Origin: Mycoplasmatota bacterium
Lineage (GTDB): Bacteria > Bacillota_I > Bacilli_A > Izemoplasmatales > Hujiaoplasmataceae
NCBI GenBank assembly: GCA_027859085.1
Contig: JAQIBJ010000077.1
Span: forward strand, 1 to 64,000
Direction of reading: 5' to 3'
Length of the DNA stretch: 64,000 nt
Part shown: positions 1 through 64,000 of the stretch, piece after piece
How positions within the stretch are numbered: position 1 is the stretch's first letter
Layout of the letters: each line of letters starts with the position of its first letter
Translations under genes and position numbers: made by a program
The notes under the pieces: generated by a model
The model's database searches: none
What the model saw: only the letters and a program-made list of their open reading frames with translations
Told to the model about the DNA's origin: nothing

Positions 1-99
1 ACCTTGTATACTCAGTTATAGATAGTTTTATTGTTTTGAGTATACATATCCTTTCTTATTAGAATTGATTTATTTAACAATAAAACTTATTATATATTT

Positions 100-260
100 A
101 TAGGTGCTGTGAATTTTCTTCATTTTTTTGTAGCGCATGATTATGTGACTATCCTTGGAGGTTAAAATCACAGCTCTATTCTTAATTACCAATAAGTTAC
201 CTGACGCTTGGACGTCGTATCACAAGGTCGTAATGAGTAGAATTCTGTGTTCTTGACAGC
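100..260 (+). ncRNA. Candidate IS110 bridge RNA/seekRNA in the left non-coding end
   Basis: GCTGTGA(a)TTTT 106-117 pairs with AAAATCACAGC 164-174; inner hairpin CGCAT-GATT-ATGTG 134-147; repeated GTCGTA at 214-219 and 227-232; lies immediately 5' of the IS110 transposase. Confidence 0.4.
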
Positions 261-289
261 GCCTAAATATTTTATTGGAGGTTTTATTT

Positions 290-1453
290 ATGTTCTATGT
301 TGGAATTGATATTTCCAAGTATAAGCACACTTTAGTGATCGCCAGTCACTTAGGTGAGATTATACAAAAACCACTTGATTTTGATAATTCACAACTTGGT
401 TTTAAGACCCTATTAGATATTTTAAAGCCCTATGATTCAAAACAATTAAAAATAGGATTTGAATCTACAGGTCATTACTCAGCGAATCTTATACAATTTC
501 TTCTTGATCAAGGTTACTCGTTTTATCAACTAAACGCCCATTTAGTTAAAAAGTTTTCCTTGAGCCTTTCTACTAGAAAAGCTAAAACCGATAAGATTGA
601 TAGCTTAGCTATCGCTAAGTTTCTAATGACTATAGATTCAAAATCCTTTACACCATTATCTTATCACATGTCTCATCTAAAGTCATTAACTAGACATTAC
701 TATCGCTTAAACAAATATATTGGTAAAACCAAAGTTGAGTTGGTTAACTATCTTGATAAGGCTTTCCCTGAGTTCGCAACTTATTTTACCTCTATTTACG
801 GTAAAACTTCTTTAAACATTCTTTTAACCGCTAACTCTCTTCTATCAATTGCACGTTTATCTGAATCTAGATTTGAGTCGCTTAGAAAGTTGTCAAGAGG
901 TCGATTTAAATATTCTAAATATCTAAAACTCAAACAAACCGCTAAACAGTCTGTTGGACTTAAAGATGATTATTTATGGCATCTCTTACATCTAGTGATT
1001 AGGCGAATTCATTCTCTTCAAGTTGAAAAAGATTCAATAGAAGATGAAATCAAGCACATTATGGATGATATTCAATCACCCTTACCTTCCATTCCAGGAA
1101 TGGGTATAACGAGCGCTGCTATTATTCTTTCTGAAATTGAGGATATCTTTAGGTTTCCTAATACTAAATCTTTAATCGCTTTCGCTGGCCTAGATAATTC
1201 TGTCTACCAATCAGGTACAGAATCTCACTATGGTAAGATTTCTAAACGTGGATCTAAATACTTGAGAACTACTTTATACAGTGTCTCTTTACCTGTTATT
1301 AGTAATTCTAAGTTATTCTATGAGTACTACTTTGATAAAAAATCTAAAGGTAAATCTCACAAATTATCTCTTATTTGGGTCAGTCGTAAAATGTTAAGGG
1401 TTATCTATCATCTTCTTAAAAATAACGAAACATTTATTGATCAAAAAGTTTAA
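290..1453 (+). CDS. IS110-family transposase (DEDD RuvC-like N-terminus plus Transposase_20 C-terminus)
   Basis: MFYVGIDISKYKHT, GFESTGHY, KTDKIDSLAIAKFL, LPSIPGMGITSAAIILSEI, ISKRGSKYLRTTLY motifs; ATG at 290 preceded by TTGGAGG; the track start at 275 is upstream. Confidence 0.93.
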   Translation: MFYVGIDISKYKHTLVIASHLGEIIQKPLDFDNSQLGFKTLLDILKPYDSKQLKIGFESTGHYSANLIQFLLDQGYSFYQLNAHLVKKFSLSLSTRKAKTDKIDSLAIAKFLMTIDSKSFTPLSYHMSHLKSLTRHYYRLNKYIGKTKVELVNYLDKAFPEFATYFTSIYGKTSLNILLTANSLLSIARLSESRFESLRKLSRGRFKYSKYLKLKQTAKQSVGLKDDYLWHLLHLVIRRIHSLQVEKDSIEDEIKHIMDDIQSPLPSIPGMGITSAAIILSEIEDIFRFPNTKSLIAFAGLDNSVYQSGTESHYGKISKRGSKYLRTTLYSVSLPVISNSKLFYEYYFDKKSKGKSHKLSLIWVSRKMLRVIYHLLKNNETFIDQKV

Positions 1454-1728
1454 TAAAAAACAATTAATTTAGTCCATCTGGCGAGGACTTTTTCCATACA
1501 TTTAAACCTATAGAAATGAAAATAGGTTTTTTAAGATTGTTTTTATTTATTGCTTGACTTTATATAGTTATCCTCCATAAAATAAAAATGATGACAAAAG
1601 TCATCACCAGTATTATATCATAAAACCATATATAATAAAATTATTCGTTCGTGTTTTTACATTTAGCTAAAACTGTTATATTTAATATTTTTTATTCATA
1701 ATTTAGTCATTCTAATTATTTAATGAAT

Positions 1729-2901
1729 CTATAACAATCGCTTTTCCCCTTCAAGTGTTCTGATTTTAGTAACATCTTGAGATACTTCAAGAACGCCCTC
1801 GTATTGATTTGATTCATCTCTTATTGCATAATAGGTAATATACAAAAATGTTTGATTAATTTCTAACCAAAACTCTGCCACATCACGTTTGTTTTCTTTA
1901 AAATCATTTACGATCTTTTCAACAATATGAACAGACTTTGGTGGATGACAGTGTTTAACCAATCTTCCGATCACTGAAGGGTTCCTTGGAAAATGTCTTT
2001 CGGCTCTATCATTAAAATATCTAACTTTATCATCCTTATCAACAAATGTAATATCAACTGGCAAATGATTTAGAATGAGTGAAAGTTGTTTGAATGTTAA
2101 AGCCCCTGTTTTTGTTTTAAACAAATCTTGACTTGTTTCTTCATCTTCCTTAACACTGATTGGTTCGGGTGTATCCATAAAAACATATCCATATTCTAGT
2201 GATTCATTAAATAATCTATTTAGTTTATCTTCAGTTAATAATTCTTCTAATAAAGGAAGAATTATTAACTTTTCTTTTTGATTAATACCAAAGACTAAAT
2301 AATAATAAGCGCCGATTTTTTCTATAATCTTTTGTTTGTTTAATTCATTTCGTTCGAATAATTTAATTAACGTTTTTACTTGTTCTCTTGCATCATCATG
2401 TAGAGACCATAATACATCAAAAGGTTTCGTCGATGGCAATTTTTCTTCTAAATTTGGAAAAATAATATTTTCAAATTTGATGAATTTTAATTCGAACTCT
2501 AAACATTTTTTAAAGCCCTCTAATAATTGTTTTTTGTATTTAATAATATCTCCACTTTTATAATATTTTTTTATAACATTTAAGTGTGCTTCGATTTCAT
2601 TACTTTCCTTGTTTAAAAGCAACAGAAATTGATGATTAAAATTTTGACTATGTTTTTCTAACCCTTTATGGAAAACATTGATAAATTTATTTGCAGTTTT
2701 CTTAATTTCGTCAATTGTCAAATCAGTATCTGCACCATAATTATGCAAGTGAAACATATCTATGGGTGACATCTGTGCAATGTCTTCTTCATATTCCCTA
2801 AATATTTTTACTTTTTCGTCAGTTGATTCTGCATTTAATAGACCTTGCATAAATTCATTGATACGTTTGATTCTTTTTTCATTATATTTAAATAGTTCCA
2901 T
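1729..2901 (-). CDS. DUF438 domain protein with C-terminal PAS domain (paralog 1)
   Basis: CHPPKSVHIVEKI PAS_10-type motif, shared architecture with 7303-8511. Confidence 0.8.
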   Translation of the reverse strand: MELFKYNEKRIKRINEFMQGLLNAESTDEKVKIFREYEEDIAQMSPIDMFHLHNYGADTDLTIDEIKKTANKFINVFHKGLEKHSQNFNHQFLLLLNKESNEIEAHLNVIKKYYKSGDIIKYKKQLLEGFKKCLEFELKFIKFENIIFPNLEEKLPSTKPFDVLWSLHDDAREQVKTLIKLFERNELNKQKIIEKIGAYYYLVFGINQKEKLIILPLLEELLTEDKLNRLFNESLEYGYVFMDTPEPISVKEDEETSQDLFKTKTGALTFKQLSLILNHLPVDITFVDKDDKVRYFNDRAERHFPRNPSVIGRLVKHCHPPKSVHIVEKIVNDFKENKRDVAEFWLEINQTFLYITYYAIRDESNQYEGVLEVSQDVTKIRTLEGEKRLL

Positions 2902-3525
2902 CTAATCTCTCTTTCGCAAAAATATTCTTCTATTCAAGAAGTAAGTACTATATCCAATTATCAATACCAAAGTAACGACCACTAAGAAATATCCAATACC
3001 ATTTTCTTTGAAATTCAAAAAGAAATATGGGTATTTTGATTCATACTCTGTGCCTTTACGAAAGACACCGCCTAACGAAGCATATACAATAGTGAAAACA
3101 AAATAGTACATTGGAAAAGACAACCAGAGTATTGGTTGTTTTCTTTGAAGGACACCTTTGGTTGAAAACAGTACTCTTTCTGCAACGACTAATATAGGCG
3201 TAATTGTATGTGCCAATAGATTAATCAACCCATTTTCTGTAAACGAAGGGTCTGACATAATTGGTCTCAACATGACATGGTAAACAAGACTCGTTAAAAC
3301 TATCGCTACCACGGCCTGGTATAAAATAGTAATAAATGTTTGTTTATATTTCTTATCATAAAACAAAAATACCGTATAAACAATAAAGACTAGTAGGTTT
3401 GCCTGATGCGTAAAGTATGTTAAAGCATTTAGAGAAAAGTTCTCTTGAACTAAATTTAAGAAAACACCAAGTCCACTGCTTATAATAACTAGTATCTTGA
3501 TACTTCCATGTAAATGTTTCTTCAC
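2902..3525 (-). CDS. Pr6Pr-like integral membrane protein
   Basis: Six hydrophobic segments; NALTYFTHQANLLVF and YHVMLRP typical of the Pr6Pr family. Confidence 0.65.
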   Translation of the reverse strand: MKKHLHGSIKILVIISSGLGVFLNLVQENFSLNALTYFTHQANLLVFIVYTVFLFYDKKYKQTFITILYQAVVAIVLTSLVYHVMLRPIMSDPSFTENGLINLLAHTITPILVVAERVLFSTKGVLQRKQPILWLSFPMYYFVFTIVYASLGGVFRKGTEYESKYPYFFLNFKENGIGYFLVVVTLVLIIGYSTYFLNRRIFLRKRD

Positions 3526-3526
3526 C

Positions 3527-4897
3527 TTATTTTAAAACCTTTTTAATCATCTTGATTTTCATGTCACTTAATGGTTGATATCTTAATGGTATATCTATTA
3601 AGGTTGATTTTTTAATCACACTTCGATAATGTGTGAAAGTATCAAAACTCGCTTTACCGTGATATTGTCCTATACCACTATCGCCAACGCCACCAAAAGG
3701 TAAATAATCACTAGCCACTTGCATAATGGTATCATTAATACATCCACCACCAAATTGACATTGGTTTAATACTTTATTAATTGTATCTTTAGATTTGGTA
3801 AATAAATATAACGCCAAAGGGTGTGGTCTTTTTTGTATAAAGTCTATGGCTTCATTAATATCTTTGTAAGTCATGATTGGTAAAATCGGGCCAAATATCT
3901 CTTCTTGCATTATTGGTGAATCAGGCGAAACATTTCTTAATACTGTTGGTTCTATTTTAAGTTGTTTTGCATCAGTTTTTCCCCCAACAACAATCTCTTG
4001 GTCTTTCATAAGACCAACCAATCTATCATAATGTTTTTTATTAATAATTTTGCCGTATTTTTCATTCTCAAGTGGTTTTTTTCCAAAAAACTGATTGATG
4101 TATTGCATACATCGTCCTATAAATTCTTCTTCTACCTCTTCATCAATTAACACATAATCTGGCGCAACACATGTTTGACCAGAGTTTATTAATTTACCAA
4201 AAATAATGCGTTTGGCTGAAAGATCAATATTTGAATCTTTTGTCACTATTGTTGGGCTCTTCCCACCAAGTTCAAGACTAATTGGTGTTAAATTCCTTGA
4301 TGCTTTTTCCATTACAATTTTTCCGACTGTCGTACTACCCGTAAAAAATATGTAATCAAATTTTCGGTTTAATAAATCTTGGTTTTTTTCTCTTCCGCCC
4401 TTAACAACACTGATGTATTCATTGTCAAAAGTATCCTGAATCATTTTCTCAATGACATCAGACGTATTTGAACTATAATTACTTGGTTTTATGATGGCTG
4501 TGTTACCCGCTGATATTGCCCCAGCCAATGGTGCGAGTGTTAGATAAATCGGATAATTCCAAGGACTCATAATCAATGTTACACCATAAGGGTGTGGTGA
4601 AATAAAACTTTTTGCTGGAAAATTAGTGATTTCCGTTTTCCTTTTCTTTCTTTTCATAAATTTCTTCAAGTTTTTAGATAAATATTTAATTTCTTTCAGT
4701 GTCACGCCAATTTCTGTTAAATAAGCTTCAGCTGCACTCTTGTTTAAATCCTTATACAACGCTTCTTTAATTTCATCTTCATAAGTTGAAACCGCATCAT
4801 ATAGTTTTTTTAGTGCATCTTTTCTAAACTTGTAGGTTTTTGTTGATTCTGTATAATAATAGTCTCTTTGTTTATTTACCATATCTTTAATAGCCAT
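3527..4897 (-). CDS. Aldehyde dehydrogenase family protein
   Basis: MSPWNYPIYL, FTGSTTVGKIVM, ISLELGGKSPTIV, NSGQTCVAPDYV, EEIFGPILP. Confidence 0.95.
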   Translation of the reverse strand: MAIKDMVNKQRDYYYTESTKTYKFRKDALKKLYDAVSTYEDEIKEALYKDLNKSAAEAYLTEIGVTLKEIKYLSKNLKKFMKRKKRKTEITNFPAKSFISPHPYGVTLIMSPWNYPIYLTLAPLAGAISAGNTAIIKPSNYSSNTSDVIEKMIQDTFDNEYISVVKGGREKNQDLLNRKFDYIFFTGSTTVGKIVMEKASRNLTPISLELGGKSPTIVTKDSNIDLSAKRIIFGKLINSGQTCVAPDYVLIDEEVEEEFIGRCMQYINQFFGKKPLENEKYGKIINKKHYDRLVGLMKDQEIVVGGKTDAKQLKIEPTVLRNVSPDSPIMQEEIFGPILPIMTYKDINEAIDFIQKRPHPLALYLFTKSKDTINKVLNQCQFGGGCINDTIMQVASDYLPFGGVGDSGIGQYHGKASFDTFTHYRSVIKKSTLIDIPLRYQPLSDMKIKMIKKVLK

Positions 4898-4960
4898 ATT
4901 AATCGCTCCTTTGTATATATTATATCACTTTGATTTTTTCTTAACAAATCACGTAAAAAA

Positions 4961-4984
4961 AGAAAGGAAAATTAATCCCTTTCT
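4961..4984 (-). terminator. Rho-independent terminator for the permease gene
   Basis: AGAAAGG/CCTTTCT stem followed by a T-run on the minus strand. Confidence 0.65.
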
Positions 4985-4991
4985 GTTTATT

Positions 4992-5939
4992 TTACATTTC
5001 ACTTTTTTTAGATTTAATAGATATCCTTGGATCTAATAAAGCCAAAGTCATATCTGTTATAAGAGAAAATACCATTATGATACCAACCAATAAAACTCCA
5101 ACTGGTACTGCAATATCTGTATTCACAATAATTGCATTATTCTCTCCTCCAAAACTAATCAGTGATCTAAAGAATAATAGCGCAATACCATTAATGTTAT
5201 AGGTATACTCAATCACAAATGACATATTGATGACAAACACAAATAAAGGTATTAGTTCTGGTACCATCACAACCAAACTGTCTTTTAGACCATGTCTTAA
5301 AAAAGCCTGTTTTTTTGTGAGTCCTTTTGCTCTTAATAATAGATATTGAGGTGTCTGCATAGATTCTATAATTTCACCTCTAATGGTCTGAGCAATTCTA
5401 CCCATGGGTCCAACAGATAAGGCAACTACAGGAATAAAATAGCCCTTAATTGATCTTAGCAAACTTGCATTTGCATATGGTTCTTGAGGCGGAAACCAGT
5501 TTAAACCATATCCAAATACTAAAATTAAGAAGAATATAAAAACAAATCCAGGGATTGAATTAAACAACATTGAAAACAATGATATAAAATAATCTAAAAA
5601 TCTGTTTTTATAGTATGCAGCAATAACACCTAAAGTAACGCCACCAGAAAAATAAATAACCAAAGCAACTAAATTATATTTAAGTGTAACCACCATTTTT
5701 TCTAAAACATAGTTCCAAATTGGTACACCGGCGCGAGTATGGCCCCAATCCCATTTTGTTACGATTCTTTCAAGGTAAATCAGATACTCATTCCAAGCAA
5801 ATCTAAAATCTTCTATTATTGGATGTGGTGAAGCCCAGATGCTTAACATAGATACTCTTGTTAATATAAACATTATAGTCATTATAATAAATAATGAGAC
5901 AGCAAAAAATATTAATCGCTTAAGTAAATATTTAATCAT
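4992..5939 (-). CDS. ABC transporter permease, DppB/OppB-like (orphan, no partner subunits adjacent)
   Basis: MIKYLLKRLIFFAVSLFIIMTIMFIL; EAA-loop LLLRAKGLTKKQAFLRHGLKDSL. Confidence 0.85.
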   Translation of the reverse strand: MIKYLLKRLIFFAVSLFIIMTIMFILTRVSMLSIWASPHPIIEDFRFAWNEYLIYLERIVTKWDWGHTRAGVPIWNYVLEKMVVTLKYNLVALVIYFSGGVTLGVIAAYYKNRFLDYFISLFSMLFNSIPGFVFIFFLILVFGYGLNWFPPQEPYANASLLRSIKGYFIPVVALSVGPMGRIAQTIRGEIIESMQTPQYLLLRAKGLTKKQAFLRHGLKDSLVVMVPELIPLFVFVINMSFVIEYTYNINGIALLFFRSLISFGGENNAIIVNTDIAVPVGVLLVGIIMVFSLITDMTLALLDPRISIKSKKSEM

Positions 5940-5951
5940 AATTTACCTCAT

Positions 5952-6860
5952 TTAAACGGTTTTACTTAAGTCTGTAATAGCGATTGCTCCATCACTAACT
6001 GCAGTCGCTACTTGTCTTAAGAATGTATCTCTTATATCACCGACTGCATAAACACCTTTAATATTTGTTTCACAACGGTCATTGGTTATTATCCAACCAT
6101 TTTCAGTTTGATTCAAATCTTTGCTTAAAAATTCAATATTAGGATTATATCCAACAGCAATAAAAATACCATCTACTGAAATATTGGTTTTTTCATTGGT
6201 TTTTTTATTCAAAATATCAGCTGACTCTACAAAGTCTTTGCCTTTAATTTCTTTCAGTTCACTATCCCATAGGATCTTCACATTATCCATTTTAAACACA
6301 CGTTCTTGTAAAGACTTTACCGCGCGCAATTCATTTCTTCTGTGGACCAAAGTAACGTCTTTCGCAATTCTTGATAAATATATAGCGTCTTCAACTGCTA
6401 CATCTCCACCACCAACGACTAAGACTGATTTGTTTTTATAAATAAAACCATCACAAGTTGCACAATTAGAAACACCTCTACCTAATAATCTATCCTCACC
6501 AAGACATCCTAATTTTTTTGGTGATGCCCCTGAAGCAATTACAACATTTTTGGTCTTATATACAGTTTTATCTGTTTTTATTATTTTGATTTCATCAGTG
6601 AAAGAAACTTCTCTTACTTCTTCAGTTTGGACATCTATTCCTAAATCATTGGCATGCTTTAACATTAAATCAGCCATTTCTAAACCAGTGACTCTACCTA
6701 AACCAAGATAGTTTTCCAACTCGAAAGTATTTGCGATACTCCCACCTGGAAGAAACTTTTCTAAAACAACGAAATTTAGCATTGCCCTTTTTGCATAAAT
6801 AGCAGCACTTAATCCAGCAGGACCAGCACCAACGATAATTACATCTAATATATTTTTCAT
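5952..6860 (-). CDS. trxB: Thioredoxin-disulfide reductase
   Basis: VIIVGAGPAGLSAAIYAKRA, CATCDG redox centre, VVGGGDVAVEDA, GVYAVGDIRD; start at MKNILDV with upstream GAGGTG. Confidence 0.93.
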   Translation of the reverse strand: MKNILDVIIVGAGPAGLSAAIYAKRAMLNFVVLEKFLPGGSIANTFELENYLGLGRVTGLEMADLMLKHANDLGIDVQTEEVREVSFTDEIKIIKTDKTVYKTKNVVIASGASPKKLGCLGEDRLLGRGVSNCATCDGFIYKNKSVLVVGGGDVAVEDAIYLSRIAKDVTLVHRRNELRAVKSLQERVFKMDNVKILWDSELKEIKGKDFVESADILNKKTNEKTNISVDGIFIAVGYNPNIEFLSKDLNQTENGWIITNDRCETNIKGVYAVGDIRDTFLRQVATAVSDGAIAITDLSKTV

Positions 6861-6932
6861 ATTACACCTCGCAAAATTCTTATCATATCTATTGTAACAC
6901 ACTTCAAAAATTCTTCAATATTAAAGAAAAAA

Positions 6933-6948
6933 CCATAGTAGACTATGG
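6933..6948 (-). terminator. Terminator downstream of the DUF454 gene
   Basis: CCATAGT-ct-ACTATGG followed by TTTTTT on the minus strand. Confidence 0.65.
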
Positions 6949-6949
6949 C

Positions 6950-7306
6950 TTAGACTATTTTAACATATCTGTAGAAATAATAGTGTTTAAATACAAACAA
7001 TATGACAATCAATATTTTCAATAGTAGAAAATCAACCATTAAAAATGAAATGAATAAAATGATATCAACAAAGATCATTAGTTGCCATTTGTTTTTTCTT
7101 TTCATTGTTCTTGTTTTAACAAAGTCTTCAAGATACTTTTTGTAGATTTTTGTATTAATAAACCAATTGTAAAACCTATCAGAAGATTTAGAATAAAAAT
7201 ATGTGGTTAATAGTAAAAATGGTACTGTTGGAAGAATTGGCAATATAATTCCCATTGTTCCTAACCCAAGCGAGAGACTTCCTAGTAGCAAGTAAATTAT
7301 TTTCAT
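6950..7306 (-). CDS. DUF454 (YbaN-like) small membrane protein
   Basis: LGSLSLGLGTMGIILPILPTVPFLLLTTYFYSKSS. Confidence 0.85.
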   Translation of the reverse strand: MKIIYLLLGSLSLGLGTMGIILPILPTVPFLLLTTYFYSKSSDRFYNWFINTKIYKKYLEDFVKTRTMKRKNKWQLMIFVDIILFISFLMVDFLLLKILIVILFVFKHYYFYRYVKIV

Positions 7307-8511
7307 TCTTTACTGATAAGCCTCTTTTCGCCTTCTAATGCTCTGATTGGTTTTATATTTTGAGTAATTTCTAATGTGCCTAAATAATTATTATCTTTAT
7401 CTCTAACTGCAAAATAGCGAATATAAATAAACATTTCTTTTAATTGAATATAAAAATCTTCGTGATCTTTTGTTCCAATTTTAAAACTTTCTACAATCTC
7501 TTCAACAATATGAACGGATTTAGGTGGATGACATAAAGACACATGTCGACCAATGATGGTTGTTGGACGATTAAATATTCTTTCTTTTCCTTGGGTAAAA
7601 TATTTAACATGTCCATCTTTATCAACAAAAGTCATGTCTAATGGTAAAGTATTTAAAATTGAATTTAATTCAATCTGAGACAAAGACCCTGCATCAAATT
7701 TCATTTCACCATTAAGAACTTCATCATCCTCAACTTGTTTATCATCTTCTTTAACTGCCCATGTTTCTTTTGATGCTTCTAAGAAATATCCGATTTCATC
7801 ACTGCCTTTATCAGCTAATATCCAATCATAAAAAGACATAATTTCAGATAATTTTGGTAGTAAAATGTTTTCTTCCTTCATTACCATATCTTTAACTCTT
7901 TCAAGAACGGCCAATGTCTTCTCTTCTATCTCTTTATAATCAGAAGTTTTATCATCTAGCAATTTTTTCAATGCCTTTAAATCATGTCTGATTTCATCAT
8001 CAACGCCCCACATGACTTTTGGAATTGAAGTGATACCTTTTTTCTCTAAACCAGGAAAAAATAAATATTCTTTTCTAGCATAGTGATTTGAGATTTCCAT
8101 TAATCTTTCAATACCAATCCTCAACATTAAAAACGAGTTAGGATCTCTTTTTGTAATATATGGCACAATCTCAGTTTCTATTAAAGCTAAAATATTCTTA
8201 TTTTCATCAGAAAATACTTTCGCAGGATGTCCTGGGATATCCATCATTGTTTTTGATTTATGGATGTCTGAAATTGACCCATCAAACAAAGCCGCGTGTA
8301 CATCGCACAGACTTTGAACTTCATCCATACTCATGCCTTCGTCCATTAACCCTTGTTCTAACTTCACAATTTCATCGGTTGAGATTTCTTGAAAATCTTT
8401 TTTAAATAATGCTTTTGCTTCATCTAAAGGCATACCGCTATGTATTTTCTTGATTAAAACTTTTAATTTTTTTTGTCTTTCTTGTGTATTGTTATTTATA
8501 AATTCACTCAT
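7303..8511 (-). CDS. DUF438/hemerythrin-like plus PAS domain protein (paralog 2)
   Basis: HYARKEYLFFPGLEKKG, PKVMWGVDDEIRHDL, CHPPKSVHIVEEI; ATG 8511 has GAGGG upstream. Confidence 0.85.
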   Translation of the reverse strand: MSEFINNNTQERQKKLKVLIKKIHSGMPLDEAKALFKKDFQEISTDEIVKLEQGLMDEGMSMDEVQSLCDVHAALFDGSISDIHKSKTMMDIPGHPAKVFSDENKNILALIETEIVPYITKRDPNSFLMLRIGIERLMEISNHYARKEYLFFPGLEKKGITSIPKVMWGVDDEIRHDLKALKKLLDDKTSDYKEIEEKTLAVLERVKDMVMKEENILLPKLSEIMSFYDWILADKGSDEIGYFLEASKETWAVKEDDKQVEDDEVLNGEMKFDAGSLSQIELNSILNTLPLDMTFVDKDGHVKYFTQGKERIFNRPTTIIGRHVSLCHPPKSVHIVEEIVESFKIGTKDHEDFYIQLKEMFIYIRYFAVRDKDNNYLGTLEITQNIKPIRALEGEKRLISKE

Positions 8512-8532
8512 GTTATCCCTCATTTCAAGTCA

Positions 8533-8538
8533 ATTATA
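8533..8538 (-). promoter_or_regulatory. -10 box TATAAT for the 7303-8511 gene
   Basis: Perfect TATAAT on minus strand, 22 nt upstream of ATG; no recognisable -35 hexamer. Confidence 0.55.
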
Positions 8539-8553
8539 ACTAATTTGCAAAAA

Positions 8554-8581
8554 AAATTATGTGATTCAAATCACATAATTT
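8554..8581. promoter_or_regulatory. CRP-like operator TGTGA-N6-TCACA within a 13-bp perfect inverted repeat; also a plausible terminator of the Crp/Fnr gene
   Basis: AAATTATGTGATT-ca-AATCACATAATTT; overlaps the Crp/Fnr stop codon, followed by an 8-T run on the minus strand; centre at about -41.5 of TATAAT 8533-8538. Confidence 0.65.
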
Positions 8582-9189
8582 AGTATATAAGTATTTTTTT
8601 CTACTTTAATAATATTTTCTTTTTGTAAAGCACTCAGATGTCTCGATAGCGTTTCTCTTCTAATATTAATGATATTGGCCAAAACTGTTTTAGAAAAAGG
8701 CAATTTAATAATATATTTTTTGTTTTCTATATGACCAAATTCATAAGATAAATTTTTTAGTATCATAATTATTTTTTCTTTAACATCTACTTCAGCTGAT
8801 AGTTGCAATTGTGTATGAAATAAATTTGATCTTGTGACTGCACATTTTAAACAATTTTCTTTAAAAGCCGTGTTTGAACTATATGCATTCAAAACGTCCT
8901 TTTTATCCATCATCCTTAATTTGACTTTTGACAAACAACTGGCACTGGCAATATATTGACTTTTTTCTTGTAGTAATGCCAAAAGAGCGATATAATCACC
9001 TGGGCCTAATACGCCAATGATAAATTCATCTCCACTTTCTAAAAACTTACTCACTTTAACATATCCTTCTTGAATAGAATATATGGTTTTCAATGGTTCA
9101 CCTTCTAAAAATATAATGGATCTATCTTCGTATTCGATAAATTCGCTTTTAATGGTTCCGTATATACAATTTTTACATTTTTTTTCCAT
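8566..9189 (-). CDS. Crp/Fnr-family transcriptional regulator
   Basis: cNMP-binding fold plus HTH FSKTVLANIINIRRETLSRHLSALQKENII; N-terminal CKNC and internal CLKC. Confidence 0.9.
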   Translation of the reverse strand: MEKKCKNCIYGTIKSEFIEYEDRSIIFLEGEPLKTIYSIQEGYVKVSKFLESGDEFIIGVLGPGDYIALLALLQEKSQYIASASCLSKVKLRMMDKKDVLNAYSSNTAFKENCLKCAVTRSNLFHTQLQLSAEVDVKEKIIMILKNLSYEFGHIENKKYIIKLPFSKTVLANIINIRRETLSRHLSALQKENIIKVEKNTYILNYVI

Positions 9190-9279
9190 ACTTCTATTAT
9201 ATATGATTTAGTTGTTTTTTTAAAACAACTTTTCTTAAGTTCAAACAAATGTTAAACTAAACCGTAAGGAGGTGTCTCT

Positions 9280-10095
9280 TTGAAAGTATTGATAATACAA
9301 AATAGCGTGAAAGAAACTGTCAAAGAAAACATGAATCATATTCAAGAACTATTAAGTACAAAAACAGATGAACAATATGATTTTATCATTTTACCCGAGA
9401 TGTTTATGACGCCTTATGAACTTAATTATTTTCAAATTAATCAACAAAACCAAAATAGTGATGTCATTCAACAACTCAAAGGCATCGCAAAACAATTTAA
9501 TAGTTACCTCATTGCTGGTTCTATTCCTGAGACAGAAAACGGTAATATCTATAACACATCTTTTATTTTTAATCGAAAAGGTGAATTAATTACGAAATAT
9601 CAAAAGATACATTTATTTTCTGTGATATATCCAGATGGTAAAAAGTTTTCTGAAAGTGATTGTTTATCACCAGGAAACAATATTGTTTCTTTTAATACTG
9701 AATTTGGAAAAATGGGTGTAATGATTTGTTTCGATATTAGATTTCCTTATCTCGCAAAAAAAATAAGAGATTTAAATACAAAAGTTATTTTCGTACCCGC
9801 TGCATTTAATAACTATACCGGGCCATTACATTGGCATACAACTTTTAAAGCTAGAGCCATTGATAATCAAATGTATTTTGTTTCAGCAAGTCCTGCAAGA
9901 GAATCATTTGGTGAATATCAACCATATGGTCATTCATTGGTTGTTGATCCTTATGGTAAAATAATCAATGAGTTATCTGAACACGAAGATTCAATGACTG
10001 TTGATATTGATTTAAATCTTATAAAAGAAGCAAGAGAGTCAATCCCTATTATAAAAAATGAAGTCGATGTAAACGACTTTGATGTCAAACAATAA
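9280..10095 (+). CDS. Carbon-nitrogen hydrolase (nitrilase superfamily)
   Basis: FIILPEMFMTPYE (Glu), KYQKIHLF (Lys), GVMICFDIRFPYL (Cys); TTG start with AAGGAGG. Confidence 0.92.
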   Translation: MKVLIIQNSVKETVKENMNHIQELLSTKTDEQYDFIILPEMFMTPYELNYFQINQQNQNSDVIQQLKGIAKQFNSYLIAGSIPETENGNIYNTSFIFNRKGELITKYQKIHLFSVIYPDGKKFSESDCLSPGNNIVSFNTEFGKMGVMICFDIRFPYLAKKIRDLNTKVIFVPAAFNNYTGPLHWHTTFKARAIDNQMYFVSASPARESFGEYQPYGHSLVVDPYGKIINELSEHEDSMTVDIDLNLIKEARESIPIIKNEVDVNDFDVKQ

Positions 10096-10105
10096 CGAGG
10101 CGATT

Positions 10106-12574
10106 ATGAAACATTTAAGTAAGACATATATTCTAATCTCAGCTTTTATTCTGATTATATTCGCATTAATCGTTGGTACTTTTATTTTTACAACGAATCT
10201 AATTGAAGAAAAGCAAACTGAACATCTTATTTATCAGCGCAAAAACACAAAATTAGAAATCGAATATTATTTCCAACATATTGAAAATACTCTATCTGAT
10301 TTAGAATTGTATATTTTAGAAGACAAATACAATGATGATGATTTATTACAATATATGGTTTCAATCGCTAATGAAAATGATTTGTTTTATTCAATCTATC
10401 TTGGAAAACCTGATAAAACGATGATCAATTCAAGTGGATTTACACCTGGTCCTGAATTTGATTTAACCACAAGACCTTGGTATGAAATGGCGGTTGCTAA
10501 TATTGGTATTGTACATACTCCTGGTTATTTAAATGCTACAGAAGATAAAATCATTATCAATGTCGCTAAAGCGATTTATTTAAATGATCAATTATATGGT
10601 GTATTATCAACGGATATTGATATATCAGATATTTCATCCGCTGTCCATAACACTAAAGTTGGTAAAAATGGTTTTGCTTTTTTGATTGATAACGACAATC
10701 ATTTAATAGCCTATCATGGTTTAGATACAGAGAATTTATCTCTTGTTGAATTGCAAATTGAAAATTTTGATATGTCTTCCTTTGATGAAATTGGTTTTAC
10801 TGATTCTGTGAAAATTAATGATAACGAAGGTGTTTTGGCACATACAAAAATTGCAAATGGCCAATATATTCTTGGCGTTTTTCTGCCAATGAATGAATAT
10901 AGTTCACCTATCACTTTGGTCCAACAAGTATTTATCATTACATTTTCTATTTTCTTTATAAGTTTATTAGTCATCTTTTTATTATATTATAGACACATCG
11001 ATGAGCCGTTTAGGAATTTAGTTGATTCTATTTTAAAGATTGATATTAATTTAGACCCTTCGTATCGAATAGATGAAGTAAATAGAAAAGATTTTGGTTC
11101 AATCATTAATGCCATTAATCAGGCATTAGATTCTACTGAGTTTTATATTTCTAAGAACTTAGAATCAAAACATCAACTTACAATCGATAATCAAAGAGTA
11201 AAATTGTTAATGGAATCTACAGCAGATATCATATTTGAAATAGATATGAATAAAAGATTTGTCTCAGTCTTTGGCAAAGGTATCAAAAAGTTAAATTTGA
11301 GCAGTCAAGATTTTATCGGCAGAACCATAAAAGAGGTTTTTGGTAATGATGGTAATGACAGAGATATTGTATATACCAATGCATTAAAAGGGGCACATTC
11401 AATATATGATTGGCAACATCAGTTAGATGAAAAAACATTATATTTTGAATCATCAATCTCTCCTATCTATAACGAAGAAAATGAAATTGTTGGTGCCGTT
11501 GGTATCTCAAGAGACATTACTGAGGCAATGGAAAGACAAAAACAAATTAAATATATTTCAAATCATGATTTTTTAACCGGGTTATACAATCGTCGATATT
11601 TTGTTAAATCTTTCGGAAATTTAAATGAAAATCATTCTTGTCCTTTAGGACTTATGATGATGGACTTAAATGGCTTAAAATTATTAAATGATGCTTACGG
11701 TCACGCTAAGGGTGATTTGGCATTGAAACAAACTGCAGATATTATTAAAATGCATTCTCCCGAAAATTCAACAGTTGCTAGAATTGGTGGTGATGAATTT
11801 GCAGTCATCATTCCTAAAGCCACAACTGAGATTCTAGAAACTTTTAAAAAGAAAGTCCAATCAGCTTTATCTGATGTTAAAATTCATAATATACCATTAT
11901 CGATTGCAGTGGGATTTGATACTTGTAAACACTATGATAACAACTTAGAAGAATTAATTAAAAACGCTGAAAACCTCATGTATAGAAATAAAGTTATTGA
12001 AGGAAAAAACGTAAGAAATAATTCAATAAATGCAATTTATGAGACATTGATTAATAGAAATGAGAGAGAAAAGATTCATTCTGAGAAAGTGGCTGAAATC
12101 AGCAAAAACATCGGTAAAGCCATGAATATAAAATCAGATGATTTAAAAGAATTAGAACTTGCTAGTTTGTATCATGATATTGGTAAAATTTCCATGCCTG
12201 ACGCTATCTTAAACAAGCCAAAAGAATTAAATAAAGAAGAACGTACTTTAATGAAAAAGCATACTGAAAATGGATATAATATTTTAAGAGCAACTGATCA
12301 TTATTCAAACCTTGCAACCTATGCTTTATCACATCATGAGTGGTGGAATGGTAAAGGTTATCCACAAGGGCTTAAAGGCGAAGAAATTCCTTTGTTTTCA
12401 AGAATTATTAGTCTGGCAGATTCATATGAAGCCATGACAGCCAATAGAACTTATAAAATCGGCATATCAGAAGCGGATGCCATTAAAGAAATTCTTAGTA
12501 AATCCGGATCACAATTTGATCCGAAGATTGTAAAAATCTTTATTCATAAAGTATTAAACAAAAAAATCTCTTAG
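10106..12574 (+). CDS. dCache-PAS-GGDEF-HD-GYP c-di-GMP signalling protein
   Basis: RIGGDEFAVI; HDIGKI...HHEWWNGKGYPQGL...LADSYEAMTANRTYK; two N-terminal TMs around a Cache-like domain. Confidence 0.93.
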   Translation: MKHLSKTYILISAFILIIFALIVGTFIFTTNLIEEKQTEHLIYQRKNTKLEIEYYFQHIENTLSDLELYILEDKYNDDDLLQYMVSIANENDLFYSIYLGKPDKTMINSSGFTPGPEFDLTTRPWYEMAVANIGIVHTPGYLNATEDKIIINVAKAIYLNDQLYGVLSTDIDISDISSAVHNTKVGKNGFAFLIDNDNHLIAYHGLDTENLSLVELQIENFDMSSFDEIGFTDSVKINDNEGVLAHTKIANGQYILGVFLPMNEYSSPITLVQQVFIITFSIFFISLLVIFLLYYRHIDEPFRNLVDSILKIDINLDPSYRIDEVNRKDFGSIINAINQALDSTEFYISKNLESKHQLTIDNQRVKLLMESTADIIFEIDMNKRFVSVFGKGIKKLNLSSQDFIGRTIKEVFGNDGNDRDIVYTNALKGAHSIYDWQHQLDEKTLYFESSISPIYNEENEIVGAVGISRDITEAMERQKQIKYISNHDFLTGLYNRRYFVKSFGNLNENHSCPLGLMMMDLNGLKLLNDAYGHAKGDLALKQTADIIKMHSPENSTVARIGGDEFAVIIPKATTEILETFKKKVQSALSDVKIHNIPLSIAVGFDTCKHYDNNLEELIKNAENLMYRNKVIEGKNVRNNSINAIYETLINRNEREKIHSEKVAEISKNIGKAMNIKSDDLKELELASLYHDIGKISMPDAILNKPKELNKEERTLMKKHTENGYNILRATDHYSNLATYALSHHEWWNGKGYPQGLKGEEIPLFSRIISLADSYEAMTANRTYKIGISEADAIKEILSKSGSQFDPKIVKIFIHKVLNKKIS

Positions 12575-12595
12575 GCAATCTAAGAGATTTTATTT
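12564..12595 (+). terminator. Rho-independent terminator overlapping the stop codon
   Basis: AAATCTCTTAG-gcaat-CTAAGAGATTT then TATTTTATTA. Confidence 0.75.
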
Positions 12596-12602
12596 TATTA
12601 TT

Positions 12603-12689
12603 TGGTACCGGTAGTCGGACTCGAACCGACACGCTTTTAAGGGCAATGGATTTTGAGTCCATCGTGTCTACCAATTCCACCATACCGGC
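12603..12689 (-). tRNA. tRNA-Leu(CAA), CCA encoded
   Basis: Reverse complement GCCGGTATGGTGGAATTGGTAGACACGATGGACTCAAAATCCATTGCCCTTAAAAGCGTGTCGGTTCGAGTCCGACTACCGGTACCA; anticodon loop CTCAAAA, long variable arm. Confidence 0.95.
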
Positions 12690-12740
12690 ACGTCAAATAA
12701 CATTATACAATACTTAATTTAAATATTAAAGTATTATTTC

Positions 12741-14135
12741 TTATTTCAAAGAAAAAACTTCTTCTCCATCAATGACTGTTTTCAAAACCAATGCATCTCG
12801 AATAGACTCAGGGTCATCTGGATCTAGATCTCTATTTATGATAATGTAATCATCTTCATTAAGTGCATCTTCATACACATAAGGTAAATTATTAACTGTA
12901 TAAGCATTTAAACTTTCTTGAAGACTGAAACACTCATCTGAATTAAAACTATCTAAAAACGGATATTTGATACTTCTATTTGTCATCGCCGTATAAATAT
13001 TATAGAAAGGATTCACGGGTTCGATTGGTGCGTCTGTACTAAACCCTAAATTAATATGTTCATACATTGTTTTATATAAATAGATATTATTGATTCTATC
13101 TCCCAAACGACTTTCAATAATCTTAATGTCTGTATTCATAAATATGGGTTGAACAATTGCGCCGATATTTAATTTTTCCATTAATTCAATTTGAGACTTG
13201 GTTGTTAATTGTGCATGAATAATCGCATGATTATGATTCTTTCTATTAGATTGAGCAATGACTTTTTCTAAAGTTTTTATAACTTGTAAACTTGTTGCGT
13301 CACCTATAGCGTGAACAACTGAATCCATACCATATTCATCTGCTAAACTCATCATTTTAAATAATTCGTTATCTGAAAAACTTTTAATGCCATAATTATT
13401 TATATCATCTGAATAAGGTGCAATCATTGCGGCAGTTCTTCCGCCTAAAGATCCATCTGCTAAAATTTTCAAAGGCCCCATTTTAAACTTAGGATGAATG
13501 CGTTTATTTGCATATCCTTTTTTAAGGAAATCTTGAAGTTTTTCATATGGTAAATTTACTTGTTGAGTAATTTTTACTTGAATTTTATTTTCTTCATACA
13601 TTTCTTTAATGGTTTCAATCACCAATTCATAATCCACATTAAAAGAAGAAAAATCATCACTCGCTACTGATGTGATACCATTTTTTATAAGTGTTTTATT
13701 GGCCAGCAATAAAAACTTTTTAATGTCTTCTTTTGTAAGTTTTGGCATCTTCTTGTGAATCAAAGACATGGCTTTTTCGTTAAAAATACCTGTTGAAAAA
13801 TCAAAACTTCCGCCTAAAACTTGAGAGGTGGATTCATTGATTCCTGCCATAGTAAGCATTTTATCATTCGTTACCAAAACATGGCCACATACTCTTGTGA
13901 TGACAATGGGTATTGTTGTTGAGATCTGGTTTAAGTCAGTTTTATTAATCATTCTATTTTCACTAAATTGATCTTGGTTCCAACCTCTACCAATAATAAT
14001 TTTTTCATCTTTTTTAGAACTTAAAATTCTTATAACTTCTTGAATCGAATGCGCACTGGATAAATCAACAATCGTTTGATAATAACCAACGCCTAAGACA
14101 TGTAAATGTCCATCTATAAAACCTGGTAATCTCAT
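12741..14135 (-). CDS. Amidohydrolase (YtcJ-like)
   Basis: FIDGHLHVLGVG, KILADGSLGGRTAAM, VVHAIGDATSLQVI, FSTDAPIEPVNPFYNIYTA. Confidence 0.88.
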   Translation of the reverse strand: MRLPGFIDGHLHVLGVGYYQTIVDLSSAHSIQEVIRILSSKKDEKIIIGRGWNQDQFSENRMINKTDLNQISTTIPIVITRVCGHVLVTNDKMLTMAGINESTSQVLGGSFDFSTGIFNEKAMSLIHKKMPKLTKEDIKKFLLLANKTLIKNGITSVASDDFSSFNVDYELVIETIKEMYEENKIQVKITQQVNLPYEKLQDFLKKGYANKRIHPKFKMGPLKILADGSLGGRTAAMIAPYSDDINNYGIKSFSDNELFKMMSLADEYGMDSVVHAIGDATSLQVIKTLEKVIAQSNRKNHNHAIIHAQLTTKSQIELMEKLNIGAIVQPIFMNTDIKIIESRLGDRINNIYLYKTMYEHINLGFSTDAPIEPVNPFYNIYTAMTNRSIKYPFLDSFNSDECFSLQESLNAYTVNNLPYVYEDALNEDDYIIINRDLDPDDPESIRDALVLKTVIDGEEVFSLK

Positions 14136-14177
14136 AAAACACCTCCTAAAAAGATAAGCCTATAAACTAGTTATAGG

Positions 14178-16046
14178 CTATTTTTGTTGATGACTAAACA
14201 TGTCCTCAGAATATTGATTTGTGTATAATTTATAATAGTAACCTTTCGCATCAATCAATGATTGATGAGAGCCCTCTTCAATAATCTGTCCATTCTCAAG
14301 TACTAATATTCTATCACTTTGCACAATTGTAGACAATCTATGTGCAACAATAAATGACGTTCGTCCTTCAAGCAATTTATTGATGGCTATTTGAATTGCT
14401 TGTTCTGTCTCAGTATCGACTGAAGATGTTGCTTCATCTAGAATTAAGATTTTTGGATCAGATAATATCGCTCTTGCAAATGATACTAGCTGTTTTTGTC
14501 CAACTGATAATCTTGAACCACCTTCACCACATTCTGTTTGATATCCTTTTTCAAATTTCATAATAAATTCATGAGCTTCTACTGCTTTAGCAGCATTAAT
14601 TACTTCTTCATCTGTCGCATCTAATTTACCGTAACGAATATTTTCCATAACAGAACCACTAAATAAATGTGGGGTTTGTAAAACATATCCTAAGTTTGAA
14701 TGCAACCAACCCATGCTACGATCTTTGTAATCCTTGCCATCGATAAATATTTGGCCTGAAGTCGGTTCATAAAATCTAGAAATTAAATTTATAATAGTTG
14801 TTTTCCCTGCGCCAGTATGGCCCACCAAAGCAATTGTCTGTCCAGCTTTAACATCTATGTTAAAATCTGTTAAAACTTTTTCGCCAACTTTGTATTTGAA
14901 ATCAACGTGTTTAAATTCCACATCACCTTTAATCGTTTCAAAATTTTCTAATTTGTAATCAAATAAAGTTCCATATTTTTCAACGACTTCATCTGTATCT
15001 TTAATTTCCATTTCTGTTTCAATTAATGAAACAATTCTTTCAGCTGATGCTTGGGCTTGTTGAAATCTTGCATAGATATTTGCAACATTATTAACCGGTT
15101 CAAAGAATTGCCATACATAATTTGTAAATAGGTACAAAGTACCAATTTGCAAAGCAATAATCGGGTCTAAAACCATTCTACCACCAACTAAATACACAAG
15201 TGATACCCCAATTGATATAATAAATAACATTGATGGAAAGTATAACCCTTGTAACATATGTGCTTTTACTGATTGTCTTCTCATATCTATTGTTAATCCA
15301 TCAAATTCATCAAAGTTTTCTTTTTCTAAAACAAGTGTTTTTGTTGTTACAGCACCTGTAATACCTTCATTATATGCACCTGTAATCTTTGAATTAACTT
15401 TTCTAATTGAACGATATGCTTTTAATATATATTTTCTGAAGAAAACTGAAATTAACACTAGTATTGGCACAACTGCAAGTACAGTTAAGGCCAATTTAAA
15501 ATTAATCACAAACATAAATCCTGTAAGTATTACAATTAAAAATACACCCCATGCCAAGTCAATAAATCCCCAAGATAAAATTTCACTTAAATTTCTAGTA
15601 TCCGAAGTCATTCTCGCCATAATCCAACCGACTCTTGTTCTATCATAGTATGAAAAAGGTAGTTGTTGTAAATGATGAAATGCTCTTTTTCTAATATTAA
15701 ATGCAAGTTCTGTTTGGATTTTTCCGGCAAATAAAATAAATAAATACACCGAAAATGCTTGTAATAGCATAAATCCAATAAATAAATAAATCAAGACATT
15801 TAGTTTCGAAAAATCAGCTTGACCACCAGCTTCTACAATTGGTATATTGGGTTTAATAATATCATCAATCGCAAATTTAACAATATATGGATAAACAACA
15901 TCTGCTACTGCTAGCAAAGCAACTGTAAGTAATCCTAGAATAATGAATTTTTTTAATGGCTTCATAAAAGAAAATATTTTTTTCCATACTTGCCAATCTA
16001 TCTTTTTTGAGGAGAAATGTTCTTCATCTCGTAAATGATCATTCAT
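14178..16046 (-). CDS. ABC exporter half-transporter (canonical Walker B Glu, non-canonical signature SVGQ)
   Basis: VGHTGAGKTTIINL, LSVGQKQLVSFARA, ILILDEATSSVD, VAHRLSTI. Confidence 0.95.
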   Translation of the reverse strand: MNDHLRDEEHFSSKKIDWQVWKKIFSFMKPLKKFIILGLLTVALLAVADVVYPYIVKFAIDDIIKPNIPIVEAGGQADFSKLNVLIYLFIGFMLLQAFSVYLFILFAGKIQTELAFNIRKRAFHHLQQLPFSYYDRTRVGWIMARMTSDTRNLSEILSWGFIDLAWGVFLIVILTGFMFVINFKLALTVLAVVPILVLISVFFRKYILKAYRSIRKVNSKITGAYNEGITGAVTTKTLVLEKENFDEFDGLTIDMRRQSVKAHMLQGLYFPSMLFIISIGVSLVYLVGGRMVLDPIIALQIGTLYLFTNYVWQFFEPVNNVANIYARFQQAQASAERIVSLIETEMEIKDTDEVVEKYGTLFDYKLENFETIKGDVEFKHVDFKYKVGEKVLTDFNIDVKAGQTIALVGHTGAGKTTIINLISRFYEPTSGQIFIDGKDYKDRSMGWLHSNLGYVLQTPHLFSGSVMENIRYGKLDATDEEVINAAKAVEAHEFIMKFEKGYQTECGEGGSRLSVGQKQLVSFARAILSDPKILILDEATSSVDTETEQAIQIAINKLLEGRTSFIVAHRLSTIVQSDRILVLENGQIIEEGSHQSLIDAKGYYYKLYTNQYSEDMFSHQQK

Positions 16047-16058
16047 AAGTTTTCACCT

Positions 16059-17882
16059 CTACTTCAAACGGAAATCAATCTTAGATTGAATTTCCCATAT
16101 TCTTTTGTATGAACCTTCTCTATTGATCAGTTCTTTATGTGTTCCTGATTCAACAATGCGTCCATCATCAATCACAAGAATTTTATCAGCTTCTGAAGCT
16201 GTTGTAATTCTATGAGTAATAATAAGAACGGTTGAATCTTTCCATTCTTTCTTTAAAGCTCTTCTTATTTGAATATCTGTCACAGTATCTACCGCAGATA
16301 AACTATCATCAAATACTAAAATTGGTTTCGGTTGCACAAGCATTCTCGCGATAGCAACACGTTGTTTTTGACCGCCAGATAATGTTACCCCTCTTTCACC
16401 AACAAGGGTGTTGTAACCCTCTTCGAAGTTAACAATATCATCATGAACTTGAGCAATTTTAGCAACCGTTTTGATACGGTCTTCTGGTATAGTTTTATCG
16501 GCTATTTTTATGTTTTCTTCAACTGAACGTGAAAATAGGAATGGTTCTTGTAATATAAACCCAATGTTTTTTCTTAAATGATGTTTTTCAATATCTTTGA
16601 CTTCAACACCATCAATCAATATTCGACCTTTTTGGTAATCAAGTAATCTTACCAATAAATTAATTAAGGTTGATTTACCAGAACCAGTTTTACCAATAAT
16701 CGCAACTGTTTCTCCTTTATTGATGTTAAAATCAATATCAATGATTTGATCACTTTGTCCATCATCAAATTTAAATGATACATGTTCAAATTTTACTTGA
16801 CCTTTAATTTCTGGTTTCTCATTTTTTTCATCATCGTTGTACTCTCCAGGATTTGAAATAATCTTATCCAAACGAGAAACACTTACGATAGCTTTTGAAA
16901 AATCTCCAACTAGTCTACCTAATTGTCTCATTGGCCAGATAATATTACCTGCATACGCTAAAAATGCAGTATACATACCCAAAGTAATAATACCTTTTGA
17001 TGCATAGATAATACCAAAAATAGCAATCATGAAAAATTGAATAAATGATAATAAGTCAGTAACAGACCAAAAGACAGACATCTTTTTGACCAACTGATAA
17101 TCTGAATCTGTATATGTCCGACTTAAACCATCAAACTTTTTAACTTCATACGCTTCATTTGCAAAAGCTTTAACAACACGTGCGCCAGATACATTTTCCT
17201 GGACATGTGTTGTCATTTTCGCTTCATTATCCTCTATAACATGAAACATCTTTTCTACTTTTCTAAAATAAAAAACAGCAATAATAAATAATACTGGTGC
17301 AATTATCAGTGAAATAAATGTCATGTTTAAATTTAATCTAGACATTTGCCAAATTGATAATCCAACGAGAAAGATTAATCGACCGACTTGTACCACTTGT
17401 TCTGATATAAATCGTTTATACATATCAACATCAGTCGTACATCTTTGAATCAAATCTCCTGTCTCAGAATGAGAATGGAAACCATAATCTGCGTCTTGAA
17501 GACGTCTGTATAACTTGTTTCTTAGTTTATATGCAGTTCTTTCGGCATAAATCCCGTTAATTAATCGTCTTATAAAAATAAATATACTTCTGACAAGCGC
17601 TGTTGCAATAATCAGCCCTGCCGCTAATAATAGTTGTTGCCAAACAGAATCAGCAATCAATAAATTCGCAAGAATTTCAGGTAACTTAGATGGTTTGTCA
17701 CCCTCTAAAATAACATCAATTATATGTTGTCCAAATAATGGAACAATGGTTCGTAAATATGACTCCGTGAATAAAATTATAAAAATCGGAATCAATAAAA
17801 ACCCATATTTACCAGTCCATTTGGCCATTAATCTTAAGTGTTTACCGATCTGACGTTTAGGCTTCTTTTTTGCTTTGACCAT
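16059..17882 (-). CDS. ABC exporter half-transporter (Walker B Asp instead of Glu)
   Basis: IGKTGSGKSTLINL, LSGGQKQRVAIARM, ILVFDDSLSAVD. Confidence 0.95.
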   Translation of the reverse strand: MVKAKKKPKRQIGKHLRLMAKWTGKYGFLLIPIFIILFTESYLRTIVPLFGQHIIDVILEGDKPSKLPEILANLLIADSVWQQLLLAAGLIIATALVRSIFIFIRRLINGIYAERTAYKLRNKLYRRLQDADYGFHSHSETGDLIQRCTTDVDMYKRFISEQVVQVGRLIFLVGLSIWQMSRLNLNMTFISLIIAPVLFIIAVFYFRKVEKMFHVIEDNEAKMTTHVQENVSGARVVKAFANEAYEVKKFDGLSRTYTDSDYQLVKKMSVFWSVTDLLSFIQFFMIAIFGIIYASKGIITLGMYTAFLAYAGNIIWPMRQLGRLVGDFSKAIVSVSRLDKIISNPGEYNDDEKNEKPEIKGQVKFEHVSFKFDDGQSDQIIDIDFNINKGETVAIIGKTGSGKSTLINLLVRLLDYQKGRILIDGVEVKDIEKHHLRKNIGFILQEPFLFSRSVEENIKIADKTIPEDRIKTVAKIAQVHDDIVNFEEGYNTLVGERGVTLSGGQKQRVAIARMLVQPKPILVFDDSLSAVDTVTDIQIRRALKKEWKDSTVLIITHRITTASEADKILVIDDGRIVESGTHKELINREGSYKRIWEIQSKIDFRLK

Positions 17883-17907
17883 TTGTAATCCTCCTAAACA
17901 AATGTAA

Positions 17908-19611
17908 TTACATTTTTTTTATCACTTGCATTCCTAATAATTTCATACCATCATCTAGAATATCTCTAACAATAGATATTAAGAATAGTTTAGTGTTTCT
18001 TTCTATTAAATCTTCAACCATCACTTTTTCTTGCGCATAATATGTATTGAAATAGCTTGCTAATGTCAATAGATATTTTGCTAAGATAGATGGTGAATAT
18101 TCTTCTTTAGCTTTGATTAATATCTCTGGATATTCATCTATCGTTTTTATTAATTCAAAGCTTGCGTCACTTGTATAAAGTTTATAATCAAGGTTTTCTT
18201 TATCAATAACGTTTTCTTCTATGATCGAAGTAATTCTAACAGAAGTGTATTGCAAATAAGGACCTGTTTGTCCTACAAAATTAACCATATCACTTAAGTT
18301 AAACTCAATGTCGTTTGCACGATAGTTTTTTAAATCATTAAAAACAATAGCACTAACTCCAACTTTTTCAGCAATTTCTTCTTTGTTTTCAAGTGTTGGA
18401 TTCTTTTCGTTAATATAGTTTAATGATAGTTTTTTTGCTTCTTGGAGAACATCCATTAATCTGACAATTTTACCTTTTCTAGTTGCCATTTTCTTTCCAT
18501 CTTGTAAGACAAGACCAAAGTTAATATGATGAATATCTTCATAATAGTCATATCCCATTGTTTTCACAACTTCTCTTAATTGTGTGAAATGAAGTTTTTG
18601 TTCATTACCCACCACATACAATACTTCATCAAAATCATAAGTGTTTTTACGATAAAATAAAGCAGCTAAGTCTCTTGTAATATAGAGCGTTGAACCGTCA
18701 CTTTTTTGAATTAATGCAGGTGGCAGATTATCACTTAAAGATACAATCATAGCCCCTTCATCTTTAACAAGTAAATTCTTTTCTATTAATTCATCCACAA
18801 CGGCTTTCATCTTATCATTATAAAAAGCTTCACCATTGTATGAATTAAATTTAACGTCTAATATCTCATACACTTTCATGTATTCTTCTAATGAAACTTC
18901 TCTAAAATGTTCCCACAATTTAACATACTTAGGGTTTCCTTGTTCTAATTCTTTAAATATTTTTCTTGCTTCATCTTCTATACTCGGATCTTCTTTAGCA
19001 CGTTCATGGAAATCTACATAGAGTTTCATCAATTCTTCAATTGGATTTTCTTCTACTTTATCTTTATCTCCATGATTTAAATACGCATAGATTATTTTTC
19101 CAAACTGTGTTCCAAAATCACCTAAGTGATTAACTCTAACGACTTCGTAATTTAGTTTTTCTAAAATATTTCCGATGGCGTGACCAATGACTGTTGAACG
19201 TAGATGTCCCACTGAAAATGGTTTTGCGATATTTGGTGAAGAATAATCCATCACGATGGTCTTCCCTTCTCCCAAATTGCTTTCACCAAAGTTTTTGGTT
19301 TGCTGGACTTCTTTAATAATACTTTTAGCAAAAATTCCCTTGTTTAAAGTAATGTTTATAAATCCAGAAACAGAATTAATTTTATCAAAATAATTATAAT
19401 ATTCTGAATTTTTTATTTGTTCACTGATTGTTTCAACCACTTGAGGTAAAGGCTTTCTTAGTACCTTAACCGCAGAGAAAACTGGAATAGAAATATCTCC
19501 CATTTTTTGGTTTTTAGGTTTTTCAACCGTAATTTCTATTTCTTGATTGTAAGTATTAAACAGAAAAAGTTCCAACTCTTTCTTTATTGTATTTTTGATT
19601 ATATTAATCAT
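17908..19611 (-). CDS. argS: Arginyl-tRNA synthetase
   Basis: MDYSSPNIAKPFSVGHLRSTVIG, VNHLGDFGTQFG, MATRKGKIVRL; start at MINIIKN. Confidence 0.96.
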   Translation of the reverse strand: MINIIKNTIKKELELFLFNTYNQEIEITVEKPKNQKMGDISIPVFSAVKVLRKPLPQVVETISEQIKNSEYYNYFDKINSVSGFINITLNKGIFAKSIIKEVQQTKNFGESNLGEGKTIVMDYSSPNIAKPFSVGHLRSTVIGHAIGNILEKLNYEVVRVNHLGDFGTQFGKIIYAYLNHGDKDKVEENPIEELMKLYVDFHERAKEDPSIEDEARKIFKELEQGNPKYVKLWEHFREVSLEEYMKVYEILDVKFNSYNGEAFYNDKMKAVVDELIEKNLLVKDEGAMIVSLSDNLPPALIQKSDGSTLYITRDLAALFYRKNTYDFDEVLYVVGNEQKLHFTQLREVVKTMGYDYYEDIHHINFGLVLQDGKKMATRKGKIVRLMDVLQEAKKLSLNYINEKNPTLENKEEIAEKVGVSAIVFNDLKNYRANDIEFNLSDMVNFVGQTGPYLQYTSVRITSIIEENVIDKENLDYKLYTSDASFELIKTIDEYPEILIKAKEEYSPSILAKYLLTLASYFNTYYAQEKVMVEDLIERNTKLFLISIVRDILDDGMKLLGMQVIKKM

Positions 19612-19656
19612 TTTACCACCCCATAACATAATAATTCTATCATAAATAAATTAGAT

Positions 19657-21495
19657 TTAATATTCTTTTTTCATTAACACTTCTAATTCATGATATCTTT
19701 CATTTAATTCCTTTTCTAAATCTTTTAATAGGCTATTTTCTTGTTTGTATCTTAATCTATCTGTATATACTTCTTTTTCAAATAAAATCTGTCTTTGGTC
19801 GTCAATCTTTTTTTCGATATCAAAAATAGCTGTTTCCATTTTTTTCATTTCGTCATCTAAAGAAAATTTCTTTTTTGGTTTTGATCTCGTTTCTTTTTTC
19901 ACTTCTTTTTTTACTTGTTCGCCAATATAGTCACTGTAATTACCATGATATACTTCTAATTTGTCACCAATACTAATTATTTTACTAGCAACCTTATTAA
20001 TGAAATACCGATCATGTGAAATAAACAACATAGGTCCTTCATAAGCTTCGAATACATCTTCTATTACGTTTTTAGTATCAATATCTAAATGGTTGGTAGG
20101 CTCATCTAGTATTAATAAATCTGGTTCTTCAAGCATTAAAAATAATAAATGAAGTTTTACTAACTCTCCGCCACTTAACATAGAGATATATTTATGCACA
20201 TCGTCTTGAGTAAACATTACTTTTGCCAAGTCAGTTCTTACTTCAGTCAATGTCCTTGTTGGATAGATTGAATGTATTGTTTCAAGTAGTGTTTTACTTT
20301 TATTAAATTGTTGAAGATTTTGATCAAAATAACCAATCTTTAATTGTTTATTAAATTTAACTTCTCCACTTAAAGGTTTTATAGTTGACATAATTGTCTT
20401 AATTAGAGTTGTTTTCCCCGATCCATTCGGACCTATAATACCGACTTTTTCAAATCCTCTCATCTTAAAATTAATTGATTTTAGTAGCGGTTCATCATAG
20501 CCTATGGTTAAATCATTTAATTCTAAAATATAGATATTCGTAGGTCTTCTTGTTTTAAAACCGATATTAACTTTTGAAGAAGATTGTGTCGGTTTGTCAT
20601 ATTTATCAATTCTGTCAATCTTCTTTATTCTATCTTGTGCTGATTTTGCTTTTTTTGCTTTATATCTAAATCTATCCACAAAACTTTGAAGATGTTGGAT
20701 TTCTTTTTGTTGCTTTTCGTATAATTTCATCATGCGTTCATAACGATTGACTTTTTCAATTTCGTAATCATCATAATTTCCATGATAAGTTTCTAAAGAT
20801 TGTTGGTCAATTTCAAATATTTTTTTACAAACTTTATTGATAAAATATTTATCATGAGTAATGACAAACACCGCTTTTTGATAAGATCTTAAATAGTCTT
20901 CTAACCATTCAATAATTTCTATATCCATATGATTAGTCGGCTCATCAAGAAGTAATATATCCGGTTCAACCATTAATAGTTTCGCAAATGCAATTCTTGT
21001 TTTTTCTCCACCTGAAAATGTTTTAATTTTTCTATTATATTCATCTTTTTTGAATCCAAAATGGCTTAATAATGTGTCGATTTTAACCAAATAACTATAA
21101 CCACCTAGATGATTAAATTTATCTTCCATTCTTGAATATCTTGCTAAGAGTTCAGGTGTATAATCATGTTTCATTTCATTTTGAATGATTGTTAATTGTT
21201 TTTCAACAGCAATAACATCGTTAAAAACTTTTAGCACTTCTTCATATAATGAGTGGTTCTCATTTTCGATGATGTTTTGTGATAAATAGCCGATTTTTGT
21301 TTGGCCATGGATAAAAACATCTCCTTGATCAGGTGACAATTCATTAAGTATAATCTTAAATAAAGTTGATTTCCCAGTTCCGTTTTTTCCGATGAGTGCG
21401 ATTTTATCTTTTTGATTAATATCTAAACTGACATTTTCAAATAATAAATCAGCACCAAAAGATTTAGAAACTTGATTTAATCTTAAAACGCTCAT
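19657..21495 (-). CDS. ABC-F family ATPase with C-terminal coiled coil (YdiF/Uup-like)
   Basis: Two ABC domains, TFSGGEKTRIAFAK, LLLDEPTNHMD, LLILDEPTNHLD, no TM domain. Confidence 0.95.
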   Translation of the reverse strand: MSVLRLNQVSKSFGADLLFENVSLDINQKDKIALIGKNGTGKSTLFKIILNELSPDQGDVFIHGQTKIGYLSQNIIENENHSLYEEVLKVFNDVIAVEKQLTIIQNEMKHDYTPELLARYSRMEDKFNHLGGYSYLVKIDTLLSHFGFKKDEYNRKIKTFSGGEKTRIAFAKLLMVEPDILLLDEPTNHMDIEIIEWLEDYLRSYQKAVFVITHDKYFINKVCKKIFEIDQQSLETYHGNYDDYEIEKVNRYERMMKLYEKQQKEIQHLQSFVDRFRYKAKKAKSAQDRIKKIDRIDKYDKPTQSSSKVNIGFKTRRPTNIYILELNDLTIGYDEPLLKSINFKMRGFEKVGIIGPNGSGKTTLIKTIMSTIKPLSGEVKFNKQLKIGYFDQNLQQFNKSKTLLETIHSIYPTRTLTEVRTDLAKVMFTQDDVHKYISMLSGGELVKLHLLFLMLEEPDLLILDEPTNHLDIDTKNVIEDVFEAYEGPMLFISHDRYFINKVASKIISIGDKLEVYHGNYSDYIGEQVKKEVKKETRSKPKKKFSLDDEMKKMETAIFDIEKKIDDQRQILFEKEVYTDRLRYKQENSLLKDLEKELNERYHELEVLMKKEY

Positions 21496-21518
21496 AATAT
21501 AACCTCTTTAATACAAAA

Positions 21519-21540
21519 AGAAACAGATTTCTCTGTTTCT
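21519..21540 (-). terminator. Terminator downstream of the small membrane protein gene
   Basis: AGAAACAGA-tttc-TCTGTTTCT followed on minus strand by TTTTGTATT. Confidence 0.55.
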
Positions 21541-21770
21541 CAGCTAACTAAAATATTGATGCCGACACCAATAAAATATATACCAATTAGAATAAGAATG
21601 GCACCGAAAATCCTGGTCATAATAACCGCCTTATTTGACGGCGTGCTAGAACTTTTGTATTTCATATCTTGTAACCTTCTGATAGTTTTATCAGCTTTAA
21701 AAAGGAATTTAAAACCTATTAAACCGAAAAATAATCCAAAAATTATTGTGAATATTGCTGGCACAATCAT
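21540..21770 (-). CDS. Small two-TM membrane protein, function unknown
   Basis: Two hydrophobic segments, co-oriented and adjacent to 21773-22639. Confidence 0.6.
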   Translation of the reverse strand: MIVPAIFTIIFGLFFGLIGFKFLFKADKTIRRLQDMKYKSSSTPSNKAVIMTRIFGAILILIGIYFIGVGINILVS

Positions 21771-21772
21771 AA

Positions 21773-22639
21773 TTAATCTTCATCCTTTACAACGTTTTCG
21801 TTCTTGTGATCAAGCACTTTAGGATTAGAGATAATATGATTAAGTTCTTTTAATGATAAACTATTATACAATCCATCACAGATTCGTTCATCAATAACAA
21901 TACCTAATTCCATAATTTTTTTTACAGAAAATTCATTTTTGTTTGGGTTCGTCACAACGGGTTGGTATGTTTCTTTTCCCATAGAAACAAATGTACCAGT
22001 TGTCCCAAAATTATAAATATGATGATACACCGGACTCATTTTAATTGATCTTGAATTAACTAAAAATACAGATGTATGAAATGGTGATGCATCAAGGAGT
22101 GTTCTCGGTAACATACCGTGTTTATCTAACCACATAAAAAATCTTACAGAACCTTTAATAAGAAAATTAGGTCCTTTTGTAAATAAATTTGCTAGTTTAT
22201 CTGCAATATTTTTCTTTTGAACACCCTTATTTAGTTTCAAGATTTCATGTATCTTACCTTGAACATCATAAATAGATTCAGTGCCATCAAAAGTTAATTT
22301 TATTGTGGTTTCCTCTGCGCTATCAACCAATCTTTTTTTAATAGCAAGTGATATTTGGATATTATTTCTTTTGTAAATACGTCCATTTACAATAAAGCGA
22401 TTTAATTTAGGCCTTAGTGAAATAACTCTAACAAAAGCAGATATTACAACATCCATATAATCAACTTTAACGCCTTCTTCTCGTCTTTTATTTAGAATGT
22501 ATGCATCAAGTTTTGAACAGTCTAATGACTCTGTTTTCATAACCATTGCATCATTCCTATGAAACATAATATGTGGAACGAGTTTCATAAATGGATCAAT
22601 ATTTTTCACTTTTTTCCCATCGCTTCTATATCCGAACAT
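21773..22639 (-). CDS. Stand-alone 2-oxoacid dehydrogenase acyltransferase (E2 catalytic)-like protein
   Basis: VDYMDVVISAFVRVISLRPKLNRF, FVSMGKE, VIDERICDGLYNSLSLKEL; no lipoyl domain; start MFGYRSDGKKV with GAGGG. Confidence 0.75.
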   Translation of the reverse strand: MFGYRSDGKKVKNIDPFMKLVPHIMFHRNDAMVMKTESLDCSKLDAYILNKRREEGVKVDYMDVVISAFVRVISLRPKLNRFIVNGRIYKRNNIQISLAIKKRLVDSAEETTIKLTFDGTESIYDVQGKIHEILKLNKGVQKKNIADKLANLFTKGPNFLIKGSVRFFMWLDKHGMLPRTLLDASPFHTSVFLVNSRSIKMSPVYHHIYNFGTTGTFVSMGKETYQPVVTNPNKNEFSVKKIMELGIVIDERICDGLYNSLSLKELNHIISNPKVLDHKNENVVKDED

Positions 22640-22776
22640 AATTCCCTCACTTTTCGTACTTATTAATTTTATCACAAATCGCATTCTTTGGCAATATAAA
22701 ACAAATCAACAATGTATCTATATTTATTTTTTTATTTATGATATAATTTTAAAAGTACAGATATAAGGAGATATAT

Positions 22777-23508
22777 ATGGATAAAACGAGAATTAAAAAA
22801 ACGATTATACCGTTAACAATTGTCATGTTATTTTTGTTAGTTACTTATTTTGGAAATCAATTGTATGCTGAAACATTTGGAAACCCCGGTGTTGATTATA
22901 GCTATATTTTTAAAGATTTTAATGAGAGTGTTCCTTTCGTAAGTTGGCATATATATCCTTATATAATTGCATACCCATTTTGGTTTTTTTCTTTTCTATA
23001 TATTGGTTATCGTTCTGAAAAAAATATGTATATTATTTCAACTGTTGCAGTCGTCGCTTTTATAATTTGTGGTATTTGGTACTTTTTTTGGCAATCTGAT
23101 GTTGAAGCATGGAGAACCACTTCTGGATTGTTCATAGACGGCAATTATCTAACGCCTAGAACTGATTTGAATTTTACAGAAAGCATTGTCATGTGGATTT
23201 ATCAATCAGCTGGCCCAAGAAACGCTTTACCTTCAATGCATACAATTTCAAGTTGGGTAGCAATTCTTGGTGTTCGCTTAGATAAAAATATGCCTAAATT
23301 ACCAAAATCAATTATTTATGTCATAGCGATTATAATTATTATTGCAACACAAACTTTAAAACAACATTATATTATTGACTTAATTGTTGGTGTTTTCTTA
23401 ACTGAAGCTATCTTTTGGGTTGTTATTAAACTAAAATGGTATAAATATATTGGAAAAATTTTAAAAAAAATAAATGTAAAATTTAATCTCAAACAAAAAG
23501 AAGACTAA
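22777..23508 (+). CDS. PAP2-superfamily membrane phosphatase
   Basis: RNALPSMHTISSWV and KQHYIIDLIVGVFLTE motifs, multiple TMs. Confidence 0.85.
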   Translation: MDKTRIKKTIIPLTIVMLFLLVTYFGNQLYAETFGNPGVDYSYIFKDFNESVPFVSWHIYPYIIAYPFWFFSFLYIGYRSEKNMYIISTVAVVAFIICGIWYFFWQSDVEAWRTTSGLFIDGNYLTPRTDLNFTESIVMWIYQSAGPRNALPSMHTISSWVAILGVRLDKNMPKLPKSIIYVIAIIIIIATQTLKQHYIIDLIVGVFLTEAIFWVVIKLKWYKYIGKILKKINVKFNLKQKED

Positions 23509-23524
23509 GTCTTCTTTTTGTTTG
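23490..23524. terminator. Bidirectional terminator between convergent PAP2 and pyk genes
   Basis: CAAACAAAAAGAAGAC-taa-GTCTTCTTTTTGTTTG, 16-bp perfect stem. Confidence 0.7.
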
Positions 23525-23526
23525 CC

Positions 23527-24948
23527 CTATTCTTCAATATCAATAATTCTCATGGTATTTGTAAACCCATGTTTTTGTCCCCAACCTGATGTAATAACAA
23601 GTGTATCTCCAACTTTAAATCCAAAATCTTTAGCGACTTCAATTGCAACTTTATCATGGAATTTCAAATCAGTTACATTTTCCCCTAGTGATGCAAACAC
23701 ACCACAATAATATGATAATCTTTGACAAGTTTCAATATTATCAGTGATAGCAATAATAGGAACTGCAGGTCTAAATTTTGACATTCTTTTTGCTGTGCCT
23801 CCCGTTTCAGTAAATGCAATAATCACTTCTGCATGTGGTAAAGCTAAGACAGTTTGACTCACAGCAATTCCAATAGCATCATTGGTGGTTTGATGTGAAG
23901 TCTTAATTGATTTTGATAATTTTACTTCATAATCTATGGTTTCTTCAATCGCTTTTGCAATTGTATCCATTGTTAATACTGATTCAACAGGATACTCTCC
24001 AATTGCACTTTCACCAGATAACATGATAGCATCTGAACCATCTAAAATAGCATTGGCCACATCATTAGCTTCTGCTCTAGTAGGTCTTGGTGAGTGCATC
24101 ATCGATTCTAACATATGCGTTGCAGTTATCACAGGTTTTCCAACTTCGTTTGCTTTCGCTATAATTTTCTTTTGATAAATTGGAACCAATTGAGTAGATA
24201 CTTCAACACCTAAATCTCCTCTAGCCACCATGACGCCATCAGTGACTTCTAGAATTCCATCAAGATTATCGACGCCCTCTTGATTTTCGATTTTAGCAAT
24301 GATTTCTATGTCTTCTCCGCCAACTTCTTTAAGAATTTCTTTCACAGCCAATATATCACTTTTCCTTCTTACAAATGAAAGAGCAATCATATCTACCTTT
24401 TGCTCAACAGCAAAACGTAAATCTGCATCATCCTTTTCAGAAATAAACGGCATTGTCAATTTAGCATTTGGTACATTCACACCTTTTTTACTCTTAATAA
24501 CCCCAGAATTCCAAACAATACATTCTAAAGAGTCTTTTTCAACTTTTTGAATGTCTAATCTCATTTTTCCATCATCAATTAATAAGAAATCTCCGACATT
24601 AACATCTTCAAACAATTCATCTGCTGTTATATAAAATGATTCCTTTGTTCCTAAAACGGGCTTTCTGACAACCTTTACCACATCTCCTTTGGTAAATTCT
24701 TGTCCACCATTTTTAAAGTCTCCAGTCCTAATTTCCGGACCTTTTGTGTCGGCCATAATCCCAATAAACCTATTGAGTTTCTTAGAAACTGATCTAATCA
24801 TTTTGATTCTATTTTTATGTTCTTCATGATTTCCATGCGAGAAGTTGAGACGTCCAACATTCATACCCGCGTCAATCATTTTTTCTATCATTTCTGGTGT
24901 GTCTATTGCCGGACCAATGGTACAAATAATTTTTGTTTTTCTTTTCAT
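23527..24948 (-). CDS. pyk: Pyruvate kinase
   Basis: KIICTIGPA, MVARGDLGVEV, ITATHMLESMMHSPRPTRAEANDVANAI. Confidence 0.97.
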   Translation of the reverse strand: MKRKTKIICTIGPAIDTPEMIEKMIDAGMNVGRLNFSHGNHEEHKNRIKMIRSVSKKLNRFIGIMADTKGPEIRTGDFKNGGQEFTKGDVVKVVRKPVLGTKESFYITADELFEDVNVGDFLLIDDGKMRLDIQKVEKDSLECIVWNSGVIKSKKGVNVPNAKLTMPFISEKDDADLRFAVEQKVDMIALSFVRRKSDILAVKEILKEVGGEDIEIIAKIENQEGVDNLDGILEVTDGVMVARGDLGVEVSTQLVPIYQKKIIAKANEVGKPVITATHMLESMMHSPRPTRAEANDVANAILDGSDAIMLSGESAIGEYPVESVLTMDTIAKAIEETIDYEVKLSKSIKTSHQTTNDAIGIAVSQTVLALPHAEVIIAFTETGGTAKRMSKFRPAVPIIAITDNIETCQRLSYYCGVFASLGENVTDLKFHDKVAIEVAKDFGFKVGDTLVITSGWGQKHGFTNTMRIIDIEE

Positions 24949-24957
24949 AATTTCCTC

Positions 24958-26862
24958 CTAATATTTCCAAACTAATTGTGCACTGTTTCTTTTAATTTTA
25001 ATGGTGCCCAGATAATGTTGGTATTTTATATCATATTCTAATCTTCTAATGTTTTTTGGAATCAATGAATCGACTATAAATCTCTGACCTTTATATCTTA
25101 ATCCACTTAAACGAAAAATCACAAACATATATACCAGACCCATCAAGCCAAAATCAATTCCTTGACTATTTATCAATAATGATTCTTCAAAAACCGAAAC
25201 AGAATCAAAGAATTTAGTAAAATCTTTATTTTTCATTATATCACTTGAAACAAGATTTAAAAGTAATTGATTTAAATTAAAATTTTTAGATTGCTCTGAA
25301 AAATATTTAATATTGGCATTTATTTCATTTGATTTGAACTCATCATTAAACATAATAAATAAAAAGAACTGGTCAATTAATATATTCATAGAACCCTCTT
25401 TTATATCCAAACTCTCTCTCTCTTTATCAACTAAGTAATTTTGATAAGGATAAATCAAATGGTTATTGTTAGGTTTTAAAATATATATCTTACGATTGAG
25501 TTCATTTATATTTTTTATAAATTCTTTCAAATCACTTTTACTGAATCTATTTACAACACTCGATTTCTTATTTGGATTTATCCATAATTTAACTGTCCTC
25601 ACTGCATAACGAATCAAATAATTAGTGAAAGTATGATTGTTTATATGCTTCAATGAATGATTTAGGTTTGAAACATTATTAAAATCAAAATGAGTTTCTA
25701 TGAGATTCATTTCGCAATAATCTATATAGAATCGGCATATTTCAATTGATAATTCAAGAACAGATTCATCGATTAATGAGAGATCATTTGTAATCTCTTG
25801 ATACAATTCAATTAAATATATTAATAAAGCACCTTTGTAAATGGTTCTGTTTCCTGAATTAAAATCCTTAACACTGTCAATAATAATTGCGCCCTGAAAG
25901 CCTAAGCTTACAGCATCACTTTTATACTGTTTAATGTTTTGTATTCGTTTCAATAATTTCCGCTTTGCTATATTTGGATCATTATAAATATAAAATAGTA
26001 TCTGCATATATTCTTCAAATCCTGTTTGGTTTAAAGAATGTAAAGAAGGAAAGTTATTGAGATGTTGTCTATAAACATACGCCAATAACAAATCCATTTT
26101 TTTATTACTAATAATGTCCATTTTGTGTTGCTGGAACTCTGCTTTTTTGTATTTGATGTGATCTTTTTTTATCTTTTCATATGTTTGATTTAGTTTATAT
26201 TTCAATAATTTTTTCAATCGTCTTACACGCGGATCATAGCCAATAACTTTGGTTATTGTATATGTTCTATTTGCTTCAGCATCTATTATATAGTGTTCAG
26301 TAGGTTCATTTGATTTATTGCGATTTTTATGTCTGAAATCCTTATGATACATTAAAACCATATATCCACTATTTGAAGTTTTTAAAGTCATCTCATGAAG
26401 TTTAGATTTTAATAACATAACATCCTGACCGGGCATGATACAAGTATCATCAATTCCATGATATAAATCAATAGTAAAATTTTCACTTGTCTTAAATTTA
26501 TATTGCATATAAATAACCATTTCATGCTCATCTATAAATCTTTCACTATCAATGGTAACTTTTACACCATCGATAAGATATGTCGTTGATCTAGTTAGAA
26601 TATCTTCTTCTAATTTGTAAGTTTGTAAATGAGAAATTGGCTTTTGAAACTTAGGACTCAAAAGTTGATTATTGGCTTTTAGAATCGTAAATAATGGATT
26701 AAACAATACTTTTTTACTACATTCATCATAAACAGTAAAAACAGGTGTATCCTTAACAGCATTTTCTTCTAAAATACCAAGTAAAAACACTTTACCATTT
26801 GTGAGAGAAAATCGCTGATTATTAAATTTTAATTTAGCAATATCTTTGGTCTTTAACTCCAT
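24958..26862 (-). CDS. GH65-fold (maltose/trehalose phosphorylase-like) protein, probably catalytically inactive
   Basis: ILTRSTTYLIDGVKVTIDSERFIDEHEMVIYMQYKF...HGIDD; YNDPNIAKRKLLKRIQNIKQYKSDAVSLGFQGAIII; INNHTFTNYL; QGIDFGLMGLVYMFVIFRLSGLRYKG. Confidence 0.7.
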   Translation of the reverse strand: MELKTKDIAKLKFNNQRFSLTNGKVFLLGILEENAVKDTPVFTVYDECSKKVLFNPLFTILKANNQLLSPKFQKPISHLQTYKLEEDILTRSTTYLIDGVKVTIDSERFIDEHEMVIYMQYKFKTSENFTIDLYHGIDDTCIMPGQDVMLLKSKLHEMTLKTSNSGYMVLMYHKDFRHKNRNKSNEPTEHYIIDAEANRTYTITKVIGYDPRVRRLKKLLKYKLNQTYEKIKKDHIKYKKAEFQQHKMDIISNKKMDLLLAYVYRQHLNNFPSLHSLNQTGFEEYMQILFYIYNDPNIAKRKLLKRIQNIKQYKSDAVSLGFQGAIIIDSVKDFNSGNRTIYKGALLIYLIELYQEITNDLSLIDESVLELSIEICRFYIDYCEMNLIETHFDFNNVSNLNHSLKHINNHTFTNYLIRYAVRTVKLWINPNKKSSVVNRFSKSDLKEFIKNINELNRKIYILKPNNNHLIYPYQNYLVDKERESLDIKEGSMNILIDQFFLFIMFNDEFKSNEINANIKYFSEQSKNFNLNQLLLNLVSSDIMKNKDFTKFFDSVSVFEESLLINSQGIDFGLMGLVYMFVIFRLSGLRYKGQRFIVDSLIPKNIRRLEYDIKYQHYLGTIKIKRNSAQLVWKY

Positions 26863-27032
26863 AAAGTTTAGCTCTCCTTACACTTTACTGACTATATTAT
26901 ATCTTTTTTTTAATATTAAACCAAGACATAGATTATATAAAGGGATTTAATTGTTCTTTTCAACTTTTATTTGTTGCTTTTTTTAAGTTTATTTGATAAA
27001 ATAATAACGCTATACGTATGGAGGTGAAAATC

Positions 27033-27293
27033 ATGGCTAATAACAAACAACAAAAGAAACGTAACATTCAAAATCAAAAAAGACGTCTTGCAAATGCATC
27101 TTTTAAATCTTCTTTAAAAACTGCAATCAAAAAAGTTGAAGCAGCTGTTAAAAATGGTGAAAAAGAGAATGCAACAGACTATTTAAACTACGCATTCAAG
27201 AAAATCGACAAAAGTGTTGCTAAAGGTATCCAACATAAAAACTATGCTAGCAGACAAAAAGCTCGTTTATCTAGAAAAGTAAATACATTATAA
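27033..27293 (+). CDS. rpsT: 30S ribosomal protein S20
   Basis: MANNKQQKKRNIQNQKRRLANASFKSSLKTAIKKV...KNYASRQKARLSRKVN. Confidence 0.95.
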   Translation: MANNKQQKKRNIQNQKRRLANASFKSSLKTAIKKVEAAVKNGEKENATDYLNYAFKKIDKSVAKGIQHKNYASRQKARLSRKVNTL

Positions 27294-27356
27294 GGCATAC
27301 AAATAGAATAAATAATGAATAGCGTTCGTATTGCGAATGTTTTTATTTATATAATA

Positions 27357-27380
27357 AAAAGACACTGAAAAGTGTCTTTT
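27357..27380. terminator. Bidirectional terminator (rpsT / holA convergent)
   Basis: AAAAGACACT-gaaa-AGTGTCTTTT. Confidence 0.7.
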
Positions 27381-28338
27381 ATGCTTTTAATAAGAATAAC
27401 TCTAGTCCATTTGCTTTATCAACTTGACCACTTTTTATACGATAGTCTAAATCAGATAACGCAGAAATATGATTTTCTAGCTGGTTATAGCTAATTTCTT
27501 CTGCATTTTTTTTCATGTAATAAGCTCTCCCGCTTGATACTTTAAAATAACCCATGACATCTTTTTGAGAATATCCTAAATTTAATAATGACTTTGTATG
27601 AAGCATTTCCATAAATTTATTAGATATCGTCGAAAGCATCCAAATTTCATTGGTATTGATTTCTTTTAAATCTTTATAGATATCCATTAGTTTGACTTTA
27701 TTTTTTTCGATTAAAGCGTTCACTAAACTAAATATATTCTCATCAATATCTTTACTGGTGATTTGCATAATCATTTCCGAATTTATAATTTCTTTATCTC
27801 TTGCAAAAGATATTAATTTAGTCACTTCATTATTCACACTGTCTAAATCATGATTAATTCTATTAACAAATTGAGTCAATGCAAAAGGTTCTATTTTCAA
27901 TTCGTTTTCACGCAATTTTTCTTTGACAAAATCATAGACATTAAAATTCTTATTATGATTATACTCTTCACTCACAATGTTTTTCTTTAAAAACTTTACT
28001 ATCTTCTTATGTCCGTCCAATTTTTCATAGGGTGCTTGAATAACCATAATTGTCTCAGGAACATTCATGCTGCAAAATCGAATCAAGTCTTCAATTTCAT
28101 CTTCAGTTGATTTTCCTTGCCTAATTAAAAAACTAGAATTACGAATGATAACACCCTTTTTATCAACTAAAAAAGGCAACGTTAAAGCATTTGATAACGC
28201 TATATGTAAGCCTGTTTCTTCAAAATCATATACTTCAATCGCATCTTCTGGAACTTCAAATTGTTCAAAGATGCGATTTGTTTGTTCTTTTATTGAAAAA
28301 TGATTATCACCATATAATAAATAACAATGTTTATTCAT
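27379..28338 (-). CDS. holA: DNA polymerase III subunit delta
   Basis: YLLYGDNHFSIKEQTNRI; synteny with comEC/rpsT. Confidence 0.9.
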   Translation of the reverse strand: MNKHCYLLYGDNHFSIKEQTNRIFEQFEVPEDAIEVYDFEETGLHIALSNALTLPFLVDKKGVIIRNSSFLIRQGKSTEDEIEDLIRFCSMNVPETIMVIQAPYEKLDGHKKIVKFLKKNIVSEEYNHNKNFNVYDFVKEKLRENELKIEPFALTQFVNRINHDLDSVNNEVTKLISFARDKEIINSEMIMQITSKDIDENIFSLVNALIEKNKVKLMDIYKDLKEINTNEIWMLSTISNKFMEMLHTKSLLNLGYSQKDVMGYFKVSSGRAYYMKKNAEEISYNQLENHISALSDLDYRIKSGQVDKANGLELFLLKA

Positions 28339-28387
28339 GAAAACCTCTCTTTATCCATAGAATATTATACCATAAATAATAATGAAT

Positions 28388-30550
28388 TTATATGTTGAAA
28401 ATAATTTCATAATCCTTTTTCCCATTATAATAGAAATATCGATATCGATATAATTTTCCATAGACATTTACAATACTACCCTGTTCCTTTGTAATATAAA
28501 TATTGTTTAATTCTTCATATAAGTTTTGAATGACTTTTTCACTAGGAAACCCATAACTATTCTTTCCCGCTGAGATGTAAGCGTATTTTGGTTTAAAATG
28601 CTGAATGAACATTTTAGTCGATGAAGTCTTTGATCCATGATGAGCAACTTTTAGATGATCCACTTCAAAATGATATTCACGAATCATCATTGCTTCTATT
28701 TCATTTTCAATATCGCCTGTAAACAGCCAACTTTCACCGCTGATCATCGTGTATAGTACCAAAGCGTTATTATTCTCATTTTCAAATCCTTGATCGCCAT
28801 TCAAAACATATATAGGTGTATTTCCACAGTTTATAATATCGCCCTTTGAAACCACCTTCTGAATGGACAAATCAGTATTTTCATATATTTTAGAAACATA
28901 AAGTTTTTTTACATTAATCGCTGATAATATATCATTAATTTCTCCATAATGGTCTTGGTGCTGGTGAGTTAAAATTATCGCATCTAATGATTTAATATTT
29001 TCACCTGTAAAATATTGAATCAGAGTGTCATAATCATCTGGACCACCAGTATCAATGAGTAAACGACAATCTTTTGTTTGAATATAACTTGCTTCTGCTT
29101 GATTGACATCAAATAGAATCACTTTAACGTCATCGTTTAACAATGTAAATTGTAAAATTACAACAATAAATCCAAACCATAGAAAAGCAATTCTTCTTTT
29201 ATGTTTTTTGTAATAGACAATTGTAATTACAATAACTAACCAAAACAATAATTTTATAAAAGAATTAGAAAAATTATAATTATAGTAAATATTAATTTCG
29301 GCTACATAAATCATCAATCTTTCAAAACCTTTAACAAAAAACAAATACATTGGACTTAAATATGGACAAACCAAAAGAATGATGGCTCCAGGCAATAATA
29401 TCAAACTAACATAAACAATAAATATGGGATTTAATAATACATTCAATAAACCAAATGTTTTGTTGATGGATAATGTAATCGGTAAACTAAAAACAATAGC
29501 GATGAAACTTATAAGCAATAACTTACTTATCCCTTGTTTGTGAATATATAATGCTTTAAATAATATTAATACATAAGCCATTAAAAATGACAGTTGGAAT
29601 CCTAAACTAAATATATAGTATGGATTTATTCCAAGGAAAGCAATAAAAACAAAAGACAAATAATCACTGGCACTAAATCGTCGCTTACTTTCCTTAGTCA
29701 ATAGAATAATAAAGAGAAATAGTGAAGCTCTAACAATAGAAATAGAGAAACCTGTCACTATATTATAAAATAATAGAAATATTGTTAATATGAAATGATA
29801 TGTCTGTCTTTTTAAGTAAAATAACTGTAATATTTTGTTAAGCATTAATACAATAAAACCTAAATGCATACCTGAAATCGCAAAAAGATGTGAAATACCT
29901 ATGTCATTAGAGAGTTTTTTCACCGAATCATCCAAATCTTCTTTATATCCTAGAATAAATAGTTTCATATAGGTTGAAACATCTTTGGAGTAATTTTCAT
30001 CAAAGTAATTTTTGATATGAAATGATACGATGTTTAGATTATATTTTTGAGTCAATATTGAAATATGGCTTGAATCTATTCTATCAACAATCTTTTGTGT
30101 TTTTAAATACTCGCTATAATTAAAATTATGTTCAACATGTTTTTGATCATACTCAATAAATTTTCCTTCTATATAAATAATCATACCTGGTTTAAAAGAC
30201 ATTGCATCTTCATCATAGACAATATATCTATATTTCGATTTAACAATTAAGTAGTTACTATGAACTTCAATGACTTCGCCGTTAATTGGTAGATTTTCAG
30301 GTTTTACTTGATTGATTTGTATAATTCTAATGCCTATAAAAATGACGAAAAATAATGTGATTAACATCAATTGTTTAAATTTATAATAGATAAATATTAG
30401 ATAAACTATCACAAAAATGATCAAATATTGATGCTTAGTTGCAAATAGAAATAACGAAATAATTAATGAAATATGAGCATATTTAGAAGCACTAAACAGT
30501 AATATTGTCTTTAATTTTTTCATATATGTATTCTTTAATTCCTGAAACAT
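28388..30550 (-). CDS. comEC: ComEC/Rec2 competence DNA-internalisation protein
   Basis: HLFAISGMHLGFIVL; metallo-beta-lactamase HQHQDHYGE, LFTGDIENEIE, VAHHGSKTSSTKMFI. Confidence 0.94.
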   Translation of the reverse strand: MFQELKNTYMKKLKTILLFSASKYAHISLIISLFLFATKHQYLIIFVIVYLIFIYYKFKQLMLITLFFVIFIGIRIIQINQVKPENLPINGEVIEVHSNYLIVKSKYRYIVYDEDAMSFKPGMIIYIEGKFIEYDQKHVEHNFNYSEYLKTQKIVDRIDSSHISILTQKYNLNIVSFHIKNYFDENYSKDVSTYMKLFILGYKEDLDDSVKKLSNDIGISHLFAISGMHLGFIVLMLNKILQLFYLKRQTYHFILTIFLLFYNIVTGFSISIVRASLFLFIILLTKESKRRFSASDYLSFVFIAFLGINPYYIFSLGFQLSFLMAYVLILFKALYIHKQGISKLLLISFIAIVFSLPITLSINKTFGLLNVLLNPIFIVYVSLILLPGAIILLVCPYLSPMYLFFVKGFERLMIYVAEINIYYNYNFSNSFIKLLFWLVIVITIVYYKKHKRRIAFLWFGFIVVILQFTLLNDDVKVILFDVNQAEASYIQTKDCRLLIDTGGPDDYDTLIQYFTGENIKSLDAIILTHQHQDHYGEINDILSAINVKKLYVSKIYENTDLSIQKVVSKGDIINCGNTPIYVLNGDQGFENENNNALVLYTMISGESWLFTGDIENEIEAMMIREYHFEVDHLKVAHHGSKTSSTKMFIQHFKPKYAYISAGKNSYGFPSEKVIQNLYEELNNIYITKEQGSIVNVYGKLYRYRYFYYNGKKDYEIIFNI

Positions 30551-32219
30551 TCATTATTTCCTCTATTGAATTAAAACCACCATTTATATCCCTATATTCT
30601 ATAATTCTTTCACCCAATATAATACCAATACCAGATAATGTTTGCAGTTGTTCTAAACCCGCTGTATTGATATTGACTTTGTCAACGGGTGTGTTTGGTA
30701 GTTGAGGGACTTGACTTTCAATGCTTGGAATATGAATAGATATGGATTCTGAAATTGACTGACTAAAGTCAATGATTGCAATATTTGCATTTATAGTTAA
30801 CCCACCAGCTATATATATTAAATCCACAACATCAATGCCTTTAGTCACATAATAAGTACCAGGATTGAATACTTCACCAGTGATTGAGACATATATGTTT
30901 TCATCAAATTGACTTGGTATAACAATAATTTCTTCATCTAATAATATTCTTGTTAAATTCACTTCATTTTGATCTGCATCTCCTGTAAAACCACCGGCTC
31001 TATTGATTAACATTAATAACCGATCGCCTGGTCTCATCGTATAAATACCAGGAAAATATACTTCTCCCCTTATTTCAACAAATAAATTGTCTTGTGTTGT
31101 TACTACTTTATCAACAATAATTAAATCTTCATCATTGAGAATCTCTGATAAATTCAAACTAATGGAATCTGCATCAGGTCTAAATCCACCTGCCATTCTT
31201 ATTAAATCTAAAACCCTAGAACCTTCTTTTAAATAATATACGCCAGGATATTTCACTTCTCCCTTTAAATCAACAGCCATCATCATTTCTGATTCAATGG
31301 TTGAAATTATAATTAACTGTTCATCTTGAACAAATTCTGATAGATTTATATGTTCATAATCAGCATTTTCATCAAAACCACCGGCAAGATTTATCACATC
31401 AACAACTCTATCGCCCTGATTAAAGAAATATACCCCGGGATTCTTAACCGCACCTTTAATATCAACTGCTAAAGTATTTTCTTTTTCATTCTTACTTTCA
31501 ATAGTAATCACTTGATGATTACTAAGCAATTCTACAAGATTGATATCTTCAGTATGTGCGTCTTCAAGTAAACCACCAGCTGCATTGATTAAATCGATTA
31601 CCAAATCACTAGCTTCCATATAATAAACGCCAGGATAAGTCACTTGTCCCTTGATTTCAACATATAGCTTCATATCATCAAGACTCTTAATAATTATAGA
31701 GTCTCCTTCAGATAATTTTTGAGCCAAGTTTATTAAGGCAATATTTGCATTTATACTGAACCCGCCTGCATCTTCTACTAAATCGTTGATAATCGCGTTC
31801 TCTTTCAACTTGTACAATCCCGGGTTCAATACTTCACCTTTGACCTCAACGTTGATGTAGCGCTGAATGTTAGGTGTCTCTGTGGAATTATTCATCTTCC
31901 TTGGTATAACAATGACCATCTCATCTTCTAACTTTTGAGAACGATTAATGTCATCTACAAAAGCATCTTCTGTTAATCCTCCAGCTTTATTGATTAAATC
32001 CAATACTCTTTCATCTTTTCCGCAAGCATAAATTCCAGGCAAATGAACTTCGCCTTTAATTTCAACTTGTATGTCAGCAGTAACATTCAATGATTCTGTT
32101 GTTAACTGATAATTCATTTCATTTACTGGCACCTTTGAAATAAAATTATTAACAATAACAAATCCAATAATCCCGATTAATATTAGAAAAATACCTATGT
32201 TGTTTTTAATCCAATTCAT
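30492..32219 (-). CDS. comEA: ComEA-like protein with seven tandem SLBB-like repeats and C-terminal HhH domain
   Basis: Seven VxxKGxVxxPGxYxxxxxxxVxDLIxxAGGxxxxAxxxxINLxxxxxD units; terminal VNINTAGLEQLQTLSGIGIILGERIIEYR. Confidence 0.9.
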   Translation of the reverse strand: MNWIKNNIGIFLILIGIIGFVIVNNFISKVPVNEMNYQLTTESLNVTADIQVEIKGEVHLPGIYACGKDERVLDLINKAGGLTEDAFVDDINRSQKLEDEMVIVIPRKMNNSTETPNIQRYINVEVKGEVLNPGLYKLKENAIINDLVEDAGGFSINANIALINLAQKLSEGDSIIIKSLDDMKLYVEIKGQVTYPGVYYMEASDLVIDLINAAGGLLEDAHTEDINLVELLSNHQVITIESKNEKENTLAVDIKGAVKNPGVYFFNQGDRVVDVINLAGGFDENADYEHINLSEFVQDEQLIIISTIESEMMMAVDLKGEVKYPGVYYLKEGSRVLDLIRMAGGFRPDADSISLNLSEILNDEDLIIVDKVVTTQDNLFVEIRGEVYFPGIYTMRPGDRLLMLINRAGGFTGDADQNEVNLTRILLDEEIIVIPSQFDENIYVSITGEVFNPGTYYVTKGIDVVDLIYIAGGLTINANIAIIDFSQSISESISIHIPSIESQVPQLPNTPVDKVNINTAGLEQLQTLSGIGIILGERIIEYRDINGGFNSIEEIMNVSGIKEYIYEKIKDNITV

Positions 32220-32275
32220 AAAATCACCTCAATTAAATAATACAGTTCTAAGGTGAAAAATCTTTATAAAAAAAA

Positions 32276-32292
32276 CACTCAATTATTGAGTG
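32276..32292 (-). terminator. Terminator of the yqeM-like methyltransferase gene
   Basis: CACTCAAT/ATTGAGTG followed by 8 T on the minus strand. Confidence 0.65.
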
Positions 32293-32295
32293 CTT

Positions 32296-32973
32296 TTATT
32301 TTGCTTTTTGTACAACATATATCTTTCTTTCAGGTAAGGTTTTTGAATCGATTAATTTGAATCCTACTTTTTCTATAATTTTTTCGTATTCTAAATATTC
32401 ATGTGTTTGTTCATGAATATGAATTTCTTGTGGATTCTCTTCATTTTCAACTTTAATTGTATGAATGATACTATGGGGTTTATCACCTTTTTTGCTCTTC
32501 CAATGAAAATTAAATTCTTCATCAATTTCTTCATACCCATCAAAAGCATCAATAAACTCAACTGATAAAATATCGAAAATAAAAATGCCGTTATCTTTTA
32601 AACTATTATATATATTGGTAAAACCAAATTCAACATCTTCTAAATCAGATAAATGATTGATCACATCCATAGATGCAATAATTAAATCAAAATCATAATC
32701 TATTGGATCCAAAAGATCATAAACACCAACTTCAATGTCTAAACCTTCGTTTTCAGCTCTTTGAGAAACGATGTAAAGCATATTTTCACTTAAGTCAGTT
32801 GCGACCACATCATTTCCTAAACGAGCCAGTTGGATAGAAAGATTACCAGTACCACATCCAATATCCAAAACAGATCCTGTTGTTGAGTATTTTGATATGT
32901 AATCTAAATACTGTTCGTAAACCTCTTCGTCAATAAAGGCATCATAAAAATTTGCTAGATAATCATATTCCAT
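32296..32973 (-). CDS. Class I SAM-dependent methyltransferase (YqeM-like)
   Basis: VLDIGCGTGNLSIQLARLG; GAGGA upstream of ATG 32973; position in yqe cluster. Confidence 0.9.
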   Translation of the reverse strand: MEYDYLANFYDAFIDEEVYEQYLDYISKYSTTGSVLDIGCGTGNLSIQLARLGNDVVATDLSENMLYIVSQRAENEGLDIEVGVYDLLDPIDYDFDLIIASMDVINHLSDLEDVEFGFTNIYNSLKDNGIFIFDILSVEFIDAFDGYEEIDEEFNFHWKSKKGDKPHSIIHTIKVENEENPQEIHIHEQTHEYLEYEKIIEKVGFKLIDSKTLPERKIYVVQKAK

Positions 32974-33310
32974 TATCAAGGTCCTCAATATTTATTTTTT
33001 TTCGATCATAAAATAATTTTTCTATTTGATAATCGTTTCTTGTGTCCTTATGCATTATATGAATGATTATCTTTTTTAAATCTATTAAAACCCATCGATG
33101 AGATGTATCACTTTCAACATGAAAATCATCTTGGTCTTCAAGTATTCTTTTGATAAAGTCTACTGATGAGTGAGCTTGTCTTTCATTAGAAGCTGATGCA
33201 ATTATCTGATAATCAAAAAAAGGAGACTGCCCTCTAAAATCATATATTAATATATCATATAATTTTAAGTCTGATAATGTATTATATACTTTTGTTAAAC
33301 TAACGCTCAT
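32963..33310 (-). CDS. rsfS: Ribosomal silencing factor RsfS
   Basis: YDILIYDFRGQSPFFDYQIIASASNERQAHSSVDFI, WVLIDLKKIIIHIM. Confidence 0.92.
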   Translation of the reverse strand: MSVSLTKVYNTLSDLKLYDILIYDFRGQSPFFDYQIIASASNERQAHSSVDFIKRILEDQDDFHVESDTSHRWVLIDLKKIIIHIMHKDTRNDYQIEKLFYDRKKINIEDLDNGI

Positions 33311-33890
33311 TAATTACCTCCGTTTTATTTTTATAATAAGACAATGCATCTTTTGATAAAGCAGATACATTTCTATTCTTTTTTTCTAAGTAGCCTACTG
33401 AATTATTAAAAATATGGTATGTGACTAAATCAAGATCTTTTATTGCCATGTCTCTTAAAGACTCATCTACAAATGCTCTTGATTCTTCAATATAATCACT
33501 AATAAACACAATTTGTTCAACTCTTGATTTGAAAATTCTACCTGTGCAGTGATAAATAATAGCATCTATTATCTCTTGATCATCAATTGAGAAAACAAGT
33601 TCTGCCTTACCAGCTGCTGAATAAGCATGTAAACAACCTTGTGGTATTTGCTTTAATTCATCTTCACTAAACTTTTTTTTAGCCATTTCAAATGCATCAT
33701 CAATTGATTCGTTTTTAGTGAAATCATGTAAAAGTGCTGCAACTTCAAGTCTAAACAAATCCACTGAGTGAATCTTTCCTAATTTCAAAGCCATATCTCT
33801 CACACTGAGCGTATGATTCAATCTGTCTTGATCAGATTCAAAAACATTCACTAGATATGAAATGATGTTTTCAATAAGGTTACTTTTCAT
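33300..33890 (-). CDS. yqeK: YqeK family HD-domain hydrolase
   Basis: RLNHTLSVRDMALKL, AALLHDFTKN, GCLHAYSAA, IIYHCTGR. Confidence 0.92.
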   Translation of the reverse strand: MKSNLIENIISYLVNVFESDQDRLNHTLSVRDMALKLGKIHSVDLFRLEVAALLHDFTKNESIDDAFEMAKKKFSEDELKQIPQGCLHAYSAAGKAELVFSIDDQEIIDAIIYHCTGRIFKSRVEQIVFISDYIEESRAFVDESLRDMAIKDLDLVTYHIFNNSVGYLEKKNRNVSALSKDALSYYKNKTEVINER

Positions 33891-35011
33891 TAAATAATCG
33901 CCATTCTTGTATAAACACCAACAACAAATGGTGCATAAGCTTTAACATGAAAAGGTGCTCTTAATGTTACAAAACCCAAGCCTGAAAATACGATATCATA
34001 CTTTTGATTGTCTCTAATTCTAAATTCATGAAATACCCATTTTGGCAATTCTTCATCTAAAGAAGTCGGTGGCGATAACAAACTGTATAATTTATCTTTA
34101 TATAGTCTATTGGCTTTTTCTGTTTTCGTCCGATGAATGTTTAATTTATTGGAAAAATAGGTCACAACATTAATGACATCACAAGTTTCTCCAGAAATAA
34201 TATCTATTCTGGCCAAACCTCCAAAGAATAAAGTTTGTTCTTCATTTAACTGAAAAACTAACGGTTTAACTTCTTTTTGAGGATACGTTAACTTATAAGA
34301 TTTTCTTGAAAGATAATGCATGTATTGGTGTTTGTTAATAACACCAGGAGTGTCATAAATGATAGATCCATCTACTAAATTAAACCCAATCATTCCTAAC
34401 GTCGTATGAGGCGATAAAGATTCAGTCACAATATTAGAAGCAGCCCCTAAATATCTTTTCAAGATTTGATTAATGATTTTAGATTTACCAACATTGGTTG
34501 AACCAACGATGTAAACATTTCTTTTACCTTTATGTTTATAAATCAGTCTCATCAGTTCATCAAAATTATCATCATATTTAGCTGAAACTAAAACACAGTC
34601 CAATACGGAAAAACCTTGGTGTTTCAACATTACTTTCAACCAATTTAGAATTTTCTTTAACTTAACATTTTTTGGAAGTAAGTCAACTTTATTTCCAACT
34701 AAGATAACATCTTTCATCTCAGTTAAAGTTTTAATTGCAGGAACAAATGAACCAGAAAAATCAAAAATATCAACGATTTTAACAATTAAAGCATCTTCAT
34801 TTTTAATCTTTTCAACCACTTCTAAAAATTCATCATTAGACACTTCATAAGGAAAAGTTTCTGAATAATTTTTGATTCTGAAACAACGCTGGCATATCAA
34901 TTCATCTTCAGATCTGTTTGATAAAAGTTCTTCACTTACGTAACCTGGCTTTGTATTATCCTTACTTTGAATTTTAGAGCCGCAGCCATTACAATATGCA
35001 TTTTCAAACAT
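33890..35011 (-). CDS. yqeH: YqeH circularly permuted GTPase
   Basis: CNGCG...CQRCF zinc finger, VGNKVDLLPKN, YIVGSTNVGKSKIIN, YDTPGVIN. Confidence 0.94.
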   Translation of the reverse strand: MFENAYCNGCGSKIQSKDNTKPGYVSEELLSNRSEDELICQRCFRIKNYSETFPYEVSNDEFLEVVEKIKNEDALIVKIVDIFDFSGSFVPAIKTLTEMKDVILVGNKVDLLPKNVKLKKILNWLKVMLKHQGFSVLDCVLVSAKYDDNFDELMRLIYKHKGKRNVYIVGSTNVGKSKIINQILKRYLGAASNIVTESLSPHTTLGMIGFNLVDGSIIYDTPGVINKHQYMHYLSRKSYKLTYPQKEVKPLVFQLNEEQTLFFGGLARIDIISGETCDVINVVTYFSNKLNIHRTKTEKANRLYKDKLYSLLSPPTSLDEELPKWVFHEFRIRDNQKYDIVFSGLGFVTLRAPFHVKAYAPFVVGVYTRMAII

Positions 35012-35014
35012 TGT

Positions 35015-35590
35015 TTACCTCTTTCCCTCTAAATGTAATTTCTCATAATATTCTAAATCAGTTCTTTTTAGTCTATGTAATACTTTTCTTTCTAGACGAC
35101 GATTTAACTTTGTATACCATTTTTCAGTTTTTCGTTTAATCGCATCTACAACAATTGTATAAAATCCCATTCTATTCCCACCAAAAACATCAGTCATAAA
35201 CTGATCACCAATTAAAGCAACTTCTTGTCTCGGAGGATGATTTAGTTTTTTAAGAGCTTTTTTAAACCCGTATTTAAAAGGTTTTCTTGCGCTGAATATA
35301 TATTCACAATCAATATCATCACAAAATTTTTTTACTCTTTGTTCGTTATTGTTTGAAATAATCATCACTTTAAAATCAAGTGATTCCAATTTTTTCATTA
35401 AAGTCTTTATTTGATCGTTTGCTAAATGTTCATCATAAGGAATCAAAGTATTATCCAAATCAATCAATATATTCTTTATTCCTTTTTCTTTCAAAGCTAT
35501 AAAATCTATATCATAAATTGTTTGATGATATTCTTTAGGATAAAAATATTTTTTTCTTAAAAAAATCTCAATCATCTTCGCCTCCGACAT
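35015..35590 (-). CDS. yqeG: YqeG family HAD-IIIA phosphatase
   Basis: NILIDLDNTLIPYD, VMIISNNNE, KPFKYGFKKALK, VALIGDQFMTDVFGGNRMG. Confidence 0.92.
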   Translation of the reverse strand: MSEAKMIEIFLRKKYFYPKEYHQTIYDIDFIALKEKGIKNILIDLDNTLIPYDEHLANDQIKTLMKKLESLDFKVMIISNNNEQRVKKFCDDIDCEYIFSARKPFKYGFKKALKKLNHPPRQEVALIGDQFMTDVFGGNRMGFYTIVVDAIKRKTEKWYTKLNRRLERKVLHRLKRTDLEYYEKLHLEGKR

Positions 35591-35652
35591 TAACCATATT
35601 ATACATAAAAGAATACAAATTGTCTATATTTTTAAAGGTTATTTCCGTTAAT

Positions 35653-36330
35653 CTAATACACAAATCTTTTAATTTCTTTTTTCAAACTTTTATTCAAATA
35701 TTTATGATCAGGGAATATAGTCTCTAATAAAGTATGAAAACTTTTTGAATGATTAGATACTTTTAAATGTGATAATTCATGAAATAAAACCAGCTTCATA
35801 TATTTTTTATCTAAACGAGCCAAAAGCGAATTTAATTTAACAATTCTTTTATTACCAATACAACTGCCTAACCTTGATTTCATTAATTGAGATTTATATG
35901 TCACATTATCTAATAAAATATACTGTTTTATAAAGTACTTATCAAGATCTAAAATATATTGTATTTCCTTTAAAACCATACTTTTATAGAATTTTTCAAT
36001 TTTCTTAGTATTAAATAATGTGTCTTGAATACGAATATACTGATGATCAAAATATATATATTCTTGTATATTTTCATCAACTACAACTGAATATTTCTTA
36101 CCCCATATATACATATTGCTTTCATTATATAAATCATATTTTTCAATCGAGTGATACTTTAATATCCACTTTTTATGTTTAAACATAAATGATTCAATTG
36201 TTTGTTGAGAGATCTTTTTGTTACAAGTTATCTTAATTGTGTTGTCTTCATATCGTATATACATATGTTTAATTTTTTTGAAAAAAACTTGATAATTAAT
36301 TGAATAATTATCAAGTTTAATATGATTCAT
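35653..36330 (-). CDS. YgjP-like (DUF45) metallopeptidase
   Basis: VLFHELSHLKVSNHSKSFHTLL. Confidence 0.87.
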   Translation of the reverse strand: MNHIKLDNYSINYQVFFKKIKHMYIRYEDNTIKITCNKKISQQTIESFMFKHKKWILKYHSIEKYDLYNESNMYIWGKKYSVVVDENIQEYIYFDHQYIRIQDTLFNTKKIEKFYKSMVLKEIQYILDLDKYFIKQYILLDNVTYKSQLMKSRLGSCIGNKRIVKLNSLLARLDKKYMKLVLFHELSHLKVSNHSKSFHTLLETIFPDHKYLNKSLKKEIKRFVY

Positions 36331-37018
36331 CTAGTTCCTCTAAAAATGAAATAACAAAATTAGAACTTTTTTTAGCAACTTCTTTTGAGACTTTTTGATA
36401 TGATATTGTTTGAGAATTATCTTCTACTATATCAGATATCCCTCTCACAGATACAAAGGGAATACTAAATTTATAAGCAGTCATGGCGATGGCCATTCCT
36501 TCCATTTCACACGCTAAAATATTAGAAACATTTTTACTGATTTTGTCCAAATACCGTAATTTTGTAACGAATTTGTCTCCAGATACAATGTTTCCTACTT
36601 TATAATCATAACCCAGTCTATCAAAAATTTCTTTGGCAAGCTTTAAATACTTTCTATCACTTTGGACGATTAATGGATCATCCCCCATTTTACCATAGGG
36701 TAAATCATCAATTGCGTTCAAAGACGCATCAAAATAGGCAATACCTTCGCCCAATATGATATCACCTAATTCAGCGGGTTTCAATCCACCAGCAACACCG
36801 GTATTAATGATCATATTCACATGATAATGGCTTGCTAAAACAGTCGCAGCGATGGCTGCGTTTACCTTACCAATATCCGATTTAACGATCACAATTTCAT
36901 GATTATTAATTTTTCCAAGATAAAAAGTTTTATCGCCAATCAATTCTGTTTTAGCAATAATCATTTTTTCAAAAAAGAAATTTAACTCTATATCAAGTGC
37001 ACCAATAATTCCTATCAC
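36317..37018 (-). CDS. mtnN: 5'-methylthioadenosine/S-adenosylhomocysteine nucleosidase
   Basis: MIGIIGALDIEL, INTGVAGGL, CEMEGMAIAMTAY, SDIVED. Confidence 0.93.
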   Translation of the reverse strand: MIGIIGALDIELNFFFEKMIIAKTELIGDKTFYLGKINNHEIVIVKSDIGKVNAAIAATVLASHYHVNMIINTGVAGGLKPAELGDIILGEGIAYFDASLNAIDDLPYGKMGDDPLIVQSDRKYLKLAKEIFDRLGYDYKVGNIVSGDKFVTKLRYLDKISKNVSNILACEMEGMAIAMTAYKFSIPFVSVRGISDIVEDNSQTISYQKVSKEVAKKSSNFVISFLEELDESY

Positions 37019-37038
37019 AATTCCAACCTCACAATAAA

Positions 37039-37509
37039 CTATTTTACATCTACAATTTCAACTGTAATGTCTTTTCCTGTTTCAGCTTTATAGTTAACTG
37101 TTTGTCCTTTTTTCTGACCAATAAGCGCTTTTCCTAAAGGTGACTCATCAGAAATTTGATTGTTTAAAGGATTCGCTTCAATTGAACCAACAATTTTTAA
37201 TTGTCTCTCAATTTTTTGTTTAACGAATTTTACAGTGACTTGTTTTCCAACTGAAATTAATCTTGAACGACTATTTTCATTAATAATAACACTGTTCTTT
37301 AGAATATTTTCAATTTCTTTAATTCGTGCTTCAATTCTAGCTTGTTCATCCCTTGCTGCATCATAATCAGCATTTTCAGATAAATCTCCTTGTGCTCTAG
37401 CTTCCTTTAAATCTAGTAAATTCTTCTCTCTAATTGGACCTTTTAATTTCTCTAATTCCTTTTTGTGTTGGTCGTAACCAGTTTGTGTTAATTTAAACTT
37501 GTTTTCCAT
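37039..37509 (-). CDS. greA: Transcription elongation factor GreA
   Basis: LTQTGYDQHKKELEKLK, EARAQGDLSENADYDAARDEQ, SPLGKALIGQKKG. Confidence 0.95.
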   Translation of the reverse strand: MENKFKLTQTGYDQHKKELEKLKGPIREKNLLDLKEARAQGDLSENADYDAARDEQARIEARIKEIENILKNSVIINENSRSRLISVGKQVTVKFVKQKIERQLKIVGSIEANPLNNQISDESPLGKALIGQKKGQTVNYKAETGKDITVEIVDVK

Positions 37510-37570
37510 ATTATGTCCCCTTTACATTTTAATATTATAACATATATTTATTATATTCTTAAAATAATTT

Positions 37571-38755
37571 TTATATAATTTTCCTAATCATACTGTTATC
37601 CATTACCGCTATAGGACAAGCAATCCTAACAATTTGCAATGGATGTCTTGCTGCATCCAATTCTAAATCTTCTTCATCCCTAATAATACCTGCTTGCAGT
37701 TGAATGATAGTTTTGTCCGGCATAAGTATCTCTAAACGATCTTTTGGTTCAAAATAATTACGTTGTTGAATAACCAGTTCTTTGTTTTCATAGTCATAAG
37801 CTTTCACTAAGCCAACAAATTCTTTTGTCGGCACTTCACTTCTACTATTGTATAGTTGTTGTTCTATGGTTGTCTCACCTTCAAAAAAACCATGAGATGT
37901 TAATCTATTTTCAGCTTTTTTTATCTCTGATTGATATTGTTCAATAGGCCTCATACAATTCATCTCATAATCATCAATCATCATTCTATAAGTGTTAATC
38001 ACTGTTGCAATATAATGAATTGACTTCATACGTCCTTCTACCTTTAATGAAGCAACTTTTAAATCCAGTAAATCTTTTATTTGATTTGTCGCTTCTAAAT
38101 CTTTAGAAGACATTTGAAAATCATAATCATCAGAAACTAGTGAGTCACCCTCATAAAGATTATATAGCCATCTACAAGTATGTGCGCATCCGCCTCTGTT
38201 AGCATCTCTTAATACTGTATAATTTGATAACGTACAACGGCCAGAATATGACACGCACATTCCTCCATGAATAAACACTTCTAAGTCTGTTTGTGATTTC
38301 GATTGTATCATTTTTATTTCATCAAGAGACGCTTCTCTTGATAACACAACACGTTTTACACCTTGTTTATAAAAATAATTAGACAATACAGAATTAGTTA
38401 ATGAAAATTGAGTTGATAAGTGAATTTCTAAATTTGTTAATGCTTTGGCTTTTTCAATGACAATCATATTAGAACAGATGATTGCATCAACTCCGATTTT
38501 TTCTAATTCTAGTAAATATTCATCCAATCCAAAAACATCTTCATCATGAAAGACCATATTCATTGTCACATAAACTTTTTTATTTAAGTCATGTGCAAAT
38601 TTTACAAGTTCTTCAATCATCGAGTAATCAAAGTTTGAAGCTCTAGCTCTTAATGAAAATTGTTTACCGCCAATATAAACTGCATCAGCACCATATAATA
38701 AAGCAATCTTTGCTTTATACAAATTACCTGCGGGCGCTAATAATTCAGTCAACAT
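37571..38755 (-). CDS. U32 peptidase family protein (YrrO/TrhP2-like)
   Basis: ELLAPAGNLYKAKIALLYGADAVYIGG, HGGMCVSYSGRCTLSNY, RGGCAHTCRW; start MLTELLAPAG. Confidence 0.9.
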   Translation of the reverse strand: MLTELLAPAGNLYKAKIALLYGADAVYIGGKQFSLRARASNFDYSMIEELVKFAHDLNKKVYVTMNMVFHDEDVFGLDEYLLELEKIGVDAIICSNMIVIEKAKALTNLEIHLSTQFSLTNSVLSNYFYKQGVKRVVLSREASLDEIKMIQSKSQTDLEVFIHGGMCVSYSGRCTLSNYTVLRDANRGGCAHTCRWLYNLYEGDSLVSDDYDFQMSSKDLEATNQIKDLLDLKVASLKVEGRMKSIHYIATVINTYRMMIDDYEMNCMRPIEQYQSEIKKAENRLTSHGFFEGETTIEQQLYNSRSEVPTKEFVGLVKAYDYENKELVIQQRNYFEPKDRLEILMPDKTIIQLQAGIIRDEEDLELDAARHPLQIVRIACPIAVMDNSMIRKII

Positions 38756-39638
38756 GTCGTTCACCCTTGGTCTTTTCTGTTGGAAGGTAATAAAATCCAC
38801 TATTAAAATTACTATGATACTTATCTAAGAATTTCTGTTGAACTTGTGTGTTTTGATAAGCCTTAATTGTATCATAATATTCCACATCATCAATAAACAA
38901 TCTTTCAATAAAGAAATCTGATATATAGTCTTTTAGTTGAATCAATTCTTCAAAAGACTGAAGTTGTTTATCTCTAAAGATATGCGTACCCATATTGTCT
39001 TCAAGTATAGGATAATATATACTATCTCTTGTTTTTTCTTCAAGAACAAATTGGTGATTGTTTTTTATTTTATAATTTTTTTTATTTTTATGGATAAAGT
39101 AGTTGGTTATTAATTGCCTTTTTGAATAAAACATATCAATAAAACCATGACCTACAAGAGAATATTCTATCTTTGAAGGTGATTGCACAATAGTTAAGAT
39201 TTCCTCAAGTGTAATCTCTTTAGACAAAGTCATGCCTTTAATTTTATCCTCTAAAAACATCGCATCAAAGGTATTGGTGTTCATGGTTCCTGGTTGATAG
39301 ATGACTTTATTTTCTAATCCATATTCTTTAGCGATAACATAGACTGTATAATCATTAATAACAATACCATCAATACCAATTTCTTTAAAAAACTTCATCC
39401 AAGCATTTAGTTCAAAAATATCAGTTTCATGAATCATTTTATTAATATATACATACACATTTATTTTATGATTATGAATCAACTGAAATACTTCTTTAAA
39501 CGCTGTTTGATTAAGCGGAAAAATTGATTTGGCTGTAAAAACTGACGTGTCAAGCATCACTACATTGACACCTAAATCAATCATATTTTGAATTTCATCT
39601 TTTGTTTTTAATCTAGCTACTATATTCAATATAATCAC
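38745..39638 (-). CDS. U32 peptidase family protein (YrrN/TrhP1-like)
   Basis: Degenerate U32-like barrel, adjacent and upstream of the YrrO-like gene. Confidence 0.8.
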   Translation of the reverse strand: MIILNIVARLKTKDEIQNMIDLGVNVVMLDTSVFTAKSIFPLNQTAFKEVFQLIHNHKINVYVYINKMIHETDIFELNAWMKFFKEIGIDGIVINDYTVYVIAKEYGLENKVIYQPGTMNTNTFDAMFLEDKIKGMTLSKEITLEEILTIVQSPSKIEYSLVGHGFIDMFYSKRQLITNYFIHKNKKNYKIKNNHQFVLEEKTRDSIYYPILEDNMGTHIFRDKQLQSFEELIQLKDYISDFFIERLFIDDVEYYDTIKAYQNTQVQQKFLDKYHSNFNSGFYYLPTEKTKGERHVD

Positions 39639-40259
39639 CTATTTCTTAATAGATATTGATAAACCGTCCCCTATGTCATAAATGTAACTATCAAAATCTG
39701 GGTGATTTACAATAAATTCATTATAATGATTTATTTTTTTTACAAGTTGTTTTCTGTTTCGACTTTCAATATCTTCAGGATGAGCAACCATGCCCCTAAA
39801 TAATAAATTGTCAGAAACAATTAATCCTCCAGTTTTAAGATTTTTCGAAAATTTTTCAAAAAATCTAATATAAGAAGATTTTGCTGCATCAATAAAGATA
39901 ATATCATAGTCATCATCATCAATAATTACATCATTTGCATCGCCTAAAAGTAATCTAATTTTATTAGACTGATTTGCAAATTCAATATTACTATTCGCTT
40001 GTTTAAATAATGTTTCATTTCTTTCAATACTTGTCACTTCTGCATTGGTAAAAAGTGCCATAAGAATAGAACTATAACCTATAGCTGTTCCAATCTCAAG
40101 CACTTTTTTTGCATTGTGAATTTTAATCAGTTGAATCAAGAAATGAATACCCTCATCAGTCATGATGGGTATTTGATCAACCTTTGCTTGTTGTTTTAGT
40201 TTAGCAACAATTTCATGGTCAAACGGTTTATTAACATTTCTCAAATATTCTTGATTCAT
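39639..40259 (-). CDS. trmR: O-methyltransferase, TrmR/YrrM-like
   Basis: VLEIGTAIGYSSILMA, IIFIDAAKSSYIRFFE, GGLIVSDNLLFRG. Confidence 0.88.
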   Translation of the reverse strand: MNQEYLRNVNKPFDHEIVAKLKQQAKVDQIPIMTDEGIHFLIQLIKIHNAKKVLEIGTAIGYSSILMALFTNAEVTSIERNETLFKQANSNIEFANQSNKIRLLLGDANDVIIDDDDYDIIFIDAAKSSYIRFFEKFSKNLKTGGLIVSDNLLFRGMVAHPEDIESRNRKQLVKKINHYNEFIVNHPDFDSYIYDIGDGLSISIKK

Positions 40260-40260
40260 C

Positions 40261-40563
40261 TTATTTTTCTTCGTTTTCTTCAGTTTCTTCGTTTTGTTCT
40301 TCTAAGAAGCTTTCTAATACTTCTTCAACTAAATCCCATTCAGCATCTGTTTCAATTTGTCCTAAAGAACCTTCGTCGCCATCTTCAGGATCAAAGCTAG
40401 CGGCATTAAACTCATCATTATCATCATTGTCTAATTTATAAACAACGTATGATTTATTAAACTCTTCTGATTCAAAAGTTAAAATAATTCTTGCAGTTAA
40501 TTCATTACCTAATTCATCTGTTAAGATGATAGTATCTTGTAAATCTGTCATGTCATTCCTCAC
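40261..40563 (-). CDS. DUF1292 protein (YrzB-like)
   Basis: IILTDELGNELTARIILTFESEEFNKSYVVYKL; acidic C-terminus; synteny. Confidence 0.85.
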   Translation of the reverse strand: MRNDMTDLQDTIILTDELGNELTARIILTFESEEFNKSYVVYKLDNDDNDEFNAASFDPEDGDEGSLGQIETDAEWDLVEEVLESFLEEQNEETEENEEK

Positions 40564-40976
40564 TTTCTGCTATCTAAATAGCTTTGTAATATAATCGTAG
40601 CTGCTATATAGTCTACTTTTTTCTTTCTCTTTTTACGGCTCATATCTGCCGTTATCATAATGGCATTTGCCATTTTAGATGTTAATCTCTCATCCCACAA
40701 AACAACTTCCTTGTTTGTAGAATTTTCAAGTTTCTTTTTAAAAACCAATGTATCTTCAGCTTGAGATCCAAGGCTACCATTCATATTTTTCGGCAACCCT
40801 AATACTATCTTCTCATATAGTGTAAAATCAATCAATTCTTTTAACTCTCTAATTGCTGCTTTATAATTGTTTGTGTCAAAAGTAATCGTTTTAACCCTTG
40901 AAGCAATGGTCTGAGATAAATCAGAACTTGCAACACCTAATGTCTTAGAACCCAAATCTAGGCCTAATATTTTCAT
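40560..40976 (-). CDS. ruvX: YqgF/RuvX Holliday junction resolvase-like protein
   Basis: ILGLDLGSKTLGVASSD, IVLGLPKNMNGSLG, WDERLTSKMA, VDYIAATIILQSYL. Confidence 0.94.
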   Translation of the reverse strand: MKILGLDLGSKTLGVASSDLSQTIASRVKTITFDTNNYKAAIRELKELIDFTLYEKIVLGLPKNMNGSLGSQAEDTLVFKKKLENSTNKEVVLWDERLTSKMANAIMITADMSRKKRKKKVDYIAATIILQSYLDSRK

Positions 40977-43606
40977 AATACAAGCTCCTTAACTTTTTCT
41001 AATGCATCATTGATTTTAGAAGTGTCTTTTCCGCCCGCTTGAGCAAAATCTTTTCTTCCTCCGCCTGATCCATCACATATTTTAGCTGCTTCTCTAACGA
41101 TTTTTCCTGCATCTAAAGTTTCATCATTGCTTTTAGCAATAAATATTACTTTTTTATTTTGTATAGTCGCTAGCAAAATAAATCCATTGTCTAACGTTTG
41201 GATCAAATCATCTGCTAGTTGTTTAAGTACTGAGGCATTTACACCTTTAACAAGAGAAATAATTTTATTATCATATGTATCTTTCGAGAAGTCACCAACT
41301 TTATTTAATGATTGTGTTTCTTTCAATTGGTTGAATTCTTTTTCCAATGATTTAACTGACTGTTGTAAATCTTTTAGTAACTCTCTTTGATGAATAACAT
41401 CTTTGTAAGATCCAACAGGTTTATAATCCTCTTTAAAATCTATCGTTAAATCCATTTTTTCGTTTTTTGCTTGTTCAATAATCTTTCTTGCTTTTCTTCT
41501 TAGATTTTCAATGTCTTCATTCAAACCAGTTAATTCACTTAGTAAGTCATCCACTCTATCATTTGCTAACCCTTCTATTCTGTAAATACCTGAACCAATA
41601 GAATATACAGCTTTAATAGCGAATCGTTCAATATCTGAAACATCTTTAACATGGGTCCCACCACATAAATCAAGGGTATACTTTAAATCAACTGTTCTTA
41701 CTTTATCAGAATACTTTTCACCAAATTCTGCAATAGCGCCTTTTTCTTTTGCTTCATCTACAGATAGAATTGATGTTGATGTGAAATATTCCTCTTGAAT
41801 CATATCATTCACTAATTCTTCAATTTTTATAATTTCTTCATCAGTTAAATTTTCAAAATGATTAAAATCAAATCTCAAACTTGTACTTGTCACTTGAGAA
41901 CCTTGCTGTGAAACATGCTTCCCTAAAGTATCTCTTAAAACTTTAAATAATAAATGTGTTGCAGAATGGTGATACTCTGTAAATTCTCTATTTTCTTGAT
42001 CAACACTTGCTCTGACAGTTTGACCTTCTAAATTTTCCGGAATATCTTCTTTAATCGAATGTAAAAACTGTCCGTTTGGTAATTTATTAACATCTATAAC
42101 ATGTAGATGATAATCATCGTTATAAATAACGCCTTTATCAGCAATTTGTCCACCAGATGTTGCATAAAATGGTGTTTTTCTTAGGACAATTCCTTCTGGA
42201 AAAACCTTTATAACTTCTGTCATTTCATCCAATCTATCATACCCAACAAATTCAGAAGTTTCTTTGAATTCTAGATATTCACTATTTTGTGATGTTAAAG
42301 ATGATGTATCAGTACGTGCATTTCTAGCTCGTTCTTTTTGTTTTTCCATTTCTTGTTTGAAACCAGCAATGTCAACTTTGAATCCCTTTTCCTCAGCATA
42401 TTCTTCAGTTAATTCTAAAGGAAATCCATAAGTATCATATAATAAAAATGCATTTTCACCGCTAATTAATTTATTGTCACTACGTTTAATAATTTCAAGT
42501 AATTTTTCTTCACCAGAGTTTAAAGTTTCTAAGAATTTCACTTCTTCATTGTGAATTATTTTTTTTATGATTGATGCTTTTTCTTCTAATCCCGGATAAA
42601 ATGGTTTCATTAGTTCAATAACAACTGTGACCAAATCAGATAGAAATGGTTTATCTATTCCATTTTGTTTTCCGTGTTTAACAGCTCTTCTTAATAGCCT
42701 GCGTATGACATAACCTCTACCTTCATTCGAAATCATTGCGCCATCATTTAAAGCCATCGTAATGGTTCTAATGTGATCAGCAACAATCTTAAATGATTTC
42801 TGACCTGTATATTCTATCTGAGCAATTTCACCGAATCGGTTTATAATTGGCAAGAACAAATCAGTTTCAAAATTTGTTTTCGCATTTTGAAAAACTGATG
42901 CGAATCTTTCTAGTCCTCCACCAGTATCAATATTCTTGCTCGGTAATTCCGGATATTCTTCTCTTGCTAAATCATCTTTTGCATTATATTGCGATAATAC
43001 AATATTCCAAAGTTCAACATATCTATCATTTTCAATATCTTTTTTTATTGACTCAGTTGTATGGTCACCAAAATCAGGTCCTCTGTCATAAAATACTTCA
43101 GTACATGGTCCGCATGGTCCAGTACCAATTTCCCAAAAGTTATTTTCTGAAGGTATTAAATTTTCTGGTTTAATCCCTTTATCAAGCCATTTATCATATG
43201 TTTCATTATCTGTTGGATAATAAGTAAAATAAAGTTTATCTAATGGCATATCAAAATACTTTGGACTGGATAATATCTCATATGCATAATCGATTGCATC
43301 ATCTCTAAAGTAATCGCCTATAGAAAAATTACCAAGCATTTCAAAAAATGTATGATGCCTTGCGGTATTACCAACGTTTTCTATATCATTAGTACGTATA
43401 CATTTTTGTACATTAACAATGCATGGGTTTTTAGGAACAACACGTCCATCAAAATACTGTTTTAAAGCAGCGACCCCTGAATTCATCCATAATAAAGTAG
43501 GATCATTATTGGGTATCAATGATGCGCTTTCTTCAATACGGTGACCTTTATCACTAAAAAAGTTTAACCATATTTTTCTAATTTCATGTCCTTTTAAATT
43601 TTTCAT
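40973..43606 (-). CDS. alaS: Alanyl-tRNA synthetase
   Basis: MNSGVAALKQYFDG, RHHTFFEMLGNFSIGDYF, HSATHLLFKVLR, DLCGGTHV. Confidence 0.97.
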   Translation of the reverse strand: MKNLKGHEIRKIWLNFFSDKGHRIEESASLIPNNDPTLLWMNSGVAALKQYFDGRVVPKNPCIVNVQKCIRTNDIENVGNTARHHTFFEMLGNFSIGDYFRDDAIDYAYEILSSPKYFDMPLDKLYFTYYPTDNETYDKWLDKGIKPENLIPSENNFWEIGTGPCGPCTEVFYDRGPDFGDHTTESIKKDIENDRYVELWNIVLSQYNAKDDLAREEYPELPSKNIDTGGGLERFASVFQNAKTNFETDLFLPIINRFGEIAQIEYTGQKSFKIVADHIRTITMALNDGAMISNEGRGYVIRRLLRRAVKHGKQNGIDKPFLSDLVTVVIELMKPFYPGLEEKASIIKKIIHNEEVKFLETLNSGEEKLLEIIKRSDNKLISGENAFLLYDTYGFPLELTEEYAEEKGFKVDIAGFKQEMEKQKERARNARTDTSSLTSQNSEYLEFKETSEFVGYDRLDEMTEVIKVFPEGIVLRKTPFYATSGGQIADKGVIYNDDYHLHVIDVNKLPNGQFLHSIKEDIPENLEGQTVRASVDQENREFTEYHHSATHLLFKVLRDTLGKHVSQQGSQVTSTSLRFDFNHFENLTDEEIIKIEELVNDMIQEEYFTSTSILSVDEAKEKGAIAEFGEKYSDKVRTVDLKYTLDLCGGTHVKDVSDIERFAIKAVYSIGSGIYRIEGLANDRVDDLLSELTGLNEDIENLRRKARKIIEQAKNEKMDLTIDFKEDYKPVGSYKDVIHQRELLKDLQQSVKSLEKEFNQLKETQSLNKVGDFSKDTYDNKIISLVKGVNASVLKQLADDLIQTLDNGFILLATIQNKKVIFIAKSNDETLDAGKIVREAAKICDGSGGGRKDFAQAGGKDTSKINDALEKVKELVL

Positions 43607-43629
43607 ACTTTCACCTCATTAAATAAGAA

Positions 43630-43850
43630 AATCGTCCCTCTATATATATAAAGGACGATTAAATCGCGGTACCACCTTAATTCTAGTTACCTAGCACTCA
43701 AACCCTTAACGCGAGTCACGTGTGTGATTAACACCTCTCAGAAGGAGCTTCGCAATTAATCTTTGTTTAGTTTTCACCAACACTAAACTCTCTTCTTTTC
43801 AAAGACTAATGTACTACTTATCTTCGTCATAGATTTCAAAATTATTATAC
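43630..43850 (-). promoter_or_regulatory. T-box leader of alaS (specifier GCU)
   Basis: AAGGTGGTACCGCG T-box sequence (about 43665-43678), terminator AATCGTCC/GGACGATT 43630-43660, GAA-GCT specifier at 43746-43748. Confidence 0.9.
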
Positions 43851-43875
43851 AATATTTACTATTGATTTGCAAATA

Positions 43876-46113
43876 TTATTCGTCATCATCAAGAAAATCT
43901 TCTATTTTAATTTGATTATCATTTTTTGGTTGACTTTCTTTCAATAAAAAGTTTTGTAAATGTGTATTTCTTTTTCTATCTTTACCTAAAACGCCTCTTC
44001 TAAATGCTTCAAGATTACCTACCATGACCAACATTTCTTTTGCTCTTGTAATGGCCGTATATAATAGTTTCTTTCTTAACATTATCGTATAGGACATCGT
44101 CAAAGGCAAAATAACCACTTTGTATTCAGACCCTTGAGATTTGTGTATTGAAGTGGCATACGCCAATGTTAATTGATCAAGTTCTTTTCTATTGTATCTG
44201 ACAACGTTCCCAGAAAAATCTATTAATAGTTCTTTCTCATCATCTACTCCAACCACAACACCTTGATCACCATTCATGACATTCTTATCAGGTTGATTAA
44301 CCAACTGCATCACTTTATCTTGGTAATAGAATTTTTTATTTCCAAATGTAATGGATTGATCTTTAGATTCTCCGTTAAAAGTCTCTTGAATTAAATCATT
44401 CATACGATTGATTCCATTCATGCCTTTATACATCGGAATTAATACTTGAATATCTTCAATAAGACCATATCCCTTTAATATTAATCTTTCGATGAGTTTT
44501 AGCACATTAGAACTGATATATGTATCTTTTGCGTGAACAAAAACTCTATCGTCCTTATTCTCTAAAATATCTTCACTGATTTGCTTTTCTAGTACATCAT
44601 AAGCAAGTGAAATAATATGAGAGTCTTTAGCTTGACGATGAATAATATTTAATCTTTGAACCGGAAACATATCTGAAACAATTAAATCATTTAAAACATC
44701 GCCCGGCCCTACTGAAGGTAACTGATTGGCGTCTCCAACCAAAACAACAATGGTCCCTGGTTGAATTGCGCCTAATAGTTTTCTCATTAATAAACAATCA
44801 ATCATGGATGCTTCGTCTACTATCAATACTTTCGCTTCTAGTGGATGATGTTCGTCAAATTTAAAATGACCATCAAAATCATATCCAAGTAATTTATGAA
44901 TTGTTGTTGCTGGTAACAAAGTTGATTCAGTAAGTCTTTTGGCCGCTTTACCTGTTGGGGCAGCTAATCTTATATCAAATTCATCAACACTTTGATTTCT
45001 AGACATTTTATAAACATCAATGATACCTTTAATCACTGTGGTTTTACCAGTACCTGGTCCACCAGTAATAATACTCATATTATTAGATAGAGCAAGTTGA
45101 ATGGCTTTTCTTTGTGCTTTTGTATATACAATATTATTTATTTTTTCAAAAGCTTCAATATGCATTGGAATATCATGAAAATCATTTAATTCATTATTTA
45201 AAGCTAACATTTTTTTTGCAATAAAATTTTCTGCATAATATAAGTAATTTAATGAAATCTTATCTTGCTCTTCAATGATCTTTCCTCTTTCAAGAAGATA
45301 TTCTAATTGTGTGAGCACTTTATTATCTTCAACTTCTTCTGATTGTTGGTTGTTAAGAAACCTTAGCGTAAAGCGAATCAAGTCATCTTTAAGTAAATAT
45401 GTATCCCCATATTTATTCATGTACTCGCTTAACAAATAATATATAACTGCTGATATCCTTATATCAGAGTCATGTGAAAATCCTATTTTTAATCCAATCT
45501 CATCAGCCCTCTTGAAACCGATACCTTCAACTTCTTCCATAAGTATATATGGGTTTTCTTTTATAATTTGTTTAGTTTCAATGCCATATTGTGAATATAT
45601 TTTCATTGCCATGTTGGGTGAGATAGAAAAACCATATAGCCAAACAAGGGTGTTTTCCATTTCTCTATTTTTAATAATGCCTTCGTGGATGACTTCCTTA
45701 AGTTTTTTATTTAATTTAGGCACAGTATCTAAGATTTTTTTATCTTCAGCAATTTCATCTAGACAGTTAAGTCCTATTGAATCCACAATTCTCTCTGCAG
45801 TTTTAACACCAACCCCTGGAAAGATATCGCTTGATAAATAATCAATAATTCCATCATAGGTATGGTCAATAATGCGTTCAAACGTTTTGGCATTAAACTG
45901 CAAACCATATTTATCGTGGTGAATAATCTCACCATTAAATTTATAATTTGAATGACTGTCTAACTTTGGAAAAAACCCACAAACTATAATTGTGGGTTCA
46001 TAACGAATTAATTCAGGATCATTAGTGTCAGTAATTTCAACTTTAATGACTGAATAAGAATTGTCTTCACTATAAAATAAATATCTTTTTATAGTACCTT
46101 CAACATATGTCAT
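43876..46113 (-). CDS. recD2: RecD2-like ATP-dependent helicase (YrrC)
   Basis: ITGGPGTGKTTVIKGI, AAPTGKAAKRL, VLIVDEASMID, VGDANQLPSVGPGDVL, ATSIHKSQGSEY. Confidence 0.95.
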   Translation of the reverse strand: MTYVEGTIKRYLFYSEDNSYSVIKVEITDTNDPELIRYEPTIIVCGFFPKLDSHSNYKFNGEIIHHDKYGLQFNAKTFERIIDHTYDGIIDYLSSDIFPGVGVKTAERIVDSIGLNCLDEIAEDKKILDTVPKLNKKLKEVIHEGIIKNREMENTLVWLYGFSISPNMAMKIYSQYGIETKQIIKENPYILMEEVEGIGFKRADEIGLKIGFSHDSDIRISAVIYYLLSEYMNKYGDTYLLKDDLIRFTLRFLNNQQSEEVEDNKVLTQLEYLLERGKIIEEQDKISLNYLYYAENFIAKKMLALNNELNDFHDIPMHIEAFEKINNIVYTKAQRKAIQLALSNNMSIITGGPGTGKTTVIKGIIDVYKMSRNQSVDEFDIRLAAPTGKAAKRLTESTLLPATTIHKLLGYDFDGHFKFDEHHPLEAKVLIVDEASMIDCLLMRKLLGAIQPGTIVVLVGDANQLPSVGPGDVLNDLIVSDMFPVQRLNIIHRQAKDSHIISLAYDVLEKQISEDILENKDDRVFVHAKDTYISSNVLKLIERLILKGYGLIEDIQVLIPMYKGMNGINRMNDLIQETFNGESKDQSITFGNKKFYYQDKVMQLVNQPDKNVMNGDQGVVVGVDDEKELLIDFSGNVVRYNRKELDQLTLAYATSIHKSQGSEYKVVILPLTMSYTIMLRKKLLYTAITRAKEMLVMVGNLEAFRRGVLGKDRKRNTHLQNFLLKESQPKNDNQIKIEDFLDDDE

Positions 46114-46114
46114 A

Positions 46115-47389
46115 TTATTCCTTCTTGTTAAAATATCCTTCTATATCTTTAATGTCTTTGATAATATCTTTACTAAGGTTTTCATAACCATCTTTTGTAA
46201 CTAAAATATCGTCTTCAATACGAATACCTATTTTTTCTTCTTCAATATAGATACCTGGTTCAACTGTTAAAACAACACCTGGTTCAAGTTTCTTTGTATA
46301 TGTCCCAACATCATGAACATCTAATCCCATATAATGACTAACATTATGATAATAATACTTCAAAATCTCAGATTTTTCTTTAATATACCCTAACTTCATC
46401 ATACCATCTGCTAAAGCATCTTTTGCAAATTCATTAAGTTCTCTTACATAAATACCCGGTTTAATCTTTTTAATGGTCTTTTTATTTACATCTAAAACCA
46501 AATTATATAAATTAGCTTGTTTTTCAGTAAACCGTCCATTAATAGGGAAAGTACGGCTGATATCTGCAGCATATTCATTATGGAAAGCACCTAAGTCTAA
46601 CAATACCATAGTATTATCTTGAATCTTTTGGTCATTTTCAACATAATGTAATACCGTTGCATTTTTTCCGCCAGCAACAATCGTATCAAAAGAATTACCC
46701 GTTGAACCTGATAACTTAATGTTATATTCAAATGTGGCTTCAAATTCTCTTTCATTGATACCTGGTTTAGCATAATCAAAAATTGAATGAATACCATGTT
46801 TAGTATGTTCAACTGCAGTTCTAATTTCCTTGACTTCTTCTTCAGATTTTACTCTTCTCATATCAAAAATCATTTCATTAATATTTTTGATTCTAAGTTC
46901 AGGATAATTATTAATAATTTTTTTAAATGTTAAAAAACTAATTGGTTTTTGCATATTTCCAGCTCTATACATATCTAAATAGATGTTTTCAGGAACATGC
47001 TCAAGAATTAGATGTCTAGAATCTAACAATAGTTTTTTACCAATAAAATCATCAAATTCATGAAGATAGAAAATTCTTTGTTCATCGATGCCAGATACTT
47101 CACTTACTTCTTCTTTGGTCATTCGTCTCCCAAGCCATTTTGTCGCAAAATCACTTGGTTCTTCAATAAAGATAAAGTCTAAATTCACTTTTTTATTTTT
47201 TGCTAATATTAAAATAAAATTTTCTCTTTTTAATCCTGTTAAATAATAAAAACTTCTTTCTGGAAAATATTTATACATTTGATCAAGTGACTTATGCTTA
47301 GACTGCCCAGCGGCTAATAAAGCAAAACTTTGATCATCCAATTTTTCACATAATGTTTTTCTTCTTTTAATAAATTCATTTTTATTCAT
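46115..47389 (-). CDS. pepP: Xaa-Pro aminopeptidase (M24B)
   Basis: LLDLGAFHNEYAADISRTFP, HYMGLDVHDVG, LTVEPGIYIEEEKIGIRIEDD. Confidence 0.92.
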   Translation of the reverse strand: MNKNEFIKRRKTLCEKLDDQSFALLAAGQSKHKSLDQMYKYFPERSFYYLTGLKRENFILILAKNKKVNLDFIFIEEPSDFATKWLGRRMTKEEVSEVSGIDEQRIFYLHEFDDFIGKKLLLDSRHLILEHVPENIYLDMYRAGNMQKPISFLTFKKIINNYPELRIKNINEMIFDMRRVKSEEEVKEIRTAVEHTKHGIHSIFDYAKPGINEREFEATFEYNIKLSGSTGNSFDTIVAGGKNATVLHYVENDQKIQDNTMVLLDLGAFHNEYAADISRTFPINGRFTEKQANLYNLVLDVNKKTIKKIKPGIYVRELNEFAKDALADGMMKLGYIKEKSEILKYYYHNVSHYMGLDVHDVGTYTKKLEPGVVLTVEPGIYIEEEKIGIRIEDDILVTKDGYENLSKDIIKDIKDIEGYFNKKE

Positions 47390-47447
47390 TGTCTAATCAC
47401 CTCAAAATTTATTATAACATGAAAAATGAAAAATAAACATTCAAATA

Positions 47448-48077
47448 CTAATCCTTATCTTCAAAAAATGATCCTTTTTTCTTCTTCAATGTGTTTAGAT
47501 ATATTACCCATATACCTAGGATAATAAAGTATGCAACCATCATCCAAATAACATTTAATGGATTTTCTTGTAAACTAAATATAGACCCTAAGAAAACCAT
47601 AAATATAATAATGATTAGTCTTGAAATACCCGTTAACAATAAATATTTTTTTAAACTTACTTTTGCAAGTGATAATCCATAGTTTAATACAGATGATGGT
47701 AAAAACGGGTTAGATAATAGCGCTAAAACAAACCATTTACTTTTTCCTTCTACTGCGTTTAAAAATGTATGACCATATTTATATTTTTTAACTTTTCTTA
47801 CGAAATAATCAGCAAAAGTAATTCTTATCAAGAAATAGATTAAAAGCATTCCTAAAAATGAGCCAATTGTTGAAAGAAGAATTGTAAGTATCGCACCTTC
47901 AATAACTCCGGTGGCTGCGCCAAGAACACTTAGATTAAAAGATATAATAATGGCTAAGGGTAAGGTTGGGAAAATCGCCTCGATAAATGGTAAAAACATA
48001 CCAATTAAAGGCGCTAACCAGAAATGATTTTGAATTAAAACCCTTAAGTTCTCTAACCATTGATAAAAAAAGTCCAT
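47448..48077 (-). CDS. VTT/TVP38-DedA-like membrane protein
   Basis: FIEAIFPTLPLAIIISFN, GSFLGMLLIYFLIR, SNPFLPSSVLNYGLSLAKVSLKKYLL. Confidence 0.75.
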   Translation of the reverse strand: MDFFYQWLENLRVLIQNHFWLAPLIGMFLPFIEAIFPTLPLAIIISFNLSVLGAATGVIEGAILTILLSTIGSFLGMLLIYFLIRITFADYFVRKVKKYKYGHTFLNAVEGKSKWFVLALLSNPFLPSSVLNYGLSLAKVSLKKYLLLTGISRLIIIIFMVFLGSIFSLQENPLNVIWMMVAYFIILGIWVIYLNTLKKKKGSFFEDKD

Positions 48078-48097
48078 TAAATCACCTTTTTGTTAAT

Positions 48098-48123
48098 AAA
48101 AAAGCATCCGCAGATGCTTTTTT
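48098..48123 (-). terminator. Terminator downstream of gap
   Basis: AAAAAAGCATC-cgca-GATGCTTTTTT. Confidence 0.75.
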
Positions 48124-48132
48124 TAAGTTAAA

Positions 48133-49134
48133 TTATTGTGCTAGTTTTTTTAATACTTTTATCATTTGAGATGTAAATGAATATTCATTATCATACCAAG
48201 TGATAACTTTTACTAATTGTTTTCCATCTACTTCTATAATTTTAGTTGATAATGAATCAAACAATGTTCCGTATGAGATACCAATAACATCTGAAGAAAC
48301 AATTGGGTCTTCAGTATATCCTACTGTATCAGATTGAGCATTTTTCACAGCTTCATTAACTTCTTCAACTGTTACATTTTTACTTAATTCAACAACTAAG
48401 TCTACAACTGAACCAGTAATAACCGGTACACGTAAAGCCATTCCATCTAATTTTCCATTTAATTCAGGTAATACTTTTCCAACTGCAATTGCAGCACCTG
48501 TAGATGTTGGTACAATATTTGCAGCAGCAGCTCTACCTCTTCTTGCGTTAATACCTTTTTTATGAGGTATATCTAAAGTCGCTTGATCATTTGTATAAGC
48601 ATGAACTGTTGTCATAAATCCTTTTTCAATACCAAAACTATCGTTTAAAATTTTAGCAATTGGTGCTAAACAGTTTGTTGTACATGAAGCAGCTGAAACA
48701 ATAGTTTCATCTCCTATTAGAACATCATCGTTTACACCGAAAACAATCATCGGTACATTTCCTTTTGCTGGTGCAGAAATTAATACTTTTTTAGCACCTG
48801 CTTTAATGTGTTTTTTTGACCCTTCTTCAGAAGCAAAAAATCCTGTACATTCTAATACAACATCAACATCATTTTCTTTCCATGGTAATTGTTCAGGATC
48901 ACGTTGAGATAAAATTGTGATTCTTTTTCCATCAACAATTAATTCATTACCTTCAAATGAAACTTCTTTGTCATATCTACCTTGTGAACTATCGTATTTC
49001 AATAGGTACGCTAATTGTTCTGCATCTGTTAAATCATTAATTGCAACGATATCAAAATCTTTGTTGCCAAACATAATTCTGAAAGCTAATCTTCCGATTC
49101 TCCCAAAACCATTAATTGCTACTTTTACTGACAT
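48133..49134 (-). CDS. gap: Glyceraldehyde-3-phosphate dehydrogenase
   Basis: KVAINGFGRIGRLAFR, SAASCTTNCLAPIAK, WYDNEYSF. Confidence 0.97.
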   Translation of the reverse strand: MSVKVAINGFGRIGRLAFRIMFGNKDFDIVAINDLTDAEQLAYLLKYDSSQGRYDKEVSFEGNELIVDGKRITILSQRDPEQLPWKENDVDVVLECTGFFASEEGSKKHIKAGAKKVLISAPAKGNVPMIVFGVNDDVLIGDETIVSAASCTTNCLAPIAKILNDSFGIEKGFMTTVHAYTNDQATLDIPHKKGINARRGRAAAANIVPTSTGAAIAVGKVLPELNGKLDGMALRVPVITGSVVDLVVELSKNVTVEEVNEAVKNAQSDTVGYTEDPIVSSDVIGISYGTLFDSLSTKIIEVDGKQLVKVITWYDNEYSFTSQMIKVLKKLAQ

Positions 49135-49166
49135 AATATGTCCTCCTTAAATTAAATTACACTTCT

Positions 49167-49195
49167 ATTCTACCGTATATATACCCTTTTTTCAA
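49167..49195 (-). promoter_or_regulatory. Promoter of gap: TTGAAA-N17-TAGAAT
   Basis: -35 TTGAAA 49190-49195 and -10 TAGAAT 49167-49172 on the minus strand with 17-nt spacer, upstream of gap SD AAGGAGG. Confidence 0.7.
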
Positions 49196-49210
49196 TTAAG
49201 TTGGCTATAG

Positions 49211-49224
49211 TAAAAACGTTTTCA
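49211..49224. promoter_or_regulatory. cre-like (CcpA) site upstream of gap
   Basis: TGAAAACGTTTTTA (minus) matches TGNAARCGNWWWCA at 13/14; the plus strand also matches at 13/14; centre about -57.5 from the predicted start. Confidence 0.45.
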
Positions 49225-49261
49225 TTGATTTTTTTGATAAATAATGATTAAAATAAAAGAA

Positions 49262-49280
49262 AAAGACCAAATTGGTCTTT
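49262..49280 (-). terminator. Terminator downstream of the spx-like gene
   Basis: AAAGACCAA-a-TTGGTCTTT palindrome with TTTTTC on the minus strand. Confidence 0.65.
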
Positions 49281-49291
49281 ATCAATCTAAA

Positions 49292-49738
49292 TTATTGCTC
49301 ACTTCTTTGTCTCGCCATAGCTTGTTCAACACATTCTTTGTATTCACAATCTCCGCACTCGTCAGTGCACAGGGAAAAATTTCTTAACTCCGCTGGTATG
49401 AATGCTCTTATCTCATCTTTATTATATCCGGTTTGCATAATTTGGTCATTGATGATGATAGGCCTCTTTAGAATGGTTGGATTATCAATAATGAAATTTG
49501 CCAATTCAGAAAATTTCATACTATCTGGTTCAATTTCGCTTTCTTTAAAAACCTTTGAACGTGTAGAGATAATATCTTCAAATCCATTTTCTGAGTATCT
49601 TAACATATTAATAATATCATTTCTAGTCAGTTTAATACCAATAATATTTTTTTCTCTGTAAGGAATTTTATTAGTATCTAACCACTTCTTAGCTTTTCGG
49701 CACGATGAACAACTTGAACTTGTATATAAAGTTATCAT
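49292..49738 (-). CDS. Spx/ArsC-family regulator with Cys-rich C-terminal tail
   Basis: ITLYTSSSCSSCRKAKKWLD, ISTRSKVFKE, ILKRPIIINDQIMQTGYNKDEIRAFIP; tail LCTDECGDCEYKEC. Confidence 0.9.
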   Translation of the reverse strand: MITLYTSSSCSSCRKAKKWLDTNKIPYREKNIIGIKLTRNDIINMLRYSENGFEDIISTRSKVFKESEIEPDSMKFSELANFIIDNPTILKRPIIINDQIMQTGYNKDEIRAFIPAELRNFSLCTDECGDCEYKECVEQAMARQRSEQ

Positions 49739-49858
49739 ATAAACACCTCACTTCCATAATATTATATCATATATACCATTATTTAAAAGGTTTATTTTCC
49801 GAAAATACCCTTCTCTATGTTATAATATGTTTAATAGAAAATAAGGAGGAACGATTAT

Positions 49859-51622
49859 ATGAAATGGGATTTAACCTATCTATTTAAAGACCTAAATGAG
49901 TTTGATAATGCTTATAAAAAAACAATGGAAATTATTGATATGTTAGCAACTTATAAAGGTAAATTAGGTGATGAAGAAAAATTCAAAGAATACTTTACTT
50001 TACAAAAAGAAATTGAGAGCACCGGACTTAAAACTTACCAATATGCTTCTTTATTAAGTGACCTAAACAAAAAAGAGTCTGAAAACGCTGCTCGTTTGCA
50101 AAAAGTTCAATTAGCCTTTGCTAAATTGCAACAAGCGGTCTCTTTCGAAGAACCAGAACTTATTTCACTCGGTAAAGAAAAAGTGATGTCATTCATCGAA
50201 AACAATAAATCACTTAATGAATATAAATTTGCAATGGAAAAATTATTTAGAAGACAAGAACATATTCTGGATGATCAATCTGAAGCCTTACTTGCAAATT
50301 ACTCACAATTATCATCTGCAGGAAGGAGCTTATACAGTTCTTTAACCGTTGCTGATATTGAAGGTACTGATGTAATGTTGGATAATGAAGAAATTATAAC
50401 AATCACCAATAGTAATTATCGTGCGTTTATTCAAAAGAGCGATACTGCCGAAGACCGTAAAAATATCTTTGAAGCTGTCTTTGACTATTACTCAGATCAT
50501 AAGAACACTTATGCAAATATCTATAAAACTGTATTAGATGCAGATTATGCACGTATGAAGACCAGAAAATATAAATCATCTCTAGAAAGCTATTTATTTA
50601 ACAACAATATTCCAACTGATGTTTATATGACTTTAACAAAAGTCGCTAGAGAAAACACAAAAGCTGTAAAAAAATATCTTAAACTAAGAAAAGAATATTT
50701 AGGTTTAGAAACACATCATACCTATGATCGTTTCCTAGAACTTGCAAAATCAGATAAAGAATATGAATATGAAGAAGCTCAAGAATTATTTTTTAAATCA
50801 ATTAAAGATTTCCCTAAAGATTTCCAAGACAAAGCGAAAGAAGTTTTAAGAGATGGATTTGTTGATGTATTAGAACAACCAGGAAAGAGAACTGGCGCTT
50901 ATTCTAGTTCAATGCCAAACCTACATCCATTTATTTTATTAAACTATGATAAAACATTATCAAATGTCTTCACAGTCGCTCACGAAGCAGGACATTCTAT
51001 GCATTCAATGTATGCAGCAGAAACACAACCAACAAGTTTACAAAACTATACAATTTTTGTTGCTGAAGTCGCTTCTACTTTCAATGAACATAATTTGTTA
51101 GACTACATTATGAAAGAATCTAAAGCTTCTAAGAACGAAAAAATTGCTTTACTACAACGTTCTATTGATGATATTATGGGAACATTCTATCGACAAACTT
51201 TATTTGCATTATATGAATTAGAAGCTCATAAATTAGTGGAAAACAATGAACCAATTACCGCTGATAAATTATCACAAATAATGATTGACCTATACAAAGA
51301 ATTTTATGACATAGACATCACTGAAGAAAATGTTAAAGAATTTGTTTGGGCTTACATCCCTCATTTATTCTACACACCTTTCTATGTGTATCAATATGCA
51401 ACAAGCTTTGCAGCCTCATTGAAAATATATGAAAATGTTAAGAACAAAAAAGAAAATGCATTTGAAAATTATTTGAATCTACTTAAATCAGGTGGATCTG
51501 ATTATCCAGTGAAACAAGTATTAAATGCAGGTGTTGATTTAACAAAAGAAGATTCTTTCAAAGCAGTCGTTAATAGACTTGAGGAATTAGTTGATGAATT
51601 AGAAGTTGTATTAAAATCTTAG
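49859..51622 (+). CDS. pepF: Oligoendopeptidase F (M3B)
   Basis: FTVAHEAGHSMHSMYA zinc motif, VAEVASTFNEHNLLDY; SD AAGGAGG. Confidence 0.96.
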   Translation: MKWDLTYLFKDLNEFDNAYKKTMEIIDMLATYKGKLGDEEKFKEYFTLQKEIESTGLKTYQYASLLSDLNKKESENAARLQKVQLAFAKLQQAVSFEEPELISLGKEKVMSFIENNKSLNEYKFAMEKLFRRQEHILDDQSEALLANYSQLSSAGRSLYSSLTVADIEGTDVMLDNEEIITITNSNYRAFIQKSDTAEDRKNIFEAVFDYYSDHKNTYANIYKTVLDADYARMKTRKYKSSLESYLFNNNIPTDVYMTLTKVARENTKAVKKYLKLRKEYLGLETHHTYDRFLELAKSDKEYEYEEAQELFFKSIKDFPKDFQDKAKEVLRDGFVDVLEQPGKRTGAYSSSMPNLHPFILLNYDKTLSNVFTVAHEAGHSMHSMYAAETQPTSLQNYTIFVAEVASTFNEHNLLDYIMKESKASKNEKIALLQRSIDDIMGTFYRQTLFALYELEAHKLVENNEPITADKLSQIMIDLYKEFYDIDITEENVKEFVWAYIPHLFYTPFYVYQYATSFAASLKIYENVKNKKENAFENYLNLLKSGGSDYPVKQVLNAGVDLTKEDSFKAVVNRLEELVDELEVVLKS

Positions 51623-51634
51623 ATTTGCTATAAT
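51606..51634 (+). promoter_or_regulatory. Promoter of the trpS T-box transcript: TTGTAT-N17-TATAAT
   Basis: -35 TTGTAT 51606-51611, -10 TATAAT 51629-51634; overlaps the 3' end of pepF. Confidence 0.65.
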
Positions 51635-51640
51635 ATAATA

Positions 51641-51848
51641 AATCGAAGATATGGCATAGTATTAATTCTCTTTATTCTTAGAGACAAGGTGGTTGCTGAA
51701 AACCTTGATAAAGAAATTATGAATGGACCATGGAGAGATGCTAATTACATCCGTAAGCTTTGCGTTAAAAGCAAGAGTGCTAGTTTATCTAGAACTAAGG
51801 TGGTACCACGATCATTCGTCCTTATTAATTTAAGGACGATTTTTTTTT
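51641..51848 (+). promoter_or_regulatory. T-box leader of trpS (specifier UGG)
   Basis: GAA-TGG-ACC specifier at 51724-51726, AAGGTGGTACCACG T-box, terminator CGTCCTTA/TAAGGACG then T9. Confidence 0.93.
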
Positions 51849-51866
51849 AGAAAGAGAGTGAATATA

Positions 51867-52862
51867 ATGAAAAAAATCGTATCCGGCATTAAGCCAACAG
51901 GTAGTTTAACATTGGGAAACTATTTAGGCGCAATCAAACAGTTTGTAAAATTACAAGAAGAAAGAAAAGAAGATGAATTTTATTTATTCATCGCTGATTT
52001 GCATGCAATTACCACAAGACAAACACCGCATGAATTAAGAAATAGAACTTTAGACATTGCTGCGATGTATATTGCCAGTGGATTGGATAAAGACAGAACG
52101 ACAATGTTTATTCAATCTGAGGTTTTACAACACGCTGAACTTGGTTACATCTTACAATCTAATGTCTACATGGGTGAATTAGAAAGAATGACTCAGTATA
52201 AGGATAAAGTAGCAAAAGGTGAAGAATCAATTGCCTCTTCTTTATTCACTTATCCAGCATTAATGGCAGCTGATATTTTGCTTTATGATGCTGATTATGT
52301 TCCAGTAGGCGATGATCAAAAACAACATTTAGAATTAACAAGAGATATTGCAAATCGTTTTAACCATTATTATAACGACTTTTTCACAGTTCCTGAACCA
52401 ATCATCCCTGAAGTTGGTGCAAGAATCATGGATTTACAAGATCCTTATAAAAAAATGTCAAAATCTTCAGATAACCCTAAAGGTTATATCACGATGTTTG
52501 ATGAGGAAAATATGATTAAAAAGAAAATCAGATCTGCTAAAACAGATTCTTTAGGTGTGATAAAATATGACCCTATTAATCAAACAGGTCTAGCAAATTT
52601 ATTAAACATCTATGCAAGTGCCACTGATACCAATGTTGAAGAAATTGTTCTAAAATATAAAGTTTCTAATTACAAAACTTTTAAAGAAGACTTAGGACAA
52701 GTCCTAGTTGACTTATTAATACCAATTCAAGAAAGATATCAAGACCTCATTAAGTCTGATTCGCTTCAAGAAATATTAAATCAAGGTAGAGATAGAGCAT
52801 CAGATTATGCATTCAAAAAAATGCGTAAATGTAAAAGAAAAGTTGGCCTTGGCCGTAAATAA
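51867..52862 (+). CDS. trpS: Tryptophanyl-tRNA synthetase
   Basis: SGIKPTGSLTLGNYLGAI, DLQDPYKKMSKSSDNPKG; Trp T-box upstream. Confidence 0.97.
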   Translation: MKKIVSGIKPTGSLTLGNYLGAIKQFVKLQEERKEDEFYLFIADLHAITTRQTPHELRNRTLDIAAMYIASGLDKDRTTMFIQSEVLQHAELGYILQSNVYMGELERMTQYKDKVAKGEESIASSLFTYPALMAADILLYDADYVPVGDDQKQHLELTRDIANRFNHYYNDFFTVPEPIIPEVGARIMDLQDPYKKMSKSSDNPKGYITMFDEENMIKKKIRSAKTDSLGVIKYDPINQTGLANLLNIYASATDTNVEEIVLKYKVSNYKTFKEDLGQVLVDLLIPIQERYQDLIKSDSLQEILNQGRDRASDYAFKKMRKCKRKVGLGRK

Positions 52863-52865
52863 GAA

Positions 52866-52892
52866 ATAAGACTATCGAATTGATAGTCTTAT
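52866..52892. terminator. Bidirectional terminator between trpS and the MFS gene
   Basis: ATAAGACTATC-gaatt-GATAGTCTTAT then ATTTTT. Confidence 0.65.
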
Positions 52893-52910
52893 ATTTTTGA
52901 AATTTATAAT

Positions 52911-54167
52911 TTATGCTTTTTGATTCATGTTTCTTCTTGTAAGCGCAGTAATCGAATATATAGCAATCATCACTGCACCAACAATCATAAATAATAATTG
53001 CAAACTATAATCTGCAAGTAATCCAATGAGTGGCGCAAAAATAACAAGTAAGAGAGATGTTAACTGTGCTTGAATACTTAAAGCACTGGCTCTTCTACCT
53101 TCTTCTGTCACATCACCAATTTCTTGAACCATAATTGGTCTTCTTAAATTCAAGATAATATACATTAATATAAATGCTACAAATATAACCACGATACTAT
53201 TCGTAAAGAAACCAAGTAAGAGAGAAACGCCACCCATTAATAGCCATGCTAAATTAATGGTTTTTACTTTATCGACTTTACCTTCAAGTTTATAAGCATT
53301 TCTAGTCGCTATCGCACTAATGATATAGATGATAGCATATATAACACCAATATAAACTTTTTCATTTTCTTCAGTATCTAATTGACTAAATAAAATAAAG
53401 CCCACTGACGCGGAAACTACTAACGGTTGAATATAATCTTTAACACTTTTGAATCCAGCTTGAAAAGCTGATGCATCGACTACAAAACCTCTAACTTTTT
53501 TCTTTTGGAAAACATATTTTAAACTTAACCAGTTTTCTTTCAAGAAATTTTTAAGTTTAAATTCATTTTCTTTTCTTTTATTCATATATTTTGGATAAGT
53601 CAAAATCATTAACAAATCAATGGAATATGGAATAATTGCCACTAAGAATAAATAATGATATTCTCCTTGTAACCAAAGAATTAATACAACAGAAATCAGA
53701 CTCATAATTGTTGAACCAATTAATGACATTGACCTTGTCTTGCCATACACTTCGCTTTTTGGTTCTTCTATTTCTTCTACATCTAAGAATTGCATAATCA
53801 TTGCTTTATGTGTACCAGATCTAAAAGCTTCACCAAAGCCGAATAATCCCATTGCAATTACAAAAATCCAAAATGTAGGTGCAATTCCCCCAAAGAAGAA
53901 AATAACAAACGAAGCAATATAAAATACAAAACACATAACAAGTTGTGTTTTCTTACCATACATATCGGCAATAACACCAGACGGTATTTCAACAATATAA
54001 ATGATGATTTCTCGAATGGATATCAATATACCAATTTGAAATAGATTTAGTCCTCCAACTTCCAAGAAGAATAAAATTAAAAAGGGTTCAAAAAAACGAA
54101 GGTTTTTTAAGAACCCATACATTCCAAATTTAAGCATTTGTCCTTTGTGTTGGTTAATACTAGACAT
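52911..54167 (-). CDS. MFS transporter
   Basis: 12 hydrophobic segments; EIPSGVIADMYGKKTQLV loop motif. Confidence 0.9.
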   Translation of the reverse strand: MSSINQHKGQMLKFGMYGFLKNLRFFEPFLILFFLEVGGLNLFQIGILISIREIIIYIVEIPSGVIADMYGKKTQLVMCFVFYIASFVIFFFGGIAPTFWIFVIAMGLFGFGEAFRSGTHKAMIMQFLDVEEIEEPKSEVYGKTRSMSLIGSTIMSLISVVLILWLQGEYHYLFLVAIIPYSIDLLMILTYPKYMNKRKENEFKLKNFLKENWLSLKYVFQKKKVRGFVVDASAFQAGFKSVKDYIQPLVVSASVGFILFSQLDTEENEKVYIGVIYAIIYIISAIATRNAYKLEGKVDKVKTINLAWLLMGGVSLLLGFFTNSIVVIFVAFILMYIILNLRRPIMVQEIGDVTEEGRRASALSIQAQLTSLLLVIFAPLIGLLADYSLQLLFMIVGAVMIAIYSITALTRRNMNQKA

Positions 54168-54169
54168 TA

Positions 54170-54436
54170 TTACATCATCTCATTAATATCAAAAATCACA
54201 CGAGAAATAGCTTTAAAAGCTTCATCTTCATCTTTTCCTGTAAAAGTAATTTTAATTTTGCTATTTGATGGAACACCTAAAGACAAAACACCCATAATAG
54301 ATTTAAGATTAACTTTACGGTCATTGTATTCCATATACATTTCAGCTTGGAAACTATTTGCTTTTGATACTATTTTTGTTGCTGGTCTTGCTTGTAGACC
54401 TTGTGTGTATGTTATTTTATACTTTTCTTCTATCAT
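54170..54436 (-). CDS. crh: HPr-like protein of Crh type (Gln15, Ser46)
   Basis: TQGLQARPATKIVSKAN with Gln in place of HPr His15; VNLKSIMGVLSLG retains Ser46; start MIEEKYK with TGGAGG. Confidence 0.88.
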   Translation of the reverse strand: MIEEKYKITYTQGLQARPATKIVSKANSFQAEMYMEYNDRKVNLKSIMGVLSLGVPSNSKIKITFTGKDEDEAFKAISRVIFDINEMM

Positions 54437-54449
54437 TGTTTTCCTCCAT

Positions 54450-54824
54450 CTATATTTCATTAATTTTTTGAACTAATTTATTCATATCATAAGGTAAAAC
54501 CATTTTAATATTATCCCCAGAAATAAAAATTCCTGTAGCGCCTAGCATTTTAAATCTCTCGATGTCGACTGCTTTAACATTGACCAAATTAACTTTTAAT
54601 CTTCTACCATCAATATCAGCATGATTAATATTTTTCATGCCCCCATAACAATCTATGAATTCATCAATCAATTCATCTTCGATTGGTTTAGAAATTACTC
54701 TAACTGGTTTTTTTTGTAATCTAAAAATTAAATAAGCACATAATAATAAAACGAATACAATTAATAACCACCAAAAATTATATTTAAACCAATTGAGCAC
54801 ATCACTCATAAAAAGTATATTCAC
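54450..54824 (-). CDS. Membrane-anchored glucose-type PTS EIIB-like protein lacking the active-site Cys
   Basis: CYGGMKNINHADIDGRRLKVNLVNVKAVDIERFKMLGATGIFISGDNIKMVL collinear with EIIB-Glc GG-x2-NI...DACITRLRV...LGAxGV; N-terminal TM. Confidence 0.82.
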   Translation of the reverse strand: MNILFMSDVLNWFKYNFWWLLIVFVLLLCAYLIFRLQKKPVRVISKPIEDELIDEFIDCYGGMKNINHADIDGRRLKVNLVNVKAVDIERFKMLGATGIFISGDNIKMVLPYDMNKLVQKINEI

Positions 54825-54964
54825 TATGTAATCACCTCTTCTATTGTCTATGTAATATATTTTATCATATTCAAAATAAATTTGTATACTGATTTAAAAA
54901 AAACCAACTATAAATATTGCATTTAGTACGAATTTCCTATATAATCTTCTCTAGAGGTGATAAG

Positions 54965-55471
54965 ATGTCAAAAATTACTGAAGCAATTATTGAAATCCCT
55001 ATGGGAACACAAAATAAATATGAAGTAGACAAATTAAAGAATCGTATTAAATTAAACAGAGTGTTATATTCTAAAATGACTTATCCTGCAGAGTATGGAT
55101 TTATTGAAAAAACTTTAGCGGAAGATGACGATCCATTAGACATTCTGGTTTTAGCCACCACACCGACTTTTCCTGGATGTATTGTCGATGCTAGAGTTGT
55201 CGGGTATCTTGATATGTATGATTCAGGCGAACGCGACCAAAAGATTATCGCAGTTGTTGATGCTGATCCAAGATTTGATGATATTAATGATATTAGTGAC
55301 ATTAAATCACTTCAGTTAAGAGAAATTAAACTTTTCTTCGAGAACTATAAAATTCTTGAGCCAGGACATCATGTAAAAGTTCTTGATTACTATTCAGAAG
55401 AAGACGCTGTTGAATTAATCGAAGAATGTCAAAAAAGATTTACAGAACACTTAACAAAACAATTAAAATAA
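54965..55471 (+). CDS. ppa: Inorganic pyrophosphatase (family I)
   Basis: EIPMGTQNKYEVDK, YPAEYGFIEKTLAEDDDPLDILVL; ATG 54965 after AGAGGTGA. Confidence 0.95.
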   Translation: MSKITEAIIEIPMGTQNKYEVDKLKNRIKLNRVLYSKMTYPAEYGFIEKTLAEDDDPLDILVLATTPTFPGCIVDARVVGYLDMYDSGERDQKIIAVVDADPRFDDINDISDIKSLQLREIKLFFENYKILEPGHHVKVLDYYSEEDAVELIEECQKRFTEHLTKQLK

Positions 55472-55485
55472 TTTAGTAAAAATAT

Positions 55486-55527
55486 AAGCTTATAAACCGA
55501 AAAACTGGTTTATAAGCTTTTTTTTAT
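55486..55527. terminator. Terminator of ppa, shared with the convergent amidohydrolase gene
   Basis: AAGCTTATAAACC-gaaaaact-GGTTTATAAGCTT then T-run. Confidence 0.8.
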
Positions 55528-56696
55528 TTTGAATGTATAACTTCTCCGTTAATCATTACTTTTTCTGGTTTGGTCATATAATGTAAAGGATGTCCATCCC
55601 AAATAACGATGTCAGCATCTTTTCCAACTTCTATACTACCAACTCTATCATCAACATTATTAATTTTAGCTGAATTGATTGTGACAGCTTTAAATGCTTC
55701 TAATTCATCTAAGCCTTCTCTAACAAATATACCAAGTTGAGTTAATGTATTTGAGAGATGAATCACAGGATGATCTGTCATAATTGCAAATTCAACGCCT
55801 GCATCATGAAGGATTTTTGCTGATTTAAATGATTTATTACGCAACTCATATTTTGATTTAGATCCCAAGGTTGGCCCTATGATTAGTTGAATATTATGTT
55901 CTTTTATATATTCAGGAATCAAATGCGCTTCTGTTGCATGTTCAATGGTGCCATTTAAACCAAATTCTTCAATAATGCGAATGGCAGTGACGATATCGTC
56001 TTGTTGATGGGCATGTATTTTAACTTGAAGTCCATCAAAAACTCTTGATAAAGAAGCGTTCTTCATATTAAATTCTGGTTTTTTTGCTTCTTTGTTAGAG
56101 TTTTTATTTTGCTCATATTCATCCATGTTATCTTTGTAGTCTTTTGCTTTAGTTAACGCTTCTCTAATCACTGCAGCTGTAGCCATTCTAGTTGCTGGTG
56201 TTTGTGATTTAGAACTGTAAACTCTTTTAGGGTTTTCTCCCAAAGCCATTTTCATAGATGATTCTGGAACAACAATCATATCATCGATAGTTTTCCCATA
56301 GGTTTTTATAACCGTAAATGTCCCACCAATACAATTGGCACTTCCCGGTCCAGTTGCAACTGTTGTTATACCATGTTCTCTTGTTTCAGCAAAAGCAACA
56401 TCTTGAGGCTTTATAGCGTCTATTGCTCTTAATTCAGGTGTTACTGGTGAAGTCATTTCATTACCATCTGCACCTTCAAACCCAATTGATTCTTCATACA
56501 TCCCAATATGACAATGAGGGTCAACAAGCCCTGGTGTCACAAAATTTTCTTTTGCATCAATCACCTTGGCTTTGGGAAAATCTTTTTCATTAATTTTACC
56601 TATTTTTTTGATTTTCTTTCCATCGACTAAGATATCAATTATTTCATAATTGATATCAGCCATACTAATTAAATTTGCGTTTTTAATTAAATACAT
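55524..56696 (-). CDS. Amidohydrolase family protein
   Basis: FVTPGLVDPHCHIGMYE, KIHAHQQDDIVTAI, AIMTDHPVIHLSN, GKDADIVIWDGHPL. Confidence 0.92.
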   Translation of the reverse strand: MYLIKNANLISMADINYEIIDILVDGKKIKKIGKINEKDFPKAKVIDAKENFVTPGLVDPHCHIGMYEESIGFEGADGNEMTSPVTPELRAIDAIKPQDVAFAETREHGITTVATGPGSANCIGGTFTVIKTYGKTIDDMIVVPESSMKMALGENPKRVYSSKSQTPATRMATAAVIREALTKAKDYKDNMDEYEQNKNSNKEAKKPEFNMKNASLSRVFDGLQVKIHAHQQDDIVTAIRIIEEFGLNGTIEHATEAHLIPEYIKEHNIQLIIGPTLGSKSKYELRNKSFKSAKILHDAGVEFAIMTDHPVIHLSNTLTQLGIFVREGLDELEAFKAVTINSAKINNVDDRVGSIEVGKDADIVIWDGHPLHYMTKPEKVMINGEVIHSK

Positions 56697-57854
56697 CTAC
56701 TCACTCCTTCTTTTTATTATCTCTATAAATATATTGGCACCTTTTAATAAAGCATCTTCATTAAGATTAAATTTTGAATGATGAATATTATAGGTTTCCT
56801 TGTCTGTTTGTTTAACACCCAACCAAGCGAGTGTACCTTTTCTTAAATTAATATATCTTGAAAAGTCTTCGCTACCAGCCATTGGTAACTCTAATATTTG
56901 AACATTTTCATCGCCCAAAGCGGTTTTTGCAGATGCAACAAACGTATCGGTTGTATCATGAGAGTTAATTGTTGGGTCATATCCATACTGATAATCAAAA
57001 ACAAAATCACCATTATGTCGCATAGTAATTGACTCAGCTAATTGTTTTAACTCAGCTTTGATTACTTCTCTTACATTGTTATTAAATGTTCTTATTGATC
57101 CAGTTAAAGAGGCTTTTTCAGGGATAATATTATGCGCAGTTCCTGCTTCAACTTTCGCAATGGTAATCACAGCTCTTTCCATTGGTGATATCTTTCTTGT
57201 AAGAATGGTTTGTGCTCCCAAGACAAATTCAGCTTGCATAATAATAGGGTCAATTCCTTCTTCAGGCATTGCAGCGTGACATGCTTTACCAATCAAATCC
57301 ACATGTAATGTATCGGCAGCTGCCATTGCTGGACCGTAGTTTACAGCGACTGAACCTGTTTCATAATGAGGAGATACATGCAATGCATAAAACTCTTCAC
57401 AATCATCTAGCAACCCTGTTTCTACAATCTTAATAGCCCCACCTGGTGTTGGTCCCTCTTCAGCTTCTTGGAAAATGAACTTAATAGTCCCATTCCATTC
57501 ATCTTTATGTTCAACAAGATATTTACATGCCCCTAATAACATTGATGTATGTGCATCGTGTCCACAAGCATGCATCTTATCTTGATTTTTAGATTGAAAG
57601 CCTAAATTGGTTTCTTCAGTAATGTTTAAAGCATCAAAATCAGCTCTTAAACCAGTTATAGGCCCATCACCGTTATGCACGACTGCAATCAAAGAATAAT
57701 CACCTGCTTCAAGAATTTCATCGACTTTTAATCTATTTAATTCTGTTTTAATATACTGACTTGTTTGAGGACAATCAAATCCTGTTTCTGGGTTTTGATG
57801 AAGATGTCTTCGATGTTTAATAATATAATCATTAAGTGTTTTCAATTTTCTCAC
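56697..57854 (-). CDS. M20 family amidohydrolase
   Basis: RRHLHQNPETGFD, MHACGHDAHTSMLLGA, FQEAEEGPTPGGA, LPMAGSEDFSRY. Confidence 0.94.
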   Translation of the reverse strand: MRKLKTLNDYIIKHRRHLHQNPETGFDCPQTSQYIKTELNRLKVDEILEAGDYSLIAVVHNGDGPITGLRADFDALNITEETNLGFQSKNQDKMHACGHDAHTSMLLGACKYLVEHKDEWNGTIKFIFQEAEEGPTPGGAIKIVETGLLDDCEEFYALHVSPHYETGSVAVNYGPAMAAADTLHVDLIGKACHAAMPEEGIDPIIMQAEFVLGAQTILTRKISPMERAVITIAKVEAGTAHNIIPEKASLTGSIRTFNNNVREVIKAELKQLAESITMRHNGDFVFDYQYGYDPTINSHDTTDTFVASAKTALGDENVQILELPMAGSEDFSRYINLRKGTLAWLGVKQTDKETYNIHHSKFNLNEDALLKGANIFIEIIKRRSE

Positions 57855-58767
57855 CTTTCCTTTCGAACTTCGTTAAATATAGACTCACAAGGAAACCACA
57901 AGCAAATAAAATAATACCAAATACTACTGACCATGGATGGCTTCCTAAGTAGCCAAACAAATCTTTAAATATTGGTGTTTGCATTTCAAAACTATTTGCA
58001 GTTGATGGATCTTTAATTTCTAAAAATACACCAATGGTACTCGCTAATACTAAACCTAATATCGCTGAATATGTCCCCTTTGGATATTTTTCTAATAAAT
58101 AAGATATCAATTTTGAAAACAGTAAAATTCCAATCACTACGCCCATCAAGAACATCATAATGACTTGGATATTGTATGATAAACTACCCAAATCAAAGAC
58201 ATTACCAATGACATTAGAAACAATTGCTGTATAAAACCCTAAGACCATTAATACCGCCGACCCACTAATGCCTGGGACAATCATTGTTGTTGCTGATATC
58301 ATTCCTAAAGCAATCAATAATATGTATGTGGTGAAATTTAAATCAAAATATTCAATTCCAACTGCTGTTTTGCTTTTATCAATCACAATAATGGTTAATA
58401 AAATTAAAAACGCTGCTATTGAAACAATAATATTTGAAACATTATGTTTTTTAATATCAGTTTTTTTAAATAAGTGGGCAATTCCTCCGGCTAACAAACC
58501 AATAAAGAATAGTAATACAACAAATGAATTCCACTCAATTAATATTCCAAATAACTTAGCAAGTGCAAACACAGATAAAACAACACCCAATCCAAATGGA
58601 ATTAAAAAAGTTAAACTGTTTTTAACATCTCTAAAAATATTTGCAATTGAATCTAATAATTTCTTATATATTCCAAGATATACAGCCAAAGTTCCGCCAC
58701 TCACTCCAGGAATAATAAAAGCTATTCCAACGATAAATCCTTTAATCATTAACACAAAGAATATCAT
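57832..58767 (-). CDS. DUF368 (PopT-like) membrane protein
   Basis: KGFIVGIAFIIPGVSGGTLAVYLGIYKKLLDSI and repeated MIVPGISGSAVLMVLGFY. Confidence 0.9.
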   Translation of the reverse strand: MIFFVLMIKGFIVGIAFIIPGVSGGTLAVYLGIYKKLLDSIANIFRDVKNSLTFLIPFGLGVVLSVFALAKLFGILIEWNSFVVLLFFIGLLAGGIAHLFKKTDIKKHNVSNIIVSIAAFLILLTIIVIDKSKTAVGIEYFDLNFTTYILLIALGMISATTMIVPGISGSAVLMVLGFYTAIVSNVIGNVFDLGSLSYNIQVIMMFLMGVVIGILLFSKLISYLLEKYPKGTYSAILGLVLASTIGVFLEIKDPSTANSFEMQTPIFKDLFGYLGSHPWSVVFGIILFACGFLVSLYLTKFERKGEKIENT

Positions 58768-60062
58768 ACAGCATCTCCTATTAAATCATGCCCGAAAATC
58801 GTTGTAATTTTCACATCAATGATATTTCCTATCTCAATAGCTTTATCTGATTGAAATACAATCATACCATCGATATCATCTGGCGCAAAAGCAAAGGATC
58901 TACCATAGTAAAATTTCGTTTCGGGATCATAATTTTCAATTAATGTTCTATGAACTTTACCAATTTGTTTTTTATTTAGTTTTCTAGCAATCTTTTTTTG
59001 TAAACGCATGATTTTATCTAAACGTTCTTCTTTAATATCATCAGGTATTTGATCTTCCATAGAATAAGCTTTTGTATCTTCTTCTTTAGAATACGCAAAA
59101 ACACCCAATCGATCAAATTCATATGTTTCAGTGAAATCGTAAAGCTGATTAAAATCTTCTTCTGTTTCACCAGGAAAGCCAACAATATAAGTGGTTCTTA
59201 TAATGGCTTCGGGAATTTCATGTCTAATTTTATTAAGTAAGTTTATGATTAATTCCTGGTCACCTCTTCGATTCATATTCTTTAAAACACGATTCGAAAT
59301 ATGTTGAATTGGAATATCAAAATATGCCATAGCTTTTGGATTGTTTTTAATTTCATCAATCAATACATCAGTAATCTCATCTGGATATAAATATAGCACT
59401 CTAATCATTTCAACGTCTTGAATTTTTGATATTTCACGAATGAGTTTATGCAATTGTGATTGATGATTAGGGTCAATATCAGAGCCATATCTCGAAGTAT
59501 CTTGACTAATTAAGTTAATCTCTTTTGCCCCGTTTTCAGCCAGTAACTTACATTCAGATACGACTTCATCAAATGGTTTAGATCTAAAACCACCTCTAAT
59601 CAATGGAATTGCACAATAGGTACAATTATTATTACAACCTTCACCAATCTTTACATAAGGTGAGAAATTAGAAGTTGTTAGTAATCTATTTTCATATCTT
59701 AAAGGTGAAAATTTAATATGGTCTTCAGAAAATAAATCATTTAAAATTAAATGGATTTTTGGATAATCTTGTAAAGTAATGACTTTATCAATAAAAGGCA
59801 TTTCTTTTTCTAATTTTTCTTTATATCTTTTTGCATAACACCCAGTAACAATTAATTTTTTATTGTAAATTTTCATTTCATTAATGGTATCTAAGGTCTC
59901 TTTTTTTGCGGACTCAATAAAGCCACAAGTATTAATAAATATGGCATCAGCTTCAGCAGGATCACTCACAATTTTACATCCTGCTTGATGAAGTATACCT
60001 AATATCATTTCTGAATCAACTAGGTTTTTTGCACAACCTAAACTGATAAATCCTATTTTCAT
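58764..60062 (-). CDS. rimO: Ribosomal protein S12 methylthiotransferase
   Basis: ISLGCAKNLVDSE, INTCGFIESAKKE, EGCNNNCTYCAIPLIRG, QDTSRYG. Confidence 0.95.
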   Translation of the reverse strand: MKIGFISLGCAKNLVDSEMILGILHQAGCKIVSDPAEADAIFINTCGFIESAKKETLDTINEMKIYNKKLIVTGCYAKRYKEKLEKEMPFIDKVITLQDYPKIHLILNDLFSEDHIKFSPLRYENRLLTTSNFSPYVKIGEGCNNNCTYCAIPLIRGGFRSKPFDEVVSECKLLAENGAKEINLISQDTSRYGSDIDPNHQSQLHKLIREISKIQDVEMIRVLYLYPDEITDVLIDEIKNNPKAMAYFDIPIQHISNRVLKNMNRRGDQELIINLLNKIRHEIPEAIIRTTYIVGFPGETEEDFNQLYDFTETYEFDRLGVFAYSKEEDTKAYSMEDQIPDDIKEERLDKIMRLQKKIARKLNKKQIGKVHRTLIENYDPETKFYYGRSFAFAPDDIDGMIVFQSDKAIEIGNIIDVKITTIFGHDLIGDAV

Positions 60063-60072
60063 AATTCCACTC

Positions 60073-61929
60073 CTAAATTGGTTTGTTTAAAAATTGAGAA
60101 TTGTATAAATCTGCATACACCCCATTTTGATTTAATAATGACTGGTGATCGCCTTGTTCTACTATTTTACCATGATCCATAACCAATATCAGATTTGCGT
60201 TTTTAATGGTTGATAATCGATGGGCAATCACAAATGAAGTTTTCCCTTCCATCATTTTTAACATAGCATTTTGAATATAACTTTCAGTCCTAGTATCTAC
60301 TGAAGAGGTTGCTTCATCCAATATTAATATTTTAGGATCAAAGAGAATTGCTCTTGCAATTGTTAATAACTGTTTTTGTCCTTGTGAAATATTGTCAGCA
60401 TCTTCTTTTAAAACAGTGTCATAACCTTCAGGTAAAGTTTCAATATAATGATGAACATGTGCTTTTTTACACGCTTCTATAATTTCTTCATCTGTTGCAT
60501 CAGCCTTCCCATATGCAATATTATCACGTATGGTTCCTGAGAACAACCAAGTATCTTGCAATACCATACCAAATTGTTTTCTTAATAACACTCTTGGGAT
60601 TTCAGTTGTTTTCATACCATCAACTAAAATAGAACCTTTATCTATATCATAAAATCTCATTAATAAATTAACCAATGTTGTTTTACCAGCGCCAGTATGT
60701 CCAACAATAGCAATTTGTCTTCCTGGATCAACTTCTAAATTAAGATTTTGGATTAATTCAGTATCTTCTTTATATGAAAAATCAACATCATCAAACACGA
60801 CATGTCCTTTGGCTGATAGTTCTTTGAATCCTGCTTCTTCCACTTCATTTAATTCTTCTTCTTCGTCTAATACTTTGAAAATACGTTCTGCACCTGCAAT
60901 CGTTGACTGAAGTTGATTAACGATGTTGGCAATATTTAGGATTGGATTTACAAAACTCCTTTGATATTGAACAAATACAGTAATGTCACCAATCAACAAA
61001 GGACTCGGTAATCCTGCCATATACCCACCAACAATAACCACCATTACATAACCAATATTACTAATAAATTCCATGATAGGTCGAATCAATCCACTTAAGA
61101 ATTGTGCGCCTTTCATTTGACCAGCAAGGCTATGATTAATTTTACTAAAATCTTGATATGATTCTTCTTGTTTATTGAATAATTTTACAATTTTACTTGC
61201 TGTAAACATCTCTTCAATATGTCCATTTAAAACACCCAATTCTTTTTGTTGAGCTTTAAATTTCTTTTGTGATTTCTTCGCAATAGTTGCTGTAGCTAAT
61301 ATAAACAGTGGTAAAGCCAATAAAGCGATAATGGTTAATTTCCATGAAATGATAAACATCATCACCAATATCCCTATAACAATAAATGTCGAGGATATAA
61401 TATTGATTAAACTTTGTTGAATAGAGTTCGTTACTATGTCAACATCATTCGAGAAAACAGATAACACATCTCCTGTTTGTTTTTCATCAAAATATTTGAT
61501 TGGTAATTTTTCTAGTTTCTCACGTAAATCATTACGCATTTTCTTACCAATATTAATACTGACTTTATTCCCTATTAACATCATAATCACTTCAAAAATA
61601 AAGCGTATGACATATAATATAATTACAATGATAAAATATCGCATGATGTTTTGTGTGCCTTCATCATTTGATATTTCTCCATTAACCATTCTTTGCATAT
61701 CATTTAAAATAAATCGAATGAAGTTTGGTCCAACAACCGCAACTCCTGAGACAATAATTGTAAATATAGAAATTAACAATAACTGCCATTTATATTTTCC
61801 TATGTAATCCAAAAGACGTTTAGTTGTCCCTTTAAAATCTTTTGCTTTTTCAGCAGGACGCCCCAAAGGCATTCCATGCCCTGGTCCACTATTTTGATTT
61901 TTGTCTTTTTCTCTTTTTTTATCTGTCAT
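60073..61929 (-). CDS. ABC exporter half-transporter (canonical Walker B, signature SQGQ)
   Basis: VGHTGAGKTTLVNL, ISQGQKQLLTIARA, ILILDEATSSVD, IAHRLSTI. Confidence 0.95.
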   Translation of the reverse strand: MTDKKREKDKNQNSGPGHGMPLGRPAEKAKDFKGTTKRLLDYIGKYKWQLLLISIFTIIVSGVAVVGPNFIRFILNDMQRMVNGEISNDEGTQNIMRYFIIVIILYVIRFIFEVIMMLIGNKVSINIGKKMRNDLREKLEKLPIKYFDEKQTGDVLSVFSNDVDIVTNSIQQSLINIISSTFIVIGILVMMFIISWKLTIIALLALPLFILATATIAKKSQKKFKAQQKELGVLNGHIEEMFTASKIVKLFNKQEESYQDFSKINHSLAGQMKGAQFLSGLIRPIMEFISNIGYVMVVIVGGYMAGLPSPLLIGDITVFVQYQRSFVNPILNIANIVNQLQSTIAGAERIFKVLDEEEELNEVEEAGFKELSAKGHVVFDDVDFSYKEDTELIQNLNLEVDPGRQIAIVGHTGAGKTTLVNLLMRFYDIDKGSILVDGMKTTEIPRVLLRKQFGMVLQDTWLFSGTIRDNIAYGKADATDEEIIEACKKAHVHHYIETLPEGYDTVLKEDADNISQGQKQLLTIARAILFDPKILILDEATSSVDTRTESYIQNAMLKMMEGKTSFVIAHRLSTIKNANLILVMDHGKIVEQGDHQSLLNQNGVYADLYNSQFLNKPI

Positions 61930-63767
61930 CGTATTTCCTCCTCATCCAATTGTGATAAGGCGATTTCTTTGTATACTTCGCACGTTTCAAGCAATTCTTT
62001 ATGTTTACCAATACCAACCATTTTACCTTCTTGTAAAACAATGATTTTATCAGCATCCATAATGGTTCCAATTCTTTGAGCCACAATAAATACCGTTGCG
62101 TCATTAACTTGATCTCTTAATGCTTTTCTTAAAACAGAATCTGTTTTAAAATCTAAAGCTGAAAAGCTATCATCAAAAACAAAGATTTTAGGTCTTCTAA
62201 CAATCGCTCTAGCGATTGATAAACGTTGTTTCTGTCCACCGGAAAAATTACTTCCACCTTGGTCTACAACAGCGTCATAGCCATCATCCAATTCGTTAAT
62301 AAATTCTTCTGCTTGAGCAATCTCAGCAGCTTTTTTAATTTCTTCATCATCTGCATAATCAGCGCCATAAGCAATATTAGATTTTATAGTACCACTAAAC
62401 AAAGATGCTGTTTGAGGAACAAAACCGATCAATGATCTTAATTTATTTAATTTGATATCTTTGATAAGAACATTATCGATTTTTAATTCTCCTTGGCTGA
62501 TATCAAAAAATCGTGGTAAAAGATTTACAACTGTTGATTTACCTGACCCAGTCGAGCCAATAATGGCGATGGTTTCACCAGGTTCAGCTTTAAAATTAAT
62601 ATCTGTTAAGACATTCTTATCTGCATCTGGAAACTTAAAACAAACATTTTTATATTCAACTTTTCCTTTAAATGAATAATCATTAAATTCATCATTACCA
62701 GTATCGTGAATTGAAGTTTCTAAATCTAATATTTCTTGAATTCTTTTTCCTGACACTTCAGCTCTAGGATACATAATAAAGGTAAATGTTAACATTAAAA
62801 TACTAAATAGCATTTGGAATGCATATTGAATTAATGCAGATACATTTCCTAATCCAACATAATCAGTAATCTGACCATCTATAACCATTCGAAAAGCAAA
62901 GAAGACAACAGTTAAAACCACCAAGTTAAATATCAAATTAATACTTGGATTAAGTGTTGACATAATTCTCCCGGCTCTATACCCAACATCTGCTAAATCA
63001 TCATTGGTTTTAGCAAAACGGTTCACTTCTCTATCCCCTTGTCCAAACGCTCTAATGACCCTCACACCATTGATACTTTCTCTTGTGACTAATGTCAATT
63101 TATCAACTCTTTTTTGGAAGAGTTTGAATAAAGGCATCACCAATTTAAACATAACAAAAATGATAATGGCCAACAAAGGAATCCCTGTTAAAATAACCAA
63201 CGTTAAAGTTACATCTTTTTGTAAAGAGAAAATCAAAGCACCGATAAATATAATTGGTATTCTCAGCACCATTCTCAATGCCATAATAATAAAGTTTTGG
63301 ACTTGCATCACATCGTTTGTTGCTCTTGTAATTAAAGTCGATGTCCCATGTAAACCTGTTTCATATAACGATAGTGAATTAATCTTTTTATAATAAGCAC
63401 TTCTTATGTCTTCGCCAACTTTACTAGAAACATCACTAGATAAATACATTAATGCTATAAAACTTAAAGTTGATACAAAAGTGACACCCAACATAATTGA
63501 ACCATAGTGAATAATAACATCAAAATCAGATGTTTGTTCAACTTGACATATTGCTGGATTTGCTTCTATATCACATCGTTCAACATTAACCCATTCTCCA
63601 CCGACTAATTCTTGAAAGTTTGCATCAAGTCCTTCACCAATAATTCTACTCATATAATTTGGTAATAAAAGGGTTCCAAACGCTGTTAATGTGACCAAAA
63701 TAAATATTATAAATACTTTAAATTTATAAGGTTTTAAATATTTAAACATTCCTATCATTAATGTCAT
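61926..63767 (-). CDS. ABC exporter half-transporter (Walker B Asp, H-loop Gln)
   Basis: IGSTGSGKSTVVNL, FSGGQKQRLSIARA, IFVFDDSFSALD, VAQRIGTI. Confidence 0.95.
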   Translation of the reverse strand: MTLMIGMFKYLKPYKFKVFIIFILVTLTAFGTLLLPNYMSRIIGEGLDANFQELVGGEWVNVERCDIEANPAICQVEQTSDFDVIIHYGSIMLGVTFVSTLSFIALMYLSSDVSSKVGEDIRSAYYKKINSLSLYETGLHGTSTLITRATNDVMQVQNFIIMALRMVLRIPIIFIGALIFSLQKDVTLTLVILTGIPLLAIIIFVMFKLVMPLFKLFQKRVDKLTLVTRESINGVRVIRAFGQGDREVNRFAKTNDDLADVGYRAGRIMSTLNPSINLIFNLVVLTVVFFAFRMVIDGQITDYVGLGNVSALIQYAFQMLFSILMLTFTFIMYPRAEVSGKRIQEILDLETSIHDTGNDEFNDYSFKGKVEYKNVCFKFPDADKNVLTDINFKAEPGETIAIIGSTGSGKSTVVNLLPRFFDISQGELKIDNVLIKDIKLNKLRSLIGFVPQTASLFSGTIKSNIAYGADYADDEEIKKAAEIAQAEEFINELDDGYDAVVDQGGSNFSGGQKQRLSIARAIVRRPKIFVFDDSFSALDFKTDSVLRKALRDQVNDATVFIVAQRIGTIMDADKIIVLQEGKMVGIGKHKELLETCEVYKEIALSQLDEEEIR

Positions 63768-64000
63768 CCTCCTCGAAGTGTTCTCTTAATTTAAAATATA
63801 CTTTTTCTCTCATAATTTCTAATAATTCTCGTTCTTCTTCACTTAAGGCACTATTGATCAAATTTTCCCAATCTTCTAATATACTATGAACTTTTCCAGC
63901 AACTTCTTTTCCTTTATCTGTAATACTGATAATATAAGAACGTCCATCATCTGGGTCTTTTTTCTTTGTGACCAACCCATCTTTTACCATTTGGTTCACA
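63742..64000 (-). CDS. MarR-family regulator, 5' portion outside the window
   Basis: LVTKKKDPDDGRSYIISITDKGKEV; runs off the window end. Confidence 0.85.
   Translation of the reverse strand, partial: VNQMVKDGLVTKKKDPDDGRSYIISITDKGKEVAGKVHSILEDWENLINSALSEEERELLEIMREKVYFKLREHFEEDDINDRNV

Follow-up and report, generated by a model that had tools for sequence, protein, structure and literature searches.

A palindrome at the 3' end of a CRP/FNR-family regulator gene of Izemoplasmatales: a probable class II activator operator combined with an intrinsic terminator

A 28-bp palindrome separates a CRP/FNR-family regulator gene from a DUF438 gene in the window, a 64,000-nucleotide stretch of DNA from an uncultured Mycoplasmatota bacterium of the order Izemoplasmatales. 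Judged from sequence comparison, this palindrome is very probably a class II activator operator that is fused to an intrinsic terminator. The regulator, probably a dimer, would respond to nitrosative or redox stress via four conserved cysteines and bind TGTGA-N6-TCACA at -41.5 of a promoter with a -10 but no -35 element, recruiting RNA polymerase for transcription of the DUF438-DUF454 operon. In the regulator transcript the same bases would fold into a terminator and the message would end at the T tract, so that the target operon would not be switched on by read-through. The stop codon would lie inside the palindrome because the whole junction is packed into ~60 bp. The features concerned are the following.

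8566 to 9189, minus strand: CRP/FNR-family regulator, 207 aa (Pfam PF00027, PF13545; 16-ortholog alignment; CRP/NtcA-like fold)
8554 to 8581, minus strand: perfect 13-bp inverted repeat, putative terminator-stem hairpin of the regulator transcript (sequence re-computed)
8560 to 8575, no strand: predicted operator TGTGATT-CA-AATCACA of the CRP/HcpR1 type (TGTGA-N6-TCACA), centred near -41.5 of the DUF438 promoter
8566 to 8568, minus strand: TGA stop codon of the regulator gene, mid-operator (sequence)
8549 to 8556, minus strand: tract of 8 T, overlapping the stem by 3 (sequence)
8533 to 8538, minus strand: -10 element TATAAT without -35 element (sequence)
8526, minus strand: predicted transcription start (+1), from geometry alone with TATAAT taken as -12 to -7
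8517 to 8521, minus strand: Shine-Dalgarno-like GAGGG of the DUF438 gene (sequence)
7303 to 8511, minus strand: target gene, DUF438 + hemerythrin + PAS_10 protein, 402 aa (Pfam PF04282, PF01814, PF13596)
6950 to 7306, minus strand: DUF454 membrane protein, overlapping the DUF438 gene (Pfam PF04304)
6930 to 6951, minus strand: terminator-like hairpin closing the DUF438-DUF454 operon (consensus terminator scan)

The arms of the repeat, AAATTATGTGATT (8554-8566) and AATCACATAATTT (8569-8581), are exact reverse complements flanking CA, and on the minus strand the repeat reads AAATTATGTGATT-TG-AATCACATAATTT, followed by the T tract. The operator TGTGATTCAAATCACA (8560-8575) lies inside it, and the regulator gene ends as TAT GTG ATT TGA. 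Re-reading and re-computation thus reproduced the perfect inverted repeat with TGTGA-N6-TCACA across the TGA of the regulator, as described in the original prediction. The 8 Ts said to follow the repeat do form a tract of that length, of which the first 3 belong to the repeat arm and 5 lie beyond it. A 56-nt RNA of the palindrome folds at -10.7 kcal/mol (z = -4.3), and 1 of 200 shuffles was equally good. The operator centre (8567.5) is 29.5 nt from the first T of TATAAT, which places it at -41.5 if this hexamer is the -10 element; this spacing, and the absence of a -35 box, were likewise confirmed, the best -35 hexamer at the window promoter matching 2/6 with none acceptable. The DUF438 gene most likely starts at the ATG at 8511 (MSEFIN..., conserved) rather than at 8523, and the order DUF438-DUF454 is repeated in two other loci (L087 and L081).

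The 1.71-Mb draft genome contains the bare motif TGTGA-N6-TCACA five times without mismatch, and the motif by itself is therefore weak evidence. The extended form TGTGATTNNAATCACA gave 1 genome match and 0 in the reversed control, and the -41.5-plus-TANNNT pattern without mismatch occurs once, at the window junction. One-mismatch scans with TGTGA-N6-TCACA and with the -41.5 pattern returned counts about equal to the reversed-pattern control, too noisy for extending the regulon.

Seventeen orthologs of the regulator were collected by protein homology alone, without the motif: 11 from the window's family (the window's own counted) and 6 from family f2 of Izemoplasmatales. Among the relatives, strain zrk2, whose genome is complete (CP076020), shows the architecture of the window with an 82% identical regulator. 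All 17, at 34-100% identity, have an exact TGTGA-N6-TCACA between the regulator and the next gene, at most 39 nt from the regulator stop codon. Among 26 Izemoplasmatales sites, TANNNT was found exactly 29.5 nt from the operator centre in 19, the next best offset reaching 4. Three further loci (L057, L058, L065) show a near-miss -10 (AATAAT or GATACT) at 29.5 nt, and the offset is 30.5 in L011, L012 and L015 and 28.5 in L060. None of the 26 sites has a good -35 element (maximum 4/6, mostly 1-3). An operator centred at -41.5 over the -35 region is the class II activator arrangement of CRP and FNR, and the junctions appear to conform to it, with the centre near -41.5 and no good -35. Site and regulator also occur together, both in the family (10/11 vs 0/23 genomes; Fisher p = 8e-8) and in the order (16/18 vs 3/72 genomes; Fisher p = 6e-13). 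Two motif copies (L083, L084) fall within protein-coding sequence in genomes that lack the regulator and were regarded as chance occurrences.

The same position would also suit a repressor, as a regulator sitting over the -35 region could keep the DUF438 promoter shut and be released by NO or O2, and the Fe-S protein HcpR2 of D. desulfuricans has been modelled as a repressor (PMC5701242). Such a role is improbable here: the promoter has no -35 hexamer on which regulator-independent transcription could rely, and the -10 spacing is base-exact in most sites, a class II signature, while repressors tolerate varied positions. Positive control, as in the activator reading, would fit this geometry better.

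The regulator belongs to the CRP/FNR superfamily, having both the beta-roll and the Crp-type helix-turn-helix domain with scores above cut-off (PF00027, 60.8 bits; PF13545, 41.2 bits), and Foldseek matched it with GlxR, CRP and NtcA at E values down to 7.6e-17. In an alignment of 16 orthologs, which excludes L065, R178, E179 and R183 of the recognition helix RRETLSR are invariant (variants being KRETLSR in one ortholog and RRETFSR in two), so the RE-x3-R helix noticed earlier is kept throughout. Together with the TGTGA half-sites at every junction this helix points to a CRP-type specificity. The cysteines of C5xxC8 and C113xxC116 are invariant as well; the AlphaFold model (mean pLDDT 80) is poor at the cysteine-bearing N-terminus, residues 1-6 being below 50. 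A second CRP/FNR gene of the window genome (L024; G000:C7:14090-14605) was considered as binder of the operator and rejected, since its recognition helix, ARPSLSR, should read another site. No match to PF00211 (class III cyclase, the one class searched) was found in the draft genome G000, which makes cAMP unlikely as ligand.

An order-wide scan revealed what may be a small regulon. The other non-coding copies of the operator precede RIC/ScdA genes (4: L033, L040, L041, L078; TIGR03652, above cut-off), hcp (4: L061, L079, L080, L091; TIGR01703) and one NifU-like gene (PF01106), nearly all at -41.5. All 3 RIC genes found in the window's family carry the operator, and in L061 hcp takes the place of DUF438 beside its regulator. 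Relatives thus show, as predicted sites, the hallmark of an HcpR regulon, hcp and nitrosative-stress genes joined by a common palindrome. The regulon would then be HcpR-like and of the NO type, with NO as the probable signal and activation as the probable polarity. The draft genome of the window (87% complete) shows a single target, and a search for hcp and RIC in it gave no match for either. Direct class II activation of the DUF438 gene from the 3' end of the regulator gene, as originally proposed, gains support from the conserved operator and spacing, from the co-occurrence and from this recurrence at NO-defence genes.

None of six DUF438 genes located away from the regulator has the exact site in the stretch examined. 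In L098-L102 such genes follow another conserved frame (...TVGRxMxLxxG...) and apparently form a separate DUF438 lineage without the operator. In G193 (G193:C23:27860-40922; L093-L097) hcp is apparently broken, with stop codons and two parts ~11.5 kb apart; this genome retains the regulator and DUF438. A small cupin-domain gene is located directly 3' of RIC in two loci (L033:407-736, L041:408-728).

Whether the palindrome is also a terminator was evaluated by holding the 16-bp operator fixed, shuffling its flanks and comparing the folding. All 9 co-directional f2 sites without another terminator fold above their shuffles (p 0.001-0.016), each with 7-8 T in 8 after the stem. The window (p = 0.028) and the sister genome L006 (p = 0.045) do so too, both with 8 T. 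None of L007-L010 and L012-L015 reaches 0.05, and L011 (p = 0.036) has no T tract. Swapping the 3' flank between loci destroys the f2 stems (p = 5e-5); in the remaining f1 loci the swap has no significant effect (p = 0.12). The outer stem has 6 pairs in which both partners have changed, against 5 operator pairs without any variation; this count excludes L059 and L081, which have a one-base bulge, and is inflated by related sequences and row selection. Stem and U tract thus seem to be under selection as an intrinsic terminator in the window, its sister genome and family f2, and there the terminator function originally proposed would stand; it does not extend to L007-L015. In two hcp loci (L079/L080, of G057 and G420) an operator-terminator follows an unrelated MerR + GGDEF gene, so such a fusion is not confined to the regulator gene.

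These data bear on two simpler readings. One holds that the palindrome is a CRP-type site only, its long arms and T tract being a coincidence of A+T-rich DNA devoid of terminator function. L007-L015, which keep operator and spacing without long arms and T tract, agree with it, as does the weakness of the window stem; with 2 G-C pairs in an A+T-rich stem, termination may be weak, and the consensus terminator scan, which needs 3, missed it. Yet the f2 arms differ in sequence and still covary, always with a T tract, and the extended stem is missing in two settings: no significant extended stem was detected in L033, L040, L078 and L082, where the upstream gene is divergent, and none is present in L041 and L091, where the co-directional upstream gene has a terminator of its own (in L091 by eye). 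A mere coincidence is accordingly held to be unlikely, and the same absences indicate that the operator does not need the stem. The converse, a terminator whose likeness to a CRP site is accidental, finds some basis in a perfect repeat with Ts directly past a stop codon, but it is scarcely credible: orthologs lose the stem and never the half-sites, the operator pairs are fixed while the outer pairs vary, and RIC genes are preceded by the same site without a terminator role, their sites showing no significant extended stem after flank shuffling. Relatives that kept the hairpin and lost the half-sites would have spoken against the original prediction; the opposite was found, invariant half-sites within a varying outer stem, and the junctions keep operator and spacing. 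The fused operator and terminator is the reading retained below.

The position of the stop codon is more flexible. In L005-L010 the regulator stop lies at the operator centre, and in 6/7 f2 junctions, in a different register, the TGA within TGTGA serves as the stop. In L011-L015 and L059 it is 3-39 nt upstream of the operator. The overlap first described for the window is present in 12 of 18 junctions, and the stop is shifted by 3-39 nt in the others; overlap appears to be common but dispensable. From the operator centre to the ATG there are 52-65 nt throughout, and this compact spacing explains the overlap.

Genera without the operator-terminator seem to insulate the target gene by another device. 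In L009-L015 the Shine-Dalgarno GGAGG can pair with a CCTCC that lies upstream of the -10, giving a hairpin with the -10 in the loop and the Shine-Dalgarno in the 3' arm; this inverted repeat is significant in 7/7 loci (p = 0.002, the lowest value the test allows). Predicted unpaired fractions of the Shine-Dalgarno are 0-18% in read-through RNA vs 44-94% in promoter-started RNA, so the hairpin is predicted to silence read-through RNA only. The window itself has no such hairpin. Insulation is not universal, since both a good terminator and a Shine-Dalgarno trap are missing from L007 and L008. A tree of the regulators, weak in its deep forks, places the Shine-Dalgarno type in two groups within f1, and all f2 rows are of the operator-terminator type. 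A similar layout is known from the late-promoter hairpins of phage T4 (I-TevI, e, soc), which have the -10 in the loop and the Shine-Dalgarno in the 3' arm (PMC2988022); as predicted for L009-L015, only promoter-started RNA is free for translation, whereas the promoters of L009-L015 are on a bacterial chromosome under a CRP-type operator.

The closest known systems are the HcpR/HcpR1 regulons of Desulfovibrio and other anaerobes, NO-responsive and of the CRP/FNR family. The Desulfovibrio HcpR operator is wTGTGAnnnnnnTCACAw, with R180/E181 tied to G3/A6 (Rodionov et al., PMC1274295), HcpR1 binds TGTGA-N6-TCACA, and Ddes_1165, a YtfE-like PAS-plus-hemerythrin gene, is induced by NO (PMC5701242). 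The window regulator shares the predicted operator and the R180/E181-type helix, and the predicted Izemoplasmatales regulon shares the hcp and hemerythrin-like targets, a likeness of site, helix and targets as distinct from tree-based orthology. An FNR-type cysteine motif is reportedly absent from HcpR proteins, and HcpR1 is a heme-binding protein, while CxxC...CxxC is invariant in the window family; the main linked target here is DUF438, and the operator is fused with an upstream terminator. Class II promoters of E. coli CRP have the same half-sites, -41.5 centre, weak or absent -35 and RE-x3-R helix, whereas the window regulator has N-terminal cysteines and is a dedicated local regulator. 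FNR and Gram-positive Flp combine N-terminal cysteines with a cysteine motif just before the dimer helix, as here, but the four cysteines of the window family are arranged 2+2 (CxxC/CxxC), a non-canonical spacing for FNR, and the conserved half-site at the junctions is TGTGA, not TTGAT, so that no FNR site (TTGAT-N4-ATCAA) was recognized there. A literature search for an operator fused with a terminator yielded no precedent; it was a weak search, with most subscription journals outside its reach.

A further possibility, rated as doubtful, is that the palindrome is a two-way switch, in which the bound activator would start the target operon and also obstruct polymerase over the final codons of the regulator gene, and ribosomes at the in-stem stop codon would weaken termination. 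If so, regulator level, leak and activation would all be governed by one 28-bp element, and the lineage-specific exchange of the terminator for a Shine-Dalgarno trap would point to strong selection on NO-defence genes for control without leak.

For a little-studied order the results predict a regulator, its operator and its regulon (DUF438, RIC, hcp, NifU-like), and they would connect a functionally uncharacterized domain, DUF438, with NO/Fe-S defence. The palindrome may also serve as a clear case from nature in which constraints from protein binding, RNA folding and coding act on one element and are separable by comparison: the half-sites are fixed, the outer stem covaries, and other genera would insulate by a different device.

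What the first reader, a model, noticed from the sequence alone, without database searches (positions are those of the whole stretch)
54170..54824. Adjacent HPr-like and EIIB-like proteins, both missing the phosphoacceptor residue
Seen: the HPr-like ORF from ATG 54436 has Gln at residue 15 (CAA, 54392-54394) in TQGLQARPAT and keeps Ser46 (VNLKSIMG). The upstream ORF is an N-terminally membrane-anchored EIIB-Glc-like domain that aligns without gaps to the GG-x2-NI...DACITRLRV motif, with Asp (GAT, 54609-54611) where the phosphorylated Cys should be. Known: in Bacillus, Crh carries Gln15 and acts only through Ser46-P as a CcpA co-effector. Inference: the pair is a PTS-derived regulatory module without phosphotransfer, with a membrane-tethered pseudo-EIIB possibly binding Crh/HPr. 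The MFS gene directly downstream may be a partner or target.
Basis: partly seen in the sequence, partly recalled or inferred. Interest (0 to 1): 0.8.

Follow-up and report, generated by a model that had tools for sequence, protein, structure and literature searches.

The report
Phosphate-blind HPr and membrane EIIB-like pair
In a genus of wall-less seabed bacteria that has lost its sugar phosphotransferase system, the carrier protein HPr has lost its phosphate-accepting histidine but kept its kinase-regulated serine, and it sits in an operon with a membrane-anchored EIIB-like protein that never carries the phosphate-accepting cysteine, occurs across the whole bacterial class, and survives even where HPr is gone.

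Summary
The window is from Candidatus Izemoplasmatales, genus Hujiaoplasma (cultured H. nucleasis zrk29 is a genus mate). All 5 genus genomes (two single-contig) have one HPr with Gln15, HPr kinase, and no Enzyme I, EIIC or EIIA-Glc. A second lineage without Enzyme I independently has Asn15; relatives with Enzyme I (or its N-terminal half) keep His15. So HPr here became Crh-like by convergence; it is not a Crh ortholog. The EIIB-like protein is different: ancient and class-wide. None of 92 homologs has the Cys (60% Asp/Glu; Arg/Lys at the Arg424 position in all). It precedes HPr in six families, yet persists in genomes lacking HPr, HPr kinase and EIIA-Glc, so it cannot be only an HPr partner. 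I infer a phosphorylation-blind membrane docking protein, like EIIB-Glc holding Mlc; partner unknown. The CcpA route is uncertain: key HPr-contact residues (Arg303/304, Tyr295) are lost in the CcpA-like protein of all 15 family genomes examined.

The parts
54450..54824 (-). TM-anchored, Cys-less EIIB-Glc-like protein (124 aa, GTG start); Asp72 at the Cys421 position, Arg75 at the Arg424 position
54609..54611 (-). GAT codon, Asp in place of the phosphorylated Cys
54170..54436 (-). HPr-like protein (88 aa), Gln15, Arg17, Ser46
54392..54394 (-). CAA codon for Gln15
54437..54452 (-). Junction: stop of the EIIB-like ORF followed by GGAGGAAA ribosome-binding site and ATG of HPr (tight coupling)
   Evidence: sequence
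52911..54167 (-). MFS transporter gene, start 2 bp after the HPr stop; same arrangement in genera g1, g6, g10 only
54965..55471 (+). Divergent inorganic pyrophosphatase gene (ppa), conserved syntenic flank
51858..52862 (+). Convergent trpS, conserved syntenic flank

Best explanation
Two separate things share an operon. (A) HPr: Hujiaoplasma lost PTS phosphotransfer; its only HPr lost His15 and is now a switch set solely by HPr kinase/phosphorylase at Ser46. It is Crh-like by convergence, derived from an ordinary orthologous HPr. Shown: gene content, residues, orthology by synteny. Inferred: Ser46 phosphorylation and its targets. (B) The EIIB-like protein is an ancient exapted EIIB domain on one TM helix. 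It cannot accept phosphate on Cys, usually carries Asp/Glu there next to a conserved Arg, and most likely serves as a phosphorylation-blind membrane docking site that holds a soluble partner at the membrane, as dephospho-EIIBGlc holds Mlc. Shown: anatomy, fold, distribution, loss of Cys, persistence without PTS parts. Inferred: docking; partner unknown. The frequent operon with HPr suggests a shared carbon-status response, with HPr possibly one client.
For: No EI in 5/5 genus genomes, no EIIC, no EIIA-Glc, one HPr with Gln15, HprK in 5/5 with intact P-loop GKSGIGKSE where read. Two genus genomes are single contigs; G004 has exactly the length of H. nucleasis zrk29, 1,808,583 bp. A second EI-less lineage (G011, G018) has Asn15 while genus mate G024 with EI has His15. 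Same ancestral locus by synteny. EIIB-like protein: 0/92 Cys, 55/92 Asp/Glu, 92/92 Arg/Lys at the Arg424 position; EIIB fold, best PDB hit EIIBGlc, TMt 0.81; true EIIBs split off with support 0.95; persists without HPr, HprK and EIIA-Glc.
Against: No binding or phosphorylation data. The docking role is by analogy only and no partner is identified. Absence calls in draft genomes can be assembly gaps. G049 has His15 HPrs although no EI was found. The CcpA-like regulator has lost key HPr-contact residues, so the output of the Ser46 switch is not known.
Confidence: 0.6

Rival explanations
1. One reading: the EIIB-like protein is a dedicated membrane tether for HPr/Crh, and the pair is one regulatory module.
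For: Adjacent, same strand, often with overlapping reading frames, in families f1, f3, f10, f12, f16 and f22; the linkage is kept in the genus after PTS loss.
Against: Kept in genomes with no HPr and no HprK (all 7 f13 and 5 f9 genomes tested, G043, G062, G162, G297), where it lies beside other genes. In the known PTS chain EIIB receives phosphate from EIIA, not from HPr (PMC9631020).
Confidence: 0.2
2. HPr-Ser46-P acts by the textbook route: co-repressor of the CcpA-like LacI protein, giving carbon catabolite repression.
For: A CcpA-like protein is in every genome of the genus and family searched, E=1.4e-57 to Bacillus CcpA; in G001 and G011 it is the only LacI-family match found; D69 and Y89 are kept.
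Against: R303/304, named the most important residue for HPr-Ser46-P contact in B. subtilis (PMC4591507), and Y295 are replaced in all 15 family-f1 genomes examined (K307 in most) but kept in 6/6 f3 genomes. Shifted basic residues (K/R300, K306) may compensate.
Confidence: 0.35
3. HPr-Ser46-P controls transport directly (inducer exclusion), with the co-transcribed MFS protein as target.
For: MFS gene follows HPr in genera g1, g6 and g10, 54-58% identical outside the genus; direct action of HPr-Ser-P on non-PTS permeases is known in lactobacilli (own knowledge, not tested).
Against: Linkage is limited to three genera; substrate unknown; nearest named models are weak matches to efflux transporters.
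Confidence: 0.15
4. Decaying PTS remnants without function.
For: Both active-site residues are lost.
Against: Open frames conserved across genera, Ser46 region and HprK intact, EIIB fold and Arg conserved in 92 homologs.
Confidence: 0.04

Closest known systems
Crh of Bacillus (HPr-like, Gln15, Ser46)
   Same: Gln at residue 15, Ser46 kept, HprK present; expected to be modified only at Ser46
   Different: Sequence is closer to HPr than to Crh (72 vs 60 bits); it replaces the only HPr, whereas Bacillus has both; arose within the family from a His15 ortholog
HPr (ptsH) of Bacillota
   Same: Fold, Arg17, Ser46 region, orthologous locus
   Different: His15 replaced; no Enzyme I
EIIB domain of EIICB-Glc (E. 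coli 1o2f, 3bp3)
   Same: Ungapped 75-aa homology and the same fold; Asn of the NI motif and the Arg conserved
   Different: No Cys; no EIIC; single TM anchor at the N-terminus
EIIBGlc-Mlc membrane sequestration (3bp8; PMC3901232)
   Same: Membrane-held EIIB domain able, in principle, to hold a soluble regulator
   Different: Cannot be switched by Cys phosphorylation; partner unknown

Membership tests
Crh | Gln (not His) at residue 15 with Ser46 kept | tested here: met
Crh | Orthology to Bacillus Crh | tested here: not met
   HPr scores higher than Crh in the PDB search; locus orthologous to His15 HPrs
Crh | Coexists with a His15 HPr | tested here: not met
   only one HPr in each of the 5 genus genomes
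HPr phosphocarrier | His15 phosphoacceptor and Enzyme I in the genome | tested here: not met
HprK/P target | Ser46 context KSIMG and an intact HPr kinase | tested here: met
HprK/P target | Phosphorylated at Ser46 by its HprK | not testable with these tools
   biochemistry needed
CcpA co-effector | CcpA partner with Ser46-P contact residues (R303/304, Y295) | tested here: not met
   possible compensating K/R300 and K306
EIIB-Glc | EIIB fold and sequence homology | tested here: met
EIIB-Glc | Phosphorylatable Cys | tested here: not met
   0 of 92 homologs
EIIB-Glc | EIIC and EIIA partners | tested here: not met
   none found in the genus
Mlc-type membrane sequestration | Binding of a soluble regulator by the membrane-held EIIB domain | not testable with these tools
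   no partner known

The most novel reading that the evidence does not exclude
A class-wide family of phosphorylation-blind, membrane-anchored EIIB-fold proteins works independently of the PTS as a docking or regulatory scaffold. It is retained in lineages that lost HPr, HPr kinase and EIIA-Glc, and HPr is only one of its genomic partners.
Probability: 0.5. Interest if true: 0.75.

Novelty: new variant of a known kind. Interest (0 to 1): 0.6.

Why it matters
The HPr part is a natural experiment: two lineages that lack Enzyme I each have a non-histidine residue 15, while Ser46 and HprK are kept, so the regulatory arm of HPr stands alone in a cultured bacterium (H. nucleasis zrk29). The EIIB-like part points to a very common, uncurated membrane protein across Mollicutes/Erysipelotrichia-type bacteria, including small-genome lineages in which no HPr, HprK or EIIA-Glc was found; its near-universal retention suggests an important function, and no description of it turned up in the papers searched.

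Tried and rejected
Crh orthology: rejected by scores and synteny. Recent decay of a PTS EIIB in this genus: rejected, since no homolog has Cys. EIIA-Glc as the general partner of the EIIB-like protein: rejected for many genomes, since EIIA-Glc is absent there. Textbook CcpA coupling: not accepted, because contact residues changed. A Pfam or NCBIfam family to name the EIIB-like protein: none above cut-off. Phage origin: no match in phage records. Promoter scan around the operon: no more hits than in shuffles. First attempt at search for related loci with the broad alignment failed for lack of a conserved stretch. The phylum-level scan added no other class. Literature searches found no description of a Cys-less EIIB family or of Gln15 HPr in this order; the library is open-access only.

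Full report
Observation. The three genes lie as described on the minus strand: EIIB-like 54824-54450, HPr 54436-54170, MFS 54167-52911. HPr residue 15 is Gln (CAA 54392-54394) and residue 46 Ser; the EIIB-like protein has Asp72 (GAT 54609-54611) at the Cys position. HPr matches PTS-HPr at 3.4e-25. The EIIB-like protein alone is below curated cut-offs, but its family profile matches E. coli EIIBGlc at 4e-14 over 75 residues without a gap. The predicted model (mean pLDDT 90.5) has one long N-terminal helix (2-37) followed by helix-strand-strand-helix-strand-strand-helix; the best PDB match is EIIBGlc 1o2f_B, TM-score 0.81 by target length, rmsd 1.9, with EIIB 3bp3 and the Mlc/EIIB complex 3bp8 among the next. 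HPr's ribosome-binding site directly follows the EIIB-like stop codon.

Organism. Named relatives are Candidatus Izemoplasmatales. Genome G004, same genus as the window, is one contig of 1,808,583 bp, exactly the published length of Hujiaoplasma nucleasis zrk29 (PMC10470597; taxonomy). G041 (1,958,905 bp, family f3 of the same order) has the length of Xianfuyuplasma coldseepsis zrk13 (PMC8397711). G001 corresponds to CP076020.1, strain zrk2. These identities rest on length or record match. Family and genus codes (f1, g1 and so on) are those of the search tool.

HPr. Each of the 5 genus genomes has exactly one HPr, with Gln15. Enzyme I (PF05524) is absent from all five, including the two single-contig genomes; PTS_EIIC is absent and EIIA-Glc is absent. 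HprK is present in all five, with an intact P-loop and signature in the two that I read. In the rest of the family the orthologous HPr has His15, except in G011 and G018 (Asn15), which also lack Enzyme I; G024, of the same genus as those two, has Enzyme I and His15. Among 44 extracted pairs, 7 of 8 without an Enzyme I match lack His15 and 0 of 36 with one do. Fisher's p is 2e-7, but the genomes are related, so the fair statement is two independent origins; G049 is an exception (no Enzyme I match, His15), possibly an assembly gap. Ser46 is kept in all 44: KSIMG or KSIIG in all but two f3 proteins, which read KSIMS and KSIMN. Synteny (ppa, trpS, pepF, spxA-like and GAPDH-like neighbours) shows that this is one ancestral locus within the family, and trpS, pepF and ppa are also near it in f3. 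By sequence the protein is closer to HPr than to Crh.

Enzyme I halves. Many His15 members of the family have, besides or instead of a full Enzyme I, a 225-260 aa protein with only the N-terminal half (PF05524 + PF00391, Ser-His of the active site kept, no PEP-binding PF02896); in genera g6 and g10 it lies next to what look like glycine cleavage genes. The genus of the window and G011/G018 lack this as well. So loss of His15 goes with loss of every Enzyme I-type partner.

Downstream of Ser46. A CcpA-like LacI protein is found in every genome of the genus; that of the window's genome matches Bacillus CcpA at 1.4e-57. Of ten positions I compared, six f3 genomes keep all ten. All 15 f1 genomes examined have replaced Tyr295 and Arg303 and carry Lys/Arg at 300 and Lys at 306. 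Arg303 in this chain numbering is taken to be Arg304 of PMC4591507, called there the most important residue for HPr-Ser46-P contact. The other positions on my list are from memory. The textbook CcpA route is thus unproven here and may be rewired. This change is family-wide and so predates Gln15.

EIIB-like protein. It precedes HPr in families f1, f3, f10, f12, f16 and f22, with reading-frame distances of about -45 to +60 bp apart from one long overlapping frame. Class-wide, a profile match is found in 353 of 395 genomes; this count includes true PTS EIIBs. Of 40 class loci inspected, 39 encode Cys-less proteins outside any PTS permease and one is a real PTS EIICB with Cys. In 92 sequences none has Cys at the site; 55 have Asp/Glu, all have Arg or Lys at the Arg424 position, 89 have the Asn of the NI motif. 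Because the loci were picked from the better matches, the percentages are not unbiased. True EIIBs form one group, support 0.95, on 69 columns and only five distinct sequences. HPr is absent from all seven f13 and all five f9 genomes tested and from G043, G062, G162 and G297, HprK is absent from the same genomes, and so is EIIA-Glc. All keep the EIIB-like protein. There it lies beside other genes, such as transketolase-like or RodA/FtsW-like ones by inspection.

Mechanism. For HPr: a Ser46-only switch, strongly supported by gene content, with target unknown. For the EIIB-like protein: phosphorylation-blind docking at the membrane. The acidic residue at the Cys site near the conserved Arg could mimic the phosphorylated state; this is inference. 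The precedent is dephospho-EIICBGlc binding and sequestering Mlc (PMC3901232). Binding to HPr remains possible where the genes are linked, but cannot be the whole function. The MFS gene follows HPr in genera g1, g6 and g10 only, among the loci examined.

Verdict. The finding splits into a convergent loss of PTS phosphotransfer in HPr, and a class-wide Cys-less EIIB family that deserves study on its own.

Noticed in passing
L095:3713-4393, L096:5215-5910, L097:5474-6145: Stand-alone Enzyme I N-terminal halves (PF05524+PF00391, active His kept, no PEP-binding domain) in many genomes of the family; a phosphate donor or sink for HPr without PEP binding is unexplained.
   Followed up: partly
L195-L199, L203-L212 versus L103-L108: The CcpA-like regulator of family f1 lost the HPr-Ser46-P contact residues Tyr295 and Arg303 and has Lys/Arg at 300 and Lys at 306, while family f3 of the same order keeps the Bacillus residues.
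   Followed up: partly
L162:1544-1921 (minus strand frame): G043 (99% complete) has no HPr, HprK or Enzyme I match but keeps the EIIB-like gene next to trpS, as at the ancestral place.
   Followed up: yes
families f6 and f17: Mycoplasma-like families show 93-138 aa frames, several with in-frame TGA, that match the EIIB-like profile; they may be further family members.
   Followed up: no
window 52866-52892: Strong stem-loop with T-tracts between the convergent trpS and MFS genes, a likely two-way terminator.
   Followed up: no
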